Source of the DNA: Peristeroidobacter agariperforans
GTDB lineage: Bacteria; Pseudomonadota; Gammaproteobacteria; Steroidobacterales; Steroidobacteraceae
DNA length: 64,000 nucleotides
Reading direction: 5' to 3'
NCBI RefSeq assembly: GCF_004138335.1
Contig: NZ_RYFW01000001.1
Span: 2,294,001 to 2,358,000 of the forward strand
In this document: positions 1-64,000 of the stretch, piece by piece
How the letters are laid out: the number at the start of each line of letters is the position of its first letter
Numbering within the stretch: the first letter of the stretch is position 1
Program-made: the position numbers and the translations under genes
The notes under the pieces: generated by a model
What the model was told of the DNA's origin: nothing
Seen by the model: the letters and a program-made list of their open reading frames with translations, nothing else
Database searches by the model: none

Positions 1-32
1 TCCAAGTAGCATTGTTTTGTGGGGCATGCGGA

Positions 33-584
33 CTATGGGTTGGCATCAGGAATGAGAACGCCCGGGTCAGGCGCCTGTGCTGGCTGGCCGCAAGGCAGCG
101 GAATGCTAGAGGGCGCTCTCGAGTGCCACTGATGCACTTCGCAGAGCTTGCCGCGGTATTCGCGGTCCGTCGTGGAAATGACTGAGTCGACGGTGAAGTC
201 AAAGGACACGATTCGCTTTCGGTTGGTGGCTATGCGATCGGTGCGGACAGCGGCAGTGACTTTTGCTTGAACGATGATTGACGGCTCAATCCTCGACTCC
301 GAAAGCCGTTGCTGAAGCCACGTTTGGAGCTCACCTGCGATATGAAGGTTGATGAGGCCGTTCACGCTGTGGCTTGCTGAGCCGGACAAGGCATCGATGC
401 TCAGAGTGCCGTCCGGAAGGTCGGCGAGAATTTCAAGATCTTCTGCCATTCGCCATCCGACGAGCATTCGGCAGAGAGTATTTGCGAAGTCTTGAATAGC
501 CTTTCGACCCACGTTCTTGTGCTCTCCTAACGCTGAGCTTTCCGGTACCAGTCGTTGGACGCGCGCACGAACAGAAGCGCACAA
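33..584 (-). CDS. hypothetical protein
   Basis: I do not recognise this 183-residue protein and see no signal peptide, membrane segment or known motif. The longest frame begins at a TTG codon directly after an in-frame TAG. ATG codons at residues 40 and 46 (positions 467 and 449) are possible later starts, so the N-terminus is uncertain. The middle of the protein mixes hydrophobic and charged residues like a soluble fold, and the C-terminus is rich in Pro and Gly. It lies 30 nt downstream of the lipoprotein gene on the same strand and may be co-transcribed with it. Coding is supported mainly by the lack of a better frame, so confidence is moderate. Confidence 0.5.
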   Translation of the reverse strand: MCASVRARVQRLVPESSALGEHKNVGRKAIQDFANTLCRMLVGWRMAEDLEILADLPDGTLSIDALSGSASHSVNGLINLHIAGELQTWLQQRLSESRIEPSIIVQAKVTAAVRTDRIATNRKRIVSFDFTVDSVISTTDREYRGKLCEVHQWHSRAPSSIPLPCGQPAQAPDPGVLIPDANP

Positions 585-614
585 CTAGAACATCTGCGAG
601 TGCATAGAGCTCTG

Positions 615-1049
615 CTACTGCGAAGCCTTTGACATAGCTGCACACTGGCTATAGTCGCCACCCAGCACGACGCTGTCGGAGCCGTTGATGCGGCCGGGGC
701 TGAGCCTCAACATGCAAACAACGAGAGAACCGTCGCGCCAGTAGTACTTGGCGCCGGGAAATTGTCCGTCTTGGTGCGCTTGAAATGCGATGAAGGTTGG
801 TTCGAGTTTGAACTTGACAGGTTTGCGGCTCGTTGCGCCAAACCTGCCATCGGCGGATGCTTGCTCGACCGTGTTCAACCAACCAGCTTTCGGCTCCCTG
901 GGGAGCTCTCGAAGCAGTTCCAGCTTCATAGCTGCCCCATCGATAGTGCCCGTATAAACCTCGAGAAAAGCGGGTTCAGGCAGGGGTGTCGAGGCGCATC
1001 CATAAAGAGCGCAGAGTGCTGCCGCTAGACTCGCCGTTCTTGTTCTCAT
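615..1049 (-). CDS. putative small lipoprotein
   Basis: A 144-residue protein with a short basic N-terminus, a hydrophobic stretch and a lipobox-like end (LYGC, Cys18). It is therefore probably lipidated and held in the periplasm at a membrane. Tyr at -2 is unusual in a lipobox but the rest fits. The mature part contains short alternating hydrophobic/charged segments suggesting a small beta fold, and a pair of Cys residues (in VVCML and SQCAA) that could form a disulfide. I recognise no family. The gene starts with ATG, sits 15 nt downstream of the permease stop on the same strand, and precedes the 33-584 hypothetical gene. Confidence 0.55.
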   Translation of the reverse strand: MRTRTASLAAALCALYGCASTPLPEPAFLEVYTGTIDGAAMKLELLRELPREPKAGWLNTVEQASADGRFGATSRKPVKFKLEPTFIAFQAHQDGQFPGAKYYWRDGSLVVCMLRLSPGRINGSDSVVLGGDYSQCAAMSKASQ

Positions 1050-1064
1050 GGACGTCCACTATCC

Positions 1065-2474
1065 CTAGGCCCGCGCCAGCGCGCTCTGATACCTCGCATA
1101 CACGAAGTAAACGACGATCCCGATGGCGTTCCAGATCACGAACGTCAATTTGGTCACTCCGGGCAGGCTCACGAACAAATACGCACAGCCGACAATCGCG
1201 GCCCAGGCAACGACGGTCGCCGCCGGCGTGCGAAACGGTCGGGGCGCGTTCGGTGCTTTGTTTCTCAGCACGAGCAAGCACACGGCCACTGCGATGAAGG
1301 CCACCAGCGTGCCCGCATTGGCGACTTCGGCGATTCGCTGCAGGGGCAGGAAGCCGGCGATAATTGCGACGATCACGCCCGTGACCATCGTCATCAGCGC
1401 CGGTGTGCCCGACTTCTCATTGACGACGCTCAGGCGCTGAGGCAGCAGCCCATCGCGGGCCATTACGAAGAAGATGCGCGACTGGCCGTACATGAACGCC
1501 ATGATCACCGTGGGTAATGCGACGATCGCTGCGAGGCCGATGAATTTGGCCGCGACGGGGTGATCCAGATTGCGTAACACCATTGCGAGCGGCTCGCCGC
1601 TGGCTGCCAGCGCTTCGGTGCGTGAGCCACCGATCGCGGCGGCGGCGACGACCATGTAGATGATCGTGCAGGCGACCATGGAGCCGATGATGCCGATCTT
1701 TAGATCGCGGCCCGGATCCTTTGCTTCTTCGGCCGCAGTCGACACCGCGTCGAAGCCATAGAACGCAAAGAAGATCACCGCCGCGGCGCCCATCATGCCG
1801 TACTTGGCGCCATCGATTTCCGTCGCGCCGAAGCCGTGCGGAGCGAACGGCTCGAAGTTGCCGGCATCGAACGCGGGGATCGCCAGCGCAACGAACGTCG
1901 CGAGCGCGACCAGCTTCACGAACACGAGAACCAGATTGACCGTCGCACTCTCACGCGAGCCGACCGCCAGCAGTCCGGCAACCGCCAGGGCGATCACGAT
2001 CGCGGGCAAGTTGATCACGCCGCCCGCGGCGGGGCCGGCGAGCAAGGCGTCCGGAATGCCAATGCCCAATGCGTGGATGAAGCCGCCGGCGTAACCGGAC
2101 CAGCCGACCGCGACGACACTGCACACCACCGTGTATTCGAGGATCAACGTCCAGCCCACGAACCACGCCGGCAACTCGCCGAGCGCCACATAGCTGTAGG
2201 TGTAGGCGCTGCCGGCCATGGGCATCATCGTCGACATCTCGGTGTACGCCAGCGCCGCGCAGGCGCAGACCAGGCCGGCGACGACGAACGAGACGATGAC
2301 CGCAGGGCCAGCGAGCCCCGCCCCGACGCCGATCAGCGTATAGATGCCGGTGCCGACGATGCCGCCGATCCCTAAGCTCATCAAATGCAGCCAGCCGAGC
2401 GTGGGCCGCAGCGCGCTGTGCGTCTGCCGGGCGCTGACGGACTCGAGACTCTTGCGGCGGTTCCAGAAGGACAT
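1065..2474 (-). CDS. APC-family amino acid permease
   Basis: A 469-residue inner-membrane transporter of the amino acid-polyamine-organocation superfamily, closest in look to the cationic amino acid transporter type. The N-terminal segment has the helix-1 signature GIGGIVGTGIY followed by alternating hydrophobic helices (about twelve). A conserved helix near residues 220-260 carries FFAFYGFDAVSTAAEEAKDPGRD, a hallmark of this family. I chose the ATG at 2474 (MSFWNRRKS) rather than the longer frame from 2531 because GGGAG lies just upstream and the extra residues look non-coding. Substrate cannot be told from sequence; proton-coupled amino acid uptake is the family norm. It is divergent from the nucleosidase gene. 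Confidence 0.88.
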   Translation of the reverse strand: MSFWNRRKSLESVSARQTHSALRPTLGWLHLMSLGIGGIVGTGIYTLIGVGAGLAGPAVIVSFVVAGLVCACAALAYTEMSTMMPMAGSAYTYSYVALGELPAWFVGWTLILEYTVVCSVVAVGWSGYAGGFIHALGIGIPDALLAGPAAGGVINLPAIVIALAVAGLLAVGSRESATVNLVLVFVKLVALATFVALAIPAFDAGNFEPFAPHGFGATEIDGAKYGMMGAAAVIFFAFYGFDAVSTAAEEAKDPGRDLKIGIIGSMVACTIIYMVVAAAAIGGSRTEALAASGEPLAMVLRNLDHPVAAKFIGLAAIVALPTVIMAFMYGQSRIFFVMARDGLLPQRLSVVNEKSGTPALMTMVTGVIVAIIAGFLPLQRIAEVANAGTLVAFIAVAVCLLVLRNKAPNAPRPFRTPAATVVAWAAIVGCAYLFVSLPGVTKLTFVIWNAIGIVVYFVYARYQSALARA

Positions 2475-2543
2475 GGTGCTCCCCGTTGTTTCTGTCACGG
2501 CATTGTAATGGCACAGCCCACACGGCAGCACGCGGGCTGCTGC

Positions 2544-2549
2544 TATGAT
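2544..2549 (+). promoter_or_regulatory. extended -10 promoter element, possibly leaderless start
   Basis: TGCTATGAT is a good extended -10 box. Its last base is 9 nt before the ATG of the nucleosidase gene at 2559, so transcription would start at or within two nucleotides of the start codon. No Shine-Dalgarno precedes the ATG, and I see no clear -35. This is a prediction from motif spacing only. Confidence 0.4.
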
Positions 2550-2558
2550 CCGGCCGCT

Positions 2559-3164
2559 ATGGCTTCAGTACACAACCAGGACTATTCGGATCCGTTGATC
2601 GTGATGGCACTGCCGCTGGAAAGCCAGGGCGTGTTCGAGCGCGCCCGCATCCCGGTCTTGTATACCGGTATAGGCAAAGTCAACGCGACATATAGCCTGA
2701 CGCGACGGCTGTCCGAATACGTGCGCGCCGGCGTGCCCATGCCGCAAGTGATCAACTTCGGCACGGTGGGCAGCCGCCGTCATCGCACCGGGACCATTCT
2801 GGAGTGTCACGCCTTTGTTCAGCGTGACATGGATGTGACCGGCCTCGGTGTGCCGCTCGGAGTCACGCCGTACGAAGATATTCCGCCCCGCCTGGAATTT
2901 CCGCGGCTGTTTCCTGAGCTGCCGGGCGGCGCGTGCGGCAGCGGCGACTCGTTCGTCATGAGCGAGATCGCGATGGAATGCGATGTCATGGACATGGAAG
3001 GCTACGCGCTCGCCAAGGTGTGCCTGCTCGAGCGCGTCGCATTCACTGCGGTGAAGTATGTGACCGACGGCGCCGATCACGCCTCGGGCCAGGATTGGAA
3101 AACCAATCTCAAGCTCGCGGCGGATCAGTTCCTGATGTTGTATCGACGTTTCTTCGGCGACTGA
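2559..3164 (+). CDS. MTA/SAH nucleosidase-like protein (phosphorylase superfamily)
   Basis: A 201-residue protein of the purine/uridine phosphorylase superfamily, likely hydrolysing the N-glycosidic bond of methylthioadenosine, S-adenosylhomocysteine or a related nucleoside. Three expected elements are visible: an N-terminal MALPLES segment with the Glu that corresponds to the first catalytic acid, NFGTVGS in the phosphate/ribose loop, and VMDMEGYALAKV followed by VTDGADH, matching the ribose-binding Met-Glu and the catalytic Asp. It is somewhat shorter than E. coli Pfs (about 230 residues). A longer in-frame extension to 2385 overlaps the divergent permease and is rejected. The exact substrate is inferred. 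Confidence 0.75.
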   Translation: MASVHNQDYSDPLIVMALPLESQGVFERARIPVLYTGIGKVNATYSLTRRLSEYVRAGVPMPQVINFGTVGSRRHRTGTILECHAFVQRDMDVTGLGVPLGVTPYEDIPPRLEFPRLFPELPGGACGSGDSFVMSEIAMECDVMDMEGYALAKVCLLERVAFTAVKYVTDGADHASGQDWKTNLKLAADQFLMLYRRFFGD

Positions 3165-3169
3165 TTCGG

Positions 3170-5149
3170 TCAGGGCGATGTTGTCGCTGGCGCCTGCTTC
3201 GCCTTCGGCTTGAACGCGAGCAGCACATTGCCGGGCATCTGCCCGAACAAGCCATAGCCCGAGCTCACGAACAGCATGCCGTTGGCCGCGACGATCGTCG
3301 CGTTGTCGATCGCGCCGCCGCTTGCAGTCACGCCGTTGAATGTATCGAAGCTGCGCGCGGTATCGAACTTGTAGAGCAACTCGCCGGTCTTCGCGTCGAA
3401 CGCGTGCAGGAAACCATCGAGGCTGCCGCTGACGACTGCGCCATCGATCACAGTGGGCGCGCCGGAGAAACCAATGTTGGTCGCGCAGGCTTTCACCAAC
3501 TCGGCGCGCTTGCCTGAGCAATCGGGCGTTGCTGTATAGGTCCACTCAACTGCACCGGTGTCCACGCGCACTGCGTTCAGACCCGGCTTCTGCGAGCCAT
3601 CCGCTTTTGCGGCGGAGGCATACGGCCGATTGATCGGAGCAAACACGCGCGTGCCGTCATAGGCAATGCCCCAGTGGATGCCGCCGAGCGGCGAGCCTTC
3701 ACCGAAATCCTGGCGCCACACCAGCTTGCCATCTCGATCCGGATCGAGTGCCCACACCGTGCCTGACTTCTGGCCCGCGAGAATCACGTCGGAGCCGTCG
3801 GCACGTTGCGCGACGATCACGGAAGCGCCGAAGTCCACGTCACGATGAACGGAGCTCTTCGGGCAATTCAATCCATTGCGATTGCGCGCGCAACCAGTGA
3901 GGAAGATGTCGTTCTCGGTGGCCTGGAAGGACCAGCGGATCCGGCCGTCTTTCAGATCGATCGCGAGGATCGCGTCCGTCGTCGGTGCCGCAGGCTCAGA
4001 AGTTGCTTCGCCCGTGCCGACGTAGAGAACACCGCGTTTGGCGTCGATCGCGGGCGAGGTCCAGATCGGCGCGCCCGACGGACCGTAGATCATCTTGCCG
4101 TCGCCGCGATCGCGCACGGGCTTCGCTTCTTCCATCGTGTGCGCGGTCCAGATTTGTTTGCCCGTCATCGCATCGAGTGCAGTCACCGCGCCGTGCGTGC
4201 GACAACATTCGTGATTGTCGTTGCCGCCGAGCGAGATCTCATATTGTGAAATCGGCACGTAGACGCGATCGCCGTGAATGGCCGGCGTGCCGGTGGTCAG
4301 CGATAACGGATACAAGCCGACTGCCTGCAGCCACAACAGTTGCCCGGTCGCGGCATCGAGCATGTGCACCTTCGACGCCAGGTCGCTGAACACGACGACT
4401 TTGCGGCCGTTCGGCAGCTGGCCGAAGGCGGCGCCGGTTCGCAGTGGTGTTTCGTGCGAGTAAACCCATTGCACGCAAGGCGGTCCCGAGATATCGATGG
4501 CGACCGCGCGCTGCGCGTCGGCGACGGGCAGGAACAAGGTCGTGCCGACGACGGCCGGTTGCGAGCGCATCTGCGTGGCCTTGGGGATGCCCATTGCCCA
4601 GGCCAGCTCGAGGTTGCGCATGTCGGTGGTGCGCAGCCCGGCCTGGGCGGCGGTCAGGCGCCGATGATTCCTGGGATCGAAGCCGAAGCCGGTCACCGTC
4701 GCCGGCGCATCGAGATTGACCTTGCGGCGCGCGGGCGAACACATCGCTGTGGTGAGCCATTCATCCGAGGTGGCTTCGCGGCCGACCAGATAATCGATCA
4801 CCGCGGCCTTCTGCGTCCCGCTCAGCGCCGACGCCTGGACCTTCATCTTGCCTTCATTCAAGGCATACAGAATGGTCTGGTAGCGCATCGCCTTGAGCGC
4901 ATCCAGCGCCGGGGCGCGCGTGGCTTCCGGATGATTGTGGCAGGCGGCGCAGCTTTGCTCGTAGACAGCCTTGCCAGGATGCGGCGTTTCCATGGCCGCC
5001 TGCGCGCGGGCGAGGGCGGCGGAATCGGCAGCAACCGGCGGCTTCGTGCCTTCCTGCGCCTGGGTTGGGCCGCACGACAGGGTCAGTGCCCCTATCACTA
5101 CAGTCCATGCTGAATGTGCGACGGTCCGAATCGCGGCTTTGGCAAGCAT
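3170..5149 (-). CDS. PQQ-dependent quinohaemoprotein dehydrogenase, polyvinyl-alcohol dehydrogenase-like
   Basis: A 659-residue periplasmic quinoprotein. After a signal peptide (about 31 residues), a small cytochrome c domain holds the haem motif CAACH at residues 67-71. The rest is a beta-propeller of repeated AxDxxTGxxxW-type blades (for example AVAIDISG, HMLDAATGQLLW, TALDAMTGKQIW, AIDLKDGRIRW, HAFDAKTGELLYKFD). Order and length match cytochrome-containing polyvinyl-alcohol dehydrogenase, which oxidises secondary alcohols and passes electrons to a c-type cytochrome. An adjacent Cys-Cys (NHECCRTHG) is present. The ATG has a strong AAGGGGGG upstream. Its gene faces the nucleosidase with 5 nt between stop codons. 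No PQQ synthesis genes are in the window. Substrate is not certain. Confidence 0.78.
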   Translation of the reverse strand: MLAKAAIRTVAHSAWTVVIGALTLSCGPTQAQEGTKPPVAADSAALARAQAAMETPHPGKAVYEQSCAACHNHPEATRAPALDALKAMRYQTILYALNEGKMKVQASALSGTQKAAVIDYLVGREATSDEWLTTAMCSPARRKVNLDAPATVTGFGFDPRNHRRLTAAQAGLRTTDMRNLELAWAMGIPKATQMRSQPAVVGTTLFLPVADAQRAVAIDISGPPCVQWVYSHETPLRTGAAFGQLPNGRKVVVFSDLASKVHMLDAATGQLLWLQAVGLYPLSLTTGTPAIHGDRVYVPISQYEISLGGNDNHECCRTHGAVTALDAMTGKQIWTAHTMEEAKPVRDRGDGKMIYGPSGAPIWTSPAIDAKRGVLYVGTGEATSEPAAPTTDAILAIDLKDGRIRWSFQATENDIFLTGCARNRNGLNCPKSSVHRDVDFGASVIVAQRADGSDVILAGQKSGTVWALDPDRDGKLVWRQDFGEGSPLGGIHWGIAYDGTRVFAPINRPYASAAKADGSQKPGLNAVRVDTGAVEWTYTATPDCSGKRAELVKACATNIGFSGAPTVIDGAVVSGSLDGFLHAFDAKTGELLYKFDTARSFDTFNGVTASGGAIDNATIVAANGMLFVSSGYGLFGQMPGNVLLAFKPKAKQAPATTSP

Positions 5150-5306
5150 CTTATTGATCCCCCCTTGCGGCCACTATTAGAGTCACGCCCCGGCGTGGCC
5201 GCCACATAAGAATTGTGTGGAGCCGCGATGGGCATACCTCCTGCATCAGGGACGGCGGACGAACGAGTCGCCGGTCGCTTCGAGCCGTTGGCGAGGGAGG
5301 AGAATA

Positions 5307-7082
5307 ATGATGATCCGTCTGGTCGCTGCCGTTTCGCTGCTCCTTTGCCTGGCTGCTGGCGCGCTGGGGGCGGAGCGCTCTGCCGATATATCGCTAATCC
5401 CCTGGCCGGCCAGCGTTGAGCCTCGGGGCGGCTCGCTGACGATCGATGCACAGACCCAGATCGTCTACAGCGATGCCCGGGCGCGCGACGTTGCGCACTA
5501 CTTTGGTGAGCTGATCGAGCGCACGCGCGGTTTGCGCCCCGCGATCGTTCAGGGTTCGGCCGGGGAGGGGGCGAAGCGAGCCGTTGTCTTCACATTAGGC
5601 GGTGGTCCGCCCGGCGCGGGGCCGGAGGCCTACCAGCTCGACGTTTCGTCCAAGGCTGCCCTGATCTCGGCGGCGGATCCCCGTGGCTTGTTCAACGGTG
5701 CGATGACGCTGTGGCAGCTGGCCACCCAGCAGTCCACCATCGTGCAGGAGATTCGTATTCCCGGCATCCGCGTCGACGACCAGCCTCGCATGCGGTGGCG
5801 CGGCCTGCTGCTGGATTCCGCGAGCCAGTACCAGTCGGTGGCGTTCATCAAGCGCTACATCGATTTCATGGCGCTCCACAAGCTCAATGTCCTGCATTGG
5901 CATCTGGTCGGCGATCAGGCGTGGCGCCTGCAGATTCCGAAATATCCCAAGCTGACTGGCGGCCTGAGCTCGTATACGGCCGAGAATGTGCGCGAGGTAG
6001 TGGAGTACGCTGCGGCTCGCAATGTGACGGTCGTGCCCGGCCTCGAAATGCCCGGACATGCGACCGCCGCTGTCACGGCGTATCCGATGCTGCGTGCGGC
6101 GGACTCGCCGGGCGCCAGCATGAATCTCTACAACGTCGAAGAGGAAACATTTGCGTTCTTCGACGCCGTGTTCGCGCACCTCGCCGCGCTGTTTCCGGCT
6201 GAATACATCCACATCGGCGCCGGCGACGTGCCCAAGGATCAATGGAAACAATCGACCAGCGTGCAGGCGCGCATGCGCGAGCTGGGCATCGTCAACGAAG
6301 TCCGGCTGCAACGATACTTCTTCGAGCGCATCAGCGAGCTGACGCAGAAACAAAAGCGTCGCATCGTCGGCTGGGATGCCATCTTCGGCGGCGGCGTGCC
6401 GGCGGACTCGATAATCATGACGGCGCGCGGCCTGGACGGTGCGTTGGGCGCGGTCGCTTCCGGCTACGAAGTGATTGTCTCGTCCGCGACGCTGCTAAGC
6501 TTCGATCGTCCGCAGAGCACGGCGCCCAACGATCGCGGCAAGTCCGGCGAGATTCTCAGCCTGGGCGACGTCTACCGTTTCGATCCCGCGCCGTCGGCAT
6601 TGTCGGCGCAGGATCGCAGCCGCCTGATCGGCGTGCAGGCCAATGTATGGACCAGCACCGATGGCAATGAAGAAGTCATCGAGCAGATGACCTTTCCTCG
6701 CGCGGCGGCGTTGGCGGAAATCGGCTGGACGCCGTCAGCGGAGTTGCGCTGGCCCGATTTTCAACCGCGCATGGTGGCGATGCTCGGGCGCTATTCGCGT
6801 CTCGGCGTCCGCTACAGCGATGCGGCGTTTCGCGTGATGGCGTTCAAGCGCGGCGAGTCGGGCGGGCGCATCTCGGTCGAGCTCGCCAAGCAGGTGCCGC
6901 TCGGCGAGATTCGTTACACCATCAATGGTACGGAGCCGACTGCCAAGTCGCCGGCCTACACAGATGTGTTCCAGGTGCCGCGCGCGACCGTGATCAAGGC
7001 GGCGGTGTTCTACAACGGTGAGCCGCTGTCCCGGACCACCTCGATCGACGTCAATACCGACATCGCGGGTGGTCCGATGTAG
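5307..7082 (+). CDS. GH20 beta-N-acetylhexosaminidase-like protein with substituted catalytic residues
   Basis: A 591-residue secreted protein: signal peptide (residues 1-22), an N-terminal GH20b-like alpha/beta domain (to about 160), then the GH20 TIM barrel (RWRGLLLDSA, LNVLHWHL, GLEMPGHATAAV). The usual HxGGDE catalytic motif reads HIGAGD (residues 302-307), so the Asp-Glu pair that orients the acetamido group and donates the proton is replaced by Gly-Asp. Other substrate-contact positions also differ: VGDQAW for TDDQGW, WDA for WDE, MTARG for MSWRG, and WTS for WTE. The fold is clear but normal activity is doubtful. Start chosen at 5307, eight bases after GGGAGGAG. It is the only glycosidase in this part of the window. 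Confidence 0.82.
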   Translation: MMIRLVAAVSLLLCLAAGALGAERSADISLIPWPASVEPRGGSLTIDAQTQIVYSDARARDVAHYFGELIERTRGLRPAIVQGSAGEGAKRAVVFTLGGGPPGAGPEAYQLDVSSKAALISAADPRGLFNGAMTLWQLATQQSTIVQEIRIPGIRVDDQPRMRWRGLLLDSASQYQSVAFIKRYIDFMALHKLNVLHWHLVGDQAWRLQIPKYPKLTGGLSSYTAENVREVVEYAAARNVTVVPGLEMPGHATAAVTAYPMLRAADSPGASMNLYNVEEETFAFFDAVFAHLAALFPAEYIHIGAGDVPKDQWKQSTSVQARMRELGIVNEVRLQRYFFERISELTQKQKRRIVGWDAIFGGGVPADSIIMTARGLDGALGAVASGYEVIVSSATLLSFDRPQSTAPNDRGKSGEILSLGDVYRFDPAPSALSAQDRSRLIGVQANVWTSTDGNEEVIEQMTFPRAAALAEIGWTPSAELRWPDFQPRMVAMLGRYSRLGVRYSDAAFRVMAFKRGESGGRISVELAKQVPLGEIRYTINGTEPTAKSPAYTDVFQVPRATVIKAAVFYNGEPLSRTTSIDVNTDIAGGPM

Positions 7083-7100
7083 TCATTCATCAGGCGCCGG

Positions 7101-7610
7101 TCAGCCGGTGCCCTCCTGCTCCGCCGCCTGCGCGACAGACACGGCCGTAGACGTCGCAACGTCGGTGTTGTACATCACACGATAGAGCTTCCAGCCCTGG
7201 CCGCGATTGCGCCACACGTGCATGTATTTGCCTTCCTCGACATCCGAGCCACGCCGCACATCGCGCACGCGATAATGACCTTGCTCGATCGCGATGTCGT
7301 TGCGGATCAGGCTCATGTCGGCTTCGGTGTTGAACGACACCACCGGCGTCATCTGATCTTTCAGGAACGCCGAGATGCCTTCGCGGCCGGAGATCATCGG
7401 GCCGTGCTCCGGCAGGATCTGAGCATCGTCATCGAACAACGCCACGGTGGCGTCGAGATCGTCCGCGTTGAACGCCTGCTCGAACGACTGGACGACGGAT
7501 TTTGGTAACGATTCGCTGCGCGTGCTGCAGCCCCCCAGCGTGACGCTGATTGCGACAGCTCCGAGCGTCAGCATCGTCCCTGAGAAATTAGCTACTCTGT
7601 TCATGGTCAT
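7101..7610 (-). CDS. NTF2-like (SnoaL/DUF4440-type) lipoprotein
   Basis: About 169 residues. The N-terminus has a hydrophobic signal ending in the lipobox LGGC, so the protein is probably a lipoprotein. The mature part resembles the NTF2-like fold: a helix with QAFNADDLDATVALFDDDAQILPEHGP, then an I-SGREGISAFLKDQ helix and beta strands ending in GWKLYRVMYNTD. Such domains bind small ligands or act as isomerases, but no catalytic residues can be assigned. A GGGGGAAAG stretch precedes two close ATGs (7610 and 7604); either may be used. A longer frame from 7772 has no supporting start site. The gene faces GH20 convergently. Confidence 0.72.
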   Translation of the reverse strand: MTMNRVANFSGTMLTLGAVAISVTLGGCSTRSESLPKSVVQSFEQAFNADDLDATVALFDDDAQILPEHGPMISGREGISAFLKDQMTPVVSFNTEADMSLIRNDIAIEQGHYRVRDVRRGSDVEEGKYMHVWRNRGQGWKLYRVMYNTDVATSTAVSVAQAAEQEGTG

Positions 7611-7870
7611 CTTTCCCCCACTTCCTTCTGTCACCATGACGCGATCTCTCGCATCCGCGAGTGCATCAATGTCACCCGCGAACAAAAGAATATTCCCGCG
7701 TGAGGCAAGCGTCACCACCGGATATCCGATAGCGGCCCGATCACGCGGCTGCAAGATCCGTCTGCCGATCACTGCGCGTCGAAGTGTTTCGGGTTATTCT
7801 CAATACGGGATTGCTGCGAACATCGTGGCATGGATGGCTCGAACGATGATGGCGGGCAGGAGAAGCGATT

Positions 7871-8491
7871 ATGTCCTTGTACGGTCTGTTGGTTTTTTCC
7901 GCGATCTATATGCTGGCAGTGGCCACGCCGGGGCCAGGTGTCGCAGCGGTCATCGCGCGCTCGCTGGCGAAGGGTACTCGCGGCGCGCCCGCGTTCATCG
8001 CCGGCTTTCTGGTCGGCGATCTCATTTGGTTTGCATTTGCGGCAACGGGTCTTGCGGCCCTCGCTCAGAGCGCGCATGCGGTGTTCGTCGTGGTGAAGTA
8101 CGCGGGCGCAGCATACTTGTTGTATCTCGCGTACAAACTGTGGACCGCGCCCGCGGCGCCGGTCTCGGATCAAGGGCCCGACATCGAGGCGGGCCAGAAA
8201 CCGTTGCAGCTGTTCCTGGGTAGTCTGGCGCTGACACTCGCCAATCCCAAGACCATGATCTTCTTCGTGGCGCTGCTGCCGACAGTCGTGCAGCTCGAAA
8301 AGCTGACGCTGCTCGGCTTTGCTGAGATGGTCGTGGCGATTTCCATTCTGCTGCCGCTGACGCTGGGCGCCTACGTATTGCTCGCGGCTCGTGCTCGCCA
8401 GGTATTCAAGAGCGCGACGGCGGTACGCAGAATCAATCGTGGCACCGGGGCCGCGATGGCTTGCGCCGCCGTCGCAGTGGCTACTCGCTAG
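7871..8491 (+). CDS. LysE/RhtB-family amino acid exporter
   Basis: A 206-residue inner-membrane protein with about six hydrophobic helices. Family signs are the early PGPGVAAVIARSLAKGTRG motif after helix 1, GFLVGDLIW, a central KYAGAAYLLYLAYKLW segment, and LALTLANPKTMIFF. These match the LysE/RhtB exporters that remove amino acids such as lysine, homoserine or threonine, but the substrate cannot be read from sequence. The start has CAGGAGA upstream with good spacing. The stop overlaps by 4 nt with the end of the convergent TonB receptor gene. Confidence 0.85.
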   Translation: MSLYGLLVFSAIYMLAVATPGPGVAAVIARSLAKGTRGAPAFIAGFLVGDLIWFAFAATGLAALAQSAHAVFVVVKYAGAAYLLYLAYKLWTAPAAPVSDQGPDIEAGQKPLQLFLGSLALTLANPKTMIFFVALLPTVVQLEKLTLLGFAEMVVAISILLPLTLGAYVLLAARARQVFKSATAVRRINRGTGAAMACAAVAVATR

Positions 8492-10989
8492 AACGAGTAG
8501 TTGACTCTCCCGTAGACGAAGCGGCCGGAGCGGCCGAACGGCGAGTAGTTCGAGAACGACTGCGTGCCGGTGAGATTGTTCTGCGGCGGCAGGGGATCGG
8601 GATACTCGTCGGTGATGTTGTCCGCGCCGAGCGCCAGCTTGAGGTGCTCGGTGATTGCGAGCCGTGCTTCCAGGTCCACCAGTGTGGTCGCCGACAAAGT
8701 GAAGTCCAGTGTCGGATTCGGGTCAGGCGACAACACTTCGCCGTACCGGGTCGCGCGCAGCGTGGCTCCCCAGCCGCCGAGCGTCCAGTTGATGGCTGCG
8801 GCGAACTTGTTCTCGGGCGTGCCTTCCTCATAGCTCAACACGTTGAACCGATTGAACAGGATGGGCGGCGTGGGCAGCGCCGACAGCTGCGGCGTCGTCG
8901 GGACTTTGGTGACATCGGTGGAATTGAAGTTCGCCGTGACCGTGAAGTCGAAGCGTCCGGCAGCGTCCGTCGACCAAGGATAGCTCATCACGATGTCCAC
9001 GCCTTCGGTGGTCGTATCGACGCCGTTGATGAAGAAGCGGCCGCCGCCGATGCCGATGAAGCCGAGGTTGGTGAGATAGTTCACGACATCGGTGGACGTG
9101 AGGTTCTCCGACAGCACGATGCGATCTTCGATATCAATGCGATAGGCGTCGACCGTGATCGTAAGGTCGCCGAGGCGCGCGACGGCGCCCAGTGAGTAGT
9201 TCAACGACTCCTCCGCATCCAGCGGTTGCGCACCCAGTGCGATCGCCGCCGGGTTGTTCACTGGGAAGGTCGCGATGTCGAACGGCAAGCCGCCAATGAA
9301 GTTGGTGGAGGTGGTCGAGAAGTACTGCTGCTGCAGTGACGGCGCCTTGAAACCATTCTGCACCGAGGCGCGCATGGCGAACTGCGGGATGAAGTCATAG
9401 CGCAACGACAGCTTGCCGGCGAGATTCTCACCGAAGTCCGAATAGCTCTCGCCGCGCAGCGCCACCGATGTCAGGAGTTTCTCCGTAATGTTTGCTTCCA
9501 GATCGATGTAAGCGCCGACAGCAGTGCGGTCTTCGTCGACTTCGTTCTCGGGCCGGAAGCCAGGAAACACTTGCGCGCCCGACTGCGTCGGATTGCCATT
9601 GGCCAGGCGGACGCCGCCGTTGAGATACGAGGCGGGCTCGCCGGCGTGGATGCTGAAAGTCTCGCGCCGTGCTTCAACGCCAATGGCGATGTTGAGCGGC
9701 GAGGCGAGGCCAACCTCGACCGTGCGCACGCCGGAAACGTTCATGGTCAATTGATCGTAGTCGAAGCCGCCGGAATCGAATGTGGTCTGGCTGGCGGTGC
9801 CGAACGAACGGTTCAACGAATTCCTCACCTCATAGTCCATTTCGTTGCGACCGTAGGTCAGCGACGAGTCCATGTCCCATTCGCCGAGGCGCCAGCTCGT
9901 CCCGATGGCCGCCGAAATGTCGACGACGTCCGGTGCGATCAGCGGCAGGAACCCGTCGGGATAGATCTGGATGGTGTTGCGATCGTCGCTGGCGATTCGA
10001 TAGAAGCCTGCCGACACCGCGTCACGATCCTGCCAGCTCGCCCAGCCGTAGATGCTCGCGCCGCTTGCGACCTCATACTCGGCGTTGACGAACACCGTCT
10101 TCTGATCGAGCTCCGGCTCGCCATACCACGAGTTGTAGCGATCGAAAGTCACTTCACGTGGATCGTAGGCGCCGTTCACCAGCGGATATTGTCGACGCAT
10201 GTCGTAACCGCCGCGCTCGGTGTGTTCCTGATCTTTGTATTCGGCGGCAATGACCACCGAGCCGGTCGTGCCGATCGGCAAACCTTTCCAGGCCGACACC
10301 GTCAAGGTCTCGCCGTCGGACATGTCGCGACTGCGCCTCGGCGGTGATGAGAAATTTGCGCCGGGAGGATTCGTGGGCGGACTGCCAACGAGGACGTCAT
10401 AACTGGTCTCGCGCCATCCATAAGTCACACCGGCATCGCCACCGTCGTTGTCGGTGCGCAGTCGCAGATTGATCACGCCGGCGATCGCGTCCGAGCCGTA
10501 TTGCGCCGATGCGCCATCTCGCAACACTTCGACGGACTGGATGATCGCGTTCGGAATGGTGTTCAGATCGACCGCCGTCGAACCGCGACCGATGCTGTTG
10601 TTGATGTTGATCAACGCGGATTGATGCCGGCGCTTGCCATTCACCAGCACCAATGTTTGATCTGGCGCGAGCCCGCGCAAGGTCGCCGGGCGCACCGTAT
10701 CGGTGCCATCGTTCAGACCGGGGCGGGGAAAGTTGAACGAAGGAACGGTGACCGAAAGCGCCTGACTCACTTCGGAGACACCTAAATTCTGCAATTGTTC
10801 GCCGCTGACGACGTCGACCGGGACCGCGGTGTCCAAGGCCGAACGGTTCGCGACGCGCGTGCCAGTGACGATGACCTGTTCGATCTCTTTGGCGCCTTCG
10901 CCAGCGGACTGCGCCAGCGCCGGCGCAGTCATCAGTAACAGGGGCAGGCCAGCGGCCAAACGCAAGGAGCCGGGAGCATTGTTGTTCAT
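8488..10989 (-). CDS. TonB-dependent outer-membrane receptor
   Basis: An 833-residue outer-membrane receptor. It has a signal peptide ending near ALAQ (residue 27), then IEQVIVTGTRV, a plug domain (about 45-170) with VLVNGKRRHQ and VEVLRDGASAQYGSDAIAGVINLRL, and a 22-strand-type barrel ending in the terminal aromatic Phe (VNYSF). The plug motifs are typical of TonB-dependent transporters. A CCGGAG Shine-Dalgarno precedes the ATG. The ligand is unknown, since no siderophore or sugar genes are adjacent. The upstream region shared with the divergent epimerase gene carries two inverted repeats that may be an operator. Confidence 0.9.
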   Translation of the reverse strand: MNNNAPGSLRLAAGLPLLLMTAPALAQSAGEGAKEIEQVIVTGTRVANRSALDTAVPVDVVSGEQLQNLGVSEVSQALSVTVPSFNFPRPGLNDGTDTVRPATLRGLAPDQTLVLVNGKRRHQSALININNSIGRGSTAVDLNTIPNAIIQSVEVLRDGASAQYGSDAIAGVINLRLRTDNDGGDAGVTYGWRETSYDVLVGSPPTNPPGANFSSPPRRSRDMSDGETLTVSAWKGLPIGTTGSVVIAAEYKDQEHTERGGYDMRRQYPLVNGAYDPREVTFDRYNSWYGEPELDQKTVFVNAEYEVASGASIYGWASWQDRDAVSAGFYRIASDDRNTIQIYPDGFLPLIAPDVVDISAAIGTSWRLGEWDMDSSLTYGRNEMDYEVRNSLNRSFGTASQTTFDSGGFDYDQLTMNVSGVRTVEVGLASPLNIAIGVEARRETFSIHAGEPASYLNGGVRLANGNPTQSGAQVFPGFRPENEVDEDRTAVGAYIDLEANITEKLLTSVALRGESYSDFGENLAGKLSLRYDFIPQFAMRASVQNGFKAPSLQQQYFSTTSTNFIGGLPFDIATFPVNNPAAIALGAQPLDAEESLNYSLGAVARLGDLTITVDAYRIDIEDRIVLSENLTSTDVVNYLTNLGFIGIGGGRFFINGVDTTTEGVDIVMSYPWSTDAAGRFDFTVTANFNSTDVTKVPTTPQLSALPTPPILFNRFNVLSYEEGTPENKFAAAINWTLGGWGATLRATRYGEVLSPDPNPTLDFTLSATTLVDLEARLAITEHLKLALGADNITDEYPDPLPPQNNLTGTQSFSNYSPFGRSGRFVYGRVNYSF

Positions 10990-11133
10990 GAGTCACTCCG
11001 GAACGACTTAGGCCAAGGGAGCATGTAATACGGTTGTGATGAAATGGCAACGGGTGTGGTGCTTTGCGCGCTCGGCGCCACTGCGGCGTCGTTCAGAAAA
11101 ACTTGGCCGACGCTGGAACGAATCTATGTGCTC

Positions 11134-11176
11134 ACGCATTTGCATGCGTTGCGTATAACTTTTGCAAATGCATTTG
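11134..11176. promoter_or_regulatory. two inverted repeats in the divergent receptor/epimerase promoter region
   Basis: ACGCATTTGCATGCGT (11134-11149) has perfect 6-base arms around TTGC. CAAATGCATTTG (11165-11176) is a perfect 12-base palindrome. Both contain GCATTTG. They lie between the TonB receptor (minus) and the epimerase (plus), 20-60 nt before the epimerase ATG, where a regulator could control one or both genes. No regulator is encoded next to them. Confidence 0.4.
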
Positions 11177-11195
11177 TAACAATATCGGCGGATGT

Positions 11196-12260
11196 ATGCG
11201 GATTTTCGTGACTGGCGCCACGGGTTTCATTGGGGCGCATTTCGTCGAGCGAGCGACGGCGGACGGCCATGAAGTCATCGGTCTGTATCGCAGCGACGGA
11301 GCCAAGCACCGAGCGGTGATAGAACGGTTACGCGCACACGGCGCATCGCTTCGGCGAGGGGACGTCCTGAAGCCGGAGTCCTTTGCCGACATGGTGAAAG
11401 GCGCGGACAGCATTTGCCACTTTGCCGCCGCGTTCCGCGAGTCCGGCGCCGACGAAAGTTATTTCCGGCGAATGAATGTCGAGGGCACGTCGAATGTGGC
11501 GCGCGCCGCGGCAGAGGCTGGAGTCAAACGTTTCGTCCAGTGCGGGACTGCCGGCATCTATGGCCAGCGCGTCGCCGGCACCATCGACGAGAGCACGCCG
11601 ATCCGGCCCTGGAACAGTTACGAGCGCAGTAAACTTGCGGCCGACGAACAGGTGCGAGAGATCGCGACCTCGGCTGGCATGGAGTACGTCATTCTCCGCC
11701 CAACCGCCGTCTACGGACCGCGCGATGAGCGATTGTTGAAACTGTTCCGCTCGGTGCAGAAGGGGCGTTTCCCGCTGTTCGGTCCGGGCGATGGACGTCG
11801 GCACATGATCTATGTGACCGATCTGGCCGATGCGTTCCTGCGGGCGTGCACGGCGCCGACGGCTGCGAATCAGGAATTGATCGTCGCGGGACCGAAAGCC
11901 GTGCCGCTGCGCGAAATGTTAGAAACGATTGCGCGGGCCGCGAACCGCCCGGTGTTCGGCCCTCGCTTGCCGCTGAAGCCGATGCTGGCGTTGGCGGCCC
12001 TGGTCGAAGACACCTGCAAGGTGCTCAATATCAATCCGCCGATCTATCGCCGCCGCATGGATTTCTATCTGAACGATGCAGCGTTCGATTCGCGGCAAGC
12101 TCAAGCAGTTCTGGGCTGGCAGCCCAAGGTGGATCTTGCTGAGGGTTTTGCCGCAACGCTAAGCGCGTTGCGGCAAGAACGAGCCAGCGCCACCGTCAGC
12201 GCGGTGGCGCAAGCTTTTGCACTCTTCACATTGATCACGATGTTCGCGACCGACGCGTAA
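11196..12260 (+). CDS. NAD(P)-dependent epimerase/dehydratase (extended SDR)
   Basis: A 354-residue extended short-chain dehydrogenase/reductase. The Rossmann motif GATGFIGAHF lies at the N-terminus. The catalytic Tyr-x-x-x-Lys is YERSKLAADE, preceded by a Ser/Thr-containing strand (FVQCGTAGIYG), and LRPTAVYGPRD is the usual substrate-loop segment. It likely acts on a sugar nucleotide or a hydroxysteroid-type substrate; the exact one is unknown. Start chosen at 11196 (MRIFVTGATG) because the first 44 residues of the longer frame are unlike the family. The last 25 residues (SATVSAVAQAFALFTLI...) are hydrophobic and may be a tail beyond the fold. It faces the serine hydrolase gene 6 nt away. 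Confidence 0.82.
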   Translation: MRIFVTGATGFIGAHFVERATADGHEVIGLYRSDGAKHRAVIERLRAHGASLRRGDVLKPESFADMVKGADSICHFAAAFRESGADESYFRRMNVEGTSNVARAAAEAGVKRFVQCGTAGIYGQRVAGTIDESTPIRPWNSYERSKLAADEQVREIATSAGMEYVILRPTAVYGPRDERLLKLFRSVQKGRFPLFGPGDGRRHMIYVTDLADAFLRACTAPTAANQELIVAGPKAVPLREMLETIARAANRPVFGPRLPLKPMLALAALVEDTCKVLNINPPIYRRRMDFYLNDAAFDSRQAQAVLGWQPKVDLAEGFAATLSALRQERASATVSAVAQAFALFTLITMFATDA

Positions 12261-12284
12261 TCGCTACTACTGAGGCAGTAGCGA
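12261..12284. terminator. hairpin between convergent genes
   Basis: TCGCTACT and AGTAGCGA form a perfect 8-bp stem with an 8-nt loop directly after the epimerase stop, overlapping the final codons of the convergent serine hydrolase gene. There is no T tract on either side, so it may be a bidirectional 3' end or a stabilising hairpin rather than a classic intrinsic terminator. Confidence 0.35.
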
Positions 12285-13559
12285 CTGATACACCATGCTC
12301 GCGAACTTCTCACGGAAGTCGGTGCCGTTCGGCATGAGCTGAATCATCAGCACGACGACCAGGCCCGAGGTGGGATCGACGCGATAGTTGGTGCCGTAAG
12401 CACCGCCCCACCCGAACGCGCCCGGCGCTTCCATGCCGTTGGCGCCGAAGCGTTCGACCGTCTCGAAGCCAAAACCGAATCCCATGTCGGGCTTGTTGTA
12501 GATGTCGCCGATTTGATTGGTGGTCATCAGCGCGACGCTGCGGGGTGAAAGAATCCGCGCGTTGCCGAGTGTGCCGCCATTGCGGAGTGCCTCGAGGAAG
12601 CGCGCATAGTCTGCGGCGGTCGAGAGCAGCCCGGCGCCGCCCGCGAAACTACGGCGAGGCCCGTCGACATAGTGGCCTTGCCCCTTAGCGTCGTTTGCGG
12701 AGCGCGCGATCTTGCCATTCGTGCCCGTGCCGTACACGGCGGCCAGCCGGCTGCGCTGATCCTTCGGCAGGAAGAAGTTCGTGTCCTTCATGCCCAGCGG
12801 CTGGGTGATGTTCTTGCGCAGATACTCATCCAGCGCCATGCCCGAGGCGCGCTCGACGACGCAGCCGAGAATGTCGGTGTTGTAGCCGTACACCCAGGCT
12901 TCGCCCGGCTGCGCGACGAACGGCAGCGAGCCGAGCCGCTCCATGGTCGTGCAGATCGGCTCATTCTTATCGGCCGTGTACCAGCCTATGCCCGCTGCGG
13001 GTCCGAGCCCCTTTTCCTTGTAGAGCTTGGCGATTTCCGGGTTGGTGCCGTAAGAGATGCCGGCCGTGTGAGTCAACAGGTCGCGCAATGTGATGGGCCG
13101 CTTCGCGGGCACGGCGCTGCCGTTCACCATTACCGTGGTCTTGGCGAATTCCGGAATGAACTTGCTGACGGGATCGGAGACCACGAGCTTGCCCTGTTCC
13201 TGCAATTGCAGGACGGCGGCGCTGGTGAGCGCTTTGGTCTGGGAGGCGATCCGGAAGATGGTGTCGGTGCTCATGCGCGTGCCGGCTTCCTTGTCGGCCC
13301 AGCCGGCGGCGTGCTGGTACACGGGCTGGCCGTTCTGCAGGATCAAGGCGACCGCGCCGGCGATCAGGTTCTCGTCCACATACTGTTGCATCAACGTATC
13401 GATGCGAGCCAGGCGCTCTTTGGAGATGCTGGTGGCGGCGCTGACCTGCGAGCGGGCGCCGTTGAGTGCGTTCCAGCTCTCTGTTTGCGGTGTTCCGGCG
13501 AAGGTGGCGCTGCTGAGCAGGGCTGCCAGCAATGTTGTCGTTATCAGTCGTGTGCGCAT
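12267..13559 (-). CDS. beta-lactamase-family serine hydrolase (class C/EstB-like)
   Basis: A 430-residue exported serine hydrolase with a signal peptide of about 21 residues. The nucleophile motif SxxK is SQTK (Ser106, Lys109). A Tyr-containing YGYNTDILG segment stands in the second active-site motif, and FGWGGAYGTNYRVDP matches the C-terminal HxG/KTG-equivalent region of EstB-type esterases. Family members include esterases, D-aminopeptidases and class C beta-lactamases. The GWGGAYGT form fits an esterase or 6-aminohexanoate-dimer-hydrolase type better than a resistance beta-lactamase. The ATG at 13559 has AAGGA upstream; the longer frame from 13616 adds a non-signal extension and is rejected. 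Confidence 0.85.
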   Translation of the reverse strand: MRTRLITTTLLAALLSSATFAGTPQTESWNALNGARSQVSAATSISKERLARIDTLMQQYVDENLIAGAVALILQNGQPVYQHAAGWADKEAGTRMSTDTIFRIASQTKALTSAAVLQLQEQGKLVVSDPVSKFIPEFAKTTVMVNGSAVPAKRPITLRDLLTHTAGISYGTNPEIAKLYKEKGLGPAAGIGWYTADKNEPICTTMERLGSLPFVAQPGEAWVYGYNTDILGCVVERASGMALDEYLRKNITQPLGMKDTNFFLPKDQRSRLAAVYGTGTNGKIARSANDAKGQGHYVDGPRRSFAGGAGLLSTAADYARFLEALRNGGTLGNARILSPRSVALMTTNQIGDIYNKPDMGFGFGFETVERFGANGMEAPGAFGWGGAYGTNYRVDPTSGLVVVLMIQLMPNGTDFREKFASMVYQSLLPQ

Positions 13560-13637
13560 CGAAGGTCCTTGTGCTGCCCGAAAATGAACGGACCGCAATG
13601 ATCCTACTAGTCGCATCTATAAAAAAAGGGCCATCCC

Positions 13638-13676
13638 TAAAAAAAGAGCCACCGCCGCGAGCCCCGCGACGATGGC
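13638..13676 (-). terminator. intrinsic terminator of the DUF4394 gene
   Basis: Read on the minus strand, GCCATCG pairs with CGGTGGC (one G-U pair), with an inner CGCG/CGCG stem, followed at once by TCTTTTTTT. It lies about 85 nt after the stop of the DUF4394 gene. A second short stem (AGGG/CCCT) with another T7 run follows at 13621-13637. Confidence 0.7.
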
Positions 13677-13760
13677 TTCCGGGAAAACGAAGATTGTCAG
13701 TGGCCCAAATTCGTGTTGGCGTCCGGGCCTGGATTCACCAGAGGTTGGCAGTCGGCACAG

Positions 13761-14744
13761 TTACCGGCGCGGCACGACCGCGATGTCGAACACGCCGCCG
13801 GTGATAGGCGCGGTCGAGCCCGGCAGCGCCGCCGGCTGGCCGCGCCTGACGACCACCTTCTGCGTTCTGCCCAGGGGCAGGTTTGGATCGATCTGCGTCA
13901 GATCGATGGAGAACAGCAGGCGCGTGGTCTGGCCAACCAGGAAGTTGTTGCCGTAGGCGTCGGTGTAGATGTCGAAATCCGTGGTCGGCGACATGTTCAG
14001 GGCATTGCCGTACTCATCGACGAACGAGCCGATGGTCTGCAACAGGCCGGCGCCGGTGTTGGAGCTGCCGGTGGCGTTCTTACCGGAAATGGTGACGAGC
14101 GTGTCCAGGTCGTGATCGACCAGGTAGAACAACGTCGCGGTCGCGCCGTTGAAATTGTTGTTGTACGCGCCGCCGACGATCTCCGGATCCTTGCCGAAGT
14201 TCACGTCGCCCTGCGCATAAGTGAATCTGGTCTGGACCGCGGTCGTGTTCAAGTTGCCGCCGTTGGCGTCGTTCACGACTGCGATGTTCTGATCGTTGCT
14301 GCCAGTGATGCGCAATGCATTCAGCACCGGATTGAAATCGACCAACGCGCCGAAGCCGCCGCTGAAGCGCGGATTGACCTGGCTGACTTTGGTGCTCGCG
14401 CCGAAGTACCGCGACGCCAGGTTGATGGTGTACAAGCCGCCGCGATCGGTCAGGCCATACAGCTGACCGTCGGCCGGGCGGAAGTCGATGCCGATCAGAT
14501 TGCCGCCGTCGGACACGTCGACGCGGCCGCCGCGCACATACGAAGTGGCGCCGGGCTTGAGGATGTACAGCGAGTTGTCGCTGGTCAGCGCATACAGGCT
14601 CGAGTTGGGCAGCGTAACGCCTTTCGCGACGCCGCTCGTCGGCACGACGCTGGTTTGCGTTTGCGCGTTGACCATCGTCACGCCGAGCAGCGTGGTGGCG
14701 ACCGCCACTGCGGCCCATGCCGCTGAAGTTCTCGTCGATCTCAT
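13761..14744 (-). CDS. DUF4394 domain-containing exported protein
   Basis: A 327-residue protein with a signal peptide (cleavage near VNAQ, residue 27). The rest matches the DUF4394 type: repeated beta-propeller-like elements such as SLYALTSDNSLYIL, LIGIDFRPADGQLYGLTDRGGLYTI and LFYLVDHDLDTLVTISGKNATGSSNTGAG. The recurring IDFRPADGQLYGL and V-FNPVLNALRITG segments are typical of this family. The molecular role is unknown. It is a stand-alone gene: its own terminator lies downstream and it is divergent from the aldo/keto reductase. The absence of Cys in the mature part and the many Asn, Gly and Thr residues fit an extracellular or periplasmic location. Confidence 0.8.
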   Translation of the reverse strand: MRSTRTSAAWAAVAVATTLLGVTMVNAQTQTSVVPTSGVAKGVTLPNSSLYALTSDNSLYILKPGATSYVRGGRVDVSDGGNLIGIDFRPADGQLYGLTDRGGLYTINLASRYFGASTKVSQVNPRFSGGFGALVDFNPVLNALRITGSNDQNIAVVNDANGGNLNTTAVQTRFTYAQGDVNFGKDPEIVGGAYNNNFNGATATLFYLVDHDLDTLVTISGKNATGSSNTGAGLLQTIGSFVDEYGNALNMSPTTDFDIYTDAYGNNFLVGQTTRLLFSIDLTQIDPNLPLGRTQKVVVRRGQPAALPGSTAPITGGVFDIAVVPRR

Positions 14745-14844
14745 GACTTTCGACCTCTGGTGAATAAGGAGGGAGCGTGCGGTGCTCTCGATGCCAATAT
14801 TCGGTAACGCAATAGAGGTCGGATGCAGTGTTACGTCGATGTTA

Positions 14845-14874
14845 TTGACAACGTTTGTGCGTCGAAGTCATAAA
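14845..14874 (+). promoter_or_regulatory. candidate sigma-70 promoter for the aldo/keto reductase gene
   Basis: A perfect TTGACA (14845-14850) is separated by 18 nt from CATAAA (14869-14874). Transcription would begin near 14881, giving a leader of about 120 nt before the GTG start at 15003. Motif evidence only. Confidence 0.4.
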
Positions 14875-15002
14875 CGCGCTCCTCCTCCAGCGTTCAGATT
14901 GCGAGTCCGACGTCAGCCTGTTGTCAGCTTCGAGTCATCGTGGGGTCAGTCGAAGTTCGTCAGTGTGGCTGCCTGGGGAAGAATCATTTTTCGGAGGCCG
15001 TT

Positions 15003-15941
15003 GTGAGTTCAGTGTTCACGCGTCGGGAAGTTCTTCACGGCGGCATCGCCGCGGGCGTCGGAATTGCATTGAGCGGCGCGATCGCCGAGGCGGCGGACAG
15101 CTTGCCTGCGATCACCAAACCCATTCCTTCGACCGGCGAGAAGCTGCCGGTGGTTGGCCTTGGCACCAATCAATACAGCGTCACGGCGCCCGAAGAGCTC
15201 GCCGCGCGGCGCGAAGTGCTCGAGAACTTCCCCAAGCTCGGCGCGAAAGTGATCGACACCGCGCGCGGCTATGGCGAATCCGAAGTCGTCATCGGCAAGC
15301 TGCTCAAGGAGCTGGGCAATCGCGATCAGATCTTCCTCGCGACCAAGACGCTGATTCGCGGCGAGCCGACCGCGGGCGATGGCGAACTGGAGCTGGCCTT
15401 TCAGCGCTTGCAGACCGATCGCATCGACCTGCTGCAGATTCATAACTTCAACGCCATCGACGTGCTGTTTCCGAAGCTGCAGGAATGGAAACAAGCCAAG
15501 AAGGTTCGTTACATCGGCATCACGACGTCCACCGACGATCAGTATCCGAAGGTGCTCGAGGCGCTCAACGAGCTGAAGCTCGACTTCTTGCAGGTCGACT
15601 ATTCGATCGACAATCGCGGTTCGGAGGAAAAGATTCTGCCGCTCGCGAAGGAGAAGGGCGTGGCGGTGCTGACCAACGTGCCGCTAGGCGGCCGTCGCGG
15701 CAGCGTGCTGACGAAAGTTGCGGGCAAGCCGTTGCCGGCATGGGCGGCCGATTACGATGTGACCAGCTGGGCGCAGTTGTTCTTGAAGTACAACATCTCG
15801 CACCCGGCCGTGACCGCGGTGATCCCGGGGACGACCAAGATCACGCACCTGAAGGATAATCAGCTCGCCGGTCGCGGCCGCCTGCCGGATGCCGCCGGTC
15901 GCAAGAAGATCGAAGAGTTGTGGGCCAGCGTGTCGGGCTGA
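15003..15941 (+). CDS. Tat-exported aldo/keto reductase
   Basis: A 312-residue aldo/keto reductase carrying a twin-arginine signal (FTRREVLHGG followed by a hydrophobic stretch to about residue 32), so it is probably folded with its cofactor before export to the periplasm. AKR barrel motifs are GLGTNQY, VIDTARGYGESE (Asp and Tyr of the catalytic tetrad), ATKT (Lys) and DLLQIHNF (His). The C-terminal VIPGTTKITHLKDN matches the NADPH-binding end. The start is a GTG preceded by GGAGG at 5 nt. The longer frame from 14940 lacks such a site. The substrate is unknown. Its stop is one base from the end of convergent trxC. Confidence 0.85.
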   Translation: MSSVFTRREVLHGGIAAGVGIALSGAIAEAADSLPAITKPIPSTGEKLPVVGLGTNQYSVTAPEELAARREVLENFPKLGAKVIDTARGYGESEVVIGKLLKELGNRDQIFLATKTLIRGEPTAGDGELELAFQRLQTDRIDLLQIHNFNAIDVLFPKLQEWKQAKKVRYIGITTSTDDQYPKVLEALNELKLDFLQVDYSIDNRGSEEKILPLAKEKGVAVLTNVPLGGRRGSVLTKVAGKPLPAWAADYDVTSWAQLFLKYNISHPAVTAVIPGTTKITHLKDNQLAGRGRLPDAAGRKKIEELWASVSG

Positions 15942-15942
15942 C

Positions 15943-16401
15943 CTACTGCACGTGGGGTTGCAGCCAGCGTAGCAATCCCCCGAGATCCATCGCGCCGGAC
16001 TGACGCGCGATCTCCCGGCCCTGCTTGAACACGATCAGGGTCGGGATACCTCGGATCCCAAAGCGCGCCGACAGTGACGGCTCGTCGTCGGAGTTGACCT
16101 TCGCGAAACGCGCCTTGGTCTGCAGGCGACGGGTCGCTTCTTCGAAATGCGGAGCCATCATCTTGCAGGGGCCGCACCAGGGCGCCCAAAAGTCCACGAT
16201 CAGTGGCAGGTCGCTGCGGCTCAAGTGACGCTCGAACGCCGCGGCGGTCAGCGCCAGGGGATGGCCCTCGAACAGCCCGTGATGACATTTCGGACACTTC
16301 GGCCCCTGCTCGAGGCGGTCAGCCGGAATTCGCACAACGGAATCGCAATGGCCGCACACCAGATGGATGCTGGAGGCGGAGGCAGCGGTCGAGTCGCTCA
16401 T
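15943..16401 (-). CDS. trxC: thioredoxin 2 (TrxC)
   Basis: A 152-residue cytoplasmic thioredoxin of the TrxC type. The N-terminal zinc ribbon has two CxxC pairs (VCGHCDS and KCPKCHHG), and the thioredoxin fold carries the active site FWAPWCGPCKMM with the cis-Pro loop GIPTL. This arrangement is specific to thioredoxin 2, which reduces protein disulfides and is often induced by oxidative stress. No OxyR-like site could be confirmed. Length matches the family (about 140-150). The gene is divergent from the MATE transporter with about 157 nt between them. Confidence 0.93.
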   Translation of the reverse strand: MSDSTAASASSIHLVCGHCDSVVRIPADRLEQGPKCPKCHHGLFEGHPLALTAAAFERHLSRSDLPLIVDFWAPWCGPCKMMAPHFEEATRRLQTKARFAKVNSDDEPSLSARFGIRGIPTLIVFKQGREIARQSGAMDLGGLLRWLQPHVQ

Positions 16402-16558
16402 GAGGTCTGATACCGGATCAGTCGGGTCACCCGGTTATGGGGACGACAAAAATCGCATACAAGCCCGCAACCGGGCCCGACTTCAAGCACAATACGCGCC
16501 TCCCCAGTTCTGAAGCATCCGTGGCCGGCCCGAATGGGCGGCGCATGACCGACAGCGC

Positions 16559-17914
16559 ATGAAAGATCTCACACAAGGCTCCATCGCCGGGCACCTGGTC
16601 TCGCTTGCGGTGCCGACGGCGGCGGGCATGCTGTTCCAGACCCTGTATTACTTCGTCGATCTGTACTTCGTGGCCGCGTTGGGTGACGCGGCCGTCGCGG
16701 GCGTGAGCGCCGCCGGCAACGTCATGTTCATCGTGCTGGCTCTGACTCAAGTGCTCGGCGTCGGTACGGTGGCGCTGATCTCGCACGCGGTGGGGCGCAA
16801 GGATCAGCAGGATGCCAACCTGGTGTTCAACCAGTCGCTGGTCATCGCGGCCCTGTGCGGCTTGTTCGTCCTGGTCGTCGGCTACCTCATGGCCGAGCCT
16901 TACCTGCGCGCGGTCGCGGCGGACGAGGCGACGATCGAGGCCGGCAAAGCCTACTTGTATTGGTTCTTCCCGGGCCTGGCTCTGCAGTTCGCATTAGTTG
17001 CCATGTCCTCGGCATTGCGTGGCACGGGCATCGTCAAGCCAACCATGGTCGTGCAGGTGTTGACGGTGCTGCTCAACACCGCGCTCGCTCCGGTGCTCAT
17101 CGCCGGCTGGGGCACGGGTTACGCCATGGGCGTCGCCGGTGCGGGCCTGGCGAGCACGATTTCGATTGCTGCCGGCGTGGTGCTGCTGTCTGTTTATTTC
17201 GGGCGGCTGGAGAAGTACGTTTCTTTTCATCCCGAGGAATGGCAGCCGCGCATCGCGGTATGGCGGCGCATGCTCAGCGTCGGCCTGCCGGCAGGCGGCG
17301 AGTTTGCGTTAATGTTTCTTTACACCGCGATCACTTACTGGGCGATTCGTGACTTCGGCGCGGCGGCTCAGGCCGGCTTCGGCATCGGCTCGCGCATCAT
17401 GCAAGGCATCTTCATGCCGGCGATGGCGATTGCGTTCGTGGTCGCGCCGATCGCGGGCCAGAATTACGGGGCCAAGCGCATGGAGCGCGTGCGCGAGACC
17501 TTTCGTGTTGCCTCCGTGCAATGCGTGAGCATCATGCTGGCGATCATGGTGCTGTGCCAGTGGCGGCCGGAGGCGCTGGTGGCGTTCTTCTCCAAGGACC
17601 CCGAAGTGATCCGAGTCGGCGCGTTGTTCCTGCACCTGATCTCCTGGAACTTCGTGATGAGCGGGCTGATCTTCACCTGCTCGGGCTTGTTCCAGGCGCT
17701 GGGCAACACAGTGCCCGCGCTGCTCAGCTCGGCCTCGCGACTGCTGGTGTATGCCGCGCCGCTGATGTGGCTCACGTCGCAGCCGGGCTACCAGATCGAG
17801 CACGTCTGGTATCTGTCCATCGCAGCGAGTGCCTTGCAGGCGGTGATCAGCGTGACTTTGCTTCGGAAGCAGATGCGTCTGCAGCTTGGCTTACCTGCGA
17901 CGCAGCCGGCGTAA
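16559..17914 (+). CDS. MATE-family multidrug/toxin efflux transporter
   Basis: A 451-residue inner-membrane protein with about twelve hydrophobic helices in two similar halves, as in MATE exporters. Typical segments are ILxxSVPTAAGMLFQTLYYFVDLYFVAALGD at the N-terminus (shown here with family consensus gaps), MSSALRGTGIVKPTM in helix 5, and GFGIGSRIMQGIFMPAMAIAFVVAPIAGQNYGAKR in the second half. Such pumps use Na+ or H+ gradients to expel cationic drugs or metabolites. Its last 68 nt overlap on the opposite strand with the end of the PQQ sugar dehydrogenase gene. Substrate unknown. Confidence 0.88.
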   Translation: MKDLTQGSIAGHLVSLAVPTAAGMLFQTLYYFVDLYFVAALGDAAVAGVSAAGNVMFIVLALTQVLGVGTVALISHAVGRKDQQDANLVFNQSLVIAALCGLFVLVVGYLMAEPYLRAVAADEATIEAGKAYLYWFFPGLALQFALVAMSSALRGTGIVKPTMVVQVLTVLLNTALAPVLIAGWGTGYAMGVAGAGLASTISIAAGVVLLSVYFGRLEKYVSFHPEEWQPRIAVWRRMLSVGLPAGGEFALMFLYTAITYWAIRDFGAAAQAGFGIGSRIMQGIFMPAMAIAFVVAPIAGQNYGAKRMERVRETFRVASVQCVSIMLAIMVLCQWRPEALVAFFSKDPEVIRVGALFLHLISWNFVMSGLIFTCSGLFQALGNTVPALLSSASRLLVYAAPLMWLTSQPGYQIEHVWYLSIAASALQAVISVTLLRKQMRLQLGLPATQPA

Positions 17915-19232
17915 CACGCCAGATGCAATTGCCGACGTCGTCGGCAACCAGCAACGCACCCTCGCGGCTGACCGCCACTCCAACCGGTCGGCCGCGTGCT
18001 TCGCCCTTGGAGCCGATGAATCCGCCCAGGACCTCTTCGGGCATGCCGATCGGGCGGCCGTTCGCGAAAGAAACGAATATCACTTTGTAGCCGCTGCGCG
18101 GCTCGCGATTCCATGAGCCGTGCTGACCGATGAATGCGCCGTTGCGATACTTGTCCGGCAGCAGGTCGCCGTTGTAGAAGACCAGTCCCAGCGCAGCCGT
18201 GTGCGAGCCGAGCGCATAGTCCGGCACGATCGCTTTCTCGACCAGGTCCGGACGCTGCTCCTTGACGCGCTCATCGACGTTCTTGCCATAGTAGCTGTAC
18301 GGCCAGCCGTAGAAGCCGCCGTCCTGAACTGACGTCAAATAATCGGGCACGAGGTTGTGCCCGATCTCATCGCGTTCGTTCACGACGGTCCATAGCAGGC
18401 CACTCTGCGGCTGCCAGTCCATGCCGTTCGGATTGCGCAGCCCCGACGCGAACACGCGTGTTTCGGCGGTGGCTCGATCGATCTCCCAAATCGCTGCGCG
18501 CTTCTCCTCGGCTTGAATGCCGTTCTCCGCGACGTTGCTGTTCGAGCCAACCGTGGCATACAACTTGTCGCCCTTCGGACTCGCGATCAGATTCTTGGTC
18601 CAGTGATGGTTCAACTCGCCGCCGGGCAGATCGACGAACTTCATGCCCCGCTGTTTGATCTCCTGGACACCCATCTCATACTTGAAGCGCAGCACCGCGT
18701 CGGTGTTCGCGACATAGAAATCGTTCCCCACCAGCGCCATGCCGAACGGAGAATTCAAGCCTTCGATGAATTTTGTGCGCAGCTCCGGCTTGCCATCGCT
18801 GTTGGCGTCGCGAAGTAACGTAAGGCGATTGGCACTCGGCACTTTCGCGCCCGCCTTCTTCATGGCCTTGTCTTGAAAATAGGCTTTGATGCCTTTGCTA
18901 TCTTCCGGCCGCTCCGGCGCATTGGTCTCCGCAACGAGCACATCGCCATTCGGCAGCACATACAACCACCTCGGATGATCGAGCCCACACGCGAACCGAG
19001 AAACGGCGAGACCTTTCGCTGGTGTCGGCGCCTGGTCGGCGGCCCACGGCTTTGCTTCAGCAACGTTTACAGTGGGAATGAGAGATTTCTCTGGCGCGGG
19101 CAGCTCGGGGTTCGCGCCGTAGCCTTGGTCCTGCGTCATCTGGGTTGTGACTTCGGCAGCGTCCGTTGCAAAGGCCGTGGCGACGAGGGAAGCGGTGAAT
19201 GATGCGGTCGCGGATGTTGTAGGAGTGCGCAT
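17847..19232 (-). CDS. PQQ-type sugar dehydrogenase (L-sorbosone dehydrogenase-like)
   Basis: A 461-residue exported protein of the soluble glucose/sorbosone dehydrogenase (GSDH) beta-propeller family. A signal-like N-terminus (about residues 1-25) is followed by VSRFACGLDHPRWLYVLPNGDVLVAET, HHWTKNLIASPKGDKLYATVGSNSN, ASGLRNPNGMDW and VQDGGFYGWPYSYYG, which are hallmarks of these PQQ-binding propellers. It probably oxidises an aldose or sorbosone-like sugar in the periplasm. I chose the ATG at 19232, which gives a sensible signal peptide; the longer frame from 19322 runs into the repeat region. The last 68 nt overlap the convergent MATE gene. No PQQ synthesis gene is nearby. Confidence 0.82.
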   Translation of the reverse strand: MRTPTTSATASFTASLVATAFATDAAEVTTQMTQDQGYGANPELPAPEKSLIPTVNVAEAKPWAADQAPTPAKGLAVSRFACGLDHPRWLYVLPNGDVLVAETNAPERPEDSKGIKAYFQDKAMKKAGAKVPSANRLTLLRDANSDGKPELRTKFIEGLNSPFGMALVGNDFYVANTDAVLRFKYEMGVQEIKQRGMKFVDLPGGELNHHWTKNLIASPKGDKLYATVGSNSNVAENGIQAEEKRAAIWEIDRATAETRVFASGLRNPNGMDWQPQSGLLWTVVNERDEIGHNLVPDYLTSVQDGGFYGWPYSYYGKNVDERVKEQRPDLVEKAIVPDYALGSHTAALGLVFYNGDLLPDKYRNGAFIGQHGSWNREPRSGYKVIFVSFANGRPIGMPEEVLGGFIGSKGEARGRPVGVAVSREGALLVADDVGNCIWRVTPAASQVSQAADASASEAKSR

Positions 19233-19316
19233 GACAAGGGTCCCAGAGGAAGGGAGTTGTATGGGGAAGGGATGGGGTGGGGGAGGAGTTCCTAAGGCAA
19301 CAGATCCATCCTCTCC

Positions 19317-19440
19317 GGACACCCATCATCCTTCCGTACCTAATTTGGACACCCCATCATCTTTTCGGACACCGGACACCGCACACCGATCGATTCCAAA
19401 GCTCCGGACTTTCTTAAGCTCCCAATTTTGGACACCCACC
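19317..19440 (-). repeat. cluster of GGGTGTCC repeats downstream of the transposase gene
   Basis: On the plus strand GGACACCC or GGACACC occurs at 19317, 19347, 19367, 19374 and 19430 (the last as GGACACCCACC). On the minus strand, which is the strand of the transposase, these read as GGTGGGTGTCC-type copies. Flanks are also partly shared (TTTGGACACCC twice, CATCATC twice). They fill the 314-nt gap between the sugar dehydrogenase start and the transposase stop, which holds no gene. They are probable REP-like elements. Confidence 0.7.
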
Positions 19441-19546
19441 GACGTAAAGCGCCGATGCTGGCAGCCCATCGCTCCACGTCGATGAGCTGAGGGATAGTCA
19501 TTGGTGCGGAGTTCGCGATTGAACTGAAGCGCGGGCGTGGCCGGAA

Positions 19547-20584
19547 CTACGCTTGCTGTAGCCTCCGCGCCGCGTGGATCCCGCGTATCCAGGACTGGCC
19601 CAACTTTCTGGCGTGAGATTGCATGCGCTCGATGCGACCGATGGCGCGTCCGAAGAGATTGCCGCCCGAGCGCATCGTTCGCAGCCACGCCTCAGGCTCG
19701 ATCTGCAATCGAGCGAGAACATGGGGCACATCCTGCCCTGTGGCGCCCCTCCTGCCAGCAGGACGCGTTCGGGCGCTCCAGTCCAGCAGTTGCAAGTAAT
19801 CCTGGAACCTCATCGGAATGCTTGCAGCATTCGAATTGCCCGCCCCGCCAAAGGCAAGCAATGGCGGCTGCGCTGGTACCCGTGGCGGTTGTCTCTTCCG
19901 CGCCCGCGCCGCCTGTTCATGCCGAAGCTGTTGCAAACGTGCATAGATCGAAGTGAACTCGGACTCCTCAGGCGTCGTCGCGATGCCGGCACGTACTGGA
20001 TTAAGATCGACATACGTTATGGCCGTCAACAAGCCGGTCTCATCGAGCAGCGCCTGCGATTTGAATCGGCCTTCCCAAAACCGACCAGTGCATTCATCCT
20101 CGGCATTGGCTCGCCGCGCCAGATATTCGTTCAAGCAACGCATGTACCAGCTGATATCGATCAGTCGCAGCCGCCAGCGCTCGATCAACTCTTCGGCGAT
20201 CATTCGTTCCGCAGTGCTCGCGCGGCCATCGCGCCAACGCTGGATCAACGGTGGCATGCAGAAGAGCTGAGTCCACCTCGTCACGATCTCGTCATGGCTG
20301 AGGCGCGACATCCGCGTGCTATCCACTCGCAGCACGAGATGATAGTGATTGCTCATAATGGCGTACGCGCACAGGTCGATCGAGAACACGTCGGCGAGAT
20401 AGCGCAGACGCTGCAAGACCCAAGCTTTGCGATGCGAGTAGTCCTTGCTTGCATAGGTGTCGTACCCCCAAAGCCAAGCGCGACGCACACATCGCGCGAC
20501 GACGTGGTAGTACGGCGTATCCTCAAGGCAGATGAGCGATTTACGCGGATAGCCCATGACCCGCATCATCGAATGCGGGGTCAT
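19547..20584 (-). CDS. REP-associated tyrosine transposase (RAYT, Y1/HUH family)
   Basis: A 345-residue IS200/IS605-like Y1 transposase. The N-terminal part (RKSLICLEDTPYYHVVARCVRRAWLWG) matches the RAYT entry segment. The metal-binding HUH motif is HYH within AYAIMSNHYHLVLRVD. The likely catalytic tyrosine lies in LTAITYVDLNPVRAGI, the usual Y-x-x-x-NPVRAG context. The C-terminal 110 residues are basic and low in similarity. Start set at 20584 (MTPHSMM); ATGs at 20569, 20566 and 20557 are alternatives, and the longer frame to 20875 is unlike the family. Repeats in opposite orientation lie on both sides (19317-19440 and 20745), the arrangement typical of RAYTs with their REPs. No second transposase or insertion-sequence ends are seen. 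Confidence 0.85.
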   Translation of the reverse strand: MTPHSMMRVMGYPRKSLICLEDTPYYHVVARCVRRAWLWGYDTYASKDYSHRKAWVLQRLRYLADVFSIDLCAYAIMSNHYHLVLRVDSTRMSRLSHDEIVTRWTQLFCMPPLIQRWRDGRASTAERMIAEELIERWRLRLIDISWYMRCLNEYLARRANAEDECTGRFWEGRFKSQALLDETGLLTAITYVDLNPVRAGIATTPEESEFTSIYARLQQLRHEQAARARKRQPPRVPAQPPLLAFGGAGNSNAASIPMRFQDYLQLLDWSARTRPAGRRGATGQDVPHVLARLQIEPEAWLRTMRSGGNLFGRAIGRIERMQSHARKLGQSWIRGIHAARRLQQA

Positions 20585-20744
20585 GTCGTAGATGCTGAAT
20601 AACTGGGCATTTCGGCAAGTATTTAGAGAATAGGACCAGAATCGTACCTGGGGATCTGGACTGAGGCGGGCGTGGATGTCCAGGAAAAAAGCCAGCCGGG
20701 AAGAAATGTCAGGGCGGTCGGTTGGAAGCAGCCAATGGAAATAG

Positions 20745-20754
20745 ATGGGTGTCC
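20745..20754 (+). repeat. GGGTGTCC repeat copy upstream of the transposase
   Basis: ATGGGTGTCC followed by AAGTTCGG, in opposite orientation to the copies downstream of the transposase, so the gene is flanked by inverted copies. It lies 160 nt before the chosen transposase start. Confidence 0.55.
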
Positions 20755-20861
20755 AAGTTCGGCCGTTCAAGTTCGGTCGGCTATCGCCCGAGTCATTCGC
20801 TAGTCGTCCGCGACGCCTCCGCGGAAAACGGCGGCCGGCAACTCCCTGTATCATGGTCGGT

Positions 20862-21179
20862 ATGCCAGACCCCATCCAATTGATCGGTGAGCTGTTGAAT
20901 AAAGTGTCCGCACAGGCGGATGTCCAAGAGAGCCCGGAGTGGTACCTGCGAAGCTACCTGGTCGACTACAAGCGCACGCTGCTGCGAAGGTGGTCGAGCC
21001 AGGAGATCGAGTTCGCGACGGAGGCGTTGATGCGCTTCTGCGCGCAAGCCCTGGACACCCACGGCGCGTTGTATCGAGAGTGCGCGGAGATTGCAGAGGA
21101 GGGAGCGAAGGTGGGTGTCCAACTGAAGGCAGGGGAGGGAGCGAAGGTGGGTGTCCAACTCAAGGCGGAAGGCCGCTGA
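20862..21179 (+). CDS. small hypothetical protein with repeat-derived C-terminus
   Basis: About 105 residues from the ATG at 20862 (an ATG at 20853 is also in frame). The first 80 residues look like a helical soluble domain (IQLIGELLNKVSAQ, EFATEALMRFCAQALDTHGALYRECAEIAEE). The C-terminus is a tandem duplication, EGAKVGVQLKAG then EGAKVGVQLKAE, caused by a 36-nt repeat that contains GTGGGTGTCC. A further inverted copy (GGACACCCAC, 21053-21062) is translated within LDTHGAL. A -10-like TATCAT ends 7 nt before the ATG. I recognise no family. It is divergent from the transposase and could be part of the same mobile unit or a host gene invaded by repeats. Confidence 0.55.
   Translation: MPDPIQLIGELLNKVSAQADVQESPEWYLRSYLVDYKRTLLRRWSSQEIEFATEALMRFCAQALDTHGALYRECAEIAEEGAKVGVQLKAGEGAKVGVQLKAEGR
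21053..21062 (-). repeat. inverted copy of the GTGGGTGTCC repeat inside a coding gene
   Basis: GGACACCCAC on the plus strand, the exact reverse complement of GTGGGTGTCC, within the small gene at 20862-21179 and 48 nt before the first direct copy. The two could pair as a stem in the mRNA. Confidence 0.5.
21098..21166 (+). repeat. 36-nt tandem duplication carrying GTGGGTGTCC
   Basis: Positions 21098-21130 and 21134-21166 are identical except for one base (21125/21161). Each contains GTGGGTGTCC (21111-21120 and 21147-21156). The 36-nt offset keeps the reading frame and adds 12 residues to the encoded protein. Confidence 0.85.
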
Positions 21180-21183
21180 CGCC

Positions 21184-21213
21184 TGACATCCCCACCGCGC
21201 CGGCGGCTACAAT
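21184..21213 (+). promoter_or_regulatory. candidate promoter of the gamma carbonic anhydrase gene
   Basis: TGACAT (21184-21189) and TACAAT (21208-21213) are 18 nt apart. Transcription would start near 21220, about 33 nt before the ATG, leaving room for the GGAG Shine-Dalgarno at 21242-21245. Confidence 0.4.
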
Positions 21214-21252
21214 GCCCGCCGCAACCAGCATCTGATCCCGCGGAGCTCATCC

Positions 21253-21774
21253 ATGCCCATTTATCGCTACGGCGAGCGCGTTCCTTCCGTCCACGGAAGC
21301 GTGTTCGTTGCGCCCAACGCCAGTGTCATTGGCAGCGTCGTGCTGTCGGAAAACGTCAGCGTGTGGTTCGGAGCCACGATCCGAGGCGACAACGACGTCA
21401 TCACCCTCGGTAAGAACTCCAATGTGCAGGAAGGTGCGGTACTCCACACCGACCCTGGCATCACACTGAACGTCGGGGAGAACGTTACGATCGGCCATCA
21501 GGCGATGCTGCACGGGTGCACGATCGGCGACGGTTCGCTCATCGGCATTCAGGCCGTCGTGCTCAACGGCGCAGTCATCGGCAAGGGATGTCTGGTCGGC
21601 GCGGGTGCCGTGGTCACCGAGAAGAAGGTGTTTCCCGACCGCTCATTGATTCTCGGCGCCCCCGCACGAGTGGCGCGCCAACTCACCGACGAGGACGTAG
21701 AGAACCTGATGAAAGCCGCTCAGGGTTATGCCGAGCGGCGAGCGCAGTTCCTCGTCAATCTCAAGGAGATTTGA
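21253..21774 (+). CDS. gamma-carbonic anhydrase family protein (YrdA-like)
   Basis: A 173-residue left-handed beta-helix protein built from hexapeptide repeats (VFVAPNASVIGSVVLSENVSVWFGATIRGD and onward). The three zinc-binding histidines of gamma carbonic anhydrases are present at residues 65 (AVLHTD), 82 (IGHQ) and 87 (MLHGC). The protein ends in a short helix (DEDVENLMKAAQGYAERRAQFL) as in YrdA and Cam. Members bind Zn or Fe as trimers, and some hydrate CO2 while others show no activity, so catalysis is likely but unproven. It is a soluble cytoplasmic protein. The end overlaps by 14 nt with the convergent acetyltransferase gene. Confidence 0.88.
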   Translation: MPIYRYGERVPSVHGSVFVAPNASVIGSVVLSENVSVWFGATIRGDNDVITLGKNSNVQEGAVLHTDPGITLNVGENVTIGHQAMLHGCTIGDGSLIGIQAVVLNGAVIGKGCLVGAGAVVTEKKVFPDRSLILGAPARVARQLTDEDVENLMKAAQGYAERRAQFLVNLKEI

Positions 21775-22366
21775 CGCCGCGGGTTGCGAGTTGATGGCGA
21801 AGGTGTGAGCGCACCGTCGGCCATTCGCTGGCGATGATGCTGTACACGCAGGTGTCTCGCAGGGTGCCGTCGCTCGAGCGCCGATGGTTGCGCAACACAC
21901 CGTCGAGCTTTGCTCCGAGCCGTTCGATCGCGCGGCGGCTTTGATGATTGAAGAAGTGCGTACGGAACTCGACCGCGATGCAGTTGAGGTTCTCGAACGC
22001 ATGCGTCAACAACATCAGCTTGCACTCGGTGTTGATCGCCGTGCGCTGAACTTGCTTGCGATACCAGGTGCTGCCGATTTCAACGCGGCGTGCTTCGGCG
22101 TCGATGTTCATGTAAGTCGTCATGCCGACCGCCTTGCCCGTGTCCGAGGCGACGATCGCGAACGGCAGCATCGTTCCCTTGCGCTGCTGCTCGAGGCGTT
22201 TCTCTATTTCGGACTTCATCTGCTCAGGCGAGGGAATGAAGGTGTACCACAGCCTCCACAGCTCCCCGTCCTGCACGGCCTCGACGAACTCATCGTGCCG
22301 GGCCAGGGTCAGCGGCTCGAGAAATACATGGTCCCCGTGCAAGGAAATCGGATCCGGCCAAGGCAT
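21761..22366 (-). CDS. GNAT N-acetyltransferase (RimJ/RimL type)
   Basis: A 201-residue GNAT-fold protein of the RimJ/RimL group. It starts with a typical LHGDHVFLEPLTLARHDEFVEAV. Strand 4 is VGMTTYMNIDAEARRVEIGSTWYRKQVQRTAIN, where the usual Q/RxxGxG/A acetyl-CoA loop reads RKQVQRTAI, so the loop is not canonical. LLTHAFENLNCIAVEFRTHFFNHQSRRAIERLGAKLDGVLR is the conserved C-terminal helix-strand. It would transfer acetyl from acetyl-CoA to an N-terminal amine or a small amine; the substrate is unknown. It faces the carbonic anhydrase gene and lies upstream of the GGDEF/EAL gene on the same strand (50 nt gap). Confidence 0.82.
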   Translation of the reverse strand: MPWPDPISLHGDHVFLEPLTLARHDEFVEAVQDGELWRLWYTFIPSPEQMKSEIEKRLEQQRKGTMLPFAIVASDTGKAVGMTTYMNIDAEARRVEIGSTWYRKQVQRTAINTECKLMLLTHAFENLNCIAVEFRTHFFNHQSRRAIERLGAKLDGVLRNHRRSSDGTLRDTCVYSIIASEWPTVRSHLRHQLATRGVKSP

Positions 22367-22416
22367 AGCAGCGCCATCTGGTTTTGAATGAGTGCTGCTA
22401 GCTTAGCGCAAACGCG

Positions 22417-24117
22417 TCAGCTGGCGTGCAGCAGGCCGGCAGCGGGCGCGAGGATGCCGTTGAGCGGCCGGGGCTTGCCGATGGCGTAGCCCTGGCCGTA
22501 TTGGACTTCCAGCTCGATCAGGCGCATGCAGATCTCGGGCGTCTCGACGTACTCGGCGATCGTTTCCATGCCCATCGCGCCGGCCAGCTGGGCGATGGCG
22601 CCGACCAGCGCTTGCGAGCGTTCGTTGTGCAGCAGGTCGCGGATGAACGAGCCGTCGATCTTCAGCGACGAGAACTGCAGATTCTTCAGGTGCGTGAGCG
22701 AGCTCAGGCCGGTGCCGAAATCGTCGAGCGCGAAACGGCAGCCGCGCGCGATGAGTGTGCTCATCAGCAGCTGAGCGTGCGCCATGTTGTTGATGGTGGC
22801 AGTCTCGGTCAGCTCGAAAGTGAGGCATTCGCCGCTCACGCCGTGCTCGTCCATCTGCAATTGCAGCCAGTCTAGGAAACCCTCGTCAGCGATCGTCGGG
22901 CCGGACAGGTTGATGGAAACGTGCAGCGGCCTGAAGCCAGGTCGCGCGCTGGCGCCTCGCAGATGTTTGAACACATCGGTGATGACGTAGCGATCGATCT
23001 GAGGCATCAACTGATAGCGCGCGGCCGACGACATGAAAGACGATGGCAGCACCAGGCGGCCTTTCTCGTCGATGATCCGCAGCAGCATCTCGTAGCGGTG
23101 CACCGAGTCGCGGGTCAATAGCGACGCGATCGGCTGGCCGAAGATCTGATATCGGCCTTCCTCGAGTGCGCTGCGCAGCCGGCCGACGATGGAAATGTCA
23201 TCGCGCCGGCGAATGATGCTGGTGTCCGAAATCTCGTAGACCTCTACCCGATTGCGCCCCCGTTCCTTGGCGGCTTTGCAGGCGGCTTCGGCGCCGGCAA
23301 GCGAGTGGTCGAAGCTGCGCTCGCCATTCGTCAACGCCGCTGCGCCAAAGCTGATCGACAGCGGAATCGAGTCGTCGCCAACAATGAGCGAGCGTGCCTG
23401 CACCGCTTCGCGAAGTCGCGCGGCGATCTTTTGCGCCTGGGGCAGTGGGCAGTCGGGCAGGAAGATGGTGAAGCGATCGCCGGACAAACGGCTGAGCACC
23501 GCGTCTTCGTTTGCAAGCGCTGCGGCCAGAGCATTCGCGACGACTGCGATGGCGCGGTCGCCCGCTTCGAAGCCGAACATGTCGTTGACGACGTGCAGCT
23601 GATCGATGTCGCCATAGAGCACGCTGGAGTTGGCGCGCTCGCCGAGGGATCTCGAGCGCCAATCGACCAGCTTTTCGATGCCGGCGCGCGCGATCAGCCC
23701 AGTGACAGGATCGGCGGGGAGAGACAACAAGCGTGCGAGCTGAAGGCTCAGCTGTGCTCCCTTCTTCAGATCGTCTTGCTCGAAGGAGTCCTGCGTGGCG
23801 AGGCGATACATCATCGCGATGCCGGACAGCTCGCCGGACGACTCGAACACCGGCGCCACCAGGAAACGTCCGATCATCGGCCCGCCATTCTCGTAACGGA
23901 CGCGGTTGCGAATCACCGGAGCGTTGGTCTCGCGGATCTGCGCCAGGAACGTATCGGCAATCCCGCGCAGCATCTGTTCCACTTCACGCGCGTCGTCGCT
24001 GCGGCAATGGAAATGGAATTCATCGCGCGTAGGAGAAGCGAATGCGACCGCATGGCAGCCGATGCGTCGCTGCGCTTCGATCAGAAACTGGCGGAGGGTA
24101 CTGGCTGCCGAGTCCAT
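22417..24117 (-). CDS. GAF-like/GGDEF/EAL protein, probable c-di-GMP phosphodiesterase
   Basis: About 566 residues, no membrane segment. An N-terminal GAF-like sensor (residues 1-135) is followed by a GGDEF domain in which the signature is SGDRF (RLSGDRFTIFLP), so cyclase activity is unlikely. The EAL domain keeps the residues needed for phosphodiesterase: YEMLLR (E-x-L-x-R), SINLSG (Asn), FELTET (Glu), FALDDFGTG (Asp-Asp), SLKIDGSFI (Lys) and AEYVET (Glu). The protein probably hydrolyses c-di-GMP, with the GGDEF as a possible GTP sensor. I start at the ATG at 24117; a TTG at 24141 extends the frame by 8 residues. Neither has a clear Shine-Dalgarno. Confidence 0.87.
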   Translation of the reverse strand: MDSAASTLRQFLIEAQRRIGCHAVAFASPTRDEFHFHCRSDDAREVEQMLRGIADTFLAQIRETNAPVIRNRVRYENGGPMIGRFLVAPVFESSGELSGIAMMYRLATQDSFEQDDLKKGAQLSLQLARLLSLPADPVTGLIARAGIEKLVDWRSRSLGERANSSVLYGDIDQLHVVNDMFGFEAGDRAIAVVANALAAALANEDAVLSRLSGDRFTIFLPDCPLPQAQKIAARLREAVQARSLIVGDDSIPLSISFGAAALTNGERSFDHSLAGAEAACKAAKERGRNRVEVYEISDTSIIRRRDDISIVGRLRSALEEGRYQIFGQPIASLLTRDSVHRYEMLLRIIDEKGRLVLPSSFMSSAARYQLMPQIDRYVITDVFKHLRGASARPGFRPLHVSINLSGPTIADEGFLDWLQLQMDEHGVSGECLTFELTETATINNMAHAQLLMSTLIARGCRFALDDFGTGLSSLTHLKNLQFSSLKIDGSFIRDLLHNERSQALVGAIAQLAGAMGMETIAEYVETPEICMRLIELEVQYGQGYAIGKPRPLNGILAPAAGLLHAS

Positions 24118-24289
24118 AGACGAATCCAGGGAATACGGCAAATGTAAGTTGACGGCTGACCGTGCGGTGAGAAGCCGTTCGCAAACGACTCAGCAGGCAG
24201 CAGGAAATCGTGTCATGCGGCGCAGCGCCCGGCGCCTGCGAGGCGGACGATGTGACCCAGGTCACACGCCCGCCTCTTAGGGGAAAACA

Positions 24290-25558
24290 TCAATCGCGAA
24301 TGAAGATGGTCGCCGGCTGCTCGAGCTTTTCTTTCAGCGCCTGGATGGACTCGGCAGCGTCGTAGCCGTCGATGAAGCGGTGATCGAACGAGGAGGACAG
24401 GTTCATCATCAAGCGAACCGCGATCTCGCCATTGACGATCATGGGCCGTTCCACCGCCTTGTTGATGCCGACGATTGCCACTTCAGGCGCGTTGATGATC
24501 GGCGTCGAGACGATGCCGCCGAGCTTGCCGAGGCTGGTGATCGTGATCGTCGAACCCTGCAGCTCGTTGCGGCTCGCGGTGCCTTCGCGCGCAGCGGTGG
24601 TGACACGGCGGATCTCGGCCGCGAGCTCTTTGAGAGACAGCGATTCGGCATGCTTCACGACCGGCACCTTCAGGCCATCGTTGGTCTGAGTGGCGACACC
24701 GATGTGCACGCCATCGTGACGCACGAGAACGTTGCGCTCGGAGTCGTAACGCGAGTTCACTTTCGGGAACTGCTCGACGACCCGCACCAGCGCCATCGCG
24801 AGGAACGGCAGGTAGGTGTAGGAGGGCGAACCCTTCGGCAGCTGCGAGTTCAGATGTTTGCGCAGCCGCTCCAGCTCCGTCATGTCGACTTCTTCGACAT
24901 ATGCGAAGTGCGGAATGTTTCTCTTCGAATCCGCCACGCGTTGCGCGCTCACGCGACGCACGCCGAGAATGCGGATCTCTTCGGTGCCCGTGCGCACCTG
25001 GCGTCCACTCGGCGTAGATGCCGCAGCAGGCGCTTTGCCGGCCTGACGATCGTTGATCGCGGCTTCCAGATCCTGGCGCTGGATGCGGCCATCGCGGCCA
25101 CTGCCGCTGACGGTCGTGAGATCGATGCCGGCGAGCTTGGCGCGTGCGCGCGTCGCAGGCGATGCCATCACTCGGCCGCCTGAGGGCTTGGCTGCAGCCG
25201 TCGCAGCCACGGAGCCATTGTTCGCAGCGGCGGGCGTCTTCTTGGGTGCGTTTGAAGCGGCGGGCGCAGATTGAGTCGGAGCAGCGGCCGGCGCACTTTC
25301 AGTTGCAGCAGCTCCCGCATCCGTTTCCAGCACGAGCAACTCGGCGCCGACGGCGATTTGATCGCCCGGCTGGCCGCCGAGCGAAACCACTTTGCCGCTG
25401 ACCGGTGCGGGCATCTCGATGACGGCCTTGTCGGTGGACATTTCCACCATCGGATCGTCTTCGGCGATCTGGTCGCCGACCTTGACCTTCCAGGCCACGA
25501 TTTCGGAAGAGGTCGTACCTTCGCCGAGATCCGGCAGTTTCACCACATGACGGCTCAT
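24290..25558 (-). CDS. bkdB: branched-chain keto acid dehydrogenase E2, lipoamide acyltransferase
   Basis: A 422-residue E2 subunit. It has one N-terminal lipoyl domain with the lipoyl-lysine in STDKAVIEM (Lys44), an Ala/Pro-rich linker, an E1/E3-binding domain (VMASPATRARAKLAGIDLTTVSGSGRDGRIQRQDLE, shown with its conserved residues), and a catalytic acyltransferase domain with the DHRxxDG motif FDHRFIDGYDAA near residue 395. It transfers the acyl group made by E1 to CoA. It is the last gene of the operon and overlaps the E1-beta stop by 4 nt (ATGA). It could in principle serve pyruvate, but the leucine dehydrogenase at the head of the operon points to branched-chain substrates. Confidence 0.9.
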   Translation of the reverse strand: MSRHVVKLPDLGEGTTSSEIVAWKVKVGDQIAEDDPMVEMSTDKAVIEMPAPVSGKVVSLGGQPGDQIAVGAELLVLETDAGAAATESAPAAAPTQSAPAASNAPKKTPAAANNGSVAATAAAKPSGGRVMASPATRARAKLAGIDLTTVSGSGRDGRIQRQDLEAAINDRQAGKAPAAASTPSGRQVRTGTEEIRILGVRRVSAQRVADSKRNIPHFAYVEEVDMTELERLRKHLNSQLPKGSPSYTYLPFLAMALVRVVEQFPKVNSRYDSERNVLVRHDGVHIGVATQTNDGLKVPVVKHAESLSLKELAAEIRRVTTAAREGTASRNELQGSTITITSLGKLGGIVSTPIINAPEVAIVGINKAVERPMIVNGEIAVRLMMNLSSSFDHRFIDGYDAAESIQALKEKLEQPATIFIRD

Positions 25559-26571
25559 GACGCCTCCATCGTTGCTTTAATGGCGGCAATGACGCGCGCC
25601 TGGCCAGGGAAATATTCCCACTCGAACGCGTGCGGATATGGCGTGTCCCAACCGGCGACGCGCAGGACCGGCGCTTCCAGGTGCCAGAAACATTCTTCCT
25701 GAATGGTCGAGAGGACCTCGGCGCCGAAGCCGGCGAAGCGCGTTGCCTCGTGCGCGACGATGCAGCGGCCAGTCTTCTTCACCGAATTGACGATGGTTTC
25801 CACATCCAGCGGCACGATCGAGCGCAGGTCGATGACCTCCGCATCGACGCCGGCCTTTTCAGCGGCGGCGAGGCAGACGTGCACCATCGTGCCGTAGGTG
25901 ATGATGGTGAGCTTGCTGCCCGGGCGGACGATGTCGGCGACGCCGAGCTCGACGCGATAATGGCCTTCCGGCACGTCGCCACGAGCGTGCGAGTTCCAAC
26001 CCACTGCTGGCTTGTTCGGATCGCCATCGAAGGGGCCGTTATAAAGTCGCTTGGGCTCCAGGAAGATCACCGGGTCGTCTTCTTCGATGGACGCGATCAA
26101 CAACCCTTTGGCGTCGTACGGATTGGACGGCATCACGACCTTCAAGCCGGACACGTGCGCGAACAACGCTTCCGGGCTCTGCGAGTGAGTCTGGCCGCCG
26201 CGAATGCCGCCGCCGCACGGCGTACGGATCGTCACCGGCGCGCAGAAGTCGCCGCCGCTGCGATACCGAATGCGCGCAAGCTCGCTGACGATCTGGTCGT
26301 AGGCCGGATAGATGTAATCGGCGAACTGAATTTCCGCGACGGGGCGCAATCCGTTGATGCTCATGCCGATGGCCGTGGCGACGATGCCGCCCTCGGCGAT
26401 CGGCGAGTCGAGCACGCGATGCTCGCCGTACTTGCGTTGCAGTCCTTCGGTCGCACGGAACACGCCGCCGAAGTAGCCTACGTCTTCACCCATCAACACG
26501 ACGCCCGGATCGCGCGCCATCATCACATCCATGGCGGAGTTGAGCGCCTGGATCATATTCATCTGAGTCAT
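25555..26571 (-). CDS. bkdA2: branched-chain keto acid dehydrogenase E1 beta subunit
   Basis: A 338-residue transketolase-fold subunit. Typical segments are MIQALNSAMDVMMARDPGVVLMGEDVGYFGGVFRATEGL, AEGGIVATAIGMSINGLRPVAEIQFADYIYPAYDQI, and the C-terminal VIDLRSIVPLDVETIVNSVKKTGRCIVAHEA (each family-typical, listed as landmarks). It pairs with E1 alpha to decarboxylate branched-chain 2-keto acids with thiamine diphosphate. I start at 26571 (MTQMNMIQ); the much longer frame to 26964 runs through the alpha gene and is rejected. Start and stop overlap neighbours by 4 nt (ATGA), implying translational coupling. Confidence 0.92.
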   Translation of the reverse strand: MTQMNMIQALNSAMDVMMARDPGVVLMGEDVGYFGGVFRATEGLQRKYGEHRVLDSPIAEGGIVATAIGMSINGLRPVAEIQFADYIYPAYDQIVSELARIRYRSGGDFCAPVTIRTPCGGGIRGGQTHSQSPEALFAHVSGLKVVMPSNPYDAKGLLIASIEEDDPVIFLEPKRLYNGPFDGDPNKPAVGWNSHARGDVPEGHYRVELGVADIVRPGSKLTIITYGTMVHVCLAAAEKAGVDAEVIDLRSIVPLDVETIVNSVKKTGRCIVAHEATRFAGFGAEVLSTIQEECFWHLEAPVLRVAGWDTPYPHAFEWEYFPGQARVIAAIKATMEAS

Positions 26572-27815
26572 TTCTGCGCGCGCTCCTTCAGTTCCTGCGC
26601 CAGCTGCATGCGCTGGCGTGCCAGGCTCGGCGTCTCTTCTTTGAACACATCCTGGAACATGATTGCCGGATCGAGCTGCGGACCGTCGGTGAGCGTGCCG
26701 TAGGTGTTGGCCTCCTTCCACGCCTGGTTGACGTGCTCCTCGCATTCCTGCGCGAGCGCCTTTTCCTGTTCGTCGGACCACGCGCCGAGTGAGCGCAGAT
26801 GGGCTTGCAAACGTGCGACCGGATCGCCGAGCGGCCAACTCTTCTCTTCGTCCTTGGGGCGATAGCGCGACGGATCGTCGCTGGTCGAGTGAGGCGCGGC
26901 ACGGTAGGTGACGAGCTCGATCAATGTCGGGCCGGCGCCAGTGCGCGCGCGCTCGGCGGCCCATTGAGTCACCGCATAGACGGCGAGGAAGTCGTTGCCA
27001 TCGACGCGAATGCCGGGCATGCCGTAGCCCGGACCGCGCGAAGCAAACGAACGGCCTTCACCGCCAGCAAACGTTTGGAACGTGGAGATGGCCCACTGAT
27101 TGTTCACGACGTTGAGGATGACGGGCGCTTTGTAGATCTGCGCGAACAGCAATGCGTAATGGAAATCCGCTTCAGCGGTGCTGCCATCGCCGAGCCACGT
27201 CGCGCAGATACGGTCCTCGCCTTTGATGGCCGAGGCCATTGCCCAGCCCACCGCCTGCGGGAACTGAGTGGCGAGATTGCCGGAGATCGAAAACAGATTG
27301 CTTTCGACCGAGTGATACATCACCGGCAGCTGGCGGCCTTTGCACATGTCGCGGGTGTTGGACAGCAGCTGGCACATCAGATCGACGATCTTCAGACCGC
27401 GCGAGATGTGCAGGCCCTGGTTGCGATACGCAGGAAACATCATGTCGCTGGGCTTCAGCGCCATGTTGGCGGCCACCGAGACCGCTTCTTCACCGGTGGA
27501 TTTCATGTAGAACGTGATCTTGCCGCCGCGCTGGGCGCGATGCATGCGGTCATCGAACGCGCGCGTCAGCATCATGTGACGCAGGCCGAGCTCGAGATCG
27601 GCCGCGGCGAGGTGCGGATTCCAGGGGCCGACCGCGCGATGGTTGTCATCGAGCACGCGAACCATTTCCCGGGAGAGAAATTCGGTTTCGTTCAACGGCG
27701 CGTTCGGATCGGGCCGGGCAGCCGTGCCCGCCGGAGAAACCGCGACATAACTGAAGTCCGGTTTCTCGCCGGGACGAGCCGGCGGTCTCGGAACGTGCAA
27801 ACGGGATCGCATCAT
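26568..27815 (-). CDS. bkdA1: branched-chain keto acid dehydrogenase E1 alpha subunit
   Basis: A 415-residue thiamine diphosphate enzyme subunit. The ThDP motif runs from GDGSTAEADF to NVVNNQWAIST (GDG...NN). STGEEAVSVAANMAL and MMFPAYRNQGLHISRGL are conserved in the E1 alpha chain of branched-chain and 2-oxoisovalerate dehydrogenases, and RAAPHSTSDDPSRYR is the phosphorylation-loop region of this family. It catalyses the first, decarboxylating step and transfers the acyl group to lipoyl-E2. The N-terminal 40 residues are a Pro-rich extension found in several Gram-negative homologues. It overlaps the leucine dehydrogenase stop by 4 nt. Confidence 0.92.
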   Translation of the reverse strand: MMRSRLHVPRPPARPGEKPDFSYVAVSPAGTAARPDPNAPLNETEFLSREMVRVLDDNHRAVGPWNPHLAAADLELGLRHMMLTRAFDDRMHRAQRGGKITFYMKSTGEEAVSVAANMALKPSDMMFPAYRNQGLHISRGLKIVDLMCQLLSNTRDMCKGRQLPVMYHSVESNLFSISGNLATQFPQAVGWAMASAIKGEDRICATWLGDGSTAEADFHYALLFAQIYKAPVILNVVNNQWAISTFQTFAGGEGRSFASRGPGYGMPGIRVDGNDFLAVYAVTQWAAERARTGAGPTLIELVTYRAAPHSTSDDPSRYRPKDEEKSWPLGDPVARLQAHLRSLGAWSDEQEKALAQECEEHVNQAWKEANTYGTLTDGPQLDPAIMFQDVFKEETPSLARQRMQLAQELKERAQK

Positions 27816-28855
27816 CGGGCCTCCGCAAGCAGCTGACGAGCCATCTCGTCCGCCAGCTCGCTGGTGGGACGATTGGTCGCGCTGGAACGCGCAAAAATTT
27901 CGGTGAGTCGAACGGGAATCCGGTGGATTTCGGCGAGGATGGAGTCGGCCGTCGCGCCGCCCAGATATTCACGACCAACGCTGATGATGCCACCCGCGTT
28001 GATCACATAGTCAGGGGCGTACAGCACGCCGGCCGAGTGCAGGCGTGCGCCGTCTTGCGCCGTCGCGAGCTGATTGTTCGCGGCGCCGGCAATGATCGGC
28101 GTCTGCAATTTCGGGATGGTGTTGGCGTCGAAGACCGAGCCCAAAGCGCAGGGGGCGATCACATCGGCGCGCTCGAACAGCACCCGATCCGGGCTGGACA
28201 CGACAGCGTCGAATTGCGCCGCGGCCTTTTGAGTCACCGCTTCGCGAACATCGGCGACGCGCAGTTTCGCGCCGTCCGCCGCGAGCAGCTTGCACAGCTC
28301 GTAGCCCACGCCGCCCAAGCCTTGCACTGCAATGGTCAAGCCGCGCAGCTCGTCCTTCTTCAGTCTGAATTTCACCGCTGCCTTGATGCCGAGGTATACA
28401 CCGAGCGCCGTCTTCGGGCTGGGATTGCCGTCCGACGTCACTGCGGTCCGCGGCAATCCGCTCACGTAACGCGTCTGGACAGCCACGATTTCCATGTCGG
28501 CGACCGACGCGCCGACATCCTCGGCGGTGATGTATTGGCCCTGCAGCGAATCGACGAACCGGCCGAAGGCTTCGAGCATTGCCGGCGTTTTCGGCCGGTG
28601 GGTGTCCAGCATCACGACGGCCTTGCCGCCGCCGAGCGGCAAGCCCGCCATCGCGTTCTTGTAGCGCATACCGCGCGACAGACGCAGGGCATCGGCCACG
28701 GCGTCGTGCGTGGAGTTGTAGTGCCAGAAGCGGCAGCCGCCGGCGGCGGGGCCTCTGGCCGAAGAATGGACAGCCACGATGGCGTGTAAGCCAGTGGCAG
28801 CATCGTGCGCAAAGACCACGCGCTCGTGCTGGTCGAACGAAGGATGGTCGAACAT
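27812..28855 (-). CDS. leucine/valine dehydrogenase (Glu/Leu/Phe/Val family)
   Basis: A 347-residue NAD-dependent amino acid dehydrogenase. The catalytic and substrate-binding lysines are in MRYKNAMAGLPLGGGKAV (Lys66 and Lys78), and the Rossmann motif is VQGLGGVGYELCKLL near residue 180. CFP-like loop variation in leucine dehydrogenases fits the length (about 340-365). It would convert leucine, valine and isoleucine to 2-keto acids, which the downstream E1/E2 genes then oxidise. It is first in the operon, with 4-nt overlap into E1 alpha, and is divergent from an Lrp-type regulator, the standard layout for regulated branched-chain catabolism. Confidence 0.9.
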   Translation of the reverse strand: MFDHPSFDQHERVVFAHDAATGLHAIVAVHSSARGPAAGGCRFWHYNSTHDAVADALRLSRGMRYKNAMAGLPLGGGKAVVMLDTHRPKTPAMLEAFGRFVDSLQGQYITAEDVGASVADMEIVAVQTRYVSGLPRTAVTSDGNPSPKTALGVYLGIKAAVKFRLKKDELRGLTIAVQGLGGVGYELCKLLAADGAKLRVADVREAVTQKAAAQFDAVVSSPDRVLFERADVIAPCALGSVFDANTIPKLQTPIIAGAANNQLATAQDGARLHSAGVLYAPDYVINAGGIISVGREYLGGATADSILAEIHRIPVRLTEIFARSSATNRPTSELADEMARQLLAEAR

Positions 28856-29008
28856 TGCTGTCAGAAGGTTCGCTGGAGTTATGGTGGTAGCGAAGCGGGT
28901 GCTGGTCCGCTCCGCCTGTCCCGAAGCATATTGCGCTACGATACCGAGTGTTTAGCAGTAAAGTCTGCCAAACGAGCGGCCCAGAACAGCAGGAGTTACT
29001 GGATATTC

Positions 29009-29548
29009 ATGAGCAGCAATCCACCGAGTCGTGAACTGGATCGCGTCGACCGCCAGCTTTTGTCGCTATTGCAGGCCGACGGACGGCTGACCGTCGCGGA
29101 ACTCGCACGCACCGTCAATCTCACGCTGACGCCGTGTATCGAGCGCGTGCGCCGCTTGGAGCGTGAAGGTTTTATCGACGGCTATTACGCGCACCTGAAC
29201 TCGAAGCGACTCGGGCAGAGCATGCTGGCGTTCACCGAAGTCACGCTCGATCACGCCACGCAGGACGTATTTCAACGCTTCAAGGAAGCCGTGCAGCTGG
29301 TGGAAGAGATCGTCGAGTGCCACATGGTCGCAGGCGGCTTCGACTATCTGATCAAGACGCGCGTGCAGGACATGGATGAGTATCGGCGCGTGCTCGGCGA
29401 CAAGATCGTCAACGTGCGCGGCGTACGTCACACGCAAACATATTTCGTGCTGGAAGAAGTGAAGTCCACGCACGCGGTTCGAGTGCGGGTCAGTGATGCC
29501 GGTCGGGCGGGAGCCGCGGCGCCCAAGCGCCGACGTGCCAGATCCTGA
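29009..29548 (+). CDS. Lrp/AsnC-family regulator, likely controlling the bkd operon
   Basis: A 179-residue feast/famine regulator. The N-terminal helix-turn-helix is DRVDRQLLSLLQADGRLTVAELARTVNLTLTPCIERVRRLEREGFIDGYYA (about residues 10-60). The C-terminal RAM domain has the ligand-binding ECHMVAGGFDYLIKTRVQDMDEYR. The last 17 residues are basic (PKRRRARS), beyond the usual Lrp length. I start at 29009; the longer frame has no support. It is divergent from the leucine dehydrogenase gene, as BkdR is in Pseudomonas, so activation of the operon by branched-chain amino acids is the likely role. An imperfect inverted repeat at 28951-28973 (TTTAGCA...TGCCAAA) is a possible binding site. Confidence 0.85.
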   Translation: MSSNPPSRELDRVDRQLLSLLQADGRLTVAELARTVNLTLTPCIERVRRLEREGFIDGYYAHLNSKRLGQSMLAFTEVTLDHATQDVFQRFKEAVQLVEEIVECHMVAGGFDYLIKTRVQDMDEYRRVLGDKIVNVRGVRHTQTYFVLEEVKSTHAVRVRVSDAGRAGAAAPKRRRARS

Positions 29549-30003
29549 GTGAAAGAGAAGACCCTCGCCCGGCCCCATCGCTGCGAAGGAGGAGCTGCCG
29601 CGCTAGGGGGAACTGGGCGCGGTGACCTGCTTACTCTCGCCACTACATAGGCTTCATCCATGCGGGCGAGGGTCTCTCTAAGGCGAGAGATCGTGGTGGG
29701 TGTCCATGTGAGCCCTGGTGCGTGTCCATATAGCCCTCCATATGGCCCCGGTGATGTAAGCCCCCCGCTCCCTGGTGGGTGTCCATGATGAGCCGTGTCC
29801 ATAATGAGCCCCCATGAGCTGGTGGGTGTCCATGTGAGCCCTGCCAGCTGGTGGGTGTCCATGTGAGCCCTGCCATGTGAGCCCTGGTGGGTGTCCATAA
29901 TGCCCGGTGGGTGTCCATAATGCCCATCGCGCAGAGCGCGCCGTCGACGTGAAAAATGCGGGGGATGGGCGCAGGATAGCGATCCCCCGACCGGAGCCTG
30001 CCC
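29549..30003. other. 455-nt non-coding region holding the repeat array
   Basis: No gene is supported here. The middle (29696-29916) is the tandem repeat cluster described separately. The flanks are ordinary GC-rich sequence with several GAGGGTC/GACCCTC-like short stems (29555-29580 and 29665-29690: GGCGAGGGTCTC, AAGACCCTCGCC). The two 12-nt stretches CTCGCC and GGCGAGGGTCT near 29565 and 29667 are inverted copies about 100 nt apart. Confidence 0.5.
29696..29916 (+). repeat. tandem array of GTGGGTGTCCAT repeats
   Basis: Core GTGGGTGTCC occurs at 29696, 29775, 29822, 29851, 29887 and 29907, with a variant GTGCGTGTCC at 29718 and a partial copy at 29794. All are on the plus strand. Most continue as CCATGTGAGCCC or CCATAATGCCC. 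Unit length varies: 29 nt (29822 to 29851), 36 nt (29851 to 29887) and 20 nt (29887 to 29907). The same core flanks the transposase 9-10 kb away. It has no CRISPR-like constant unit with variable spacers and no reading frame. Confidence 0.85.
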
Positions 30004-30477
30004 ATGACTCGAGCCGATTCGCCTGATCTGCAAGCGTTGGAGGATGCGAGCCGGGCGCTGCGCGGGTTGTTGGGAGTGGTGATCGCGGTCGAGCGCAAGT
30101 TCGGCAGTCAGCAGTCGCCGTTGGCCCTGTTGCGTCAGATCACGGAGGATCCGCAATGGGAGTGGCTGCGGCCGCTGTATCAGTTGATCGCCGACGTCGA
30201 TCACGCCCTGCACGAGGGCGATCTGCCCGTGTCCGAAATCGCGGCGATCGGGGCCCATGCGGTTGCACTGCTGTCGGGGGTCGGGGCGCCGGTCGAACAG
30301 GCCTTTCTGGAGCGCTATCGCGCGCTGTTACAAACCGACCCCGAAGTGGCCATCGCGCATTCCACCGCCTTGCAGGCGATTCGCAAATTGCCGCCCGAAG
30401 CCGATAGCGAAGCGGAGCGTCTGCACGCCCGTCATCAATGGGCCATGCGTTGCAAGCATCGCCGGCACGGCCAATAG
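30004..30477 (+). CDS. hypothetical helical protein
   Basis: A 157-residue soluble protein I do not recognise. It is largely alpha-helical by sequence (SPDLQALEDASRALRGLLGVVIAVERKFG, EWLRPLYQLIADVDHALHEGD, VEQAFLERYRALLQTDPEVAIAHSTALQAIRKL), with no signal peptide, membrane segment or Cys-based motif except one Cys near the basic end (MRCKHRRHGQ). The start codon lies only 87 nt after the last repeat of the tandem array, so any leader transcript would carry the repeats. The next gene downstream on this strand is the kinase, 372 nt away. Coding potential is good (long frame, balanced composition) but the function is open. Confidence 0.65.
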   Translation: MTRADSPDLQALEDASRALRGLLGVVIAVERKFGSQQSPLALLRQITEDPQWEWLRPLYQLIADVDHALHEGDLPVSEIAAIGAHAVALLSGVGAPVEQAFLERYRALLQTDPEVAIAHSTALQAIRKLPPEADSEAERLHARHQWAMRCKHRRHGQ

Positions 30478-30849
30478 AAACTCCAGGCTCGTTCATCGTT
30501 CGCGGTTATGTTGCAACAGCCGGGGACGGGCGCTAACTTTTGCGCAATCGCAGTGGGCGATCGGCGACAGCGCGCGTGAACGTTGACATCGCGGCAGAGT
30601 TGCCGAAAGTTCGCCGGCCGACGACTGGCGTTGCGAGGCCGATAATCGGTCGAAAAGACGGCTGACGCAGCCTCGCCGGGCGCGGTGCTATCAGGTTTCC
30701 GCTGTCATGGACAGTGTCTGCTCGTGGAGGCACTTTTCAAGCAGTCAGCCCTAGTGCAATGTGTCCCCCCCGGAATCGAAACGCGGGATTACAAAAGTCC
30801 GGGATGAATCGTTGCTTTGGTTTTTGCACGGAAGTAAGCGCTAACTACT
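30478..30849. other. non-coding region upstream of the kinase gene
   Basis: No gene is supported in these 372 nt. A TTGACA (30583-30588) has no convincing -10 partner. The 9-mer GCGCTAACT occurs at 30532-30540 and again at 30838-30846, the second copy just before the kinase start codon. It could hold the kinase promoter, but I cannot locate it firmly. Confidence 0.4.
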
Positions 30850-32532
30850 ATGTCCAGCCGTCTGGAGAATGCTCTGATGCTGCTCGGGCTGGAGTCAGCC
30901 GACGATCCTGCCACGTTATGGCAAAACTATACGGATCGTCTGGCGGTTCTCCAGCACAAGCTCATCAACGCTGAAACTCCGGCAGCCCAGGAATCGGCCC
31001 AACAGGATCTGGCCCGACTGGTCGCTGCCTATCAGACTGCGCGCAGCGCCACCGAGCCTGCGACCCGCCAGGTCAATCGCGAAGCCGTCACCATGATGCG
31101 CATGGATGACGTGGCCGAGCCGGAAACTCAGGTTCATCAGGGCTCGAATGTCGTCATCGGCCCGGGCGTCGTGCTCCAGGGGCGTTATGAGATTCAGGCA
31201 GTGCTCGGCGATGGCGGCATGGGTCGCGTGTTTGCGGCTCGGGATCGTCTGAAGGACGAAGAAGTCGCGATCAAGGTGCTGCGCAACGAGTTGCTGTCGA
31301 GCAATGCCGCTCGCACTCGTTTCCTGTCCGAAGCCAAGGTTTCCTGCAAGCTCGCTCATCCAAACATCGTCCGCGTGTTCGACGTGGGCGTGGCCAGCGG
31401 CCGCTACTTCTTCACGATGGAGCGTCTGCGCGGCGTGAGCTTGCGTCGTCGCATGCAGTCGCAGCTCGCGACCGGCAAGCCGTTCCCCGTCGAAGAAGCG
31501 ACCGCGATCGGCGAGCAGTTGCTCGAAGCGCTGCGCCATGCGCATCGTTTCATCGTTCATCGCGATCTCAAGCCCGAGAACGTGTGGATCGACAGCAGCG
31601 GCGTCGTGAAGCTGATGGACTTCGGCATCGCGCGGGCCTATCAGAACAATGAGCTGACCCGCACCGGCATGAACCTGGGCACCGCCTATTACATGGCGCC
31701 CGAACAGCACGCCGATGCGAAGGAAGTCGACTGGCGTGCCGATCAATACGCGTTCGGCGTGCTCATGTATGAATTGTTGACTGGCCGCGTGCCCATGGGC
31801 GCCGTGCAGCCGATCGAACAGGTCCGTCGCGACATTCCGCGTCAGATCGCTCGCGCCATCATGCGAGCGATGTCACCACGCGCGGATGCTCGCTTCGAAT
31901 CGCTGCGTGAATTGCAGAGTCGCATCGTCGCGCGCCGCGAGGACGACGCGGCTGGCGCAATCTTCAACGCCTTCGGTCGCTCGATCGCGCTGGGCACGGT
32001 TGCCGGGGCGCTGTTCGCCTACTTCGACAGTTTGAGCATCGGGCGCATTCATGAATGGATGTATCCCTCCGGCATTGCGGTCGGCATAGGCACGGCGTTG
32101 ATGGTGGAGTTTTGCGAGACGTTCTTCCGCTCGCGCTATCGCAGCCACGTCATAGCGGCGTTCATCGCGACCGTGATGTGGATCGGACTGGTGTTGGTCG
32201 TCGCGCAGAAGTTGTCCGGCCTCAGCAATGGCCTGGTGATGATGTTGTGCGGCTCGGTCTGGGCCAGCAGCATGGATTACGTAACGCGTCGCTGGCGGAT
32301 AGCCGCCGGCAGGTTCAGGTTCGAGGTGTCATTCATAGGCGCCGTGTTCGGTACGCTGCTGGGGCTGGCGCTGCTGGTGCAGGCCGATCACGTGACCGAT
32401 CGCAATTATCTGTACAGCGCGCTCAGCGGCATCCTGCCCGGCATGATCATCGCGATGGCGTCGCTGCGCCGTCGCCTGTGGCGCAGGACCGATTCGCCGT
32501 TCTCGCGAGTGTTATCGCTCGCACGCGACTGA
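30850..32532 (+). CDS. membrane-anchored serine/threonine protein kinase
   Basis: A 560-residue Hanks-type kinase. Residues 1-105 are a helical N-terminal region. The kinase domain follows with the glycine loop LGDGGMGRVF (119-128), ATP-lysine AIKVL (Lys142), catalytic loop HRDLKPEN (Asp240), DFG (258-260) and MAPEQ in the activation segment. From about residue 375 there are roughly five hydrophobic helices (IALGTVAGALFAYFD to YLYSALSGILPGMIIAMASL), so the protein is probably anchored in the inner membrane with the kinase in the cytoplasm. No PASTA or other sensor domain is visible. All catalytic residues are present. The substrates are unknown and no phosphatase gene is adjacent. Confidence 0.88.
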   Translation: MSSRLENALMLLGLESADDPATLWQNYTDRLAVLQHKLINAETPAAQESAQQDLARLVAAYQTARSATEPATRQVNREAVTMMRMDDVAEPETQVHQGSNVVIGPGVVLQGRYEIQAVLGDGGMGRVFAARDRLKDEEVAIKVLRNELLSSNAARTRFLSEAKVSCKLAHPNIVRVFDVGVASGRYFFTMERLRGVSLRRRMQSQLATGKPFPVEEATAIGEQLLEALRHAHRFIVHRDLKPENVWIDSSGVVKLMDFGIARAYQNNELTRTGMNLGTAYYMAPEQHADAKEVDWRADQYAFGVLMYELLTGRVPMGAVQPIEQVRRDIPRQIARAIMRAMSPRADARFESLRELQSRIVARREDDAAGAIFNAFGRSIALGTVAGALFAYFDSLSIGRIHEWMYPSGIAVGIGTALMVEFCETFFRSRYRSHVIAAFIATVMWIGLVLVVAQKLSGLSNGLVMMLCGSVWASSMDYVTRRWRIAAGRFRFEVSFIGAVFGTLLGLALLVQADHVTDRNYLYSALSGILPGMIIAMASLRRRLWRRTDSPFSRVLSLARD

Positions 32533-32537
32533 AGCAA

Positions 32538-34046
32538 TTACCTCGCTGCGCCGGCCGTTCCATACAGCGCGGCTGCCAATCTCTCCGCCACGTCCGCGCC
32601 CAGATAGCGAATCCTGATTCCCGCCGTCATCGCGCTGGCGCCGGCAGTATCGACGTAGATGCTCGCCATGCGACTGCGTCGATCGAACGGCGTCGCTTCG
32701 ATGCTCAGGGTCTGCACTCGATTGCGTGGCACGATGGACAGCCGGCGATTCAGCCATCCAGATCGAAACAGCACAGCGTCTCGCGCCAGCGCCCAACGAG
32801 TGTTCTTCACGTACAAATGAGCGTGCATCCAGGCCAGTGGAATGCAGCCAAGCACGATGACGATCGCGCCGGCATTCAGGTACCAGATGGCAGGTGCGGT
32901 CACGATCACAACGGACCACAGCAGCGCTTTGCGAAAGATGCGGCCTCGTGCGCCGGGTGCGAGCGGTTGCCAGTCGGGTTCGGCGTTCAGATCCAGCATC
33001 GGTAGAGCCGCGGCGATCAGTGCGGGGGCAGCGTCTGCCGGGCAAACGGGTGCGAGCCATCGTGTCTTGCTACGTGAATTGTCGCCGTTGCCCTCGCCAA
33101 CGCCGCTGTCGCCGGCGAGATCCACGTTCAGCGACACGCGCTTGAACCAGCGGTGCAGCAACGATTCGTTCTGATGGACGGCCTGAATTCGCCGCGTTCG
33201 CAGGGTCAGGGCCACGCGCGTGAAGAGCCCGTAACGAGCGCGCAGATCGCCGGCCAACCGAGTCAATCTGAAATCGTAGAAGGTGACGATCGCCAGGATC
33301 ACCGACAGGATGCGGACGGCGATCAGGGCGCCCAGGATCGTGAGAATGCCCAGCCCGATCTGCACCACCAGGCCGAGTGCCGCGACTCCGGCCGCCGAGG
33401 ACGAGCGCAGCAGCCGATCGAACAATTCTTCGTTGATCACGAACACGCCCGCCTCGTGCAGCACGCCGAAGGCAGCCGCGACCAGGATCATTCCGCGATT
33501 GTCGATCAGTCCGTGACGCACGAGCTCGCCGATATCCAAGTGAAGCAGTGTGTCTTCGGCGGGCGCTGCAACCGCCTGCTCGGCGGGTTTGCCTTCTGAG
33601 AAGACTCGTTCGCGCATGTCTTGCACAGCGGCCAGATCGAGTACGCTGATCAGCGCTTCCGGTTTGCCGCCGGTGGATGTCTGCACGCGCACTTCGGCGA
33701 CGCCGAGCAGGCGATGTAACAAGCGACGTTCCGTGTCGATGTTTTCGATGCGTGCGTACTCGATGTAGCGCGTATTGAGGAAGATCATTCCTTCGCGAAC
33801 GACCAGGCCGGTCGGGCTGAAACCATAGCGGAAGGTGAGTTGGACCCACACGGCGCGGATCGCGACGAACGCGACGATGGCGGGCACGATCCAGGGGCCG
33901 AACGGCCCCGGCGTGTCATCGCGCACGTTGAAGAAGAGCAGGGCGATCAGCGGCAGCACCATTTGTTTGATCGCGGTGCTCAAGCCGAACACCCATGACA
34001 GCGGGTGCAGCCGAAGCGTCGGCTGAAAGTTGCTGTCAGACGCCAC
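32538..34046 (-). CDS. PH-domain membrane protein, YdbT-like
   Basis: A 502-residue membrane protein with repeated bacterial PH (bPH2) domains alternating with hydrophobic pairs of helices. Copies of the motif are GMIFLNTRYIEYARIENIDTERRLLHRLLGVAEVRVQTSTGG, a second ARYGLFTRVALTLRTRRIQAVHQNESLLHRWF, and a third SIVPRNRVQTLSIEATPFDRRSRMASIYVDTAG (conserved landmarks). This matches YdbT. The start is a GTG with AAGGAG at a 6-nt spacing. The start overlaps the end of the YdbS-like gene by 11 nt, the usual paired arrangement. Its role is unknown in general; a membrane-stress function has been suggested for the family. Confidence 0.83.
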   Translation of the reverse strand: MASDSNFQPTLRLHPLSWVFGLSTAIKQMVLPLIALLFFNVRDDTPGPFGPWIVPAIVAFVAIRAVWVQLTFRYGFSPTGLVVREGMIFLNTRYIEYARIENIDTERRLLHRLLGVAEVRVQTSTGGKPEALISVLDLAAVQDMRERVFSEGKPAEQAVAAPAEDTLLHLDIGELVRHGLIDNRGMILVAAAFGVLHEAGVFVINEELFDRLLRSSSAAGVAALGLVVQIGLGILTILGALIAVRILSVILAIVTFYDFRLTRLAGDLRARYGLFTRVALTLRTRRIQAVHQNESLLHRWFKRVSLNVDLAGDSGVGEGNGDNSRSKTRWLAPVCPADAAPALIAAALPMLDLNAEPDWQPLAPGARGRIFRKALLWSVVIVTAPAIWYLNAGAIVIVLGCIPLAWMHAHLYVKNTRWALARDAVLFRSGWLNRRLSIVPRNRVQTLSIEATPFDRRSRMASIYVDTAGASAMTAGIRIRYLGADVAERLAAALYGTAGAAR

Positions 34047-34500
34047 TGCCGGCTCCTTCGGCGAGCAACGCGTCGCGCAGAGCGAGGGCGTCTTCGTGCC
34101 GCAATCCGGGCAGCTCGATCATTGTGTGCCTGCTACCGGCTGTGTACATCTTCAGTGTGCCAATGCCGTACCGGCGTTCGAGCGGCCCTTGCGAGACATC
34201 GGTGTGTTGTATGCGAACGCGCGGGAGTGCAACGCGCGACCGCCAGATCACGCCCCTTTCGATCGCAATGCCCGTTTCGTCGACACCGAAACGCAAGTGT
34301 CGATACGCAAGCGTTGGCCACCACCACGTCAGAAAGCCGCCGCCGAGGACGATCAGTGTCGGCGCGAGCGGCCACAGTAAAGGGATGGAGGGGCTGAGCG
34401 CGAACGCCGGAGCCGCGACAATCAAAGTCGCAATCGCCGCCTGCCAGCGCCAGACGCCGATGATTGCCGAGTCGACGTGTGAGAGCTGCAACGGCGCCAT
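34036..34500 (-). CDS. PH-domain membrane protein, YdbS-like
   Basis: A 154-residue protein with two N-terminal hydrophobic helices (IATLIVAAPAFAL and LAPTLIVLGGGFLTWWWPTLAYR) followed by one bPH2 domain (FGVDETGIAIERGVIWRSRVALPRVRIQHTDVSQGPLERRYGIGTLKMYTAG). This matches the short partner YdbS of the YdbS/YdbT pair. It is translated just ahead of the YdbT-like gene with overlapping ends, so the two are likely co-transcribed and may form a complex in the inner membrane. Start is ATG. Confidence 0.82.
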   Translation of the reverse strand: MAPLQLSHVDSAIIGVWRWQAAIATLIVAAPAFALSPSIPLLWPLAPTLIVLGGGFLTWWWPTLAYRHLRFGVDETGIAIERGVIWRSRVALPRVRIQHTDVSQGPLERRYGIGTLKMYTAGSRHTMIELPGLRHEDALALRDALLAEGAGSGV

Positions 34501-34540
34501 CCTGCGTGCGGAAGATGGGCGATTCTAACCCGGCGTGAGA

Positions 34541-34951
34541 CTAAGCCCAGTTTTCTACCGCCAGCCCCTTGAAGGGCGCGAAGGCGCGCACGTTGTCGGT
34601 CACGAGCACGAGCTCGTTCATTTGCGCGATGGCGGCGATTTGACCATCGGCAAATGGCATTGGTGTGCCTAGCTCCCGCAGGCGCGCTTGCTCGATCGCG
34701 TGCAGTTTCGCCGCCAGATCATCATAGGGCAGTATCTCGAAGGTATTGATCACATCCGCGAGGTAGGCTTGCACAGCGTCGCGACGCTTCCCCGCTGGCA
34801 GGCACCTGCAGCCGAATTGCAGCTCATGCCAAACCGGCGCAGCGATCGCGCACTCGTCCGCGATCGTTGCGAGCTTCCGCATGACGCTGGGTGAAGGCGC
34901 TTTCATCATGGGCTGCGACACTACATTGGTGTCCAGCAAGTAGCGCAGCAC
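34541..34951 (-). CDS. PIN-domain toxin (VapC-like)
   Basis: A 136-residue PIN-domain ribonuclease toxin. The start segment MLRYLLDTNVVSQ carries the first acidic residue (Asp7), PVWHELQFGCR a conserved Glu, and PMPFADGQIAAIAQMNELVLVTDNVRAFAPFKGLAVENW the Asp residues of the active site. The whole order matches VapC-type toxins that cut RNA using Mg2+. The start is a GTG. The frame is intact. It lies 9 nt downstream of a Phd-like antitoxin whose frame is broken, which is the notable feature here. Confidence 0.85.
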   Translation of the reverse strand: MLRYLLDTNVVSQPMMKAPSPSVMRKLATIADECAIAAPVWHELQFGCRCLPAGKRRDAVQAYLADVINTFEILPYDDLAAKLHAIEQARLRELGTPMPFADGQIAAIAQMNELVLVTDNVRAFAPFKGLAVENWA

Positions 34952-34960
34952 GGCGCCGAC

Positions 34961-35238
34961 TCAAAATTCGACTTTGCGTCCGGGGCTCCGATCGCGGAGC
35001 TTGCGAGCAAAATCCTGCTCCAAGCCTACTTCCGCGAGCGAATATTTCTTCAGGAATTTCTGATAGGCATCCTGAAATGTCGTGCGCTTGTTGTGCAGGC
35101 GTCGATATTCGGCGACTGAGATCATGACTGCGACTCCTTTGCCTCTGCGAGTTAATTCGACGGTCACGCCTGCCTCCACCTGCTCGAGAGGGTGGGCAGG
35201 TTGGCTCGGGCTTCGGCGATGGAATAGCCTTGCTCCAT
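34961..35238 (-). pseudogene. frameshifted Phd/YefM-type antitoxin
   Basis: From the ATG at 35238 the frame reads MEQGYSIAEARANLPTL, a classic Phd-family N-terminus, then runs off into SSRWRQA and a stop at 35164-35166. The continuation LEQVEAGVTVELTRRGKGVAVMISVAEYRRLHNKR is found in the adjacent frame down to 34961. A single missing base near 35184-35192 (before the GAG of LEQ) explains both. The downstream piece (from GTG at 35179, 72 residues) could be translated alone but would lack the DNA-binding N-terminus. It may be a true mutation or a sequencing error. It neighbours an intact PIN toxin, with an inverted-repeat operator at 35247-35264. Confidence 0.8.
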
Positions 35239-35246
35239 TCGCCGAA

Positions 35247-35264
35247 TGTGCATCTAGATGTACA
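35247..35264. promoter_or_regulatory. operator-like inverted repeat of the toxin-antitoxin locus
   Basis: TGTGCATCTAGATGTACA is an 18-base inverted repeat with one mismatch pair and a perfect CATCTAGATG core. It lies 8 nt upstream of the antitoxin ATG, where Phd-type antitoxins bind to repress their own operon. Confidence 0.55.
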
Positions 35265-35290
35265 TTAAATCAATCCGCATCCTGCAGCCG

Positions 35291-36142
35291 TTACTCCGGC
35301 GGTCGCGCGCGTAGAAAGCGAGCGAAGCGCGGAATGCCGCGGGCAGTCAGGCTGTGGTAGCTGTACGTGATCGAGCTGCCGAGAGGCGGTGGGTGACGGC
35401 GCTGCTCGTCGGTGAAGCCGGTGCCGATACGGAATTCGATGCCATCGACGGTGCGTACGAGCAGTGAGCCGAGCATGCCGAGATATTTGCCTTGGCCGGG
35501 CAGGTGCGCGATGACTCGTGCTTCGGCGTCTTGATAAGGTTTGAATTTCAACAGGTCGTCGTTGCGCTCGGCGCGATAGAGCGAATCTTCCTTGTGCAGC
35601 ATCAGCCCCTCGCCGCCGGCCGCGGCGATGGTCTCCAATTGATGATGGAGTGCGGCGTCATCTGTAACGCGTGATTGTGTTGCTTCTCGTAGCCAGTCGA
35701 TGTGAGTCGACGCGAGCAAAGATCGAAGCGTCTCGAGCCGCGCGCTGAAAATTCCACCGTGCGCTGGCAGATCGAAGACCATGAAGCGGATGTGACGCCA
35801 GGCGCTGTCGTCGGGATCGAGATCGCGAACGGTTGCGGTGACTTGCTCGAATCGCCCTCGGCCTGCCCAAAGTTCGCCATCGAGCGGTTCGGTGGGCCAA
35901 TCGCGCGTGAACCATTCTGGGGCATGAATCGTATTGCCAGCGCGCGTGACCAGGTGAGTGCCGTCCCAATACGCGCGGACGCCGTCGTATTTCTCGCTGA
36001 CCCAGTAGCGCGACAGGTCTACGTCCGCATCGTCATAGTCGTTGGCGAGTAAGAGCGGCGGCGGAGCTGCTTGCGCGAGAGCCGGTGCGACGAGCGTAGC
36101 TCCTGCGATGAGTGCAGCTGCCAGTTTGTGTGCGGCGTCCAT
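35291..36142 (-). CDS. exported ATP-dependent DNA ligase (LigE-like)
   Basis: A 283-residue minimal ATP-dependent DNA ligase. A signal peptide (residues 1-26, ending AQAAPPP) directs it to the periplasm. Motif I is EKYDGVRAYWD with the adenylated Lys51. DGELWAGRGRFEQV is motif III, EGLMLHKEDSLYRAERNDDLLKFKPYQDAEARVI spans motifs IV and V, and an OB-fold tail follows. It lacks extra DNA-binding domains, as do the LigE enzymes. It would join nicked duplex DNA, perhaps incoming or extracellular DNA. I start at the ATG at 36142; the longer frame adds 20 residues before the signal peptide. The divergent DsbA-like gene starts about 215 nt away. Confidence 0.82.
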   Translation of the reverse strand: MDAAHKLAAALIAGATLVAPALAQAAPPPLLLANDYDDADVDLSRYWVSEKYDGVRAYWDGTHLVTRAGNTIHAPEWFTRDWPTEPLDGELWAGRGRFEQVTATVRDLDPDDSAWRHIRFMVFDLPAHGGIFSARLETLRSLLASTHIDWLREATQSRVTDDAALHHQLETIAAAGGEGLMLHKEDSLYRAERNDDLLKFKPYQDAEARVIAHLPGQGKYLGMLGSLLVRTVDGIEFRIGTGFTDEQRRHPPPLGSSITYSYHSLTARGIPRFARFLRARPPE

Positions 36143-36358
36143 GCCGCTATGTAAGCACCAAGGGCAGCGCCAAAAGCCTCGCATTTCCGGCTCACTCGCC
36201 ACAAATTACCGATATGCGCGCAGCCTTACTCTGGTATGGACGCCGGTCCTGCCCAGCACAGCCCCCAACCGAAAAGCACTGAGATTCAAGCTCCGGCGCC
36301 CGCGATCGGCGGTAGTATCGGATTTGGTTGCCGGCTTCCGGCCGGCGCAGGAGGATGC

Positions 36359-36895
36359 ATGAATCAGCAGCACGACCTGGTGATGCCAGTCACCGCGATC
36401 GATCACTCGCGCGGGCCCGCGCACGCGCCGGTCACCGTTGTCGAGTACGGCGATTTCGAATGTCCGACGTGCAAGCAGGCCGCGCCCTCGCTGAAGCTGT
36501 TGCTGAGCCGCTTTCCCGAGCAGGTACGGATCGTGTTCCGCCACTTCCCGCTCGAAGAGGTCCATCCGCACGCACTTTGTGCCGCGGAGGCCTCAGAGGT
36601 GGCGTCCGCGCAGGGCAAGTTCTGGGAGATGCACGACCTGCTGTTCGTCAATCAACTGCACCTGAAGTCCAATCAATTGCAGCACTATGCCGAGCAGCTG
36701 AATCTCGACATGGCGCGCTACACCGCCGAGATGGACGACGAGATCTACCGCCAGCGCATTCGCGAGCACATCGATGGCGGCCGGCGCAGCGGGGTACGTG
36801 GCACGCCCGGGATCTTCGTGAACGGCCAGATTCACGACGTGTCCGCCGGCATGCAGTCGCTGTTCGACAAAGTGGCCGCGCTCCTCGCCAAGTAA
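36359..36895 (+). CDS. DsbA-family thioredoxin-like protein (CPTC)
   Basis: A 178-residue DsbA-fold protein without a signal peptide, so probably cytoplasmic. The active site is FECPTCKQAAP (CPTC instead of CPHC), with the cis-Pro loop RGTPGIFVNG. The inserted helical domain carries FWEMHDLLFVNQLHLKSNQLQHYAEQLNLD. Similar stand-alone or NhaA-fused proteins reduce or isomerise thiols, but the CPTC form is not strongly tied to one role. The ATG has GGAGG upstream, which decides the start over the longer frame from 36236. It is followed 12 nt later by the reductase-like fusion gene, so the two are probably co-expressed and may act together. Confidence 0.82.
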   Translation: MNQQHDLVMPVTAIDHSRGPAHAPVTVVEYGDFECPTCKQAAPSLKLLLSRFPEQVRIVFRHFPLEEVHPHALCAAEASEVASAQGKFWEMHDLLFVNQLHLKSNQLQHYAEQLNLDMARYTAEMDDEIYRQRIREHIDGGRRSGVRGTPGIFVNGQIHDVSAGMQSLFDKVAALLAK

Positions 36896-36907
36896 CACGG
36901 TGCGGCC

Positions 36908-38581
36908 ATGCCAAACGAGCTGTATGAAAAGCGCGCGGAGCAGATGTTTCCAAAGCTCACGAAGGCGCAGATCGCGCGCCTCGAGCCGCACGGCGTGCAT
37001 CTGCCGACCACCAAAGGATTGGTATTGATCGAGCCGGGCGATCACGAGCGCAAGATGATCGTCGTGCTCGCCGGCAGCCTGAAGGTGACGGTGCCTGGCG
37101 TCGATGAGCAAGTGATCAGGCCGCTCGTCCCGGGGGACTTCGCTGGCGAGATGAGCACGCTGCGAGGCACGCCCGGGTTCGCGCGGGTCGAAGTGAGTGA
37201 AGCGGGCGAGGTGCTGGTCGTCACCGACAGCGATCTGCGCGTCGTCGTGCAAACAGATGCGGAACTCAGCGAGATCTTCATGCGCGCGTTCATCCTGCGC
37301 CGGATGGGATTGATCTCCTCGCCGAACAGCGCGATGACGCTGATTGGCTCGCGTTACTGCGGTCACACGTTGATGCTGCGCGAGTTCCTGGCCCGCAATG
37401 CGCATCCGCATTTTTATCTCGATGCCGAAGTGGATGCGGAAGCGGCGGGATTGTTGGAACGCGCCGGACTCACTGCGGGGGATGTTCCTGCGGTCATCGG
37501 TCGCGGGCGCGCCTTGCGCAAGGCGAGCTTGCGGCAGTTGGCGGAGTTCCTGGAGATCAATCCGGAAATCGATCCCGAGGCGATTCACGACGTGCTGGTC
37601 GTGGGCGCCGGCCCCGCTGGCCTGGCCGGTGCGGTGTATGCCGCGTCGGAAGGGCTGGACGTGCGGGTGATCGACAGCTTCGCTCCCGGCGGCCAGGCCG
37701 GCACCAGCTCACGCATCGAAAATTATCTGGGATTTCCAACGGGCATTACCGGCCAGGCACTGGCTGGTCGCGCGTTGGTGCAGTCACAGAAATTCGGCGC
37801 CAGGTTTCACGTCGCATGCGATGCCGTGGCGTTGCATTGCGACAGCTGGCCGTATCGGGTCGAGATGGCCGATGGCCGCATCGCGCGAGCTCGCACTGTG
37901 CTCATCGCGACGGGTGCGCAGTATCGCAAACCCGATCTGCCGAACCTGGATAAATATGCCGGTGTGGGCTTGTACTACGCGGCCACGCACCTGGAAGGCA
38001 AGATGTGCCAGAACGAGGAAATCATCGTGGTCGGCGGCGGCAACTCCGCAGGCCAGGCGGCGGTGTTTCTAGCAGGCGGCTGCCGGCACGTGCACATCCT
38101 GGTGCGTTCGGAAGGGCTTGCCGAGACGATGTCTCACTATCTGATCCGGCGTATTCAAGAGTCGCCCAATATCACTTTGCACACGCGCACGCAGATCGTC
38201 AGTCTGGAAGGCGAGCACGAGCTGGAGCATGTGACGTGGACCGACGCACGCACGGGCGAGCAGGAGCGGCGGCCCATCCGGCACGTGTTTCTAATGACAG
38301 GCGCCGCGCCGAACACCGAATGGCTGAAGGACTGCGTGAACCTCGATGACAAGGGGTTCGTGCGCACCGGCGCCGACCTGAGCAAGGACGAGCTGACGGC
38401 GGCGCGCTGGCCGTTGAGCCGCGCGCCGTACATCATGGAAACGAGCTTGCCCGGCGTGTTCGCCGTTGGCGATGTGCGCTCCGGCAGCGTAAAGCGTGTT
38501 GCTTCAGGTGTCGGTGAGGGCTCGATCTGCGTGCAGTTCGTGCACCGGGTGCTGAGGGAGCTGCCGGCCGTGTTCGGCTAG
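36908..38581 (+). CDS. cyclic-nucleotide-binding/thioredoxin-reductase-like fusion lacking CxxC
   Basis: A 557-residue three-part protein. Residues 1-135 form a cNMP-binding domain (LIEPGDHERKMIVVLAGSLKV, PGDFAGEMSTLRG). Residues 140-215 resemble a thioredoxin/glutaredoxin-like fold without a CxxC. Residues 225-557 are an FAD/NAD(P) reductase like thioredoxin reductase, with VVGAGPAGLAGA, GGQAGTSSRIENYLGFPTGI, VVGGGNSAGQAA and PGVFAVGDVR. At the redox disulfide position the TrxR motif CATC reads AATH (residues 358-361, YYAATHLEG), so direct disulfide exchange is not expected. It could act as an FAD oxidoreductase with other acceptors. Fusions of this kind are known in several phyla. It follows the DsbA-like gene closely. 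Confidence 0.85.
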   Translation: MPNELYEKRAEQMFPKLTKAQIARLEPHGVHLPTTKGLVLIEPGDHERKMIVVLAGSLKVTVPGVDEQVIRPLVPGDFAGEMSTLRGTPGFARVEVSEAGEVLVVTDSDLRVVVQTDAELSEIFMRAFILRRMGLISSPNSAMTLIGSRYCGHTLMLREFLARNAHPHFYLDAEVDAEAAGLLERAGLTAGDVPAVIGRGRALRKASLRQLAEFLEINPEIDPEAIHDVLVVGAGPAGLAGAVYAASEGLDVRVIDSFAPGGQAGTSSRIENYLGFPTGITGQALAGRALVQSQKFGARFHVACDAVALHCDSWPYRVEMADGRIARARTVLIATGAQYRKPDLPNLDKYAGVGLYYAATHLEGKMCQNEEIIVVGGGNSAGQAAVFLAGGCRHVHILVRSEGLAETMSHYLIRRIQESPNITLHTRTQIVSLEGEHELEHVTWTDARTGEQERRPIRHVFLMTGAAPNTEWLKDCVNLDDKGFVRTGADLSKDELTAARWPLSRAPYIMETSLPGVFAVGDVRSGSVKRVASGVGEGSICVQFVHRVLRELPAVFG

Positions 38582-39195
38582 AACCAGTTGTAGTTGAAAC
38601 TGATGCTGATGCGCTCGCCGACGACCGGATTCGCCGGCACCTCGTGGCGGAGCCAGCTCTCGAAGAGCACGACCTTGCCCGCTTCGGCGGGCACTACCGA
38701 CCAGGCACGATTCGCCGGGCTCGCATCGGCCCGCCGCGGTGGCGCGGCCATGAATTTTTCCAGGCGCGGATCTTCGAACTTCAGGCCGGCACAACCTTTG
38801 GGAGTCTGCACGTAGTACGTGCCGCTGATGGTCGAGAGTGGGTGCAAGTGCATGCTGTGCGCGACCTGCTGCGGCATGATGTTCACCCAGCAGTCCGTCA
38901 TTGCCAGCTCGCGACCGGTCATGTCGAGCTCGAGCGTTTTCACGAACGCGCTCACGTGCCGTCGCAGATATTTCTCCAGCTGCTGGAAGGTCGGCGACAC
39001 CTGCTGCATGCGGTGCGCCGAGTGATACGACGTGTAACCGCCGGGATAGTTTTTCTCCGACCATTTCTGGCCGGCTTCATCGTCGAGCTGCAGTTGCAGA
39101 CACTCGCGCAACAGTTGCTTGTTGAACTTGCGCCAATCGCTCCGCTGCAGCGGAGCGCTGTAAATATAGGTGGGAAAAAGGGTTTGAATCGGCAT
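38578..39195 (-). CDS. putative 2OG-Fe(II) oxygenase
   Basis: A 205-residue cupin-fold protein of the putative 2OG-Fe(II) oxygenase family (TIGR02466-like). It starts with MPIQTLFPTYIYSAPL. Iron and 2-oxoglutarate ligands are not certain, but MHLHPLSTISGTYYVQTP contains a His-x-His pair and GKVVLFESWLRHEVPANPVVGERISISFNYNW contains the distal His and the Arg (GERISIS) that would bind 2-oxoglutarate. It probably hydroxylates a small molecule or protein. I start at 39195 (MPIQTL); the longer frame is rejected. It overlaps the end of the reductase fusion by 4 nt convergently and is divergent from the MBL gene. Confidence 0.75.
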   Translation of the reverse strand: MPIQTLFPTYIYSAPLQRSDWRKFNKQLLRECLQLQLDDEAGQKWSEKNYPGGYTSYHSAHRMQQVSPTFQQLEKYLRRHVSAFVKTLELDMTGRELAMTDCWVNIMPQQVAHSMHLHPLSTISGTYYVQTPKGCAGLKFEDPRLEKFMAAPPRRADASPANRAWSVVPAEAGKVVLFESWLRHEVPANPVVGERISISFNYNWF

Positions 39196-39219
39196 GGGCC
39201 GGGATTCTACCCGATGGGG

Positions 39220-39225
39220 TACCAT
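39220..39225 (+). promoter_or_regulatory. -10-like box just ahead of the MBL gene
   Basis: TACCAT ends 8 nt before the ATG at 39234, so transcription could start at the start codon and give a leaderless mRNA. No Shine-Dalgarno is present and no clear -35 is seen. Confidence 0.3.
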
Positions 39226-39233
39226 GCCGGCCC

Positions 39234-39878
39234 ATGAAAGCCATGATCGTCCCCGTCACGCCGTTTCAGCAGAACTGTTCCATCATCTGGGACGAGCACA
39301 GCAAGCGCGCGGCCGTCGTGGACCCGGGCGGAGATCTGGATCGGGTGTTGGCGGAAGTGGATCGCGAAGGCTTGCAGCTGGAGAAGATTCTGCTGACGCA
39401 CGGCCACCTGGATCATGCGGCGGCGACGGCGGAGCTGGCGAAGCTGCGCAACCTGACGATCGAAGGGCCGCATCGGGACGATCAATTCTGGATCGAGCAG
39501 TTGCCCGAGGCGACACAGCGTTTCGGCTTTCCTCAGGCCGAGGTGTTTACGCCGGATCGCTGGCTGGAGCAGGGCGATCAGGTCACGGTTGGCGATGAGA
39601 CGCTCGAGGTGCGGCATTGCCCCGGTCATACGCCCGGCCACGTGATCTTCTTTCATGCCAGACAGAAATTCGCCTGGGTCGGCGATGTAATTTTCGCCGG
39701 TTCGATCGGCCGCTCGGATTTTCCTCGCGGCGATCACGACACACTGGTCAAATCGATCCGCGAGAACCTCTTTCCGCTCGGCGACGACGTGCGCTTCGTC
39801 CCGGGCCACGGGCCGCTGTCCACGTTCGGGCAGGAACGCCAGACCAATCCGTTCGTGGCCGATCGCCGTTTCCGTTGA
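39234..39878 (+). CDS. metallo-beta-lactamase-fold hydrolase (glyoxalase II-like)
   Basis: A 214-residue metallohydrolase. The zinc motif HxHxDH is THGHLDH, and further ligands are HCPGHTPGH and SIGRSDFPRGDHDT and PGHGPLST, in the order typical of the YcbL/glyoxalase II-like subgroup. It would hydrolyse a thioester or related substrate such as S-lactoylglutathione; the substrate is not certain. Start is the ATG at 39234, without a clear Shine-Dalgarno. The downstream dipeptide epimerase gene starts 115 nt later on the same strand. Confidence 0.87.
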   Translation: MKAMIVPVTPFQQNCSIIWDEHSKRAAVVDPGGDLDRVLAEVDREGLQLEKILLTHGHLDHAAATAELAKLRNLTIEGPHRDDQFWIEQLPEATQRFGFPQAEVFTPDRWLEQGDQVTVGDETLEVRHCPGHTPGHVIFFHARQKFAWVGDVIFAGSIGRSDFPRGDHDTLVKSIRENLFPLGDDVRFVPGHGPLSTFGQERQTNPFVADRRFR

Positions 39879-39993
39879 TGGCTCGGGTTGAAATCGACGA
39901 CAACATGGAAGCAGGCCCCCAACCCGGAGTGGGTTCGAAATTTTCGGTATCCTTACGGTTCGCCCAGTCCCGCGGGATGATTCAGGAGTCCGT

Positions 39994-40974
39994 GTGAAGC
40001 TCACCGTTCAAAAGAAACTCTGGCCGTTGCGCGAGCCTTTCGTCATCGCGCGCGGTTCGTACACGACCAGCGACGTCATCATCGTCGAATTGCAGGATGG
40101 GCCGCACTTGGGCCGCGGCGAAGCGGCGGGCGTCGATTATCACGGCGAAACGCCGGACTCGATGCTGGCGCAACTGGAGGCCGTTCGCAGCAAGATCGAA
40201 GCGGGTATCACGCGCGCCGAGTTGTTGAAATTGTTGCCCATCGGTGGCGCTCGCAACGCCGTGGATGCCGCGCTGTGGGACCTGGAAGCGAAGCGCACGG
40301 GGCGCCGCGCGTGGGATCTGGCGGGTGTCGGCAACACTCGCGAGATCGCGAGCGCCATGACCATCGGCATTCGTTCCATAGAAGGGTACGAGAAAGCCGC
40401 TCGCGGTCTGACGCACTATCGCTGGATCAAGGTCAAGGTGAACAAAGAGGACCCTCTGGCATGCGTCGCCGCGGTGCGCCGGGGTGCTCCGAATTCCCGT
40501 CTGATCGTCGATGCGAACCAGGCGTGGGACGTGCCGACGCTGTACTCCCTGGGCCCCAAGCTTGCGGAGTTGCGTGTGGACTTGCTGGAACAGCCGGTGA
40601 AAGTGGGGGGCGATGACGATCTCGTCGTCGGTCGCTCGCCGATTCCGGTGTGCGCAGATGAATCGATCGACACCATCGACGATCTGCCGCGCTTGAAGAG
40701 CCGCTATGAGTTCGTGAATATCAAGCTCGACAAGACCGGTGGACTGACGGCCGCGCTGGAGCTTGCAAACGCAGCCCGCGCTGAGGGCTTGCGATTGATG
40801 GTCGGCTGCATGGTCACCGGCTCTGTCGGCATGGCCCCAGGCATGGTGCTCGCGCAGTTGTGTGAAGTCGTGGATCTCGACGGTCCGCTGTTGCAGGCCG
40901 AAGATTGGGCGAATCCGATTCAGTACGACCGCACCGGTGTGATGTCCTGGCCGACACCGGCGCTGTGGGGTTAG
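39994..40974 (+). CDS. dipeptide epimerase (L-Ala-D/L-Glu epimerase type)
   Basis: A 326-residue enolase-superfamily protein of the muconate lactonizing subgroup. Catalytic lysines are in WIKVKVN (KxK) and NIKLDKTGG. Metal ligands are VDANQAW (Asp), LEQP (Glu) and CADESID (Asp). This pattern is that of dipeptide epimerases that act on L-Ala-D/L-Glu from murein recycling, though the actual dipeptide is unknown. The start is a GTG with CAGGAG upstream. A possible -10 TATCCT lies near 39949-39954. No murein hydrolase genes flank it; an amidohydrolase gene follows after 47 nt. Confidence 0.86.
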   Translation: MKLTVQKKLWPLREPFVIARGSYTTSDVIIVELQDGPHLGRGEAAGVDYHGETPDSMLAQLEAVRSKIEAGITRAELLKLLPIGGARNAVDAALWDLEAKRTGRRAWDLAGVGNTREIASAMTIGIRSIEGYEKAARGLTHYRWIKVKVNKEDPLACVAAVRRGAPNSRLIVDANQAWDVPTLYSLGPKLAELRVDLLEQPVKVGGDDDLVVGRSPIPVCADESIDTIDDLPRLKSRYEFVNIKLDKTGGLTAALELANAARAEGLRLMVGCMVTGSVGMAPGMVLAQLCEVVDLDGPLLQAEDWANPIQYDRTGVMSWPTPALWG

Positions 40975-41021
40975 CGGGGCTTCAGTAACGGCAGCTGTCA
41001 GGGCGATGGCGAGGGAGCGAA

Positions 41022-42689
41022 ATGCTGAGAAAAATAATCGACGTCGCGGTGGCCGCGCTCTTGTTGCAATCGGCGAGCGGCGTGGCGTCAGCCGCGCCCG
41101 ATGCTGTTTACTTCAATGCGAACGTGTGGACGGGCGATCCTCAGCAGCCGAAAGCTGAAGCGATCGCCATCGATGACGGCAGCATTGTCGCCGTCGGCAG
41201 CACCGCCGAGGTCCGCAAGCTCGCGGACGCAAAGACCCGCGCCATCGATCTGCAGGGTGCGTTCGTGGTGCCTGGCTTCATCGACAACCACGTGCATTTC
41301 ATCAACGGGGGTATGGCGCTCGCGCAGGTCGATCTGCGTGACGCTGCGACTCGCGCGGAGTTCACGCAGCGAATCGCGCAAGCCGCGGCGAAAACGCCGA
41401 AGGGTCAATGGGTCAAGGATGGCAATTGGGATCACGAGCTGTGGGGCGGCGAGTTGCCGACGCGCGATTGGATCGATAAGGACACGGCCACTACGCCGGT
41501 GTTCATTTCGCGCCTCGATGGCCACATGGCGCTGGCGAACTCGCTGGTGCTGAAGCTCGCGGGCATCGACGAGAAAACCCCCGATCCCGAAGGCGGCACC
41601 ATCGTTCGCGATAGGAATGGTCGGCCGACCGGCGTTCTGAAAGACAACGCGATGAACCTGGTCTCCAAGGCGATTCCGCCGCTTTCGGATCAGGAACTGG
41701 CGGCAGGGCTGGAGAGTGCAATGGAGCACGCCGTGGCTCGCGGAGTGACGCAGGTGCACGACATGGGCGGCATCGAAGACTGGCGAGTGATCGAGCTGTA
41801 TCGACGCGCCAGGGCGAGCGACAAACTGCGCCTGCGCATTTATTCCTTTGCGCCGCTGGCCGATTGGCAGAAGGCAGCCGAATACAAGAAGCGCAACGGC
41901 TCGGGCGATGCGTGGCTGCGTTGGGGCGGATTGAAGGGTTTTGTCGACGGCTCGCTCGGCTCGACCACCGCCTGGTTTCACAAGCCTTATGACGATGCAC
42001 CGAACACTACCGGCCTGACGATGGTGGATCCCGAGCAACTGCGCGCGGCGATCACGGCTGCCAACCAGGCGGGTCTGCACGTCGCAGTGCATGCGATCGG
42101 CGACCGCGCGAACGATTGGCTGCTCGACGCGTTCGAGAAAGTGGAGCAGGTTGGGCCGAAGAAGGATTGGCGCTTCCGCATCGAGCACGCTCAGCACCTC
42201 ACGCCGGCCGCCATCGAACGATTCGGGCCGCTGGGCGTGGTTCCGTCCATGCAGCCCGCACACGCGATCGACGATGGTCGCTGGGCGGAGAAGCGCATCG
42301 GTGCAGAACGGCTCAAGGGCACTTATGCGTTTCGTTCTCTGATCGGCTCCGGCGCGCATCTCACATTCGGATCCGACTGGCCGGTGGCGCCGCTCGATCC
42401 GCTGACGGGTATTTATGCGGCCGTCACGCGGCGCACGGCCGACGGCGCAAATCCGAATGGCTGGCTGCCGCAGCAGAAGATCACTGTTGCGGAGGCGCTG
42501 CGCGCATACACGGCCGAAAACGCTTGGGCAGGATTTCAGGAAGGCAAGGTCGGCGTGTTGAAGCAGGGCGCCCTGGCCGATTTTGCCGTGCTGTCGAAGG
42601 ATTTGTTTGCCGTGCCGGCGACGCAGATCATCAACGTGAAGGTCGTGCGCACCGTGGTCGGTGGGCGCGAAATGTACCTCGCGCGCTAG
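41022..42689 (+). CDS. exported amidohydrolase (YtcJ-like)
   Basis: A 555-residue metal-dependent amidohydrolase with a signal peptide (about residues 1-25). The metal-binding HxH is DNHVHFINGG in the first strand. Later motifs are MGGIEDW, HVAVHAIGDRANDW, RIEHAQHL and FGSDWPVAPLDP, in the order of the YtcJ/DUF1935-type amidohydrolase-3 family. Such enzymes hydrolyse amides or N-acyl groups. Substrate is unknown. The ATG has GGGAG upstream. It lies 47 nt after the dipeptide epimerase gene in the same direction, and its stop overlaps by 4 nt with the convergent N-formylglutamate amidohydrolase-like gene. Confidence 0.85.
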   Translation: MLRKIIDVAVAALLLQSASGVASAAPDAVYFNANVWTGDPQQPKAEAIAIDDGSIVAVGSTAEVRKLADAKTRAIDLQGAFVVPGFIDNHVHFINGGMALAQVDLRDAATRAEFTQRIAQAAAKTPKGQWVKDGNWDHELWGGELPTRDWIDKDTATTPVFISRLDGHMALANSLVLKLAGIDEKTPDPEGGTIVRDRNGRPTGVLKDNAMNLVSKAIPPLSDQELAAGLESAMEHAVARGVTQVHDMGGIEDWRVIELYRRARASDKLRLRIYSFAPLADWQKAAEYKKRNGSGDAWLRWGGLKGFVDGSLGSTTAWFHKPYDDAPNTTGLTMVDPEQLRAAITAANQAGLHVAVHAIGDRANDWLLDAFEKVEQVGPKKDWRFRIEHAQHLTPAAIERFGPLGVVPSMQPAHAIDDGRWAEKRIGAERLKGTYAFRSLIGSGAHLTFGSDWPVAPLDPLTGIYAAVTRRTADGANPNGWLPQQKITVAEALRAYTAENAWAGFQEGKVGVLKQGALADFAVLSKDLFAVPATQIINVKVVRTVVGGREMYLAR

Positions 42690-43450
42690 CTCAACTGCTC
42701 AACGGCGCGCAAGGCGTCTTCTAACTTGCGCGTCCAGGTCTCGACCCCGTCAGGATCGTCAATCAGATCGTTGCGGATCTCGATGAGCACGGCCGGATTG
42801 TCCAGCTGGTCGCCGTACACGACCAACGCATAGTCGGCATCGGCGCTCACGCCATAAGGAACATTGGCGCCGACGTTGAGCAGCGGATCCCGGCTGAGTT
42901 GAGCGATCAGGGCCTGTCCGAGTAACGCAGCTTTGTCGAACAACACGCCCGCGTGCCACGCACGGTGCTGCCCCAGGTAAACGGGCGTGAAGCTGTGGAC
43001 CGCAATCAGCACGTTGCGACGGCCGTCGGCGCTGCGCGTTTCGAGGTGCTGGCGGAGACGATCCTGAAAAGGATGAAACATCAACCGGCGACGCCGTTCC
43101 TTCTCCGCCGCATCCAGCGAGAGGTTTCCAGGAATGGCCGTGGCTTCCGAGCGCAGTGGGATGCTGTCGGCTACGTGCAGCGGACGGTTCAGATCGATCA
43201 GCAGTCTGGAATAGCCGCCGAGGAACGCCGACGCATCGAGGCGCTTCGATAAAGCACGTGTGACATCGGCCGCGCCGATGTCCCAGGCGATATGACGGGT
43301 CAGTTCTCTGTCGTCCAGTCCGAGTTTGTTGTACTCCGCTGGGATATGATTGGAGGCGTGCTCGCAGATCAGCACGAACGGCGAGCGGCCCCGCTCATTG
43401 AGGACATCAACGGCGGCGGGCCAGTCATTCGTGGCGTCTTGGAACAGCAT
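42686..43450 (-). CDS. N-formylglutamate amidohydrolase-like protein
   Basis: A 254-residue cytoplasmic hydrolase of the N-formylglutamate amidohydrolase family. Conserved segments are SPFVLICEHASNHIPAEYNKLG, RHIAWDIGAADVTRALSKRL, GGYSRLLIDLNRP, VLIAVHSFTPVYLG and the C-terminal AVLIEIRNDLI. These include the His and Glu residues expected to bind a metal. In histidine degradation such enzymes deformylate N-formylglutamate, but stand-alone homologues act on related compounds, and no hut genes are nearby. Start at 43450 (MLFQDATND); the longer frame includes a region that looks like promoter (two ACATATGCA copies at 43491-43508). Confidence 0.82.
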   Translation of the reverse strand: MLFQDATNDWPAAVDVLNERGRSPFVLICEHASNHIPAEYNKLGLDDRELTRHIAWDIGAADVTRALSKRLDASAFLGGYSRLLIDLNRPLHVADSIPLRSEATAIPGNLSLDAAEKERRRRLMFHPFQDRLRQHLETRSADGRRNVLIAVHSFTPVYLGQHRAWHAGVLFDKAALLGQALIAQLSRDPLLNVGANVPYGVSADADYALVVYGDQLDNPAVLIEIRNDLIDDPDGVETWTRKLEDALRAVEQLS

Positions 43451-43632
43451 CGATAAACCATCTCTCGAGCAACCGGGCGGCGATAGTGCCACATATGCAA
43501 CATATGCAACGCGCAATGGCTTGCGCGAGGCGCTGGCGCTGACCAAAGTAGGTGCAGCGGAAGTGTGGAATATGCGCCAATGCGTACCCCGGCAATTCTG
43601 TCCGGGAATGCGTAAGACCCCTTGGAGTCAGC

Positions 43633-44886
43633 ATGGACGAACGCGCCCTAGCCCCCGTTGTGCCTTCCGAATTCGTCGGCGCCGGCGAAAGTTCAACAGC
43701 AACCGCTGCGAAAGAAGTTGCGCTGACCCGGGCGGGGGCGTTGCGTCTGGATGCCATCGATCTGTTGCGCGGCCTGGTGATCGTGTTGATGGTGCTCGAT
43801 CATGTTCGTGATTACGTGCATGCGCCGGCAATGGTTTTCAACCCGACCGATCTGACTCAGACCAGTCCGCTGCTGTTCATGACGCGTTGGGTTACCCACC
43901 TGTGCGCGCCCACATTCGTGTTCCTTGCCGGTGTCTCGATCTTCATGCAGCGGGCCAACGGCAAAGAGCCGGCGGCGCTGAGCCGATTCCTGCTCACGCG
44001 CGGGCTGTGGTTGATCGTGCTCGAGTTCACCATCATCGGCTTCGGCTTCAATTGGGGCCCACCGCTCGCGTTCGCGCAGGTGATCTGGGCAATCGGCGCC
44101 GGCATGGTGCTGATGTCGTTGGTTGTGAGATTGCCGGCGGCCGCGGTGCTCGGCCTGGGTGGGGCGATTGTTGTCGGCCATCAGTTCGTGGCGTCGGCGA
44201 TCGACGCGGCGCAGTTGGGCGCCTGGACGCAGGCGTGGTTCCTCACCATGCAGCCGGGGCCGACCTTGTTTCTTCGCGGCTTCGTTCCCTATCCGGTGAT
44301 CCCGTGGTTCGGTGTCATGTGCCTGGGCTACGGACTCGGATTCATCTTCCGGCAGGAGCCAGAGCAGCGACGCCGCAACGTGCTGCTGCTGGCGCTGAGC
44401 TTGCTCGCCGCGTTCGTGGTCCTGCGTGCGGTCAATGGCTACGGCGATCCGGCGCCCTGGTCGGTGCAGTCGAGCGCGGTCATGACGGTGCTGTCGTTCA
44501 TCAACGTGTCGAAGTATCCACCGTCGCTAATGTATGTGCTGGTCACGCTCGGCGTCTCGATGCTGCTGTTTCTCGCCCTCGATAGATTGACGGGGCGGTT
44601 GCATAGATTCCTGCTGGCGTTCGGTCGCACCTCGTTGTTCACGTATGTGTTGCACATTTATCTGGCGCACAGCGTCGCCTTGCTGATCGGTGTGCTCGGC
44701 GGACTGTCGGTGTCGTACTACTTCGATTTTCTGTCGCGCTTCGGAGGCGCCCCGACCGGGCAGGGCTACGAGCTCCCCGTCGTCTACGCGACCTGGCTCG
44801 CCGTAGTGCTGATGCTCTATCCGCTGTCGTCGTGGTTTGCTCGTGTAAAGCGGGAGCGGCGCGACTGGTGGCTCAGTTATCTGTAA
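43633..44886 (+). CDS. DUF1624/heparan-glucosaminide acetyltransferase-like membrane protein
   Basis: A 417-residue integral membrane protein with about ten helices. After a short cytoplasmic N-terminus, LDAIDLLRGLVIVLMVLDHVRDYVHA and FLAGVSIFMQRAN match the DUF1624 (COG3503) family, which is related to heparan-alpha-glucosaminide N-acetyltransferase and other membrane acyltransferases. A conserved Arg/Asp/His set sits in helix 1 and its loop (RGLVIVLMVLDHVRDYVH). It may move acyl groups across the inner membrane, but no substrate is known. I start at the ATG at 43633 because GGAG precedes it; the frame from 43552 is longer without support. Confidence 0.78.
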   Translation: MDERALAPVVPSEFVGAGESSTATAAKEVALTRAGALRLDAIDLLRGLVIVLMVLDHVRDYVHAPAMVFNPTDLTQTSPLLFMTRWVTHLCAPTFVFLAGVSIFMQRANGKEPAALSRFLLTRGLWLIVLEFTIIGFGFNWGPPLAFAQVIWAIGAGMVLMSLVVRLPAAAVLGLGGAIVVGHQFVASAIDAAQLGAWTQAWFLTMQPGPTLFLRGFVPYPVIPWFGVMCLGYGLGFIFRQEPEQRRRNVLLLALSLLAAFVVLRAVNGYGDPAPWSVQSSAVMTVLSFINVSKYPPSLMYVLVTLGVSMLLFLALDRLTGRLHRFLLAFGRTSLFTYVLHIYLAHSVALLIGVLGGLSVSYYFDFLSRFGGAPTGQGYELPVVYATWLAVVLMLYPLSSWFARVKRERRDWWLSYL

Positions 44887-45010
44887 GGGCGTGTAACTTC
44901 TCCGTCGGCCCGCACCGACTGCGCGCCAGATACTTCGCAGGAACTCCGCGGGGCTCCACTCATTGAACTGCCAAAGGCAGAATTCAATCGATGGAGCAGA
45001 GGAGCGAGTC

Positions 45011-45376
45011 ATGCCTACTTCGAGCGGACACACCAAAGCGATTCGAGCCAAGAAGGTCATCGGCACTGCGGTGAAGGATCCGGCTGGCAGGAAGATCGGC
45101 GAGATCGAGGACGTGGTGCTGGACAAGACGTCCAACAACATCATGTTCGCCGCCGTCAGCTTCGGCGGTTTGCTCGGCGTGAATGAGAAGTACCATCCCA
45201 TTCCGTGGAGCATGTTGAAGTACGAAGAGGACGAGAGCGGCTACGTGGTGAACATCACCAAGGAACAGTTACAGGCTGCGCCGGCGGATTCGCTGTCGGA
45301 ATTGACCAAGGACGATGGCCGGGCTTATCGGGATCGAGCCTTCGACTACTACCGTTCACCCCGCTACTGGGAATAG
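45011..45376 (+). CDS. PRC-barrel domain protein
   Basis: A 121-residue protein whose N-terminal 80 residues form a PRC-barrel: IRAKKVIGTAVKDPAGRKIGEIEDVVLDKTSNNIMFAAVSFGGLLGVNEKYHPIPWSMLKY (conserved positions). The domain is found in RimM, reaction centres and many small proteins that may bind a partner or a ligand. The remainder is a polar tail with several Tyr and Arg residues. It is soluble, with no export signal. The ATG at 45011 has GGAG upstream (45001-45004). Two hairpins and a T8 run follow the gene. Function is unknown. Confidence 0.82.
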   Translation: MPTSSGHTKAIRAKKVIGTAVKDPAGRKIGEIEDVVLDKTSNNIMFAAVSFGGLLGVNEKYHPIPWSMLKYEEDESGYVVNITKEQLQAAPADSLSELTKDDGRAYRDRAFDYYRSPRYWE

Positions 45377-45441
45377 TTTTCTCCCATTCGGGTTTGCGAC
45401 CGCAAGGTCAGAAGCAGTGTAAGAGTCTGAAGGCACGATGA

Positions 45442-45509
45442 CTGACGATTGATAGCGAATCGTCAGAAGCGCGAGCGACCCCCAAGACTGAGGGTCGCTC
45501 GTTTTTTTT
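45442..45509 (+). terminator. tandem hairpins ending in an intrinsic terminator
   Basis: First hairpin: CTGACGATT (45442-45450) pairs perfectly with AATCGTCAG (45458-45466), loop of 7. Second: CGAGCGACCC (45472-45481) pairs with GGGTCGCTCG (45492-45501), loop of 10, followed by T8 (45502-45509). The second is a strong intrinsic terminator for the PRC-barrel gene. The first could be part of a small RNA or an antiterminator-like structure. Confidence 0.8.
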
Positions 45510-45525
45510 GCCTGCCGGTCTGCAA

Positions 45526-45539
45526 TGAATACGTATGCA
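45526..45539. promoter_or_regulatory. palindromic operator-like site upstream of the alpha-glucosidase
   Basis: TGAATACGTATGCA, a near-perfect palindrome around TACGTA (T-G-N-ATACGTAT-N-C-A). The identical 14-mer occurs at 47225-47238 upstream of the TonB receptor. It lies 69 nt before the alpha-glucosidase start, suitable for a LacI-type regulator. No regulator gene is in the window. Confidence 0.6.
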
Positions 45540-45607
45540 GGCTGTCGAGATCGACGGGGTGCTGAAGGTAATCTCTGCGCGTCCGAGAACAGTGGGGATG
45601 CGAGCCG

Positions 45608-47227
45608 ATGTCAGTACCGCCGTGGTGGCGTGGCGCGGTGATCTATGAGATCTATCCGCGCAGCTTCGTCGATAGCAACGGCGATGGGGTCGGCGATCTG
45701 CCAGGCATCGTCCAGCGTCTCGACTATGTCGCCGAGCTCGGGGTCGATGCGATCTGGATCGCGCCGTTCTTTCGGTCGCCGATGGCGGATTTCGGATACG
45801 ACGTGGCGGACTATCGCGCCGTCGATCCCTTGTTCGGCGCCATGGCCGATTTCGATGAGTTGCTGAGCCGGGCGCATCGCCTGGGCCTGAAGGTGATGAT
45901 CGACCAGGTGCTCAGTCACACCTCGATCGAGCACGAATGGTTTCGCGAGAGCCGGCAGAGCCGCGACAATCCCAAGGCCGATTGGTATGTGTGGGCCGAT
46001 CCCAAGCCCGATGGCACGCCGCCCAACAACTGGCTGTCGATCTTCGGCGGCGTCGCGTGGCGTTGGGAGCCGCGCCGGCGCCAGTACTACCTCCACAATT
46101 TCCTGTCGTCGCAGCCGGATCTGAATTTTCATCAGCCCGAGCTGCGCCGCGCCGTCCTGGACAACGTGCGCTTCTGGCTGGACAAGGGCGTCGATGGGCT
46201 GCGGCTCGATGCCATCAATTTTTGTTTCCACGACCGCGCGCTGCGTGACAATCCACCGAAGCCGGTGCACGAGCGCACCACGCGCGGCTTCAGCCCGGAG
46301 AATCCGTACGCCTATCAATACCATCGCTACGACAACACGCAGCCGGAGAACCTGCAATTTCTCGGCGAGCTGCGCGCCTTGCTCGATGAGTATCCGCACG
46401 CGGTGACCTTGGCGGAAATTTCCTCCGAGGATTCGATCGCGACCACCGCTGAGTACACGACCGCCGATCGCTTGCACATGGGCTACAGCTTCGAACTGTT
46501 GTCCGAAGAATATTCGGCGCGGCACATTCGATCGGTGGTCGAAGGCTTCGAAGCCAGGCTCACCGATGGCTGGCCCTGTTGGGCGTTCTCGAATCACGAC
46601 GTGCGCCGTGTAGTGACCCGCTGGGGCGGCGAGCGTCCTTCGAGGTATCTGGCGAATCAACTGATCGCGCTGTTGTGTTCGCTACGCGGCTCGGTCTGCA
46701 TGTATCAGGGCGAGGAGCTGGGATTGAGCGAAGCCAGTGTGCCATTCGAATCGTTGCGCGATCCGTACGGGATCGCGTTCTGGCCGAACTTCAAAGGGCG
46801 CGACGGTTGTCGTACGCCGATGCCATGGAACGGCGGCGAACACGCGGGCTTCAGCACGGCGCGGCCGTGGTTGCCCGTGGCGGCCGAGCATCGGAACTGC
46901 AATGTTGAAGCGCAGCTCGCCGACAGGCACTCGACATTGAACGCGACTCGCGGTTTCTTGCAATGGCGTCGTCGTCACCCGGCGCTGCGCTGGGGCGATA
47001 TCAAGTTCATCGATGTGCCCGAGCCGTTGCTGGCATTCACGCGAACCCAGGGAGATTCACGCATCTTCGCGGTTTTCAATCTGTCGCCTGAAGCGGTGCA
47101 GACCGCCGTGCAGCTACCGGCAGGGACGGAGCAAGTCGAGAGCGTTGGCGTTCTGACGGGCGAGTTGCATGACGAGCGCCTGACGTTGCCGGGGCACGGC
47201 GTCGTATTCGCTCGGGTTCCGTCATGA
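45608..47227 (+). CDS. GH13 alpha-glucosidase
   Basis: A 539-residue cytoplasmic GH13 enzyme. It begins WWRGAVIYEIYPRSFVDSNGDGVGDLPGI and has the standard regions: ADYRAVDPLFG, DQVLSHTS, GLRLDAINF (Asp nucleophile), LAEISSED (Glu acid/base) and FSNHDVRR (Asp). The sequence around the nucleophile, with FCFHDRALRDNPPKP, is like the alpha-glucosidases of subfamily GH13_23 found in Xanthomonas and Halomonas. It would hydrolyse maltose and short maltodextrins to glucose. It has no signal peptide. It is the first gene of the maltodextrin locus, and its stop codon overlaps the second operator site. Confidence 0.9.
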   Translation: MSVPPWWRGAVIYEIYPRSFVDSNGDGVGDLPGIVQRLDYVAELGVDAIWIAPFFRSPMADFGYDVADYRAVDPLFGAMADFDELLSRAHRLGLKVMIDQVLSHTSIEHEWFRESRQSRDNPKADWYVWADPKPDGTPPNNWLSIFGGVAWRWEPRRRQYYLHNFLSSQPDLNFHQPELRRAVLDNVRFWLDKGVDGLRLDAINFCFHDRALRDNPPKPVHERTTRGFSPENPYAYQYHRYDNTQPENLQFLGELRALLDEYPHAVTLAEISSEDSIATTAEYTTADRLHMGYSFELLSEEYSARHIRSVVEGFEARLTDGWPCWAFSNHDVRRVVTRWGGERPSRYLANQLIALLCSLRGSVCMYQGEELGLSEASVPFESLRDPYGIAFWPNFKGRDGCRTPMPWNGGEHAGFSTARPWLPVAAEHRNCNVEAQLADRHSTLNATRGFLQWRRRHPALRWGDIKFIDVPEPLLAFTRTQGDSRIFAVFNLSPEAVQTAVQLPAGTEQVESVGVLTGELHDERLTLPGHGVVFARVPS

Positions 47228-47238
47228 ATACGTATGCA
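47225..47238. promoter_or_regulatory. second identical palindromic operator-like site upstream of the TonB receptor
   Basis: TGAATACGTATGCA, the same 14 bases as 45526-45539. The first three bases are the stop codon of the alpha-glucosidase gene. It lies 112 nt before the chosen receptor start. Two exact copies of a palindrome in one locus strongly suggest a shared regulator. Confidence 0.6.
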
Positions 47239-47349
47239 TAGCGTTGTTCCGCAGTAGTCGCGGACCTACGATCGCAAAAAATGACCAGCACCTTGGCGAG
47301 CAGGATTATTTCAAGCCGGCGCGCCGGCAGAAACATGGGGGAATGTAAA

Positions 47350-50130
47350 ATGAATACGATCTCGAACCAGCGACTGTCGCGTGCGGTGACGCGTAGTCTG
47401 GGCGGCGGCACGGCCATCGGTATGGCGTTGCTGTTTGCAGCCGCGGGACATGCGCAAACAACGGCGGCGAACAGCGGCGAATTGGAGACGGTCGTCGTCA
47501 CCGGCATCCGGGCGGGTATCGAAGAATCGATCGAGCTCAAGCGCGATTCGGGCAGCATCGTCGAAGCGATCTCTGCCGAAGACATTGGCAAGCTGCCGGA
47601 CACCAGCATCGCCGACTCATTGTCACGCCTGCCTGGCCTGACCTCGCAACGCGCTGAAGGTCGTGCGTCCGCAATCAGCTTGCGCGGCACCGATCCGGGT
47701 TTTACGAGCGCGCTGTTGAATGGCCGCGAGCAGGTGAGCACCGGCGATAATCGCAGCATCGAGTTCGATCAATATCCGTCGGAGCTGTTGAGCTCGGTGC
47801 TGGTATACAAGACGCCCGATGCGCAGCTTGTCGGTCAGGGCCTCGCCGGCACGATCGATCTGCGCACCACGCGTCCGCTCGATGTGAACGACCGCGCGAT
47901 CGTCATGAACGTGCGCGGCGAGATGAACTCGCAGAACGACATGGGCGCCGACTCCGACGACAAGGGCTATCGCGCCAGCTTCTCCTACATCGATCAGTTC
48001 CTCGACAACACGCTAGGCGTCACCTTCGGCTTCGCGCATCTGGAATCGCCGCTGGCGATCCAGGGCGCCGGCACCTACGAACCGTGGCACGCGAACGATC
48101 CGGACGTTGACGCGTTCAACTATCACCCCGAAGTGGCGGACGGTCTGTATGTCACGAACGGCATGAAGATCCGTTCCGACATGGGCGAGAACCGCCGCGA
48201 CGGCGCGATGGCGGCGATTCAATGGCGGCCGAGCGACAGCTACGAGACCGTGCTCGATCTGTACTACACCAAGCGTAAGCAGACGGACAATGCACGCAGC
48301 CTGGAAGTGAATCTGGGCAACTATCCCATCCAGGGTCAGGGCTTTGCGGATCCCATCATCGCGGACAACACCGTGATCGGCGGCACGCTGCTCAATCGCG
48401 TGCCGCTGGCGCGCAACTTCCTGTTCAAGACCGAGGACGAGATTTTCGCGACCGGCTGGAACAACAAGTGGTTCGCCGGCAGCTGGACGTTCATCGCCGA
48501 TGTGAGCTACTCCAAGGCCGAGCGCGACGAAGAACAATTCGAAACCAACGGTCAGTTCGTGGCGGGCGGCACCTCCAACATTCCTGACTCGGGTTTCTTC
48601 AGCCTGTCGCGCGACGACATGCCGACGCTGAGCTTCAACATGAACTACGCCGATCCCAACGGCGTTCGGGTCGGTCCCACGATCTACGGCGCGGGCTACA
48701 GCAAGATTCCGCACATCGAGGACGAGCTGAAGTCGGGGCGCGTCGATGTGATCCGCGAGCTGGACAATGCCTGGCTGGCGAATATTGCAGTCGGCGCCAA
48801 CTACTCGGATCGCAGCAAGGACAAGGTGCAGCCCGAGGCCAATCTCTCGACTCGAAACAACGCGTACTACCAGGTGGGCGACCATCTGCTCGCGCCGACC
48901 AATCTCGGCTACGCGAATGCCGGCCGCGCGCTCGCGTGGGATGTAATGGGCGTGCTGGCCGATTTCTACAACCCGATCGACTACGGCACGCCGGATCGCG
49001 ACGGCTTCGCATATCTGGTCGGCAAGAACTGGGAAGTCAGCGAGAAGGTGACGACCGGTTACGTGAAGAGCGAGCTCGATCACGAGCTGTCCTCGAGTGT
49101 GACGTTGAAGGGCAACGTCGGCGTGCAGGTGGTGCAGACGGATCAAAGCTCCGACGCACTGCGCCTGGAGAACGGCGACCCGGTGCCGTTCAGCGATGGC
49201 AAGAAGTACACAGATGTGCTGCCCGCGATCAACTTCGCCTTCATGCTGCCGTCGGATCAAGCGGTCCGTGTCGGCGTCGCAAAAGAAATCGCGCGCGCCC
49301 GCATGGATCAGCTGAAGGCGTCCAGCGAAATCGGCTACGACGCCGCAACCGGATTGCCCGGCGGCTCGGGCGGCAATCCGCGTCTCGATCCCTGGCGCGC
49401 GGTGGCGTACGACCTTTCGTATGAAAAATACTTTGGACCGAACGCGTACATGTCGTTGGCGGGCTTCTATAAGGACCTGAAGACTTATATCTATAGCCAG
49501 ACCATCGCCGACTACGACTTCTCAGACTTCCTCGCGACCCTGCCGCCGGAATACTTCGAGGATCCCGATATCGTGATTCCGACCAGCGGCCGATTCACGC
49601 GGCCGGTGAACGGCGATGGCGGCAACTTGCGAGGTCTAGAGCTGTCCGTCGCATTGACCGGCGAACTGTTCACCGATGTGCTGAGCGGCTTCGGCACGAT
49701 CCTGAGCGTGTCGCGCACCGAAAGCAGCATCACCATCGAGGATCCGCCGAACAATCAGTTCACCGGCGGCAACGGCCTGGGCAATATTCCGCTGCCGGGC
49801 CTGTCGAAGACGGTGTGGAATGCTACGGTGTACTACGAGAACGCGGGCTTCTCGGCGCGTGTGGCGACTCGCTCGCGCTCGAAGTACATCGGTGAGGTGA
49901 CCAACTTCGCCAACGATCGCGCCTTCAAATACGTGAAGGGCGACCGGATCACGGACGCGCAGCTCGGCTACGAATTTGGTCCCGGCACGCTGCAGGGTCT
50001 GTCCATTCTCCTGCAGGTCAACAATCTCACCAACGAGCCGTACATCGCGTACTCGGTGTCCGAGACCCGTCTGCAGGACTTCCAGGAATACGGCCGGCAG
50101 TATCTGCTCGGCATCAACTATCGGCTCTGA
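47350..50130 (+). CDS. carbohydrate-type TonB-dependent receptor
   Basis: A 926-residue outer-membrane receptor of the Caulobacter-type family that includes the maltose receptor MalA. Signal peptide about residues 1-38 (ending GHAQTTA). LETVVVTGIRAGIEESIELK is followed by the plug with IVEAISAEDIGKLPDTSIADSLSRLPGLTSQR and RTTRPLDV, and the barrel ends in YLLGINYRL. The ISAEDIGKLPD signature is typical of carbohydrate-importing members. It would take maltodextrins through the outer membrane. Start chosen at 47350 (MNTISNQ) because GGGGGAA precedes it; the frame from 47281 lacks such a site. It sits between the two GH13 genes. Confidence 0.9.
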   Translation: MNTISNQRLSRAVTRSLGGGTAIGMALLFAAAGHAQTTAANSGELETVVVTGIRAGIEESIELKRDSGSIVEAISAEDIGKLPDTSIADSLSRLPGLTSQRAEGRASAISLRGTDPGFTSALLNGREQVSTGDNRSIEFDQYPSELLSSVLVYKTPDAQLVGQGLAGTIDLRTTRPLDVNDRAIVMNVRGEMNSQNDMGADSDDKGYRASFSYIDQFLDNTLGVTFGFAHLESPLAIQGAGTYEPWHANDPDVDAFNYHPEVADGLYVTNGMKIRSDMGENRRDGAMAAIQWRPSDSYETVLDLYYTKRKQTDNARSLEVNLGNYPIQGQGFADPIIADNTVIGGTLLNRVPLARNFLFKTEDEIFATGWNNKWFAGSWTFIADVSYSKAERDEEQFETNGQFVAGGTSNIPDSGFFSLSRDDMPTLSFNMNYADPNGVRVGPTIYGAGYSKIPHIEDELKSGRVDVIRELDNAWLANIAVGANYSDRSKDKVQPEANLSTRNNAYYQVGDHLLAPTNLGYANAGRALAWDVMGVLADFYNPIDYGTPDRDGFAYLVGKNWEVSEKVTTGYVKSELDHELSSSVTLKGNVGVQVVQTDQSSDALRLENGDPVPFSDGKKYTDVLPAINFAFMLPSDQAVRVGVAKEIARARMDQLKASSEIGYDAATGLPGGSGGNPRLDPWRAVAYDLSYEKYFGPNAYMSLAGFYKDLKTYIYSQTIADYDFSDFLATLPPEYFEDPDIVIPTSGRFTRPVNGDGGNLRGLELSVALTGELFTDVLSGFGTILSVSRTESSITIEDPPNNQFTGGNGLGNIPLPGLSKTVWNATVYYENAGFSARVATRSRSKYIGEVTNFANDRAFKYVKGDRITDAQLGYEFGPGTLQGLSILLQVNNLTNEPYIAYSVSETRLQDFQEYGRQYLLGINYRL

Positions 50131-50146
50131 GCGATCGTTGTCGTGG

Positions 50147-50191
50147 CCCCACATCCCCTTCCTTCCCACCCCCGGGAAGGGGATGATGGGG
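50147..50191 (+). other. strong hairpin between receptor and amylase genes
   Basis: CATCCCCTTCC (50152-50162) pairs perfectly with GGAAGGGGATG (50175-50185) around a 12-nt loop. The stem extends by CCCCA/TGGGG with one bulged base (total 16 bp). No T tract follows, so it is not a standard terminator. Such intercistronic hairpins often stabilise upstream mRNA or set expression ratios. Confidence 0.65.
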
Positions 50192-50240
50192 CGTTCTGCC
50201 CTCAGTCCGCCCCGCGACGTCATTCGAGCGAGAGATCAGG

Positions 50241-52052
50241 ATGCGTTGGTTCGCCGTGCTGTGCTTGTGTTTGTCCGGATCGCTGGCCGCAGAAACATTT
50301 GACGCGATTGCATTCCGCTCGCGGCTGCCGCAGGACGAGGTTATTTATTTCCTGCTGCCGGACCGCTTCGAGAACGGCGATACCCGGAACGATCGCGGCG
50401 GGCTGAAGGGCGATCGACTCAAGACGGGTTTCGATCCCACGCACAAAGGTTTCTATCACGGCGGCGACCTGCGTGGCTTGATCAAGCGGCTCGACTACAT
50501 CCAGGGTCTGGGCGCCACTGCCATCTGGCTGGGTCCGATCTATAAGAACAAGCCAGTGCAAGGACCGCCCGGCCAGGAGTCGGCCGGCTATCACGGTTAC
50601 TGGATCACCGATTTCACGCGCGTCGACGAGCACTTCGGCACGCAGCAAGAGTTGAAGGAATTCATCGACGCCGCACACGCGCGCGGGATGAAGGTCTATC
50701 TCGACATCATCACCAATCATACGGCCGATGTGATCTCGTATCGGCAATGTCCGCAAAGCGATTGTGTCTACCGCTCGCGCGCCGACTATCCTTATAGCCG
50801 GGCCGGCGGCACCGACGGCTCGGCCATCAACGAAGGCTTTCTGGGCGAGAGCGTTCAGACCGAAGCAAACTTCGCAAAGCTGACGCGCACCGACTATGCC
50901 TATGAGCCGTTCATTCGCCCGGCCGAAGCGAAGGTGAAGGTTCCCGAGTGGCTCAACGATCCCATCTGGTATCACAACCGCGGCAACACCACGTTCCGCG
51001 GCGAAAACAGCATGATGGGCGACTTCGTCGGGCTCGACGATCTCATGACCGAGAATCCGCGGGTGTTGCGTGGTTTCATCGAGATCTATCAGCGGTGGAT
51101 CGAGGAGTTCGGCGTCGACGGCTTTCGCATCGACACGACCCGTCATGTGAACCCGGAGTTCTGGCAGGCATTCGTGCCCGCGATGCTGAAAACGGCGCAC
51201 GCGCGCGGCATCTCAAACTTTCACATCTTCGGCGAAGTGTTTGCGGAGACCGGCGATGTCGTTCCGCTCGCCTGGAGCACTCGCGTCGATGGATTGCCCG
51301 GCGTGCTCGACTTCGCTTTCCGCGCCACGGTGCTCGACACGCTCACGAAGAGTGCGGGCACGGACAAGCTCGCATGGCTCTACAGGAGCGATGCGCTTTA
51401 CGAAGGGGGCGACGAGGCGGCGATTCAACTGCCGACGTTCATCAGCAATCATGACATCGGCCGCTTCGGGCACTACGCGCGCGCCAATATGACGGATGGC
51501 GACGATGCCGGCGTCTTGAAACGGTCGATGCTCGCTCACGCAATGATGTTCACCTTGCGTGGTGTGCCCGTGATCTACGCAGGTGATGAGCAGGGATTCG
51601 CGGGCGACGGCTCCGATCAGGACGCGCGCGAAGACATGTTTCCCAGCCGCGTTGCCAGCTATAACGACAACGTTTTGCTCGGAACCAAGGCAACGACGGC
51701 GCTCGGCAACTTCGATCGCGATCATCCGTTGTATGTGGCGATCGCCGAGCTGGCGGCGCTGCGCCAGGAGAACGCCGCCTTGCGCCGAGGCAAGCAGATC
51801 GTGCGCAACTACTCAGAAAAGCCCGGGCTGTTTGCCGTGTCGCGCCTCGACCCGCGGACCGGGCGCGAGATCCTGGTCGCTTTCAACACGTCGACCGTGC
51901 CATTGCAGGCGAACGTGGAGGTCGATGCTCGCACTCGCGCCTTTCGCTCGTTGAAGGGACCCTGTGCTCCACGCCCGACTGCGCCGGGCAGCTACAAAGT
52001 GACATTGGAGCCCTTGAGCTACGTGGTGTGCGCGGCGCAAGATGAGTCATGA
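50241..52052 (+). CDS. periplasmic GH13 alpha-amylase
   Basis: A 603-residue exported GH13 enzyme with a signal peptide (residues 1-17, ending LAAETFD). It has YFLLPDRFENGD at the start of the barrel, ITNHTADV, DGFRIDTTRHV (Asp nucleophile), FHIFGEVFAE (Glu acid/base) and FISNHDIGRFG (Asp), and an aggregating C-terminal domain. The organisation with an N-terminal barrel, large insertion (residues 170-250, two Cys at CPQSDC), and C-terminal beta domain fits alpha-amylases or cyclomaltodextrinase-like enzymes of Gram-negative bacteria. It would act in the periplasm on oligosaccharides imported by the receptor. The stop overlaps the permease start by 4 nt. Confidence 0.88.
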   Translation: MRWFAVLCLCLSGSLAAETFDAIAFRSRLPQDEVIYFLLPDRFENGDTRNDRGGLKGDRLKTGFDPTHKGFYHGGDLRGLIKRLDYIQGLGATAIWLGPIYKNKPVQGPPGQESAGYHGYWITDFTRVDEHFGTQQELKEFIDAAHARGMKVYLDIITNHTADVISYRQCPQSDCVYRSRADYPYSRAGGTDGSAINEGFLGESVQTEANFAKLTRTDYAYEPFIRPAEAKVKVPEWLNDPIWYHNRGNTTFRGENSMMGDFVGLDDLMTENPRVLRGFIEIYQRWIEEFGVDGFRIDTTRHVNPEFWQAFVPAMLKTAHARGISNFHIFGEVFAETGDVVPLAWSTRVDGLPGVLDFAFRATVLDTLTKSAGTDKLAWLYRSDALYEGGDEAAIQLPTFISNHDIGRFGHYARANMTDGDDAGVLKRSMLAHAMMFTLRGVPVIYAGDEQGFAGDGSDQDAREDMFPSRVASYNDNVLLGTKATTALGNFDRDHPLYVAIAELAALRQENAALRRGKQIVRNYSEKPGLFAVSRLDPRTGREILVAFNTSTVPLQANVEVDARTRAFRSLKGPCAPRPTAPGSYKVTLEPLSYVVCAAQDES

Positions 52053-53569
52053 GTCGCATGCAGAAGCCCGTGTTGTCGTTCTGGCAGATCTGGAACATGT
52101 GTTTCGGATTCCTCGGCATCCAGTTCGGCTTCGCGCTTCAGAACGCGAATGTGAGCCGCATATTCCAGACGCTCGGCGCGCAACTGGATGAGATTCCCAT
52201 GCTGTGGGTGGCGGCGCCGCTGACCGGGCTCATCGTGCAGCCCATCGTCGGCTACTACTCCGACCGGACCTGGACTCGCCTTGGTCGCCGGCGACCGTAC
52301 TTTTTCTTCGGCGCGCTCGCCGCGACGCTGGCCCTCGTGTTCATGCCGAATTCTCCGACGCTGTGGATCGCAGCGGGTTTGCTGTGGATCCTGGACGCGT
52401 CCATCAATGTTTCCATGGAGCCGTTTCGCGCTTACGTCGGCGATCAGCTCCCGCCGCCGCAGCGGCCGGCGGGCTATGCGATGCAGAGCTTTTTCATTGG
52501 CGTCAGCTCCGTCATCGCGAGCTTGCTGCCATGGATTCTGACCCGGCTCGGTGTCGACAACACCGCCGGGCCCGGCGAGATTCCCGACACGGTGAAATAT
52601 TCCTTTTACTTCGGCGGCGTCATGCTGCTGGGCGCGGTGAGCTGGACGGTATTCAGCACGCGTGAATATCCCCCCGATCAGCTCAAGAACTTCGATGACG
52701 CCGGCGTGGTGCGCCAGCGGCCGCTCGATGTCGCAAGGTCGCGACGAGATGGCGCAGTCTGGCTCGGCGCCGGCGTGGTCGGGCTGCTCGCCATATCCCT
52801 GTTGCAGTGGGATCGGCAGCTATATCTGCTGGCGGGCGGCATTGCCGTTTACGGCGTGGCTTTGCTGGTGCTGAGCGCTTCGCGATCCACCAACGTATTC
52901 ACCGCGATCATGACCGATGTGCACGACATGCCCGATGCGATGCGCCGGCTCGCGGTCGTGCAATTCTTTTCCTGGTTTGCCTTGTTCGCGATGTGGATCT
53001 ATACGACCGCGGCTGTCACGCAAGTGCATTTCGGCACGAGTGACGTTCAGTCGGCCGCGTACAACGAAGGGGCGAACTGGGTCGGCGTGCTGTTTGCGGC
53101 GTACAACGGATTCGCGGCACTGGCGGCCATCGTGATTCCGTTCATGGTGCGGCGTTGGGGTTTGCGCGTGAGCCACATGATCAATGTGTGGCTGGGCGCG
53201 CTGGGACTCGTGTCATTCGCGGCGATTCGCGATCCGCAATGGCTGTTGGTTGCGATGATCGGTATCGGCTTTGCGTGGGCGTCGATCCTGTCGCTGCCCT
53301 ATGCCTTGCTCTCCGACAACCTGCCCGCCGAAAAGATGGGCGTGTACATGGGCATCTTCAATTTTTTCATCGTGATTCCGCAGCTGCTGGCGGCCAGCGT
53401 GCTCGGCTTTCTGCTGCGGACGTTCCTCGGCGGCGAGCCCGTCTATGCCCTGGTCATCGGCGGCGCCAGCCTGTTCCTGGCTGGCGTCGCCGTGCTACGG
53501 GTTCAACCGAAGGTCAGCTTGCCTTTCATCACCGACCAGTGGCCGGGGAACGAGCAGAAGAAGGTGTAA
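52049..53569 (+). CDS. MFS sugar transporter (SLC45/GPH-like)
   Basis: A 506-residue inner-membrane transporter with about twelve helices. LTGLIVQPIVGYYSDRTWTRLGRRRPYFFFG is the conserved loop 2-3 region of the SLC45/maltose-sucrose symporter type, and the second half has the corresponding SLPYALLSDNLPAEKMGVYMGIFNFFIVIPQ. It would move maltose or maltodextrins into the cytoplasm with protons. ATG overlap with the amylase stop (ATGA) implies translational coupling; a second ATG nine nt later is possible. The last 67 nt overlap the convergent azurin gene. Confidence 0.86.
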   Translation: MSRMQKPVLSFWQIWNMCFGFLGIQFGFALQNANVSRIFQTLGAQLDEIPMLWVAAPLTGLIVQPIVGYYSDRTWTRLGRRRPYFFFGALAATLALVFMPNSPTLWIAAGLLWILDASINVSMEPFRAYVGDQLPPPQRPAGYAMQSFFIGVSSVIASLLPWILTRLGVDNTAGPGEIPDTVKYSFYFGGVMLLGAVSWTVFSTREYPPDQLKNFDDAGVVRQRPLDVARSRRDGAVWLGAGVVGLLAISLLQWDRQLYLLAGGIAVYGVALLVLSASRSTNVFTAIMTDVHDMPDAMRRLAVVQFFSWFALFAMWIYTTAAVTQVHFGTSDVQSAAYNEGANWVGVLFAAYNGFAALAAIVIPFMVRRWGLRVSHMINVWLGALGLVSFAAIRDPQWLLVAMIGIGFAWASILSLPYALLSDNLPAEKMGVYMGIFNFFIVIPQLLAASVLGFLLRTFLGGEPVYALVIGGASLFLAGVAVLRVQPKVSLPFITDQWPGNEQKKV

Positions 53570-53967
53570 TCGCCGCCTTTCTTCAAGCCCGTGGTCGGGA
53601 ACGTGATGCTGGTGCTCTCACCGCCGCCCACGACCTTGGTGTGCGCGATGACGCGCTTGTCGTCTTTCGGCACGTAGTTGTTCGGCAAACCGGCCGACAT
53701 GCCGGCGGTGGCGACCGCCTGAAACACCGACGTTTCGGTCAACACCCAGTTATGGCCCATGGCGGCCGCGGGCAGCTTGCCCGAATGCTTCAGCGTCAGC
53801 TTCACTTCGGTGCAATCGGCGGCCACGGCCAGCGACTGCTTGTTGAACTGCATGGCGTCGTTGCCTTCGATGGCCAGCTCGCAGGTCTTGGCGGCGTGAG
53901 TGAGCGGAGCGAAGACGCTGAGCGCGCCGAGCAGAACGGTGGATGCGAGAATTCTTGAGATTGTCAT
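53503..53967 (-). CDS. azu: azurin
   Basis: A 154-residue type 1 copper protein with a signal peptide (cleavage after THA, residue 25/26). The mature protein begins AKTCELAIEGNDAMQFN. Copper ligands are visible: MGHNWVL (His46), then FFCSFPGHWSVMKGKLTFG with Cys112, His117 and Met121 (azurin numbering). The disulfide Cys pair (KTCELA, ADCTEV) is also present. Azurin shuttles electrons in the periplasm between cytochromes and terminal acceptors, and could serve here with quinohaemoproteins. Its 3' end overlaps the sugar permease gene by 67 nt on the opposite strand. It is divergent from tamA. Confidence 0.95.
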   Translation of the reverse strand: MTISRILASTVLLGALSVFAPLTHAAKTCELAIEGNDAMQFNKQSLAVAADCTEVKLTLKHSGKLPAAAMGHNWVLTETSVFQAVATAGMSAGLPNNYVPKDDKRVIAHTKVVGGGESTSITFPTTGLKKGGDYTFFCSFPGHWSVMKGKLTFG

Positions 53968-54135
53968 CGGATTACCTGCTGATGCGATTGTAGACGCGTG
54001 CGGATTGTCGGGCGTGGGCGGCCGGCTTTCAAGCGCCCGGCGCCGCGACTTCCCGACACTGACCCGTGGAACAACACGGGCACTAAAACGTCCCTAATGA
54101 ATGAGATCTGAACCCCACTCCCGGCTGCCCGGTCC

Positions 54136-55881
54136 ATGACAAATCTGCGGATTCTGCGTGGCGCCGGCTTGTCCGCGCTGTGCGTGTTTTGTACCGCAAC
54201 CGCGCTCGCCGAGCGGGTCACCGTCACCATCAACGGACTCGAGGAAGATATGCTCGAATCGGCGCGCGCCAACCTCGAGCTGAAACAATACGAAGAGCGC
54301 GACGTGTCGGCCGCGCAGGCGCGTCGCCTGTTCGATCGTGGCAAGGAGCAGATCGTGCGCTCGCTCGAGCCTTTCGGCTTTTACAACCCGAGCGTCGAGG
54401 GCCGGCTGGAGCGGCCCGAGCCCGGTAAATTTCACGCGGTCTTCGATGTGAAAGCCGGCGACCCGGTGATCGTTCAGGAAAAGAGCATCGAAGTCGCACC
54501 CGAAGCCACCGCGCTCGACCCGGTCAGACAGGCGGTGGAGAGGTTCGAGCCCAGGCACGGCGAGCGACTGGATCACGCCAAGTACGAGCGCAGCAAGGAT
54601 CAGATCTCGGCGGCGCTCGCCAACGACGGCTTTCTCGGCGCGCAACTGGTGCGCCATAAAGTGTCAGTCGTTCGCAGTGCGAACACGGCGGATATCGACC
54701 TGGCGTGGGATGTGGGCCCGCGCTACCGGCTCGGCGCGCTGCGCTTCTCGCAGACCCAGTTCCCGGATTCGTTCCTGCAGAAATACAAGTTGTGGAAGGA
54801 CGGCGAGTATTACTCGGCGGACAAGCTGCTGGCCTTGCAGCAGTCGCTGGTCGATGCGGACTATTTCACATCGGTGGCGGTCGCGCCCGACCTGGAGCAT
54901 GCCGCGAACGGCGAAGTGCCCGTGGACGTGATGCTGATTCCCGCCAAGCGCACCTTGTACACGGCGAACATCTACTTCGGCACCGACTCCGGTCCCGGCA
55001 CCAAGCTCGGTGTGCAGCGACGCTGGCTCAACAAGCGCGGCCACAAGCTGGGTGGCGAGATCGAGTATTCGGGGCGGCTGGAGGAGTACAGCGTCAAATA
55101 TCAGATTCCCAGGCCCGGCCCGCGGCCGCGCAATTACACCTTCGGTCTCGGTTATCGCGATGAAGAGACCGACACCAGCACTTCGCGCATGTTCCGGCTC
55201 GCGGCCACGCAGGTTGCCGATCGTTGGAAAGGCTTCACTCGCACCGTGGGCCTGCAGTACTTGAACGGCGATTTCGAGATCGCCGATGAGCGCGGCCAGA
55301 CCAGCCTGCTCTACGCCGATGGCCTGCTCACCCGGAAACAGGCCAACGATATCTACTTTCCGACCTCGGGATATTCCTTGCTGTACGGCCTGCGCTTCGG
55401 CTTCGAACAGGTGCTCTCCGACACGACCTTCGCGCAGGTACGCGCCGAGGGAAAGTGGCTGAAGAAAGTCACTGATGACGGCCGCGTGATTCTTCGCGCC
55501 GCGCTCGGCGCCATGGTCGTGGATGATTTCGATGCGCTGCCGCCGGAGCTGCGCTTCTTCGCCGGCGGCGATCGATCCATTCGCGGCTTCGACTATCAAG
55601 CGATCGGCGAGACCAACGCCAGCGGCGGCGTCATCGGCGGCGAATATCTGACCGCCGGCAGCGTCGAGTACGAACATTTCTTCTGGCAGAACTGGGGCGC
55701 GGCGGTGTTCGTCGATGCCGGCGACGCCTTCAAGTCCAGCTTCGACATGAATGTGGGCGCGGGCATCGGCGTGCGCTGGAAATCGCCGATCGGGATGGTG
55801 CGGCTCGACGTCGCGCAGCCGGTAGTCACCGATCTGGACGGCGGCTGGCGCGTTCATTTGATCATCGGGCCGGATTTATGA
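54136..55881 (+). CDS. tamA: translocation and assembly module subunit TamA
   Basis: A 581-residue Omp85-family protein. Signal peptide about residues 1-26, then three POTRA domains (EDMLESARANLELKQYEERD..., VFDVKAGDPV..., WDVGPRYRLGALRFSQTQF) and a 16-strand-type barrel with FFAGGDRSIRGFDYQ and a typical terminal VHLIIGPDL. It forms an outer-membrane pore that works with TamB in exporting or inserting some outer-membrane proteins and in lipid transport. Its length matches the family. The start has no strong Shine-Dalgarno. The stop overlaps the tamB start by 4 nt (ATGA), the standard operon order. Confidence 0.92.
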   Translation: MTNLRILRGAGLSALCVFCTATALAERVTVTINGLEEDMLESARANLELKQYEERDVSAAQARRLFDRGKEQIVRSLEPFGFYNPSVEGRLERPEPGKFHAVFDVKAGDPVIVQEKSIEVAPEATALDPVRQAVERFEPRHGERLDHAKYERSKDQISAALANDGFLGAQLVRHKVSVVRSANTADIDLAWDVGPRYRLGALRFSQTQFPDSFLQKYKLWKDGEYYSADKLLALQQSLVDADYFTSVAVAPDLEHAANGEVPVDVMLIPAKRTLYTANIYFGTDSGPGTKLGVQRRWLNKRGHKLGGEIEYSGRLEEYSVKYQIPRPGPRPRNYTFGLGYRDEETDTSTSRMFRLAATQVADRWKGFTRTVGLQYLNGDFEIADERGQTSLLYADGLLTRKQANDIYFPTSGYSLLYGLRFGFEQVLSDTTFAQVRAEGKWLKKVTDDGRVILRAALGAMVVDDFDALPPELRFFAGGDRSIRGFDYQAIGETNASGGVIGGEYLTAGSVEYEHFFWQNWGAAVFVDAGDAFKSSFDMNVGAGIGVRWKSPIGMVRLDVAQPVVTDLDGGWRVHLIIGPDL

Positions 55882-58800
55882 GCGTGCTGAAGAAAACCCT
55901 GGCCTGGACCGGCATCGTCATCGCGGCGCTGATTCTGCTCGCGGTCGGTGCAATTGCCTGGATCCTCAACACGCAGTCGGGCACGCGGTTCGCCGCCGAA
56001 CGCGCGCAGGCGATCATGGGCGAGAAACTTGCCATCGGCGCCATCGACGGGTCGATTGCCGGTCCGCTGCGCATCACCAATCTGCACTATCGAGATCCGG
56101 CGGCGGGCATCGACGCGGCGGTCGCGACGCTCGAGGTCGACCTGGTGCTGAACGCTCTGTGGCGCCGGCTCGTGCACGTCGATCGACTGAACGTGAGTGG
56201 CGTCGACGTGCTGATGCAGGAGCCAACGCAACCGCCGCCGCCCGAGGAGCCCGCCAAGCCGTTCACCCTCAAGCCGCCGATCGATATCGCCGTCGATTCG
56301 TTCCTGGCGAGGAATGTGAAGCTTCGAAATCCGGAAGCAACGATCGTCGAGATCACACGAGCGACGTTCGCCGGCCGCTGGACCGAGGCAGCGCTGGCCG
56401 TGAGAACACTGAACGTGCAATCGCCGCAGGGCTTCGTAACGTTCCACGGGCGTGTCGCGCAGAACGATGCGTTTCTGGGCGAGGGACGGGGGCGATTCGA
56501 ATGGACGGCGGGCGAGCAGAAGTTCGTCGGCACCTTGCTCGCTTCGGCGAACGAATCGGATGCGGTCCTCAGCACCAAATTGTCCGCGCCGCTCGAAGCG
56601 ATCTTGCACGCGAAAGTGACGCAAGCGGCCGATCATCAATGGCAGCTGCAACTGGAAGTGCCGCGCTTCGATCCTCGCGAGGAGCTGATGCCGGATTCGA
56701 GTTTCCATAGTCTCGCGGCATCGTTGCACGGCGAAGGAACATTCGATCAGGGTGTCGTTTCCGGCCGGGTGACGCTCAACGACGAGCCGCTCGAGCTGGA
56801 ACAGGTGCGCTTCACGCGTAGCGAGGAGCGGTTACAGTTGGAGACGCTGTTGAAGATCGGCGCGACGGCGGGCGAGCTGATGGCCGATGCCGATATTCAG
56901 TTCTCGGAAGAATCTTGGATCAGCAAGGCGAGCGCGCGGTGGCGGGATGTCATCGTGCCATCCGCGTGGGTCGGGCAGGAGTTGTACACGCACGGCGAGC
57001 TGGACTTCGATGGCAATCCAAAGCTGTACAACGCGAAGGGGCGGCTCACGTTGGGTCCGCAGAAGCAGCAGGCGGACATTGCGTTGCAAGTGCGCGGAAC
57101 GCCGGAGCTGGTCGAGCTGCAACAGTTCGACATCGTGCAGCCGAAAGGCCGGCTCGCCGCGACCGGCAAAGTCGATTTGAAACCGCAACTGGCGTGGGTC
57201 GTCGATGCGCAAGGAAAAGACTTCGATCCCGGCGCGTTCGCGGTCGAGTGGCCGGGCAGCCTGCGTTTTCAATTGGCCACGCAAGGCAAGATGACCGAGC
57301 AGGGGCCGGACGCCACGTTGAAGCTCAGCGAGTTGCGTGGCCGGTTACGCGGTCGCCAGATCTCGGGCGATGCGGATATGACGCTCACCGCGCCTTACTT
57401 GCCCGCCGGCACGCTCGCGTTGAACTCGGGCCAGAGCTCGTTGCGGGTGGAGGCGGCGAAGGGCGAGAAGATCAACGCCACCATCGCAGTGAATGTGGCG
57501 TCGTTGAATGACTGGGTGCCTGACTCTGGCGGCGAACTGGCGGCGAACTTTCGAGTGCTCGGCAAGTGGCCCGAGGTGGCGATCAACGGCAATGCGCGTG
57601 GTCATGAGCTGCACATGAATGAGATGCGTCTGCAGGGAATCACGCTGGACGCTGACGTGAACAAGCCGCTAGATCCGGAAGGCGCGGTGAAGGTGCAAAT
57701 GGAAGGGCTGTCGGCTGCAGGTCTCGAATTTGAGACGTTGCAAGCGAACGCATCCGGCAACTCGGCGGAGCATCGCGCTGAAGTGAATACGACCGGCAAG
57801 CCGCTCGCGTTCTCCGTCGCTGTGCAAGGAGGTCGCCGGGACGATGGTTGGTCCGGCGCGGTACAGCGGCTGGTGCTCGACGTGAAGGATGCCGCTCGTT
57901 TGAGCTTGCGTGAGCCGGCGAACATCGTCATGAAGACGCAGGATCAGAAGACGGCGGTCGATGTGTCGCGCGCGTGTTTCGTCGATCGTGACATCGAGCT
58001 GTGCCTGCAAGGCGGCATGCAGCCGGACGGCTCGATGCAAGGTAGTTACTCGCTGGCCAACGTGCCGCTCGCGCTTGCGAACTCCATGTCCAGCGGCGAT
58101 CTGCCCTTGCGCTTCAAAGGAATGATCCAAGGCCAGGGCGACATCCGTCGCGACGCCGACGGCAACTTGTTCGGCAACGCGTCGATCCGCTCGCCCTCCG
58201 GCAGCATGTCGCGCACGCTGGTGGTCGATGGCGAGTCGGAGCCCGCCGAAGAAGAAACATTGTTGACGTATCGGGACTTCAAGGTCGAAGCAACCCTGTC
58301 CGGCGCGGACGCCCGAGCTTCGATCAGCACCGGTCTGATGGAGAATGGCTCGCTGCAAGGCGAGGGTGAGGTCCGCGGGCTGAATCAGGGCGATACGCAG
58401 ATCAATGCCCGCATGAACGCGAGTCTGCCTGATCTCGCACCGTTCGCAGTGTTCGCGCCCCAGCTCGCAAACGTGCACGGACGCATGGATGCCAGGGGCA
58501 GCGTGACGGGCTCGCTGCAGGAGCCAGCGATCACGGGCGAGGTCACGGCGGCGGAGCTGGCCGCGGATATTCCTGCGGTTGGATTGCACTTGAAGAACGG
58601 CCGCGTCGATGTGCGGCCGAAATCGACGACGGAGTTTCAGGTGTCGGGCGGCGTCGCTTCAGGCGAAGGCTCGCTGAAGTTTGCGGGCACGGCGTCGACG
58701 AGCGGAGTCATCAACATGCAAGTCGAGGGCAATCGTTTTCTCGCGGCCGACATCCCGGGTGCGAAGGTGCTCATCTCACCGGATATCGATGTCGTGCGTA

Positions 58801-59702
58801 ACGAGGAGCGGACGACGCTGTCGGGCAAGGTGAGGATTCCCTCGGCGGATGTGAATTTGCAGAAGCTGCCGAGGGGCGGCGATAAAGCGCAGGCTGCCTC
58901 GCCGGACGTGGTTGTCGTGGACGCGCAGACGCAGGAAGAAGCGGCGGAGGAGGCGATTCCGTTGTACGCGGACATTACGATCGTTTTGGGCGGGGAAGAG
59001 CAGCGCAGGACGGAGCTCAAGGAAGAGGCCGTCAATCTCACCGGTTTTGGCTTGATCGCGAAGGTGACGGGACAACTCGATGTGCGTGAGAGGCCGGGGA
59101 CGGACACGGTGGCGTCCGGTGATGTGAACGTTACGGGAACCTATAAAGCGTATGGGCAGGACCTGACGATTCAGCAAGGTCAGCTGCTCTACGCATCGAC
59201 GCCGCTCGACAATCCGAGGCTGAGAATCGAGGCAACGCGCGAGGTGGACGAAGTTGTCGCGGGCTTGAGAATTCGCGGCAGCGCGCAGAGCCCGGAGCTC
59301 ACCGTGTTCTCGGATCCGCCGATGAGTCAGGCGAATGCGCTTTCATACATCGTTGCGGGCAAGCCGTTAGATGACATCGGCTCAGGGTCGGGTGAGGGTG
59401 ACGCCGTGCAGGCGGCAACGAGATCGTTGGGTGCCGCTGCCGGAGGCCTGCTCGCGAAGAACCTGGGCAGACGGCTGGGCGCCGATGAGTTGGCGGTGAA
59501 GGATGATGAGATGCTCGGTGGCGCGGCGTTGACGGTTGGGCAGTATTTGTCGCCGCGTGTGTATTTGAGTTACGGAGTCGGGTTGTTTGAGCCGGGCGAG
59601 GTCATCACTCTGCGTTACAAGCTCTCTCGCGATCTGTCTGTGCAGGCCCAGCGCGGGCCGGAGGATACGAGAGCTGGCATCGAGTTTCGGACGCAAAGAT
59701 AA
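55878..59702 (+). CDS. tamB: translocation and assembly module subunit TamB
   Basis: A 1274-residue protein with a single N-terminal membrane anchor (ILAWTGIVIAALILLAVGAIAWIL-like hydrophobic stretch at residues 8-30), a very long beta-rich middle of repeated amphipathic strands, and a C-terminal DUF490/TamB domain (about residues 900-1274). That domain carries VNVTGTYKAYGQDLTIQQG and ends with LRYKLSRDLSVQAQRG. It spans the periplasm from the inner membrane to TamA and is thought to move lipids or proteins. Length and domain order match typical TamB. It begins by ATGA overlap with tamA and so is translated from the same message. Confidence 0.92.
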   Translation: MSVLKKTLAWTGIVIAALILLAVGAIAWILNTQSGTRFAAERAQAIMGEKLAIGAIDGSIAGPLRITNLHYRDPAAGIDAAVATLEVDLVLNALWRRLVHVDRLNVSGVDVLMQEPTQPPPPEEPAKPFTLKPPIDIAVDSFLARNVKLRNPEATIVEITRATFAGRWTEAALAVRTLNVQSPQGFVTFHGRVAQNDAFLGEGRGRFEWTAGEQKFVGTLLASANESDAVLSTKLSAPLEAILHAKVTQAADHQWQLQLEVPRFDPREELMPDSSFHSLAASLHGEGTFDQGVVSGRVTLNDEPLELEQVRFTRSEERLQLETLLKIGATAGELMADADIQFSEESWISKASARWRDVIVPSAWVGQELYTHGELDFDGNPKLYNAKGRLTLGPQKQQADIALQVRGTPELVELQQFDIVQPKGRLAATGKVDLKPQLAWVVDAQGKDFDPGAFAVEWPGSLRFQLATQGKMTEQGPDATLKLSELRGRLRGRQISGDADMTLTAPYLPAGTLALNSGQSSLRVEAAKGEKINATIAVNVASLNDWVPDSGGELAANFRVLGKWPEVAINGNARGHELHMNEMRLQGITLDADVNKPLDPEGAVKVQMEGLSAAGLEFETLQANASGNSAEHRAEVNTTGKPLAFSVAVQGGRRDDGWSGAVQRLVLDVKDAARLSLREPANIVMKTQDQKTAVDVSRACFVDRDIELCLQGGMQPDGSMQGSYSLANVPLALANSMSSGDLPLRFKGMIQGQGDIRRDADGNLFGNASIRSPSGSMSRTLVVDGESEPAEEETLLTYRDFKVEATLSGADARASISTGLMENGSLQGEGEVRGLNQGDTQINARMNASLPDLAPFAVFAPQLANVHGRMDARGSVTGSLQEPAITGEVTAAELAADIPAVGLHLKNGRVDVRPKSTTEFQVSGGVASGEGSLKFAGTASTSGVINMQVEGNRFLAADIPGAKVLISPDIDVVRNEERTTLSGKVRIPSADVNLQKLPRGGDKAQAASPDVVVVDAQTQEEAAEEAIPLYADITIVLGGEEQRRTELKEEAVNLTGFGLIAKVTGQLDVRERPGTDTVASGDVNVTGTYKAYGQDLTIQQGQLLYASTPLDNPRLRIEATREVDEVVAGLRIRGSAQSPELTVFSDPPMSQANALSYIVAGKPLDDIGSGSGEGDAVQAATRSLGAAAGGLLAKNLGRRLGADELAVKDDEMLGGAALTVGQYLSPRVYLSYGVGLFEPGEVITLRYKLSRDLSVQAQRGPEDTRAGIEFRTQR

Positions 59703-60066
59703 GAGGAAGTGGCTCAGCGGTTCGCATCGCCAGGGCGGGGCAGATCCTCCGGGCACCGTGTTGAGGTTTCGCTGGCCTGCTCGCTTTTACCTCCACGATC
59801 CCTGGCCCGCTGAGCCGCGCGGGCCTGGGTTGAGCGTGTCGAACGCGACCCACGAGGCGCCGCTCTTCGTCGACACCGGCAGAATCGTGACGGGCAACGC
59901 CCCTGAGTTTTATGATGCTGCTAGCGCTATCATCAGTGGCCGGGCCGTGGCTTTGACGCTCACCAAGAGCTTAGCGGATCGGCAAGAGTCGCGTCCTTGG
60001 CCGGCCGTGTCGAAAGGGCTTCGGCCGCTTTCGACCAGAGAATACGGCGGTTGCAGCGGGGATCGA
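59703..60066. other. non-coding gap before the GntR gene
   Basis: In these 364 nt the only long open frame is an in-frame extension of the GntR gene, which is unlike the family and lacks a start site with a Shine-Dalgarno. TATGAT at 59911-59916 is a possible -10 box. I see nothing else firm. Confidence 0.4.
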
Positions 60067-60828
60067 ATGAAGAGGGAATCGGATAACGACAACACCACGG
60101 TCGCGAAGACCATCGCCGACCAGACGTATCAGCAGATTCGCCGGGACATCATTTCCGGAGCGCTGCCGCCTGGCACCAAGCTCGCGATGGAAATGCTGAC
60201 CAAACGCTACGACGTGGGCCTGAGCCCGCTGCGCGAGGCGCTGGTGAAATTGACCGGCGATGCGCTGGCCGAGGCCGAGGGCCAGCGCGGCTTCTGGGTG
60301 TCGCAGATTTCGCTGGACGAACTGCAGGACACGATGAGCACGCGCCTGCTGATCGAAACGCAGGCGCTGTCGCTTGCCATCGAGAAGGGCGGCCTCGAGT
60401 GGGAGCGCGCAGTCAATCAAGCTTATGAGGAGCTGTCCTCGCTCGAGGATCAATTGAAAGAACGTGACGCTGCGACCTTCACGCGCTGGGAGAACGCCAA
60501 CCGCCGTTTTCACGAAGCGCTCGTCTCGGCGTGCGGCTCGAAATGGCTGATCCGTCTGCGCAGCATGCTCCACTATCACTCGGAGCGTTATCGAATGATC
60601 TCGCTCGCCGAGGCGAGCGTGGAGCGCGATGTGCACGATGAGCACGAAGCCATTGTCGAGGCCGTACTCGGTCGCAAGACACTGCGTGCTTGCCGGTTGA
60701 CTGAGCTGCACCTGCAACGAACCACCGACGTGGTGCGTGCTGCGTTGACGCGTCGTGGCGAAGATCTGCCGAGCAAGAACAGAAGCCGCAGCGTCACCGG
60801 TCGTCGGGCCGGCAAGTCTCGCCCGTAA
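60067..60828 (+). CDS. GntR-family regulator, FadR subgroup
   Basis: A 253-residue repressor-type protein. The N-terminal winged helix is IADQTYQQIRRDIISGALPPGTKLAMEMLTKRYDVGLSPLREALVKLTGDALAEAEGQRGFWVS (typical GntR helix-turn-helix, positions 15-75). An all-helical FCD effector domain follows with RLLIETQALSLA and HEALVSACGSKWLIRLRSMLHYHSERYR and HEAIVEAVLGRKTLRACRLTELHLQRTT, in which Asp/His residues can bind a metal and a carboxylate ligand. The C-terminus is basic. I start at 60067 (MKRESDND). It may control the hydratase gene 129 nt downstream, in the same direction. Confidence 0.85.
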   Translation: MKRESDNDNTTVAKTIADQTYQQIRRDIISGALPPGTKLAMEMLTKRYDVGLSPLREALVKLTGDALAEAEGQRGFWVSQISLDELQDTMSTRLLIETQALSLAIEKGGLEWERAVNQAYEELSSLEDQLKERDAATFTRWENANRRFHEALVSACGSKWLIRLRSMLHYHSERYRMISLAEASVERDVHDEHEAIVEAVLGRKTLRACRLTELHLQRTTDVVRAALTRRGEDLPSKNRSRSVTGRRAGKSRP

Positions 60829-60957
60829 CGGTTGGCCCGTGCGCGCCGGCTCGGCGTGTTTACTATTGACCAGGGCCTTGATGGCTTGCGTCCGAGGCCG
60901 TCATCGTGCTGAATCGCGTGACCGGAAAGCGCGCCTGCAGACCAAAGAGGTCGCCGC

Positions 60958-61728
60958 ATGACTGCAGATATTCCCCGTCTCGCGAGGCTGTTGGACGACG
61001 CGGTTCGCAATGCCACTGCGGTGGCGCAAATTTCAGCCACGGAAGCGTTAACGCTGCAACAGGCTTACGAGGTCCAGAGGCAAAGCATCGAGCGACGCCT
61101 CGCACGAGGCGAGCGCCGCATCGGCGTGGCCATGGGCTTTACCAGCCGGGCCAAGATGGAACAGATGGGCGTGCACGATCTCATCTGGGGCCGCCTGACG
61201 AACGCGATGATCGTCGAGGACGGCAGCACGATCAGCAGGAAACGTTTCGTGCATCCCCGCGTCGAGCCGGAGGTGGCGTTTCTGTTGCGCAAACCGCTGT
61301 CTGGCATCGTGACGGCCATGCAAGCACGCGATGCGCTCGAGGCGGTGGCGCCGGCGCTGGAGATCATCGATTCGCGTTATCAGAACTTCAGGTTCTCGCT
61401 GACCGACGTCGTTGCGGATAACAGCTCGTGCTCGGGGCTCACGATTGGCCCGTGGAGTTCGCCGCATCAGCCGCTCGATAATCTCGGCATCAGAGTGATG
61501 GTGAATGGTCGCGCGCATTCGTTTGGCTCGACGGCAGCGATCCTGGGTGATCCGGTTCGTTCGCTCGTGGGAGCGGCGGGGTTGGTTGCGATCAGTGGCG
61601 AAGTGCTGGAAGCGGGTCACATCGTCATGGCCGGTGGCGCGATGGCGGCGTTCGAGCTGCATGTGGGCATGCACGTCGAGTTGGAAGTCGACCGTCTGGG
61701 CCGCACGTCGTTTACGGTCGCCGAATAA
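60958..61728 (+). CDS. 2-oxopent-4-enoate hydratase/2-oxohexenedioate decarboxylase-like protein
   Basis: A 256-residue protein of the fumarylacetoacetase/hydratase superfamily. It has the DmpE/DmpH-like organisation: AYEVQRQSIERRLARGERRIGVAMGFTSRAKMEQMGV, then EPEVAFLLRKPL with the metal-binding Glu residues, LEIIDSRYQNFRFSLTDVVADNSSCSGLTIGPW, and the C-terminal VAISGEVLEAGHIVMAGGAM. Members act on 2-hydroxymuconate-pathway intermediates from catechol cleavage. No other meta-cleavage genes are here, so the exact step is unknown. The ATG has GAGG upstream. It follows the GntR gene, a likely regulator. Confidence 0.8.
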   Translation: MTADIPRLARLLDDAVRNATAVAQISATEALTLQQAYEVQRQSIERRLARGERRIGVAMGFTSRAKMEQMGVHDLIWGRLTNAMIVEDGSTISRKRFVHPRVEPEVAFLLRKPLSGIVTAMQARDALEAVAPALEIIDSRYQNFRFSLTDVVADNSSCSGLTIGPWSSPHQPLDNLGIRVMVNGRAHSFGSTAAILGDPVRSLVGAAGLVAISGEVLEAGHIVMAGGAMAAFELHVGMHVELEVDRLGRTSFTVAE

Positions 61729-61840
61729 GGTATCACCGTGCCCGCCTGGAATATTCGTGCCTTTATGCTGCGACGGCTCTCCCGGTCGCGCTTTGTTGGA
61801 TTAGGATGCTGTCAATCACAACAAAGCGTGACGAGGGATC

Positions 61841-62302
61841 ATGGTTTATTTCCTTGCTCTGCTGATTGGCATCGTCGCCGGGCTACGCGCCATGACGGCG
61901 CCGGCGGCGATTTCGTTCGCGGCTCATTACGGGCTGCTGAATCTGAGCGGCACCTGGCTCGCCTTCCTGGGTTATCGCTGGACGCCTTGGGTTTTCCTCG
62001 TTCTGGCAATAGGTGAATTGGTCACCGACCAGCTCCCCACGACACCGAGTCGCAAAGTTCCCGTGCAATTCGGGACGCGTATCCTGATGGGCGTCGTGAC
62101 CGGGGGCGCGATCGGAGTGGCGGCGGGGTCGCTGTGGGTTGGATCGACCGTCGGTGCTATCGGTGCAATCATCGGAACACTCGGCGGCAGCGCTGCGAGA
62201 GCCAAGATGGCGGCGGCGTTCGGGAAGGATCGGCCGGCGGCGTTGATTGAGGATGCGGTTGCGATTGCCGCAGCGGGGCTCATAGTGTTGGCTTTGCCAT
62301 GA
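61841..62302 (+). CDS. DUF4126 membrane protein
   Basis: A 153-residue inner-membrane protein with about four helices and the DUF4126 signature: MVYFLALLIGIVAGLRAMTAPAAISFAA, DQLPTTPSRKVPVQFGTRILMG, and VGAIGAIIGTLGGSAARAKMAAAFGKDRPAALIEDAVAIA. Function unknown. A GAGGG precedes the ATG. Its stop overlaps by 4 nt (ATGA) with the start of the flavin reductase gene, so the two are probably translated together. Confidence 0.82.
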   Translation: MVYFLALLIGIVAGLRAMTAPAAISFAAHYGLLNLSGTWLAFLGYRWTPWVFLVLAIGELVTDQLPTTPSRKVPVQFGTRILMGVVTGGAIGVAAGSLWVGSTVGAIGAIIGTLGGSAARAKMAAAFGKDRPAALIEDAVAIAAAGLIVLALP

Positions 62303-63678
62303 CACAGAACTTCGACGCCATCATCATCGGCGCGGGCCAGGCGGGGCCATTCCTGGCGGCGCGCTTGGCGCAGGCGGGCAAGAAGGTCGCGATCGTCGAA
62401 CGCAAGCTGTTCGGCGGCACCTGTGTGAACACCGGCTGCATGCCGACCAAAACCATGGTCGCCAGCGCCTACGCAGCCCACATTGCGAGGCGAGCGGCGG
62501 ATTACGGCGTGGAGACGAGCGCGTCCGTCAGCGTCGACATGAAACGCGTGCAAGCACGCGCCGCGAAGGTAACGCTCGACGCACGCTCGGGTTTGGAGAG
62601 CTGGCTGAAATCCATGCCCGGCTGCACAGTGATCGAAGGCCAGGCGCGCTTCGAAGCCGCGAACACGGTTCGAGTCGGCGAGCAGGCCCTCACCGCCCCG
62701 AATGTCTTCATCAATGTCGGCGGTCGCGCGAATGTGCCGGACATGCCGGGCGTGAACACCGTTGCGTTTCTCACCAACACCACGATGCTGCAGGTGGACT
62801 TCGTCCCCAGGCATCTGGTGGTGGTCGGTGGGAGTTATATCGGTCTCGAGTTCGCGCAGATGTTCCGGCGCTTTGGCTCGAAAGTGACCGTCGTCGAGCA
62901 AAGCGGGCGGCTGATCGGCCGCGAAGACGAAGATGTGTCGCTCGCGATTGCCGAGATCCTGAAAAACGAGGACATCGCAATCCGCACCCATGCCGAATGC
63001 ATCAGCCTCGCGCCACACGCCGAGGGTGTAGCAGTTCACGTGAGTTGCACGCAAGGCGCACCTACAGTCGTGGGTAGTCACGTGCTACTCGCCGTCGGTC
63101 GCCTGCCGAACACGCATGATCTTGGCCTCGACCGGGCGGGCGTCGCAGTCGATGCGCGCGGTTACATCAAGGTGGACGATCGTTTGCAGACCAACGTGCC
63201 GGGTGTGTTCGCGCTCGGCGATTGCAACGGTCGCGGCGCGTTTACGCACACGTCCTACAACGACTTCGAGATCGTTGCGGCGAATCTGCTCGACGGTGCG
63301 GACCGGCGTGTCAGCCAGCGGATTCCCGCTTACGCGCTATACATCGATCCACCGCTGGGCCGGGTCGGCATGACAGAAACGCAAGCGCGCGCGAGCGGCA
63401 AGAAGTTGCTGATCGGCACGCGGCCCATGAGCAAAGTGGGCCGCGCCGTCGAGAAGGGCGAAACGCAAGGCTTCATGAAACTCATCGCCGACGCCGACTC
63501 CAAGCGCATTCTGGGCGCATCGATCCTCGGCGTCGGCGGCGATGAAGCGATTCACGGCATCATCGATGTGATGAACGCAGATGTGCCGTACACGAAGCAG
63601 CAGTGGGCGGTGCCCATTCATCCGACCGTCTCGGAGTTGATTCCGACGGTGCTGGGAGATATGCAGCCGGTGAGATAA
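62299..63678 (+). CDS. FAD-dependent pyridine nucleotide-disulfide oxidoreductase (mercuric reductase-like)
   Basis: A 459-residue flavoprotein of the lipoamide dehydrogenase/glutathione reductase family. It has AIIIGAGQAGPFLAARLAQAGKKVAIVE (FAD), GGTCVNTGCMPTK with the redox Cys42 and Cys47, VVVGGSYIGLEFAQMFRRFGSKVTVVE (NAD(P)), GVFALGDCNGRGAFTHTS (second FAD contact) and the C-terminal HPTVSELIP with the catalytic His-Glu. This resembles the mercuric-reductase-like subgroup but without the N-terminal HMA domain and the C-terminal paired Cys needed for Hg. It probably reduces another disulfide or quinone. Overlaps the DUF4126 gene by 4 nt. It is unlikely to be the E3 of the bkd complex, 34 kb away. 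Confidence 0.85.
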   Translation: MTQNFDAIIIGAGQAGPFLAARLAQAGKKVAIVERKLFGGTCVNTGCMPTKTMVASAYAAHIARRAADYGVETSASVSVDMKRVQARAAKVTLDARSGLESWLKSMPGCTVIEGQARFEAANTVRVGEQALTAPNVFINVGGRANVPDMPGVNTVAFLTNTTMLQVDFVPRHLVVVGGSYIGLEFAQMFRRFGSKVTVVEQSGRLIGREDEDVSLAIAEILKNEDIAIRTHAECISLAPHAEGVAVHVSCTQGAPTVVGSHVLLAVGRLPNTHDLGLDRAGVAVDARGYIKVDDRLQTNVPGVFALGDCNGRGAFTHTSYNDFEIVAANLLDGADRRVSQRIPAYALYIDPPLGRVGMTETQARASGKKLLIGTRPMSKVGRAVEKGETQGFMKLIADADSKRILGASILGVGGDEAIHGIIDVMNADVPYTKQQWAVPIHPTVSELIPTVLGDMQPVR

Positions 63679-63794
63679 TCGGCGGTCCAGGGGAGGTGTG
63701 TCCGGCGCACCAACGGCGTCCTTGATGGCACGCCCGGGTCATTCGCGCCTGTGCTTCAATGGCTGCAGTGTTAAATGCCCGGAGCTGCACCCCG

Positions 63795-64000
63795 ATGCGA
63801 ACGTTGCGCCAATCCATGACGGCCCTGCTGCTGGCCGCTGTCACCGTCACTTCGGCGTCGGCCGTCGCCGATCCGCAGGACTCCCTGCAGCCGGTGGTCA
63901 ACGCGGGCGACAAGAAGCTTCAGTTCGATTGGCCCATGCTCAAGATCGGCACCGGCGAGTATGGAGAGGGCCCGACCGGCGTCACGGTGTTTCGTTTCGC
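63795..64000 (+). CDS. P1/DmpA-family peptidase, 5' part only
   Basis: Only the first 68 codons are in the window. The protein starts MRTLRQSMTALLLAAVTV with a signal peptide ending near SAVA-D. The mature part then has QFDWPMLKIGTGEYGEGPTGVTVFRF, which fits the N-terminal segment of P1 family (DmpA-like, S58) aminopeptidases. These are secreted Ntn-type hydrolases that self-cleave to form a catalytic nucleophile; that residue lies beyond the window edge. Identification rests on this one segment, so it is tentative. Confidence 0.6.
   Translation, partial: MRTLRQSMTALLLAAVTVTSASAVADPQDSLQPVVNAGDKKLQFDWPMLKIGTGEYGEGPTGVTVFRF

Follow-up and report, generated by a model that had tools for sequence, protein, structure and literature searches.

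Elements of the IS200/IS605 family carry subterminal hairpins and guide sequences. A REP combines a GT[AG]G foot with a hairpin, and the TnpAREP enzymes that have been tested cut near the REP at CT (or CA), according to the portions of PMC8266576 and PMC3733652 on which we draw. De Nocera et al. (2013) described TIRYTs, in which a Y1 gene lies between inverted repeats that are unlike the GTAG REPs; some of these TIRs share GGGGWSAS, and some also occur as dimers or in clusters at other places in the genome (PMC3733652, in part). When Quentin et al. (2018) classified 26 TIRYT examples, 20 fell into subclass 2.1 and 6 into subclasses 2.2 and 2.5 (PMC6006769, in part). The same survey defines TnpAY1 subclass 2.3 by NHYH, W then E, and YVDLNP, with a median length of 325 aa and a median HuH-Y distance of 110 residues. 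In some Chromatiales and Alteromonadales, genes of this subclass are present in over five copies, with no recognisable repeat, and automatic and manual searches, the automatic one looking for hairpins, gave no REP-like sequence for subclasses 2.1 and 2.3 in the part of the survey considered here (PMC6006769).

We analysed a stretch of 64,000 nucleotides of Peristeroidobacter agariperforans DNA (the window) that contains a transposase gene of this kind. At the level of sequence, copies of a nine-base word that lacks a hairpin lie on either side of the gene and point outward, the arrangement is conserved around homologous genes, and the word occurs in head-to-tail arrays with a preferred 3' edge. 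We think it likely that these are traces of a single-gene element based on a HUH/Y1 transposase, which would bind the word, cut at a distance of about 9 nt on its 3' side and rejoin the DNA, duplicating the motif together with its flank. Such a hairpin-less repeat is new for subclass 2.3, for which none is reported in the part of PMC6006769 considered here; it may have been overlooked because it has no hairpin and the automatic search of that survey sought hairpins. A search of largely open-access literature by title and abstract, using the letters of the word with 'transposase', did not find the repeat described.

The transposase gene and its motif copies

The features of the window on which the analysis rests are the following; motif copies were located by sequence match.

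19293..20830, no strand: lineage-specific module; homology to the related genomes G115 and G106 halts at 19292
19317..19325, minus: motif TGGGTGTCC, outward, downstream of the gene
19347..19380, minus: three degenerate GGACACC copies (19347, 19367, 19374) of the downstream array
19430..19438, minus: motif TGGGTGTCC, outward, the downstream copy nearest the gene
19547..20557, minus: HUH/Y1 transposase gene, 336 aa, with HYH and YVDLNP in the translation
20673..20681, plus: motif variant TGGATGTCC, outward, upstream of the gene
20746..20754, plus: motif TGGGTGTCC, outward, upstream of the gene
20755..20780, plus: 3' flank of the motif at 20746, in which AAGTTCGG recurs without a motif
21093..21166, plus: 36-bp tandem duplication with TGGGTGTCC at 21112 and 21148, at the 3' end of the ORF at 20868-21179
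29690..29926, plus: solo array with six exact copies of TGGGTGTCC (29697, 29776, 29823, 29852, 29888 and 29908)

The preliminary description of this DNA had reported a single-domain HUH/Y1 gene with an HYH motif, five GGACACC copies on its downstream side and the same core in a distant array, and all of these are present in the window, the downstream copies at 19317, 19347, 19367, 19374 and 19430 and the array near 29.7 kb, where degenerate units and short repeated 3' flanks accompany the exact copies. It had also placed a single copy in opposite orientation upstream of the gene; the orientation stands, and the number is two (20673 and 20746). Allowing up to one mismatch, GTGGGTGTCC has 18 matches in the window, compared with a mean of 3.27 (sd 1.85, largest 9) in 100 dinucleotide shuffles. 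Five of the 18 fall inside listed ORFs (18665, 21053, 28477, 28598 and 28768) and need not belong to the system.

The initial M of the 336-aa protein is residue 15 of a 350-aa translation (19550-20599), and the frame is open to 20875. Both the HYH motif and ITYVDLNPVRAG are present, and across 56 aligned rows (350-aa numbering) H85, H87, W175, Y196, N200 and P201 are invariant and E176 is nearly so. With HYH, WE and YVDLNP, a length of 336 aa (published median 325) and 109 residues between H87 and Y196 (published median 110), the window protein fits the description of TnpAY1 subclass 2.3 in the part of PMC6006769 considered here. The NCBIfam model for REP-associated tyrosine transposases gave a sub-threshold match (41.4 bits; cut-off, 80), a Pfam search of the window protein gave no match, and Pfam Y1_Tnp matched 12 of the 56 family members, the window protein not being among them. 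An AlphaFold2 model of the transposase (pLDDT 88.9), compared with the PDB by Foldseek, matched best to 4er8, the E. coli TnpAREP with its REP hairpin bound (E 3.3e-3, probability 1.00); no match reached E < 0.001, and a sequence-profile search of the PDB found no transposase. Invariant catalytic residues and fold match fit a HUH/Y1 nuclease, which is predicted to cut single strands through a 5'-phosphotyrosine link. A second gene copy in the host genome is only 77% identical to the window copy, and thus no recent jump is seen. We also note that a plasmid collection holds relatives of the transposase at 40-47% identity on 13 records (e.g. NZ_CP073579 and NZ_AP026896), several of them very large and 7 of the 13 from Pseudoalteromonas.

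A genome-wide search for the word, as the preliminary description had proposed, bore out the association: the 7.65-Mb host genome has 63 occurrences of TGGGTGTCC and 19 of the reversed word, and those of TGGGTGTCC cluster at both gene copies with the same mirror orientation. We compared word and reversed-word counts in ten genomes of the genus, including the host genome (G000, 63/19). The excess tracks the gene in most, not all, of them. Like the host, G003 (84/14) and G060 (33/17) carry whole genes, and G115 (24/26) has no excess despite a gene, which a contig end cuts. G085 (26/79) holds gene remnants, and no gene of the studied type was found in G044 (26/83), G074 (24/28), G106 (29/35) or G028 (14/20). 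The exception in the other direction is G096 (61/19), which has the excess and arrays, yet no gene by protein or profile search. Arrays of the same polarity occur at gene-less places in both G003 and G096. Among these, one contig of G003 (C14, 6300-14350 of locus L137) has dense solo motif arrays at several adjacent spots, with no family gene found on the contig, and G096 (C116, L165) has a bipolar array of nine minus and then nine plus exact motifs, with no family gene found in that genome.

The motif at homologous genes

We collected the best 80 of at least 590 relatives of the gene, which, as published for subclass 2.3 (PMC6006769, in part), come mostly from Gammaproteobacteria, and added the two host genes. 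Of these 82 loci, 74 were usable; the eight whose frame is broken or lacks a stop (L012, L030, L037, L058, L065, L066, L072 and L073) were left out of the orientation, flank-repeat, 6-mer, dinucleotide, tree, hairpin and base-bias counts, and sites too close to locus ends were skipped as well. The homologues are mutually related, so gene counts do not represent independent events. The strictly conserved part of the element is nine bases, TGGVTGTCY (in looser form, TGNNTGTCY). Within 600 bp of the 74 genes TGGVTGTCY points outward 192 times (106 upstream, 86 downstream) and inward 8 times (7 upstream, 1 downstream), with outward copies at 59 genes: on both sides at 42, on one side at 17 and on neither at 15. 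At the latter 15 genes we found one-mismatch variants such as TGCCTGTCC, TGACTGTCC and GGGGTGTCC; up to 450 bp from the gene, 53 of these point outward and 11 inward. Upstream of one of the homologues (L070), GGGGTGTCC occurs five times, with three of the four intervals at 91 bp, together with a nine-fold repeat of CCTTTCTGC. The looser TGNNTGTCY gave 220 outward and 7 inward copies within 450 bp at 70 of the 74 genes and was not found within that distance at the other 4.

In 28 of 52 genes the variable dinucleotide of TGNNTGTCY is the same on both sides, compared with 15.3 when shuffled. It also clusters on the protein tree, with 27 changes compared with a mean of 35.6 in 200 shuffles, none of which was as low. 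As the control, we used other types of Y1 gene from related genomes, which had 2 outward copies and 0 inward copies around 13 distinct genes. This set came from 24 weak-match loci, 16 with a Y1 frame and 8 without one by the rule used; two of the 16 were of the studied type (L107 and L108), and the remaining 14 rows represent 13 genes (L093 = L113). The counts support the conclusion that the repeat goes with the transposase and that both the link and the orientation hold around its homologues. Further, the upstream copies lie mostly 27-300 bp from the start codon, where one might look for a site that is bound by a host regulator or serves autoregulation of the transposase gene, rather than for a DNA-processing signal. 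We consider such a role very improbable, given that the downstream copies, mostly 100-310 bp past the stop codon, have the mirror orientation, that arrays occur without the gene, and that a regulator site leaves the fixed-edge duplication of flanks described below unexplained.

The preliminary description had taken GTGG as the start of a REP of the GTRG type and had remarked on the absence of an obvious palindrome. The first part fails and the second was right. The base preceding TGG varies (A 57, G 48 and T 8 in 113 sites), and so GTGG is not part of the conserved word. In 50-nt windows on the two sides of the motif at 101 sites, no general hairpin was found: the mean z was -0.18 and -0.20, close to the -0.13 of random sites, and synthetic hairpins gave -4.59. 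Individual values under -2 occurred at 11% and 9% of the 101 sites, compared with 4% of random sites. We therefore dropped the hairpin beside the motif as a general feature and, with the variable base, GTGG as a REP foot. The sub-threshold NCBIfam match and the resemblance of a gene between inverted repeats to a REPtron speak for a canonical REP system with a GTGG foot, a reading that the missing hairpin and the variable base make scarcely credible. On REP-like sequence near the gene the comparison with subclass 2.3 is mixed: the lack of a hairpin REP agrees with the part of PMC6006769 considered here, whereas for the conserved hairpin-less element no counterpart is reported there. We also rejected guide-like pairing of the variable motif bases with the cut site, since no clear covariation was seen between either of the two variable motif bases and 71 flank positions (largest z 3.2, at -24).

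Compared with the systems introduced above, the TIRYT/TIRtron is the nearest described arrangement, in that outward copies likewise lie on both sides of the gene (here at 42 of 74 genes); unlike there, as far as the part of PMC3733652 considered here goes, a 9-nt word grows into arrays with flank duplication. A GGGGWSAS overlapping the word would need C at +9 and +10, where C stands in only 21 and 22 of 122 sites. With RAYT/REP systems (REPtron, TnpAREP), as partly covered here, the locus shares a related HUH/Y1 enzyme, inverted repeats at the gene and dispersed non-autonomous copies; it differs by having neither foot nor hairpin and by a putative cut that lies about 9 nt beyond the 3' end of the word. 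Like IS608 and ISDra2 of the IS200/IS605 family, the element would use HUH/Y1 chemistry on single-stranded DNA, with recognition apart from the cut site (PMC6006769, PMC8266576, both in part). Unlike that family, it has two mirror-oriented ends, and neither a hairpin in the 50-nt windows beside the motif nor a guide signal was found.

Arrays and their 3' edge

For pairs of neighbouring motifs and for the edges of duplications we used all 80 homologous loci and loci of the host genome, G003 and G060, and for the edges also G096. With duplicated DNA removed, motifs no more than 150 bp apart formed 182 same-strand, 15 divergent and 0 convergent pairs (125, 7 and 0 in the 80 homologous loci alone); before DNA present twice was removed (L138 and L139 repeat L009 and L008), the same-strand and divergent pairs numbered 202 and 17. 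The smallest spacing within 150 bp is 13 bp and the next 17-18 bp. The 15 divergent pairs include two window ORF pairs (21053 and 28477) and one at C10:1028482 (L004 4483); the last was dropped as a mini-element because G115 is about equally long there and differs by substitutions.

Among 211 neighbouring pairs we recognised 93 duplications, and in 44 of these the two copies stop matching 8-10 nt 3' of the motif, compared with 14.5 +/- 3.4 (largest 33 in 2000) when the edge is placed at random within the shared stretch. With one duplication per locus, 23 of 42 have this edge. Tandem arrays in general expand by slippage, and the word might be no more than a recognition site or element end, its arrays being the product of unequal recombination or replication slippage in which the enzyme makes no cut. 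Slippage, however, predicts edges anywhere in the unit, and in outermost pairs with a period of at least 24 (n = 45) the right extent is independent of the period (r = -0.10; left extent, 0.38). Further, the base bias fades at about the place where the shared sequence stops: weaker preferences span -8 to about +19 in 122 sites, with +16 to +19 pyrimidine-rich and A-poor, and beyond +19 an uncorrected p of 0.03-0.04 is seen at +20 and +22 alone. We regard slippage or recombination alone as unlikely on these grounds, and the flank repeats set out below contain points in its favour.

The 3' flank recurs nearby at 43 of 101 nearest sites, compared with 6 for the 5' side, a comparison tilted to the 3' side because further motif copies lie outward; the controls gave 37 of 1170 random places, drawn from all DNA and not from intergenic DNA alone, and 121 of 2020 resampled sequences. 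When flanks were trimmed at adjoining motifs, the counts were 39 (3') and 12 (5') at 99 outermost sites and 55 and 19 at 196 sites. Edge positions from this 8-mer analysis were not used, as under its rule no right edge can lie before +17. In a 6-mer profile of the 196 sites, the 3' flank recurs without a motif over a stretch from about +8 to +18, and 104 separate solo-array sites gave the same profile. Two observations speak for slippage: about half of the motif-less copies keep the 5' flank too, like decayed full units, and the solo-array set shows no clear 3'/5' asymmetry by 8-mers (18 and 12 of 104).

For the single-gene element that we favour, we infer the steps of binding, cutting and rejoining by analogy with HUH/Y1 biochemistry of IS200/IS605 and TnpAREP, as described in part of PMC8266576. 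The enzyme would bind the word where the DNA is single-stranded, probably at replication forks, and the cut by its tyrosine would fall some 9 nt past the word on the 3' side, +16 to +19 being the putative cut region. Joining of the cut end to a break further upstream on the sister strand would duplicate the motif with its 3' flank, repeated rounds would give arrays, and paired divergent arrays could persist without the gene as non-autonomous elements. The transposase thereby gains a concrete candidate substrate and cut distance, and the arrangement suggests that a Y1 transposase can operate from a short linear word.

Host DNA at insertions

Comparison with relatives located two insertions. At the second gene copy, 1,589 bp are missing from G115, where 22 bp separate the aligned flanks. 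The frame of the upstream gene ends 4 bp before the outermost motif, past the BLAST-aligned part, and by eye the closing bases of this gene, GGCGGAGTGA, are found again in the adjoining array unit. At the opposite end, the last right-hand motif and host homology are about 12 nt apart. The second insertion is a mini-array of about 144 bp (L005) that is missing from G115 and G106, where the flanks are 28 bp and 13 bp apart; at this site 83 bp are present in G074, compared with 174 bp in the host genome. Its right-hand motif abuts sequence common to G106, and the first ten bases past that motif, 9 of 10 identical in G106, recur inside the array. No target-site duplication was recognised by eye. 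The two insertions suggest that the duplicated 3' flank can be host DNA at the insertion point.

Here host DNA seems to be the material from which repeat arrays are made, which hints at how such repeats may arise. We put forward as a possible, more tentative reading that the enzyme is an array builder, which would recognise the linear 9-nt word, make a fixed cut 8-10 nt downstream in any DNA and turn a stretch of host DNA into head-to-tail units. Were this so, host sequence, including the ends of host genes, would join a growing repeat family, and tandem repeats would be born along an enzymatic pathway dedicated to this.

Two further places in the window differ from the relatives. Where the host has the array at 29.7 kb, G115 and G106 have about one degenerate unit, and in the small host ORF at 20868-21179, a neighbour of the transposase gene, the 36-bp in-frame duplication alters the C-terminus of the protein relative to the single motif-less unit of G115. 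Beyond the window module, homology resumes at 20831 (G115) or 20845 (G106). The module lacks a clean empty site, because the place is filled by other DNA in G115 (about 2.6 kb) and G106 (about 8.6 kb) and by a spacer of about 190 bp in G074; the site looks like a hotspot.
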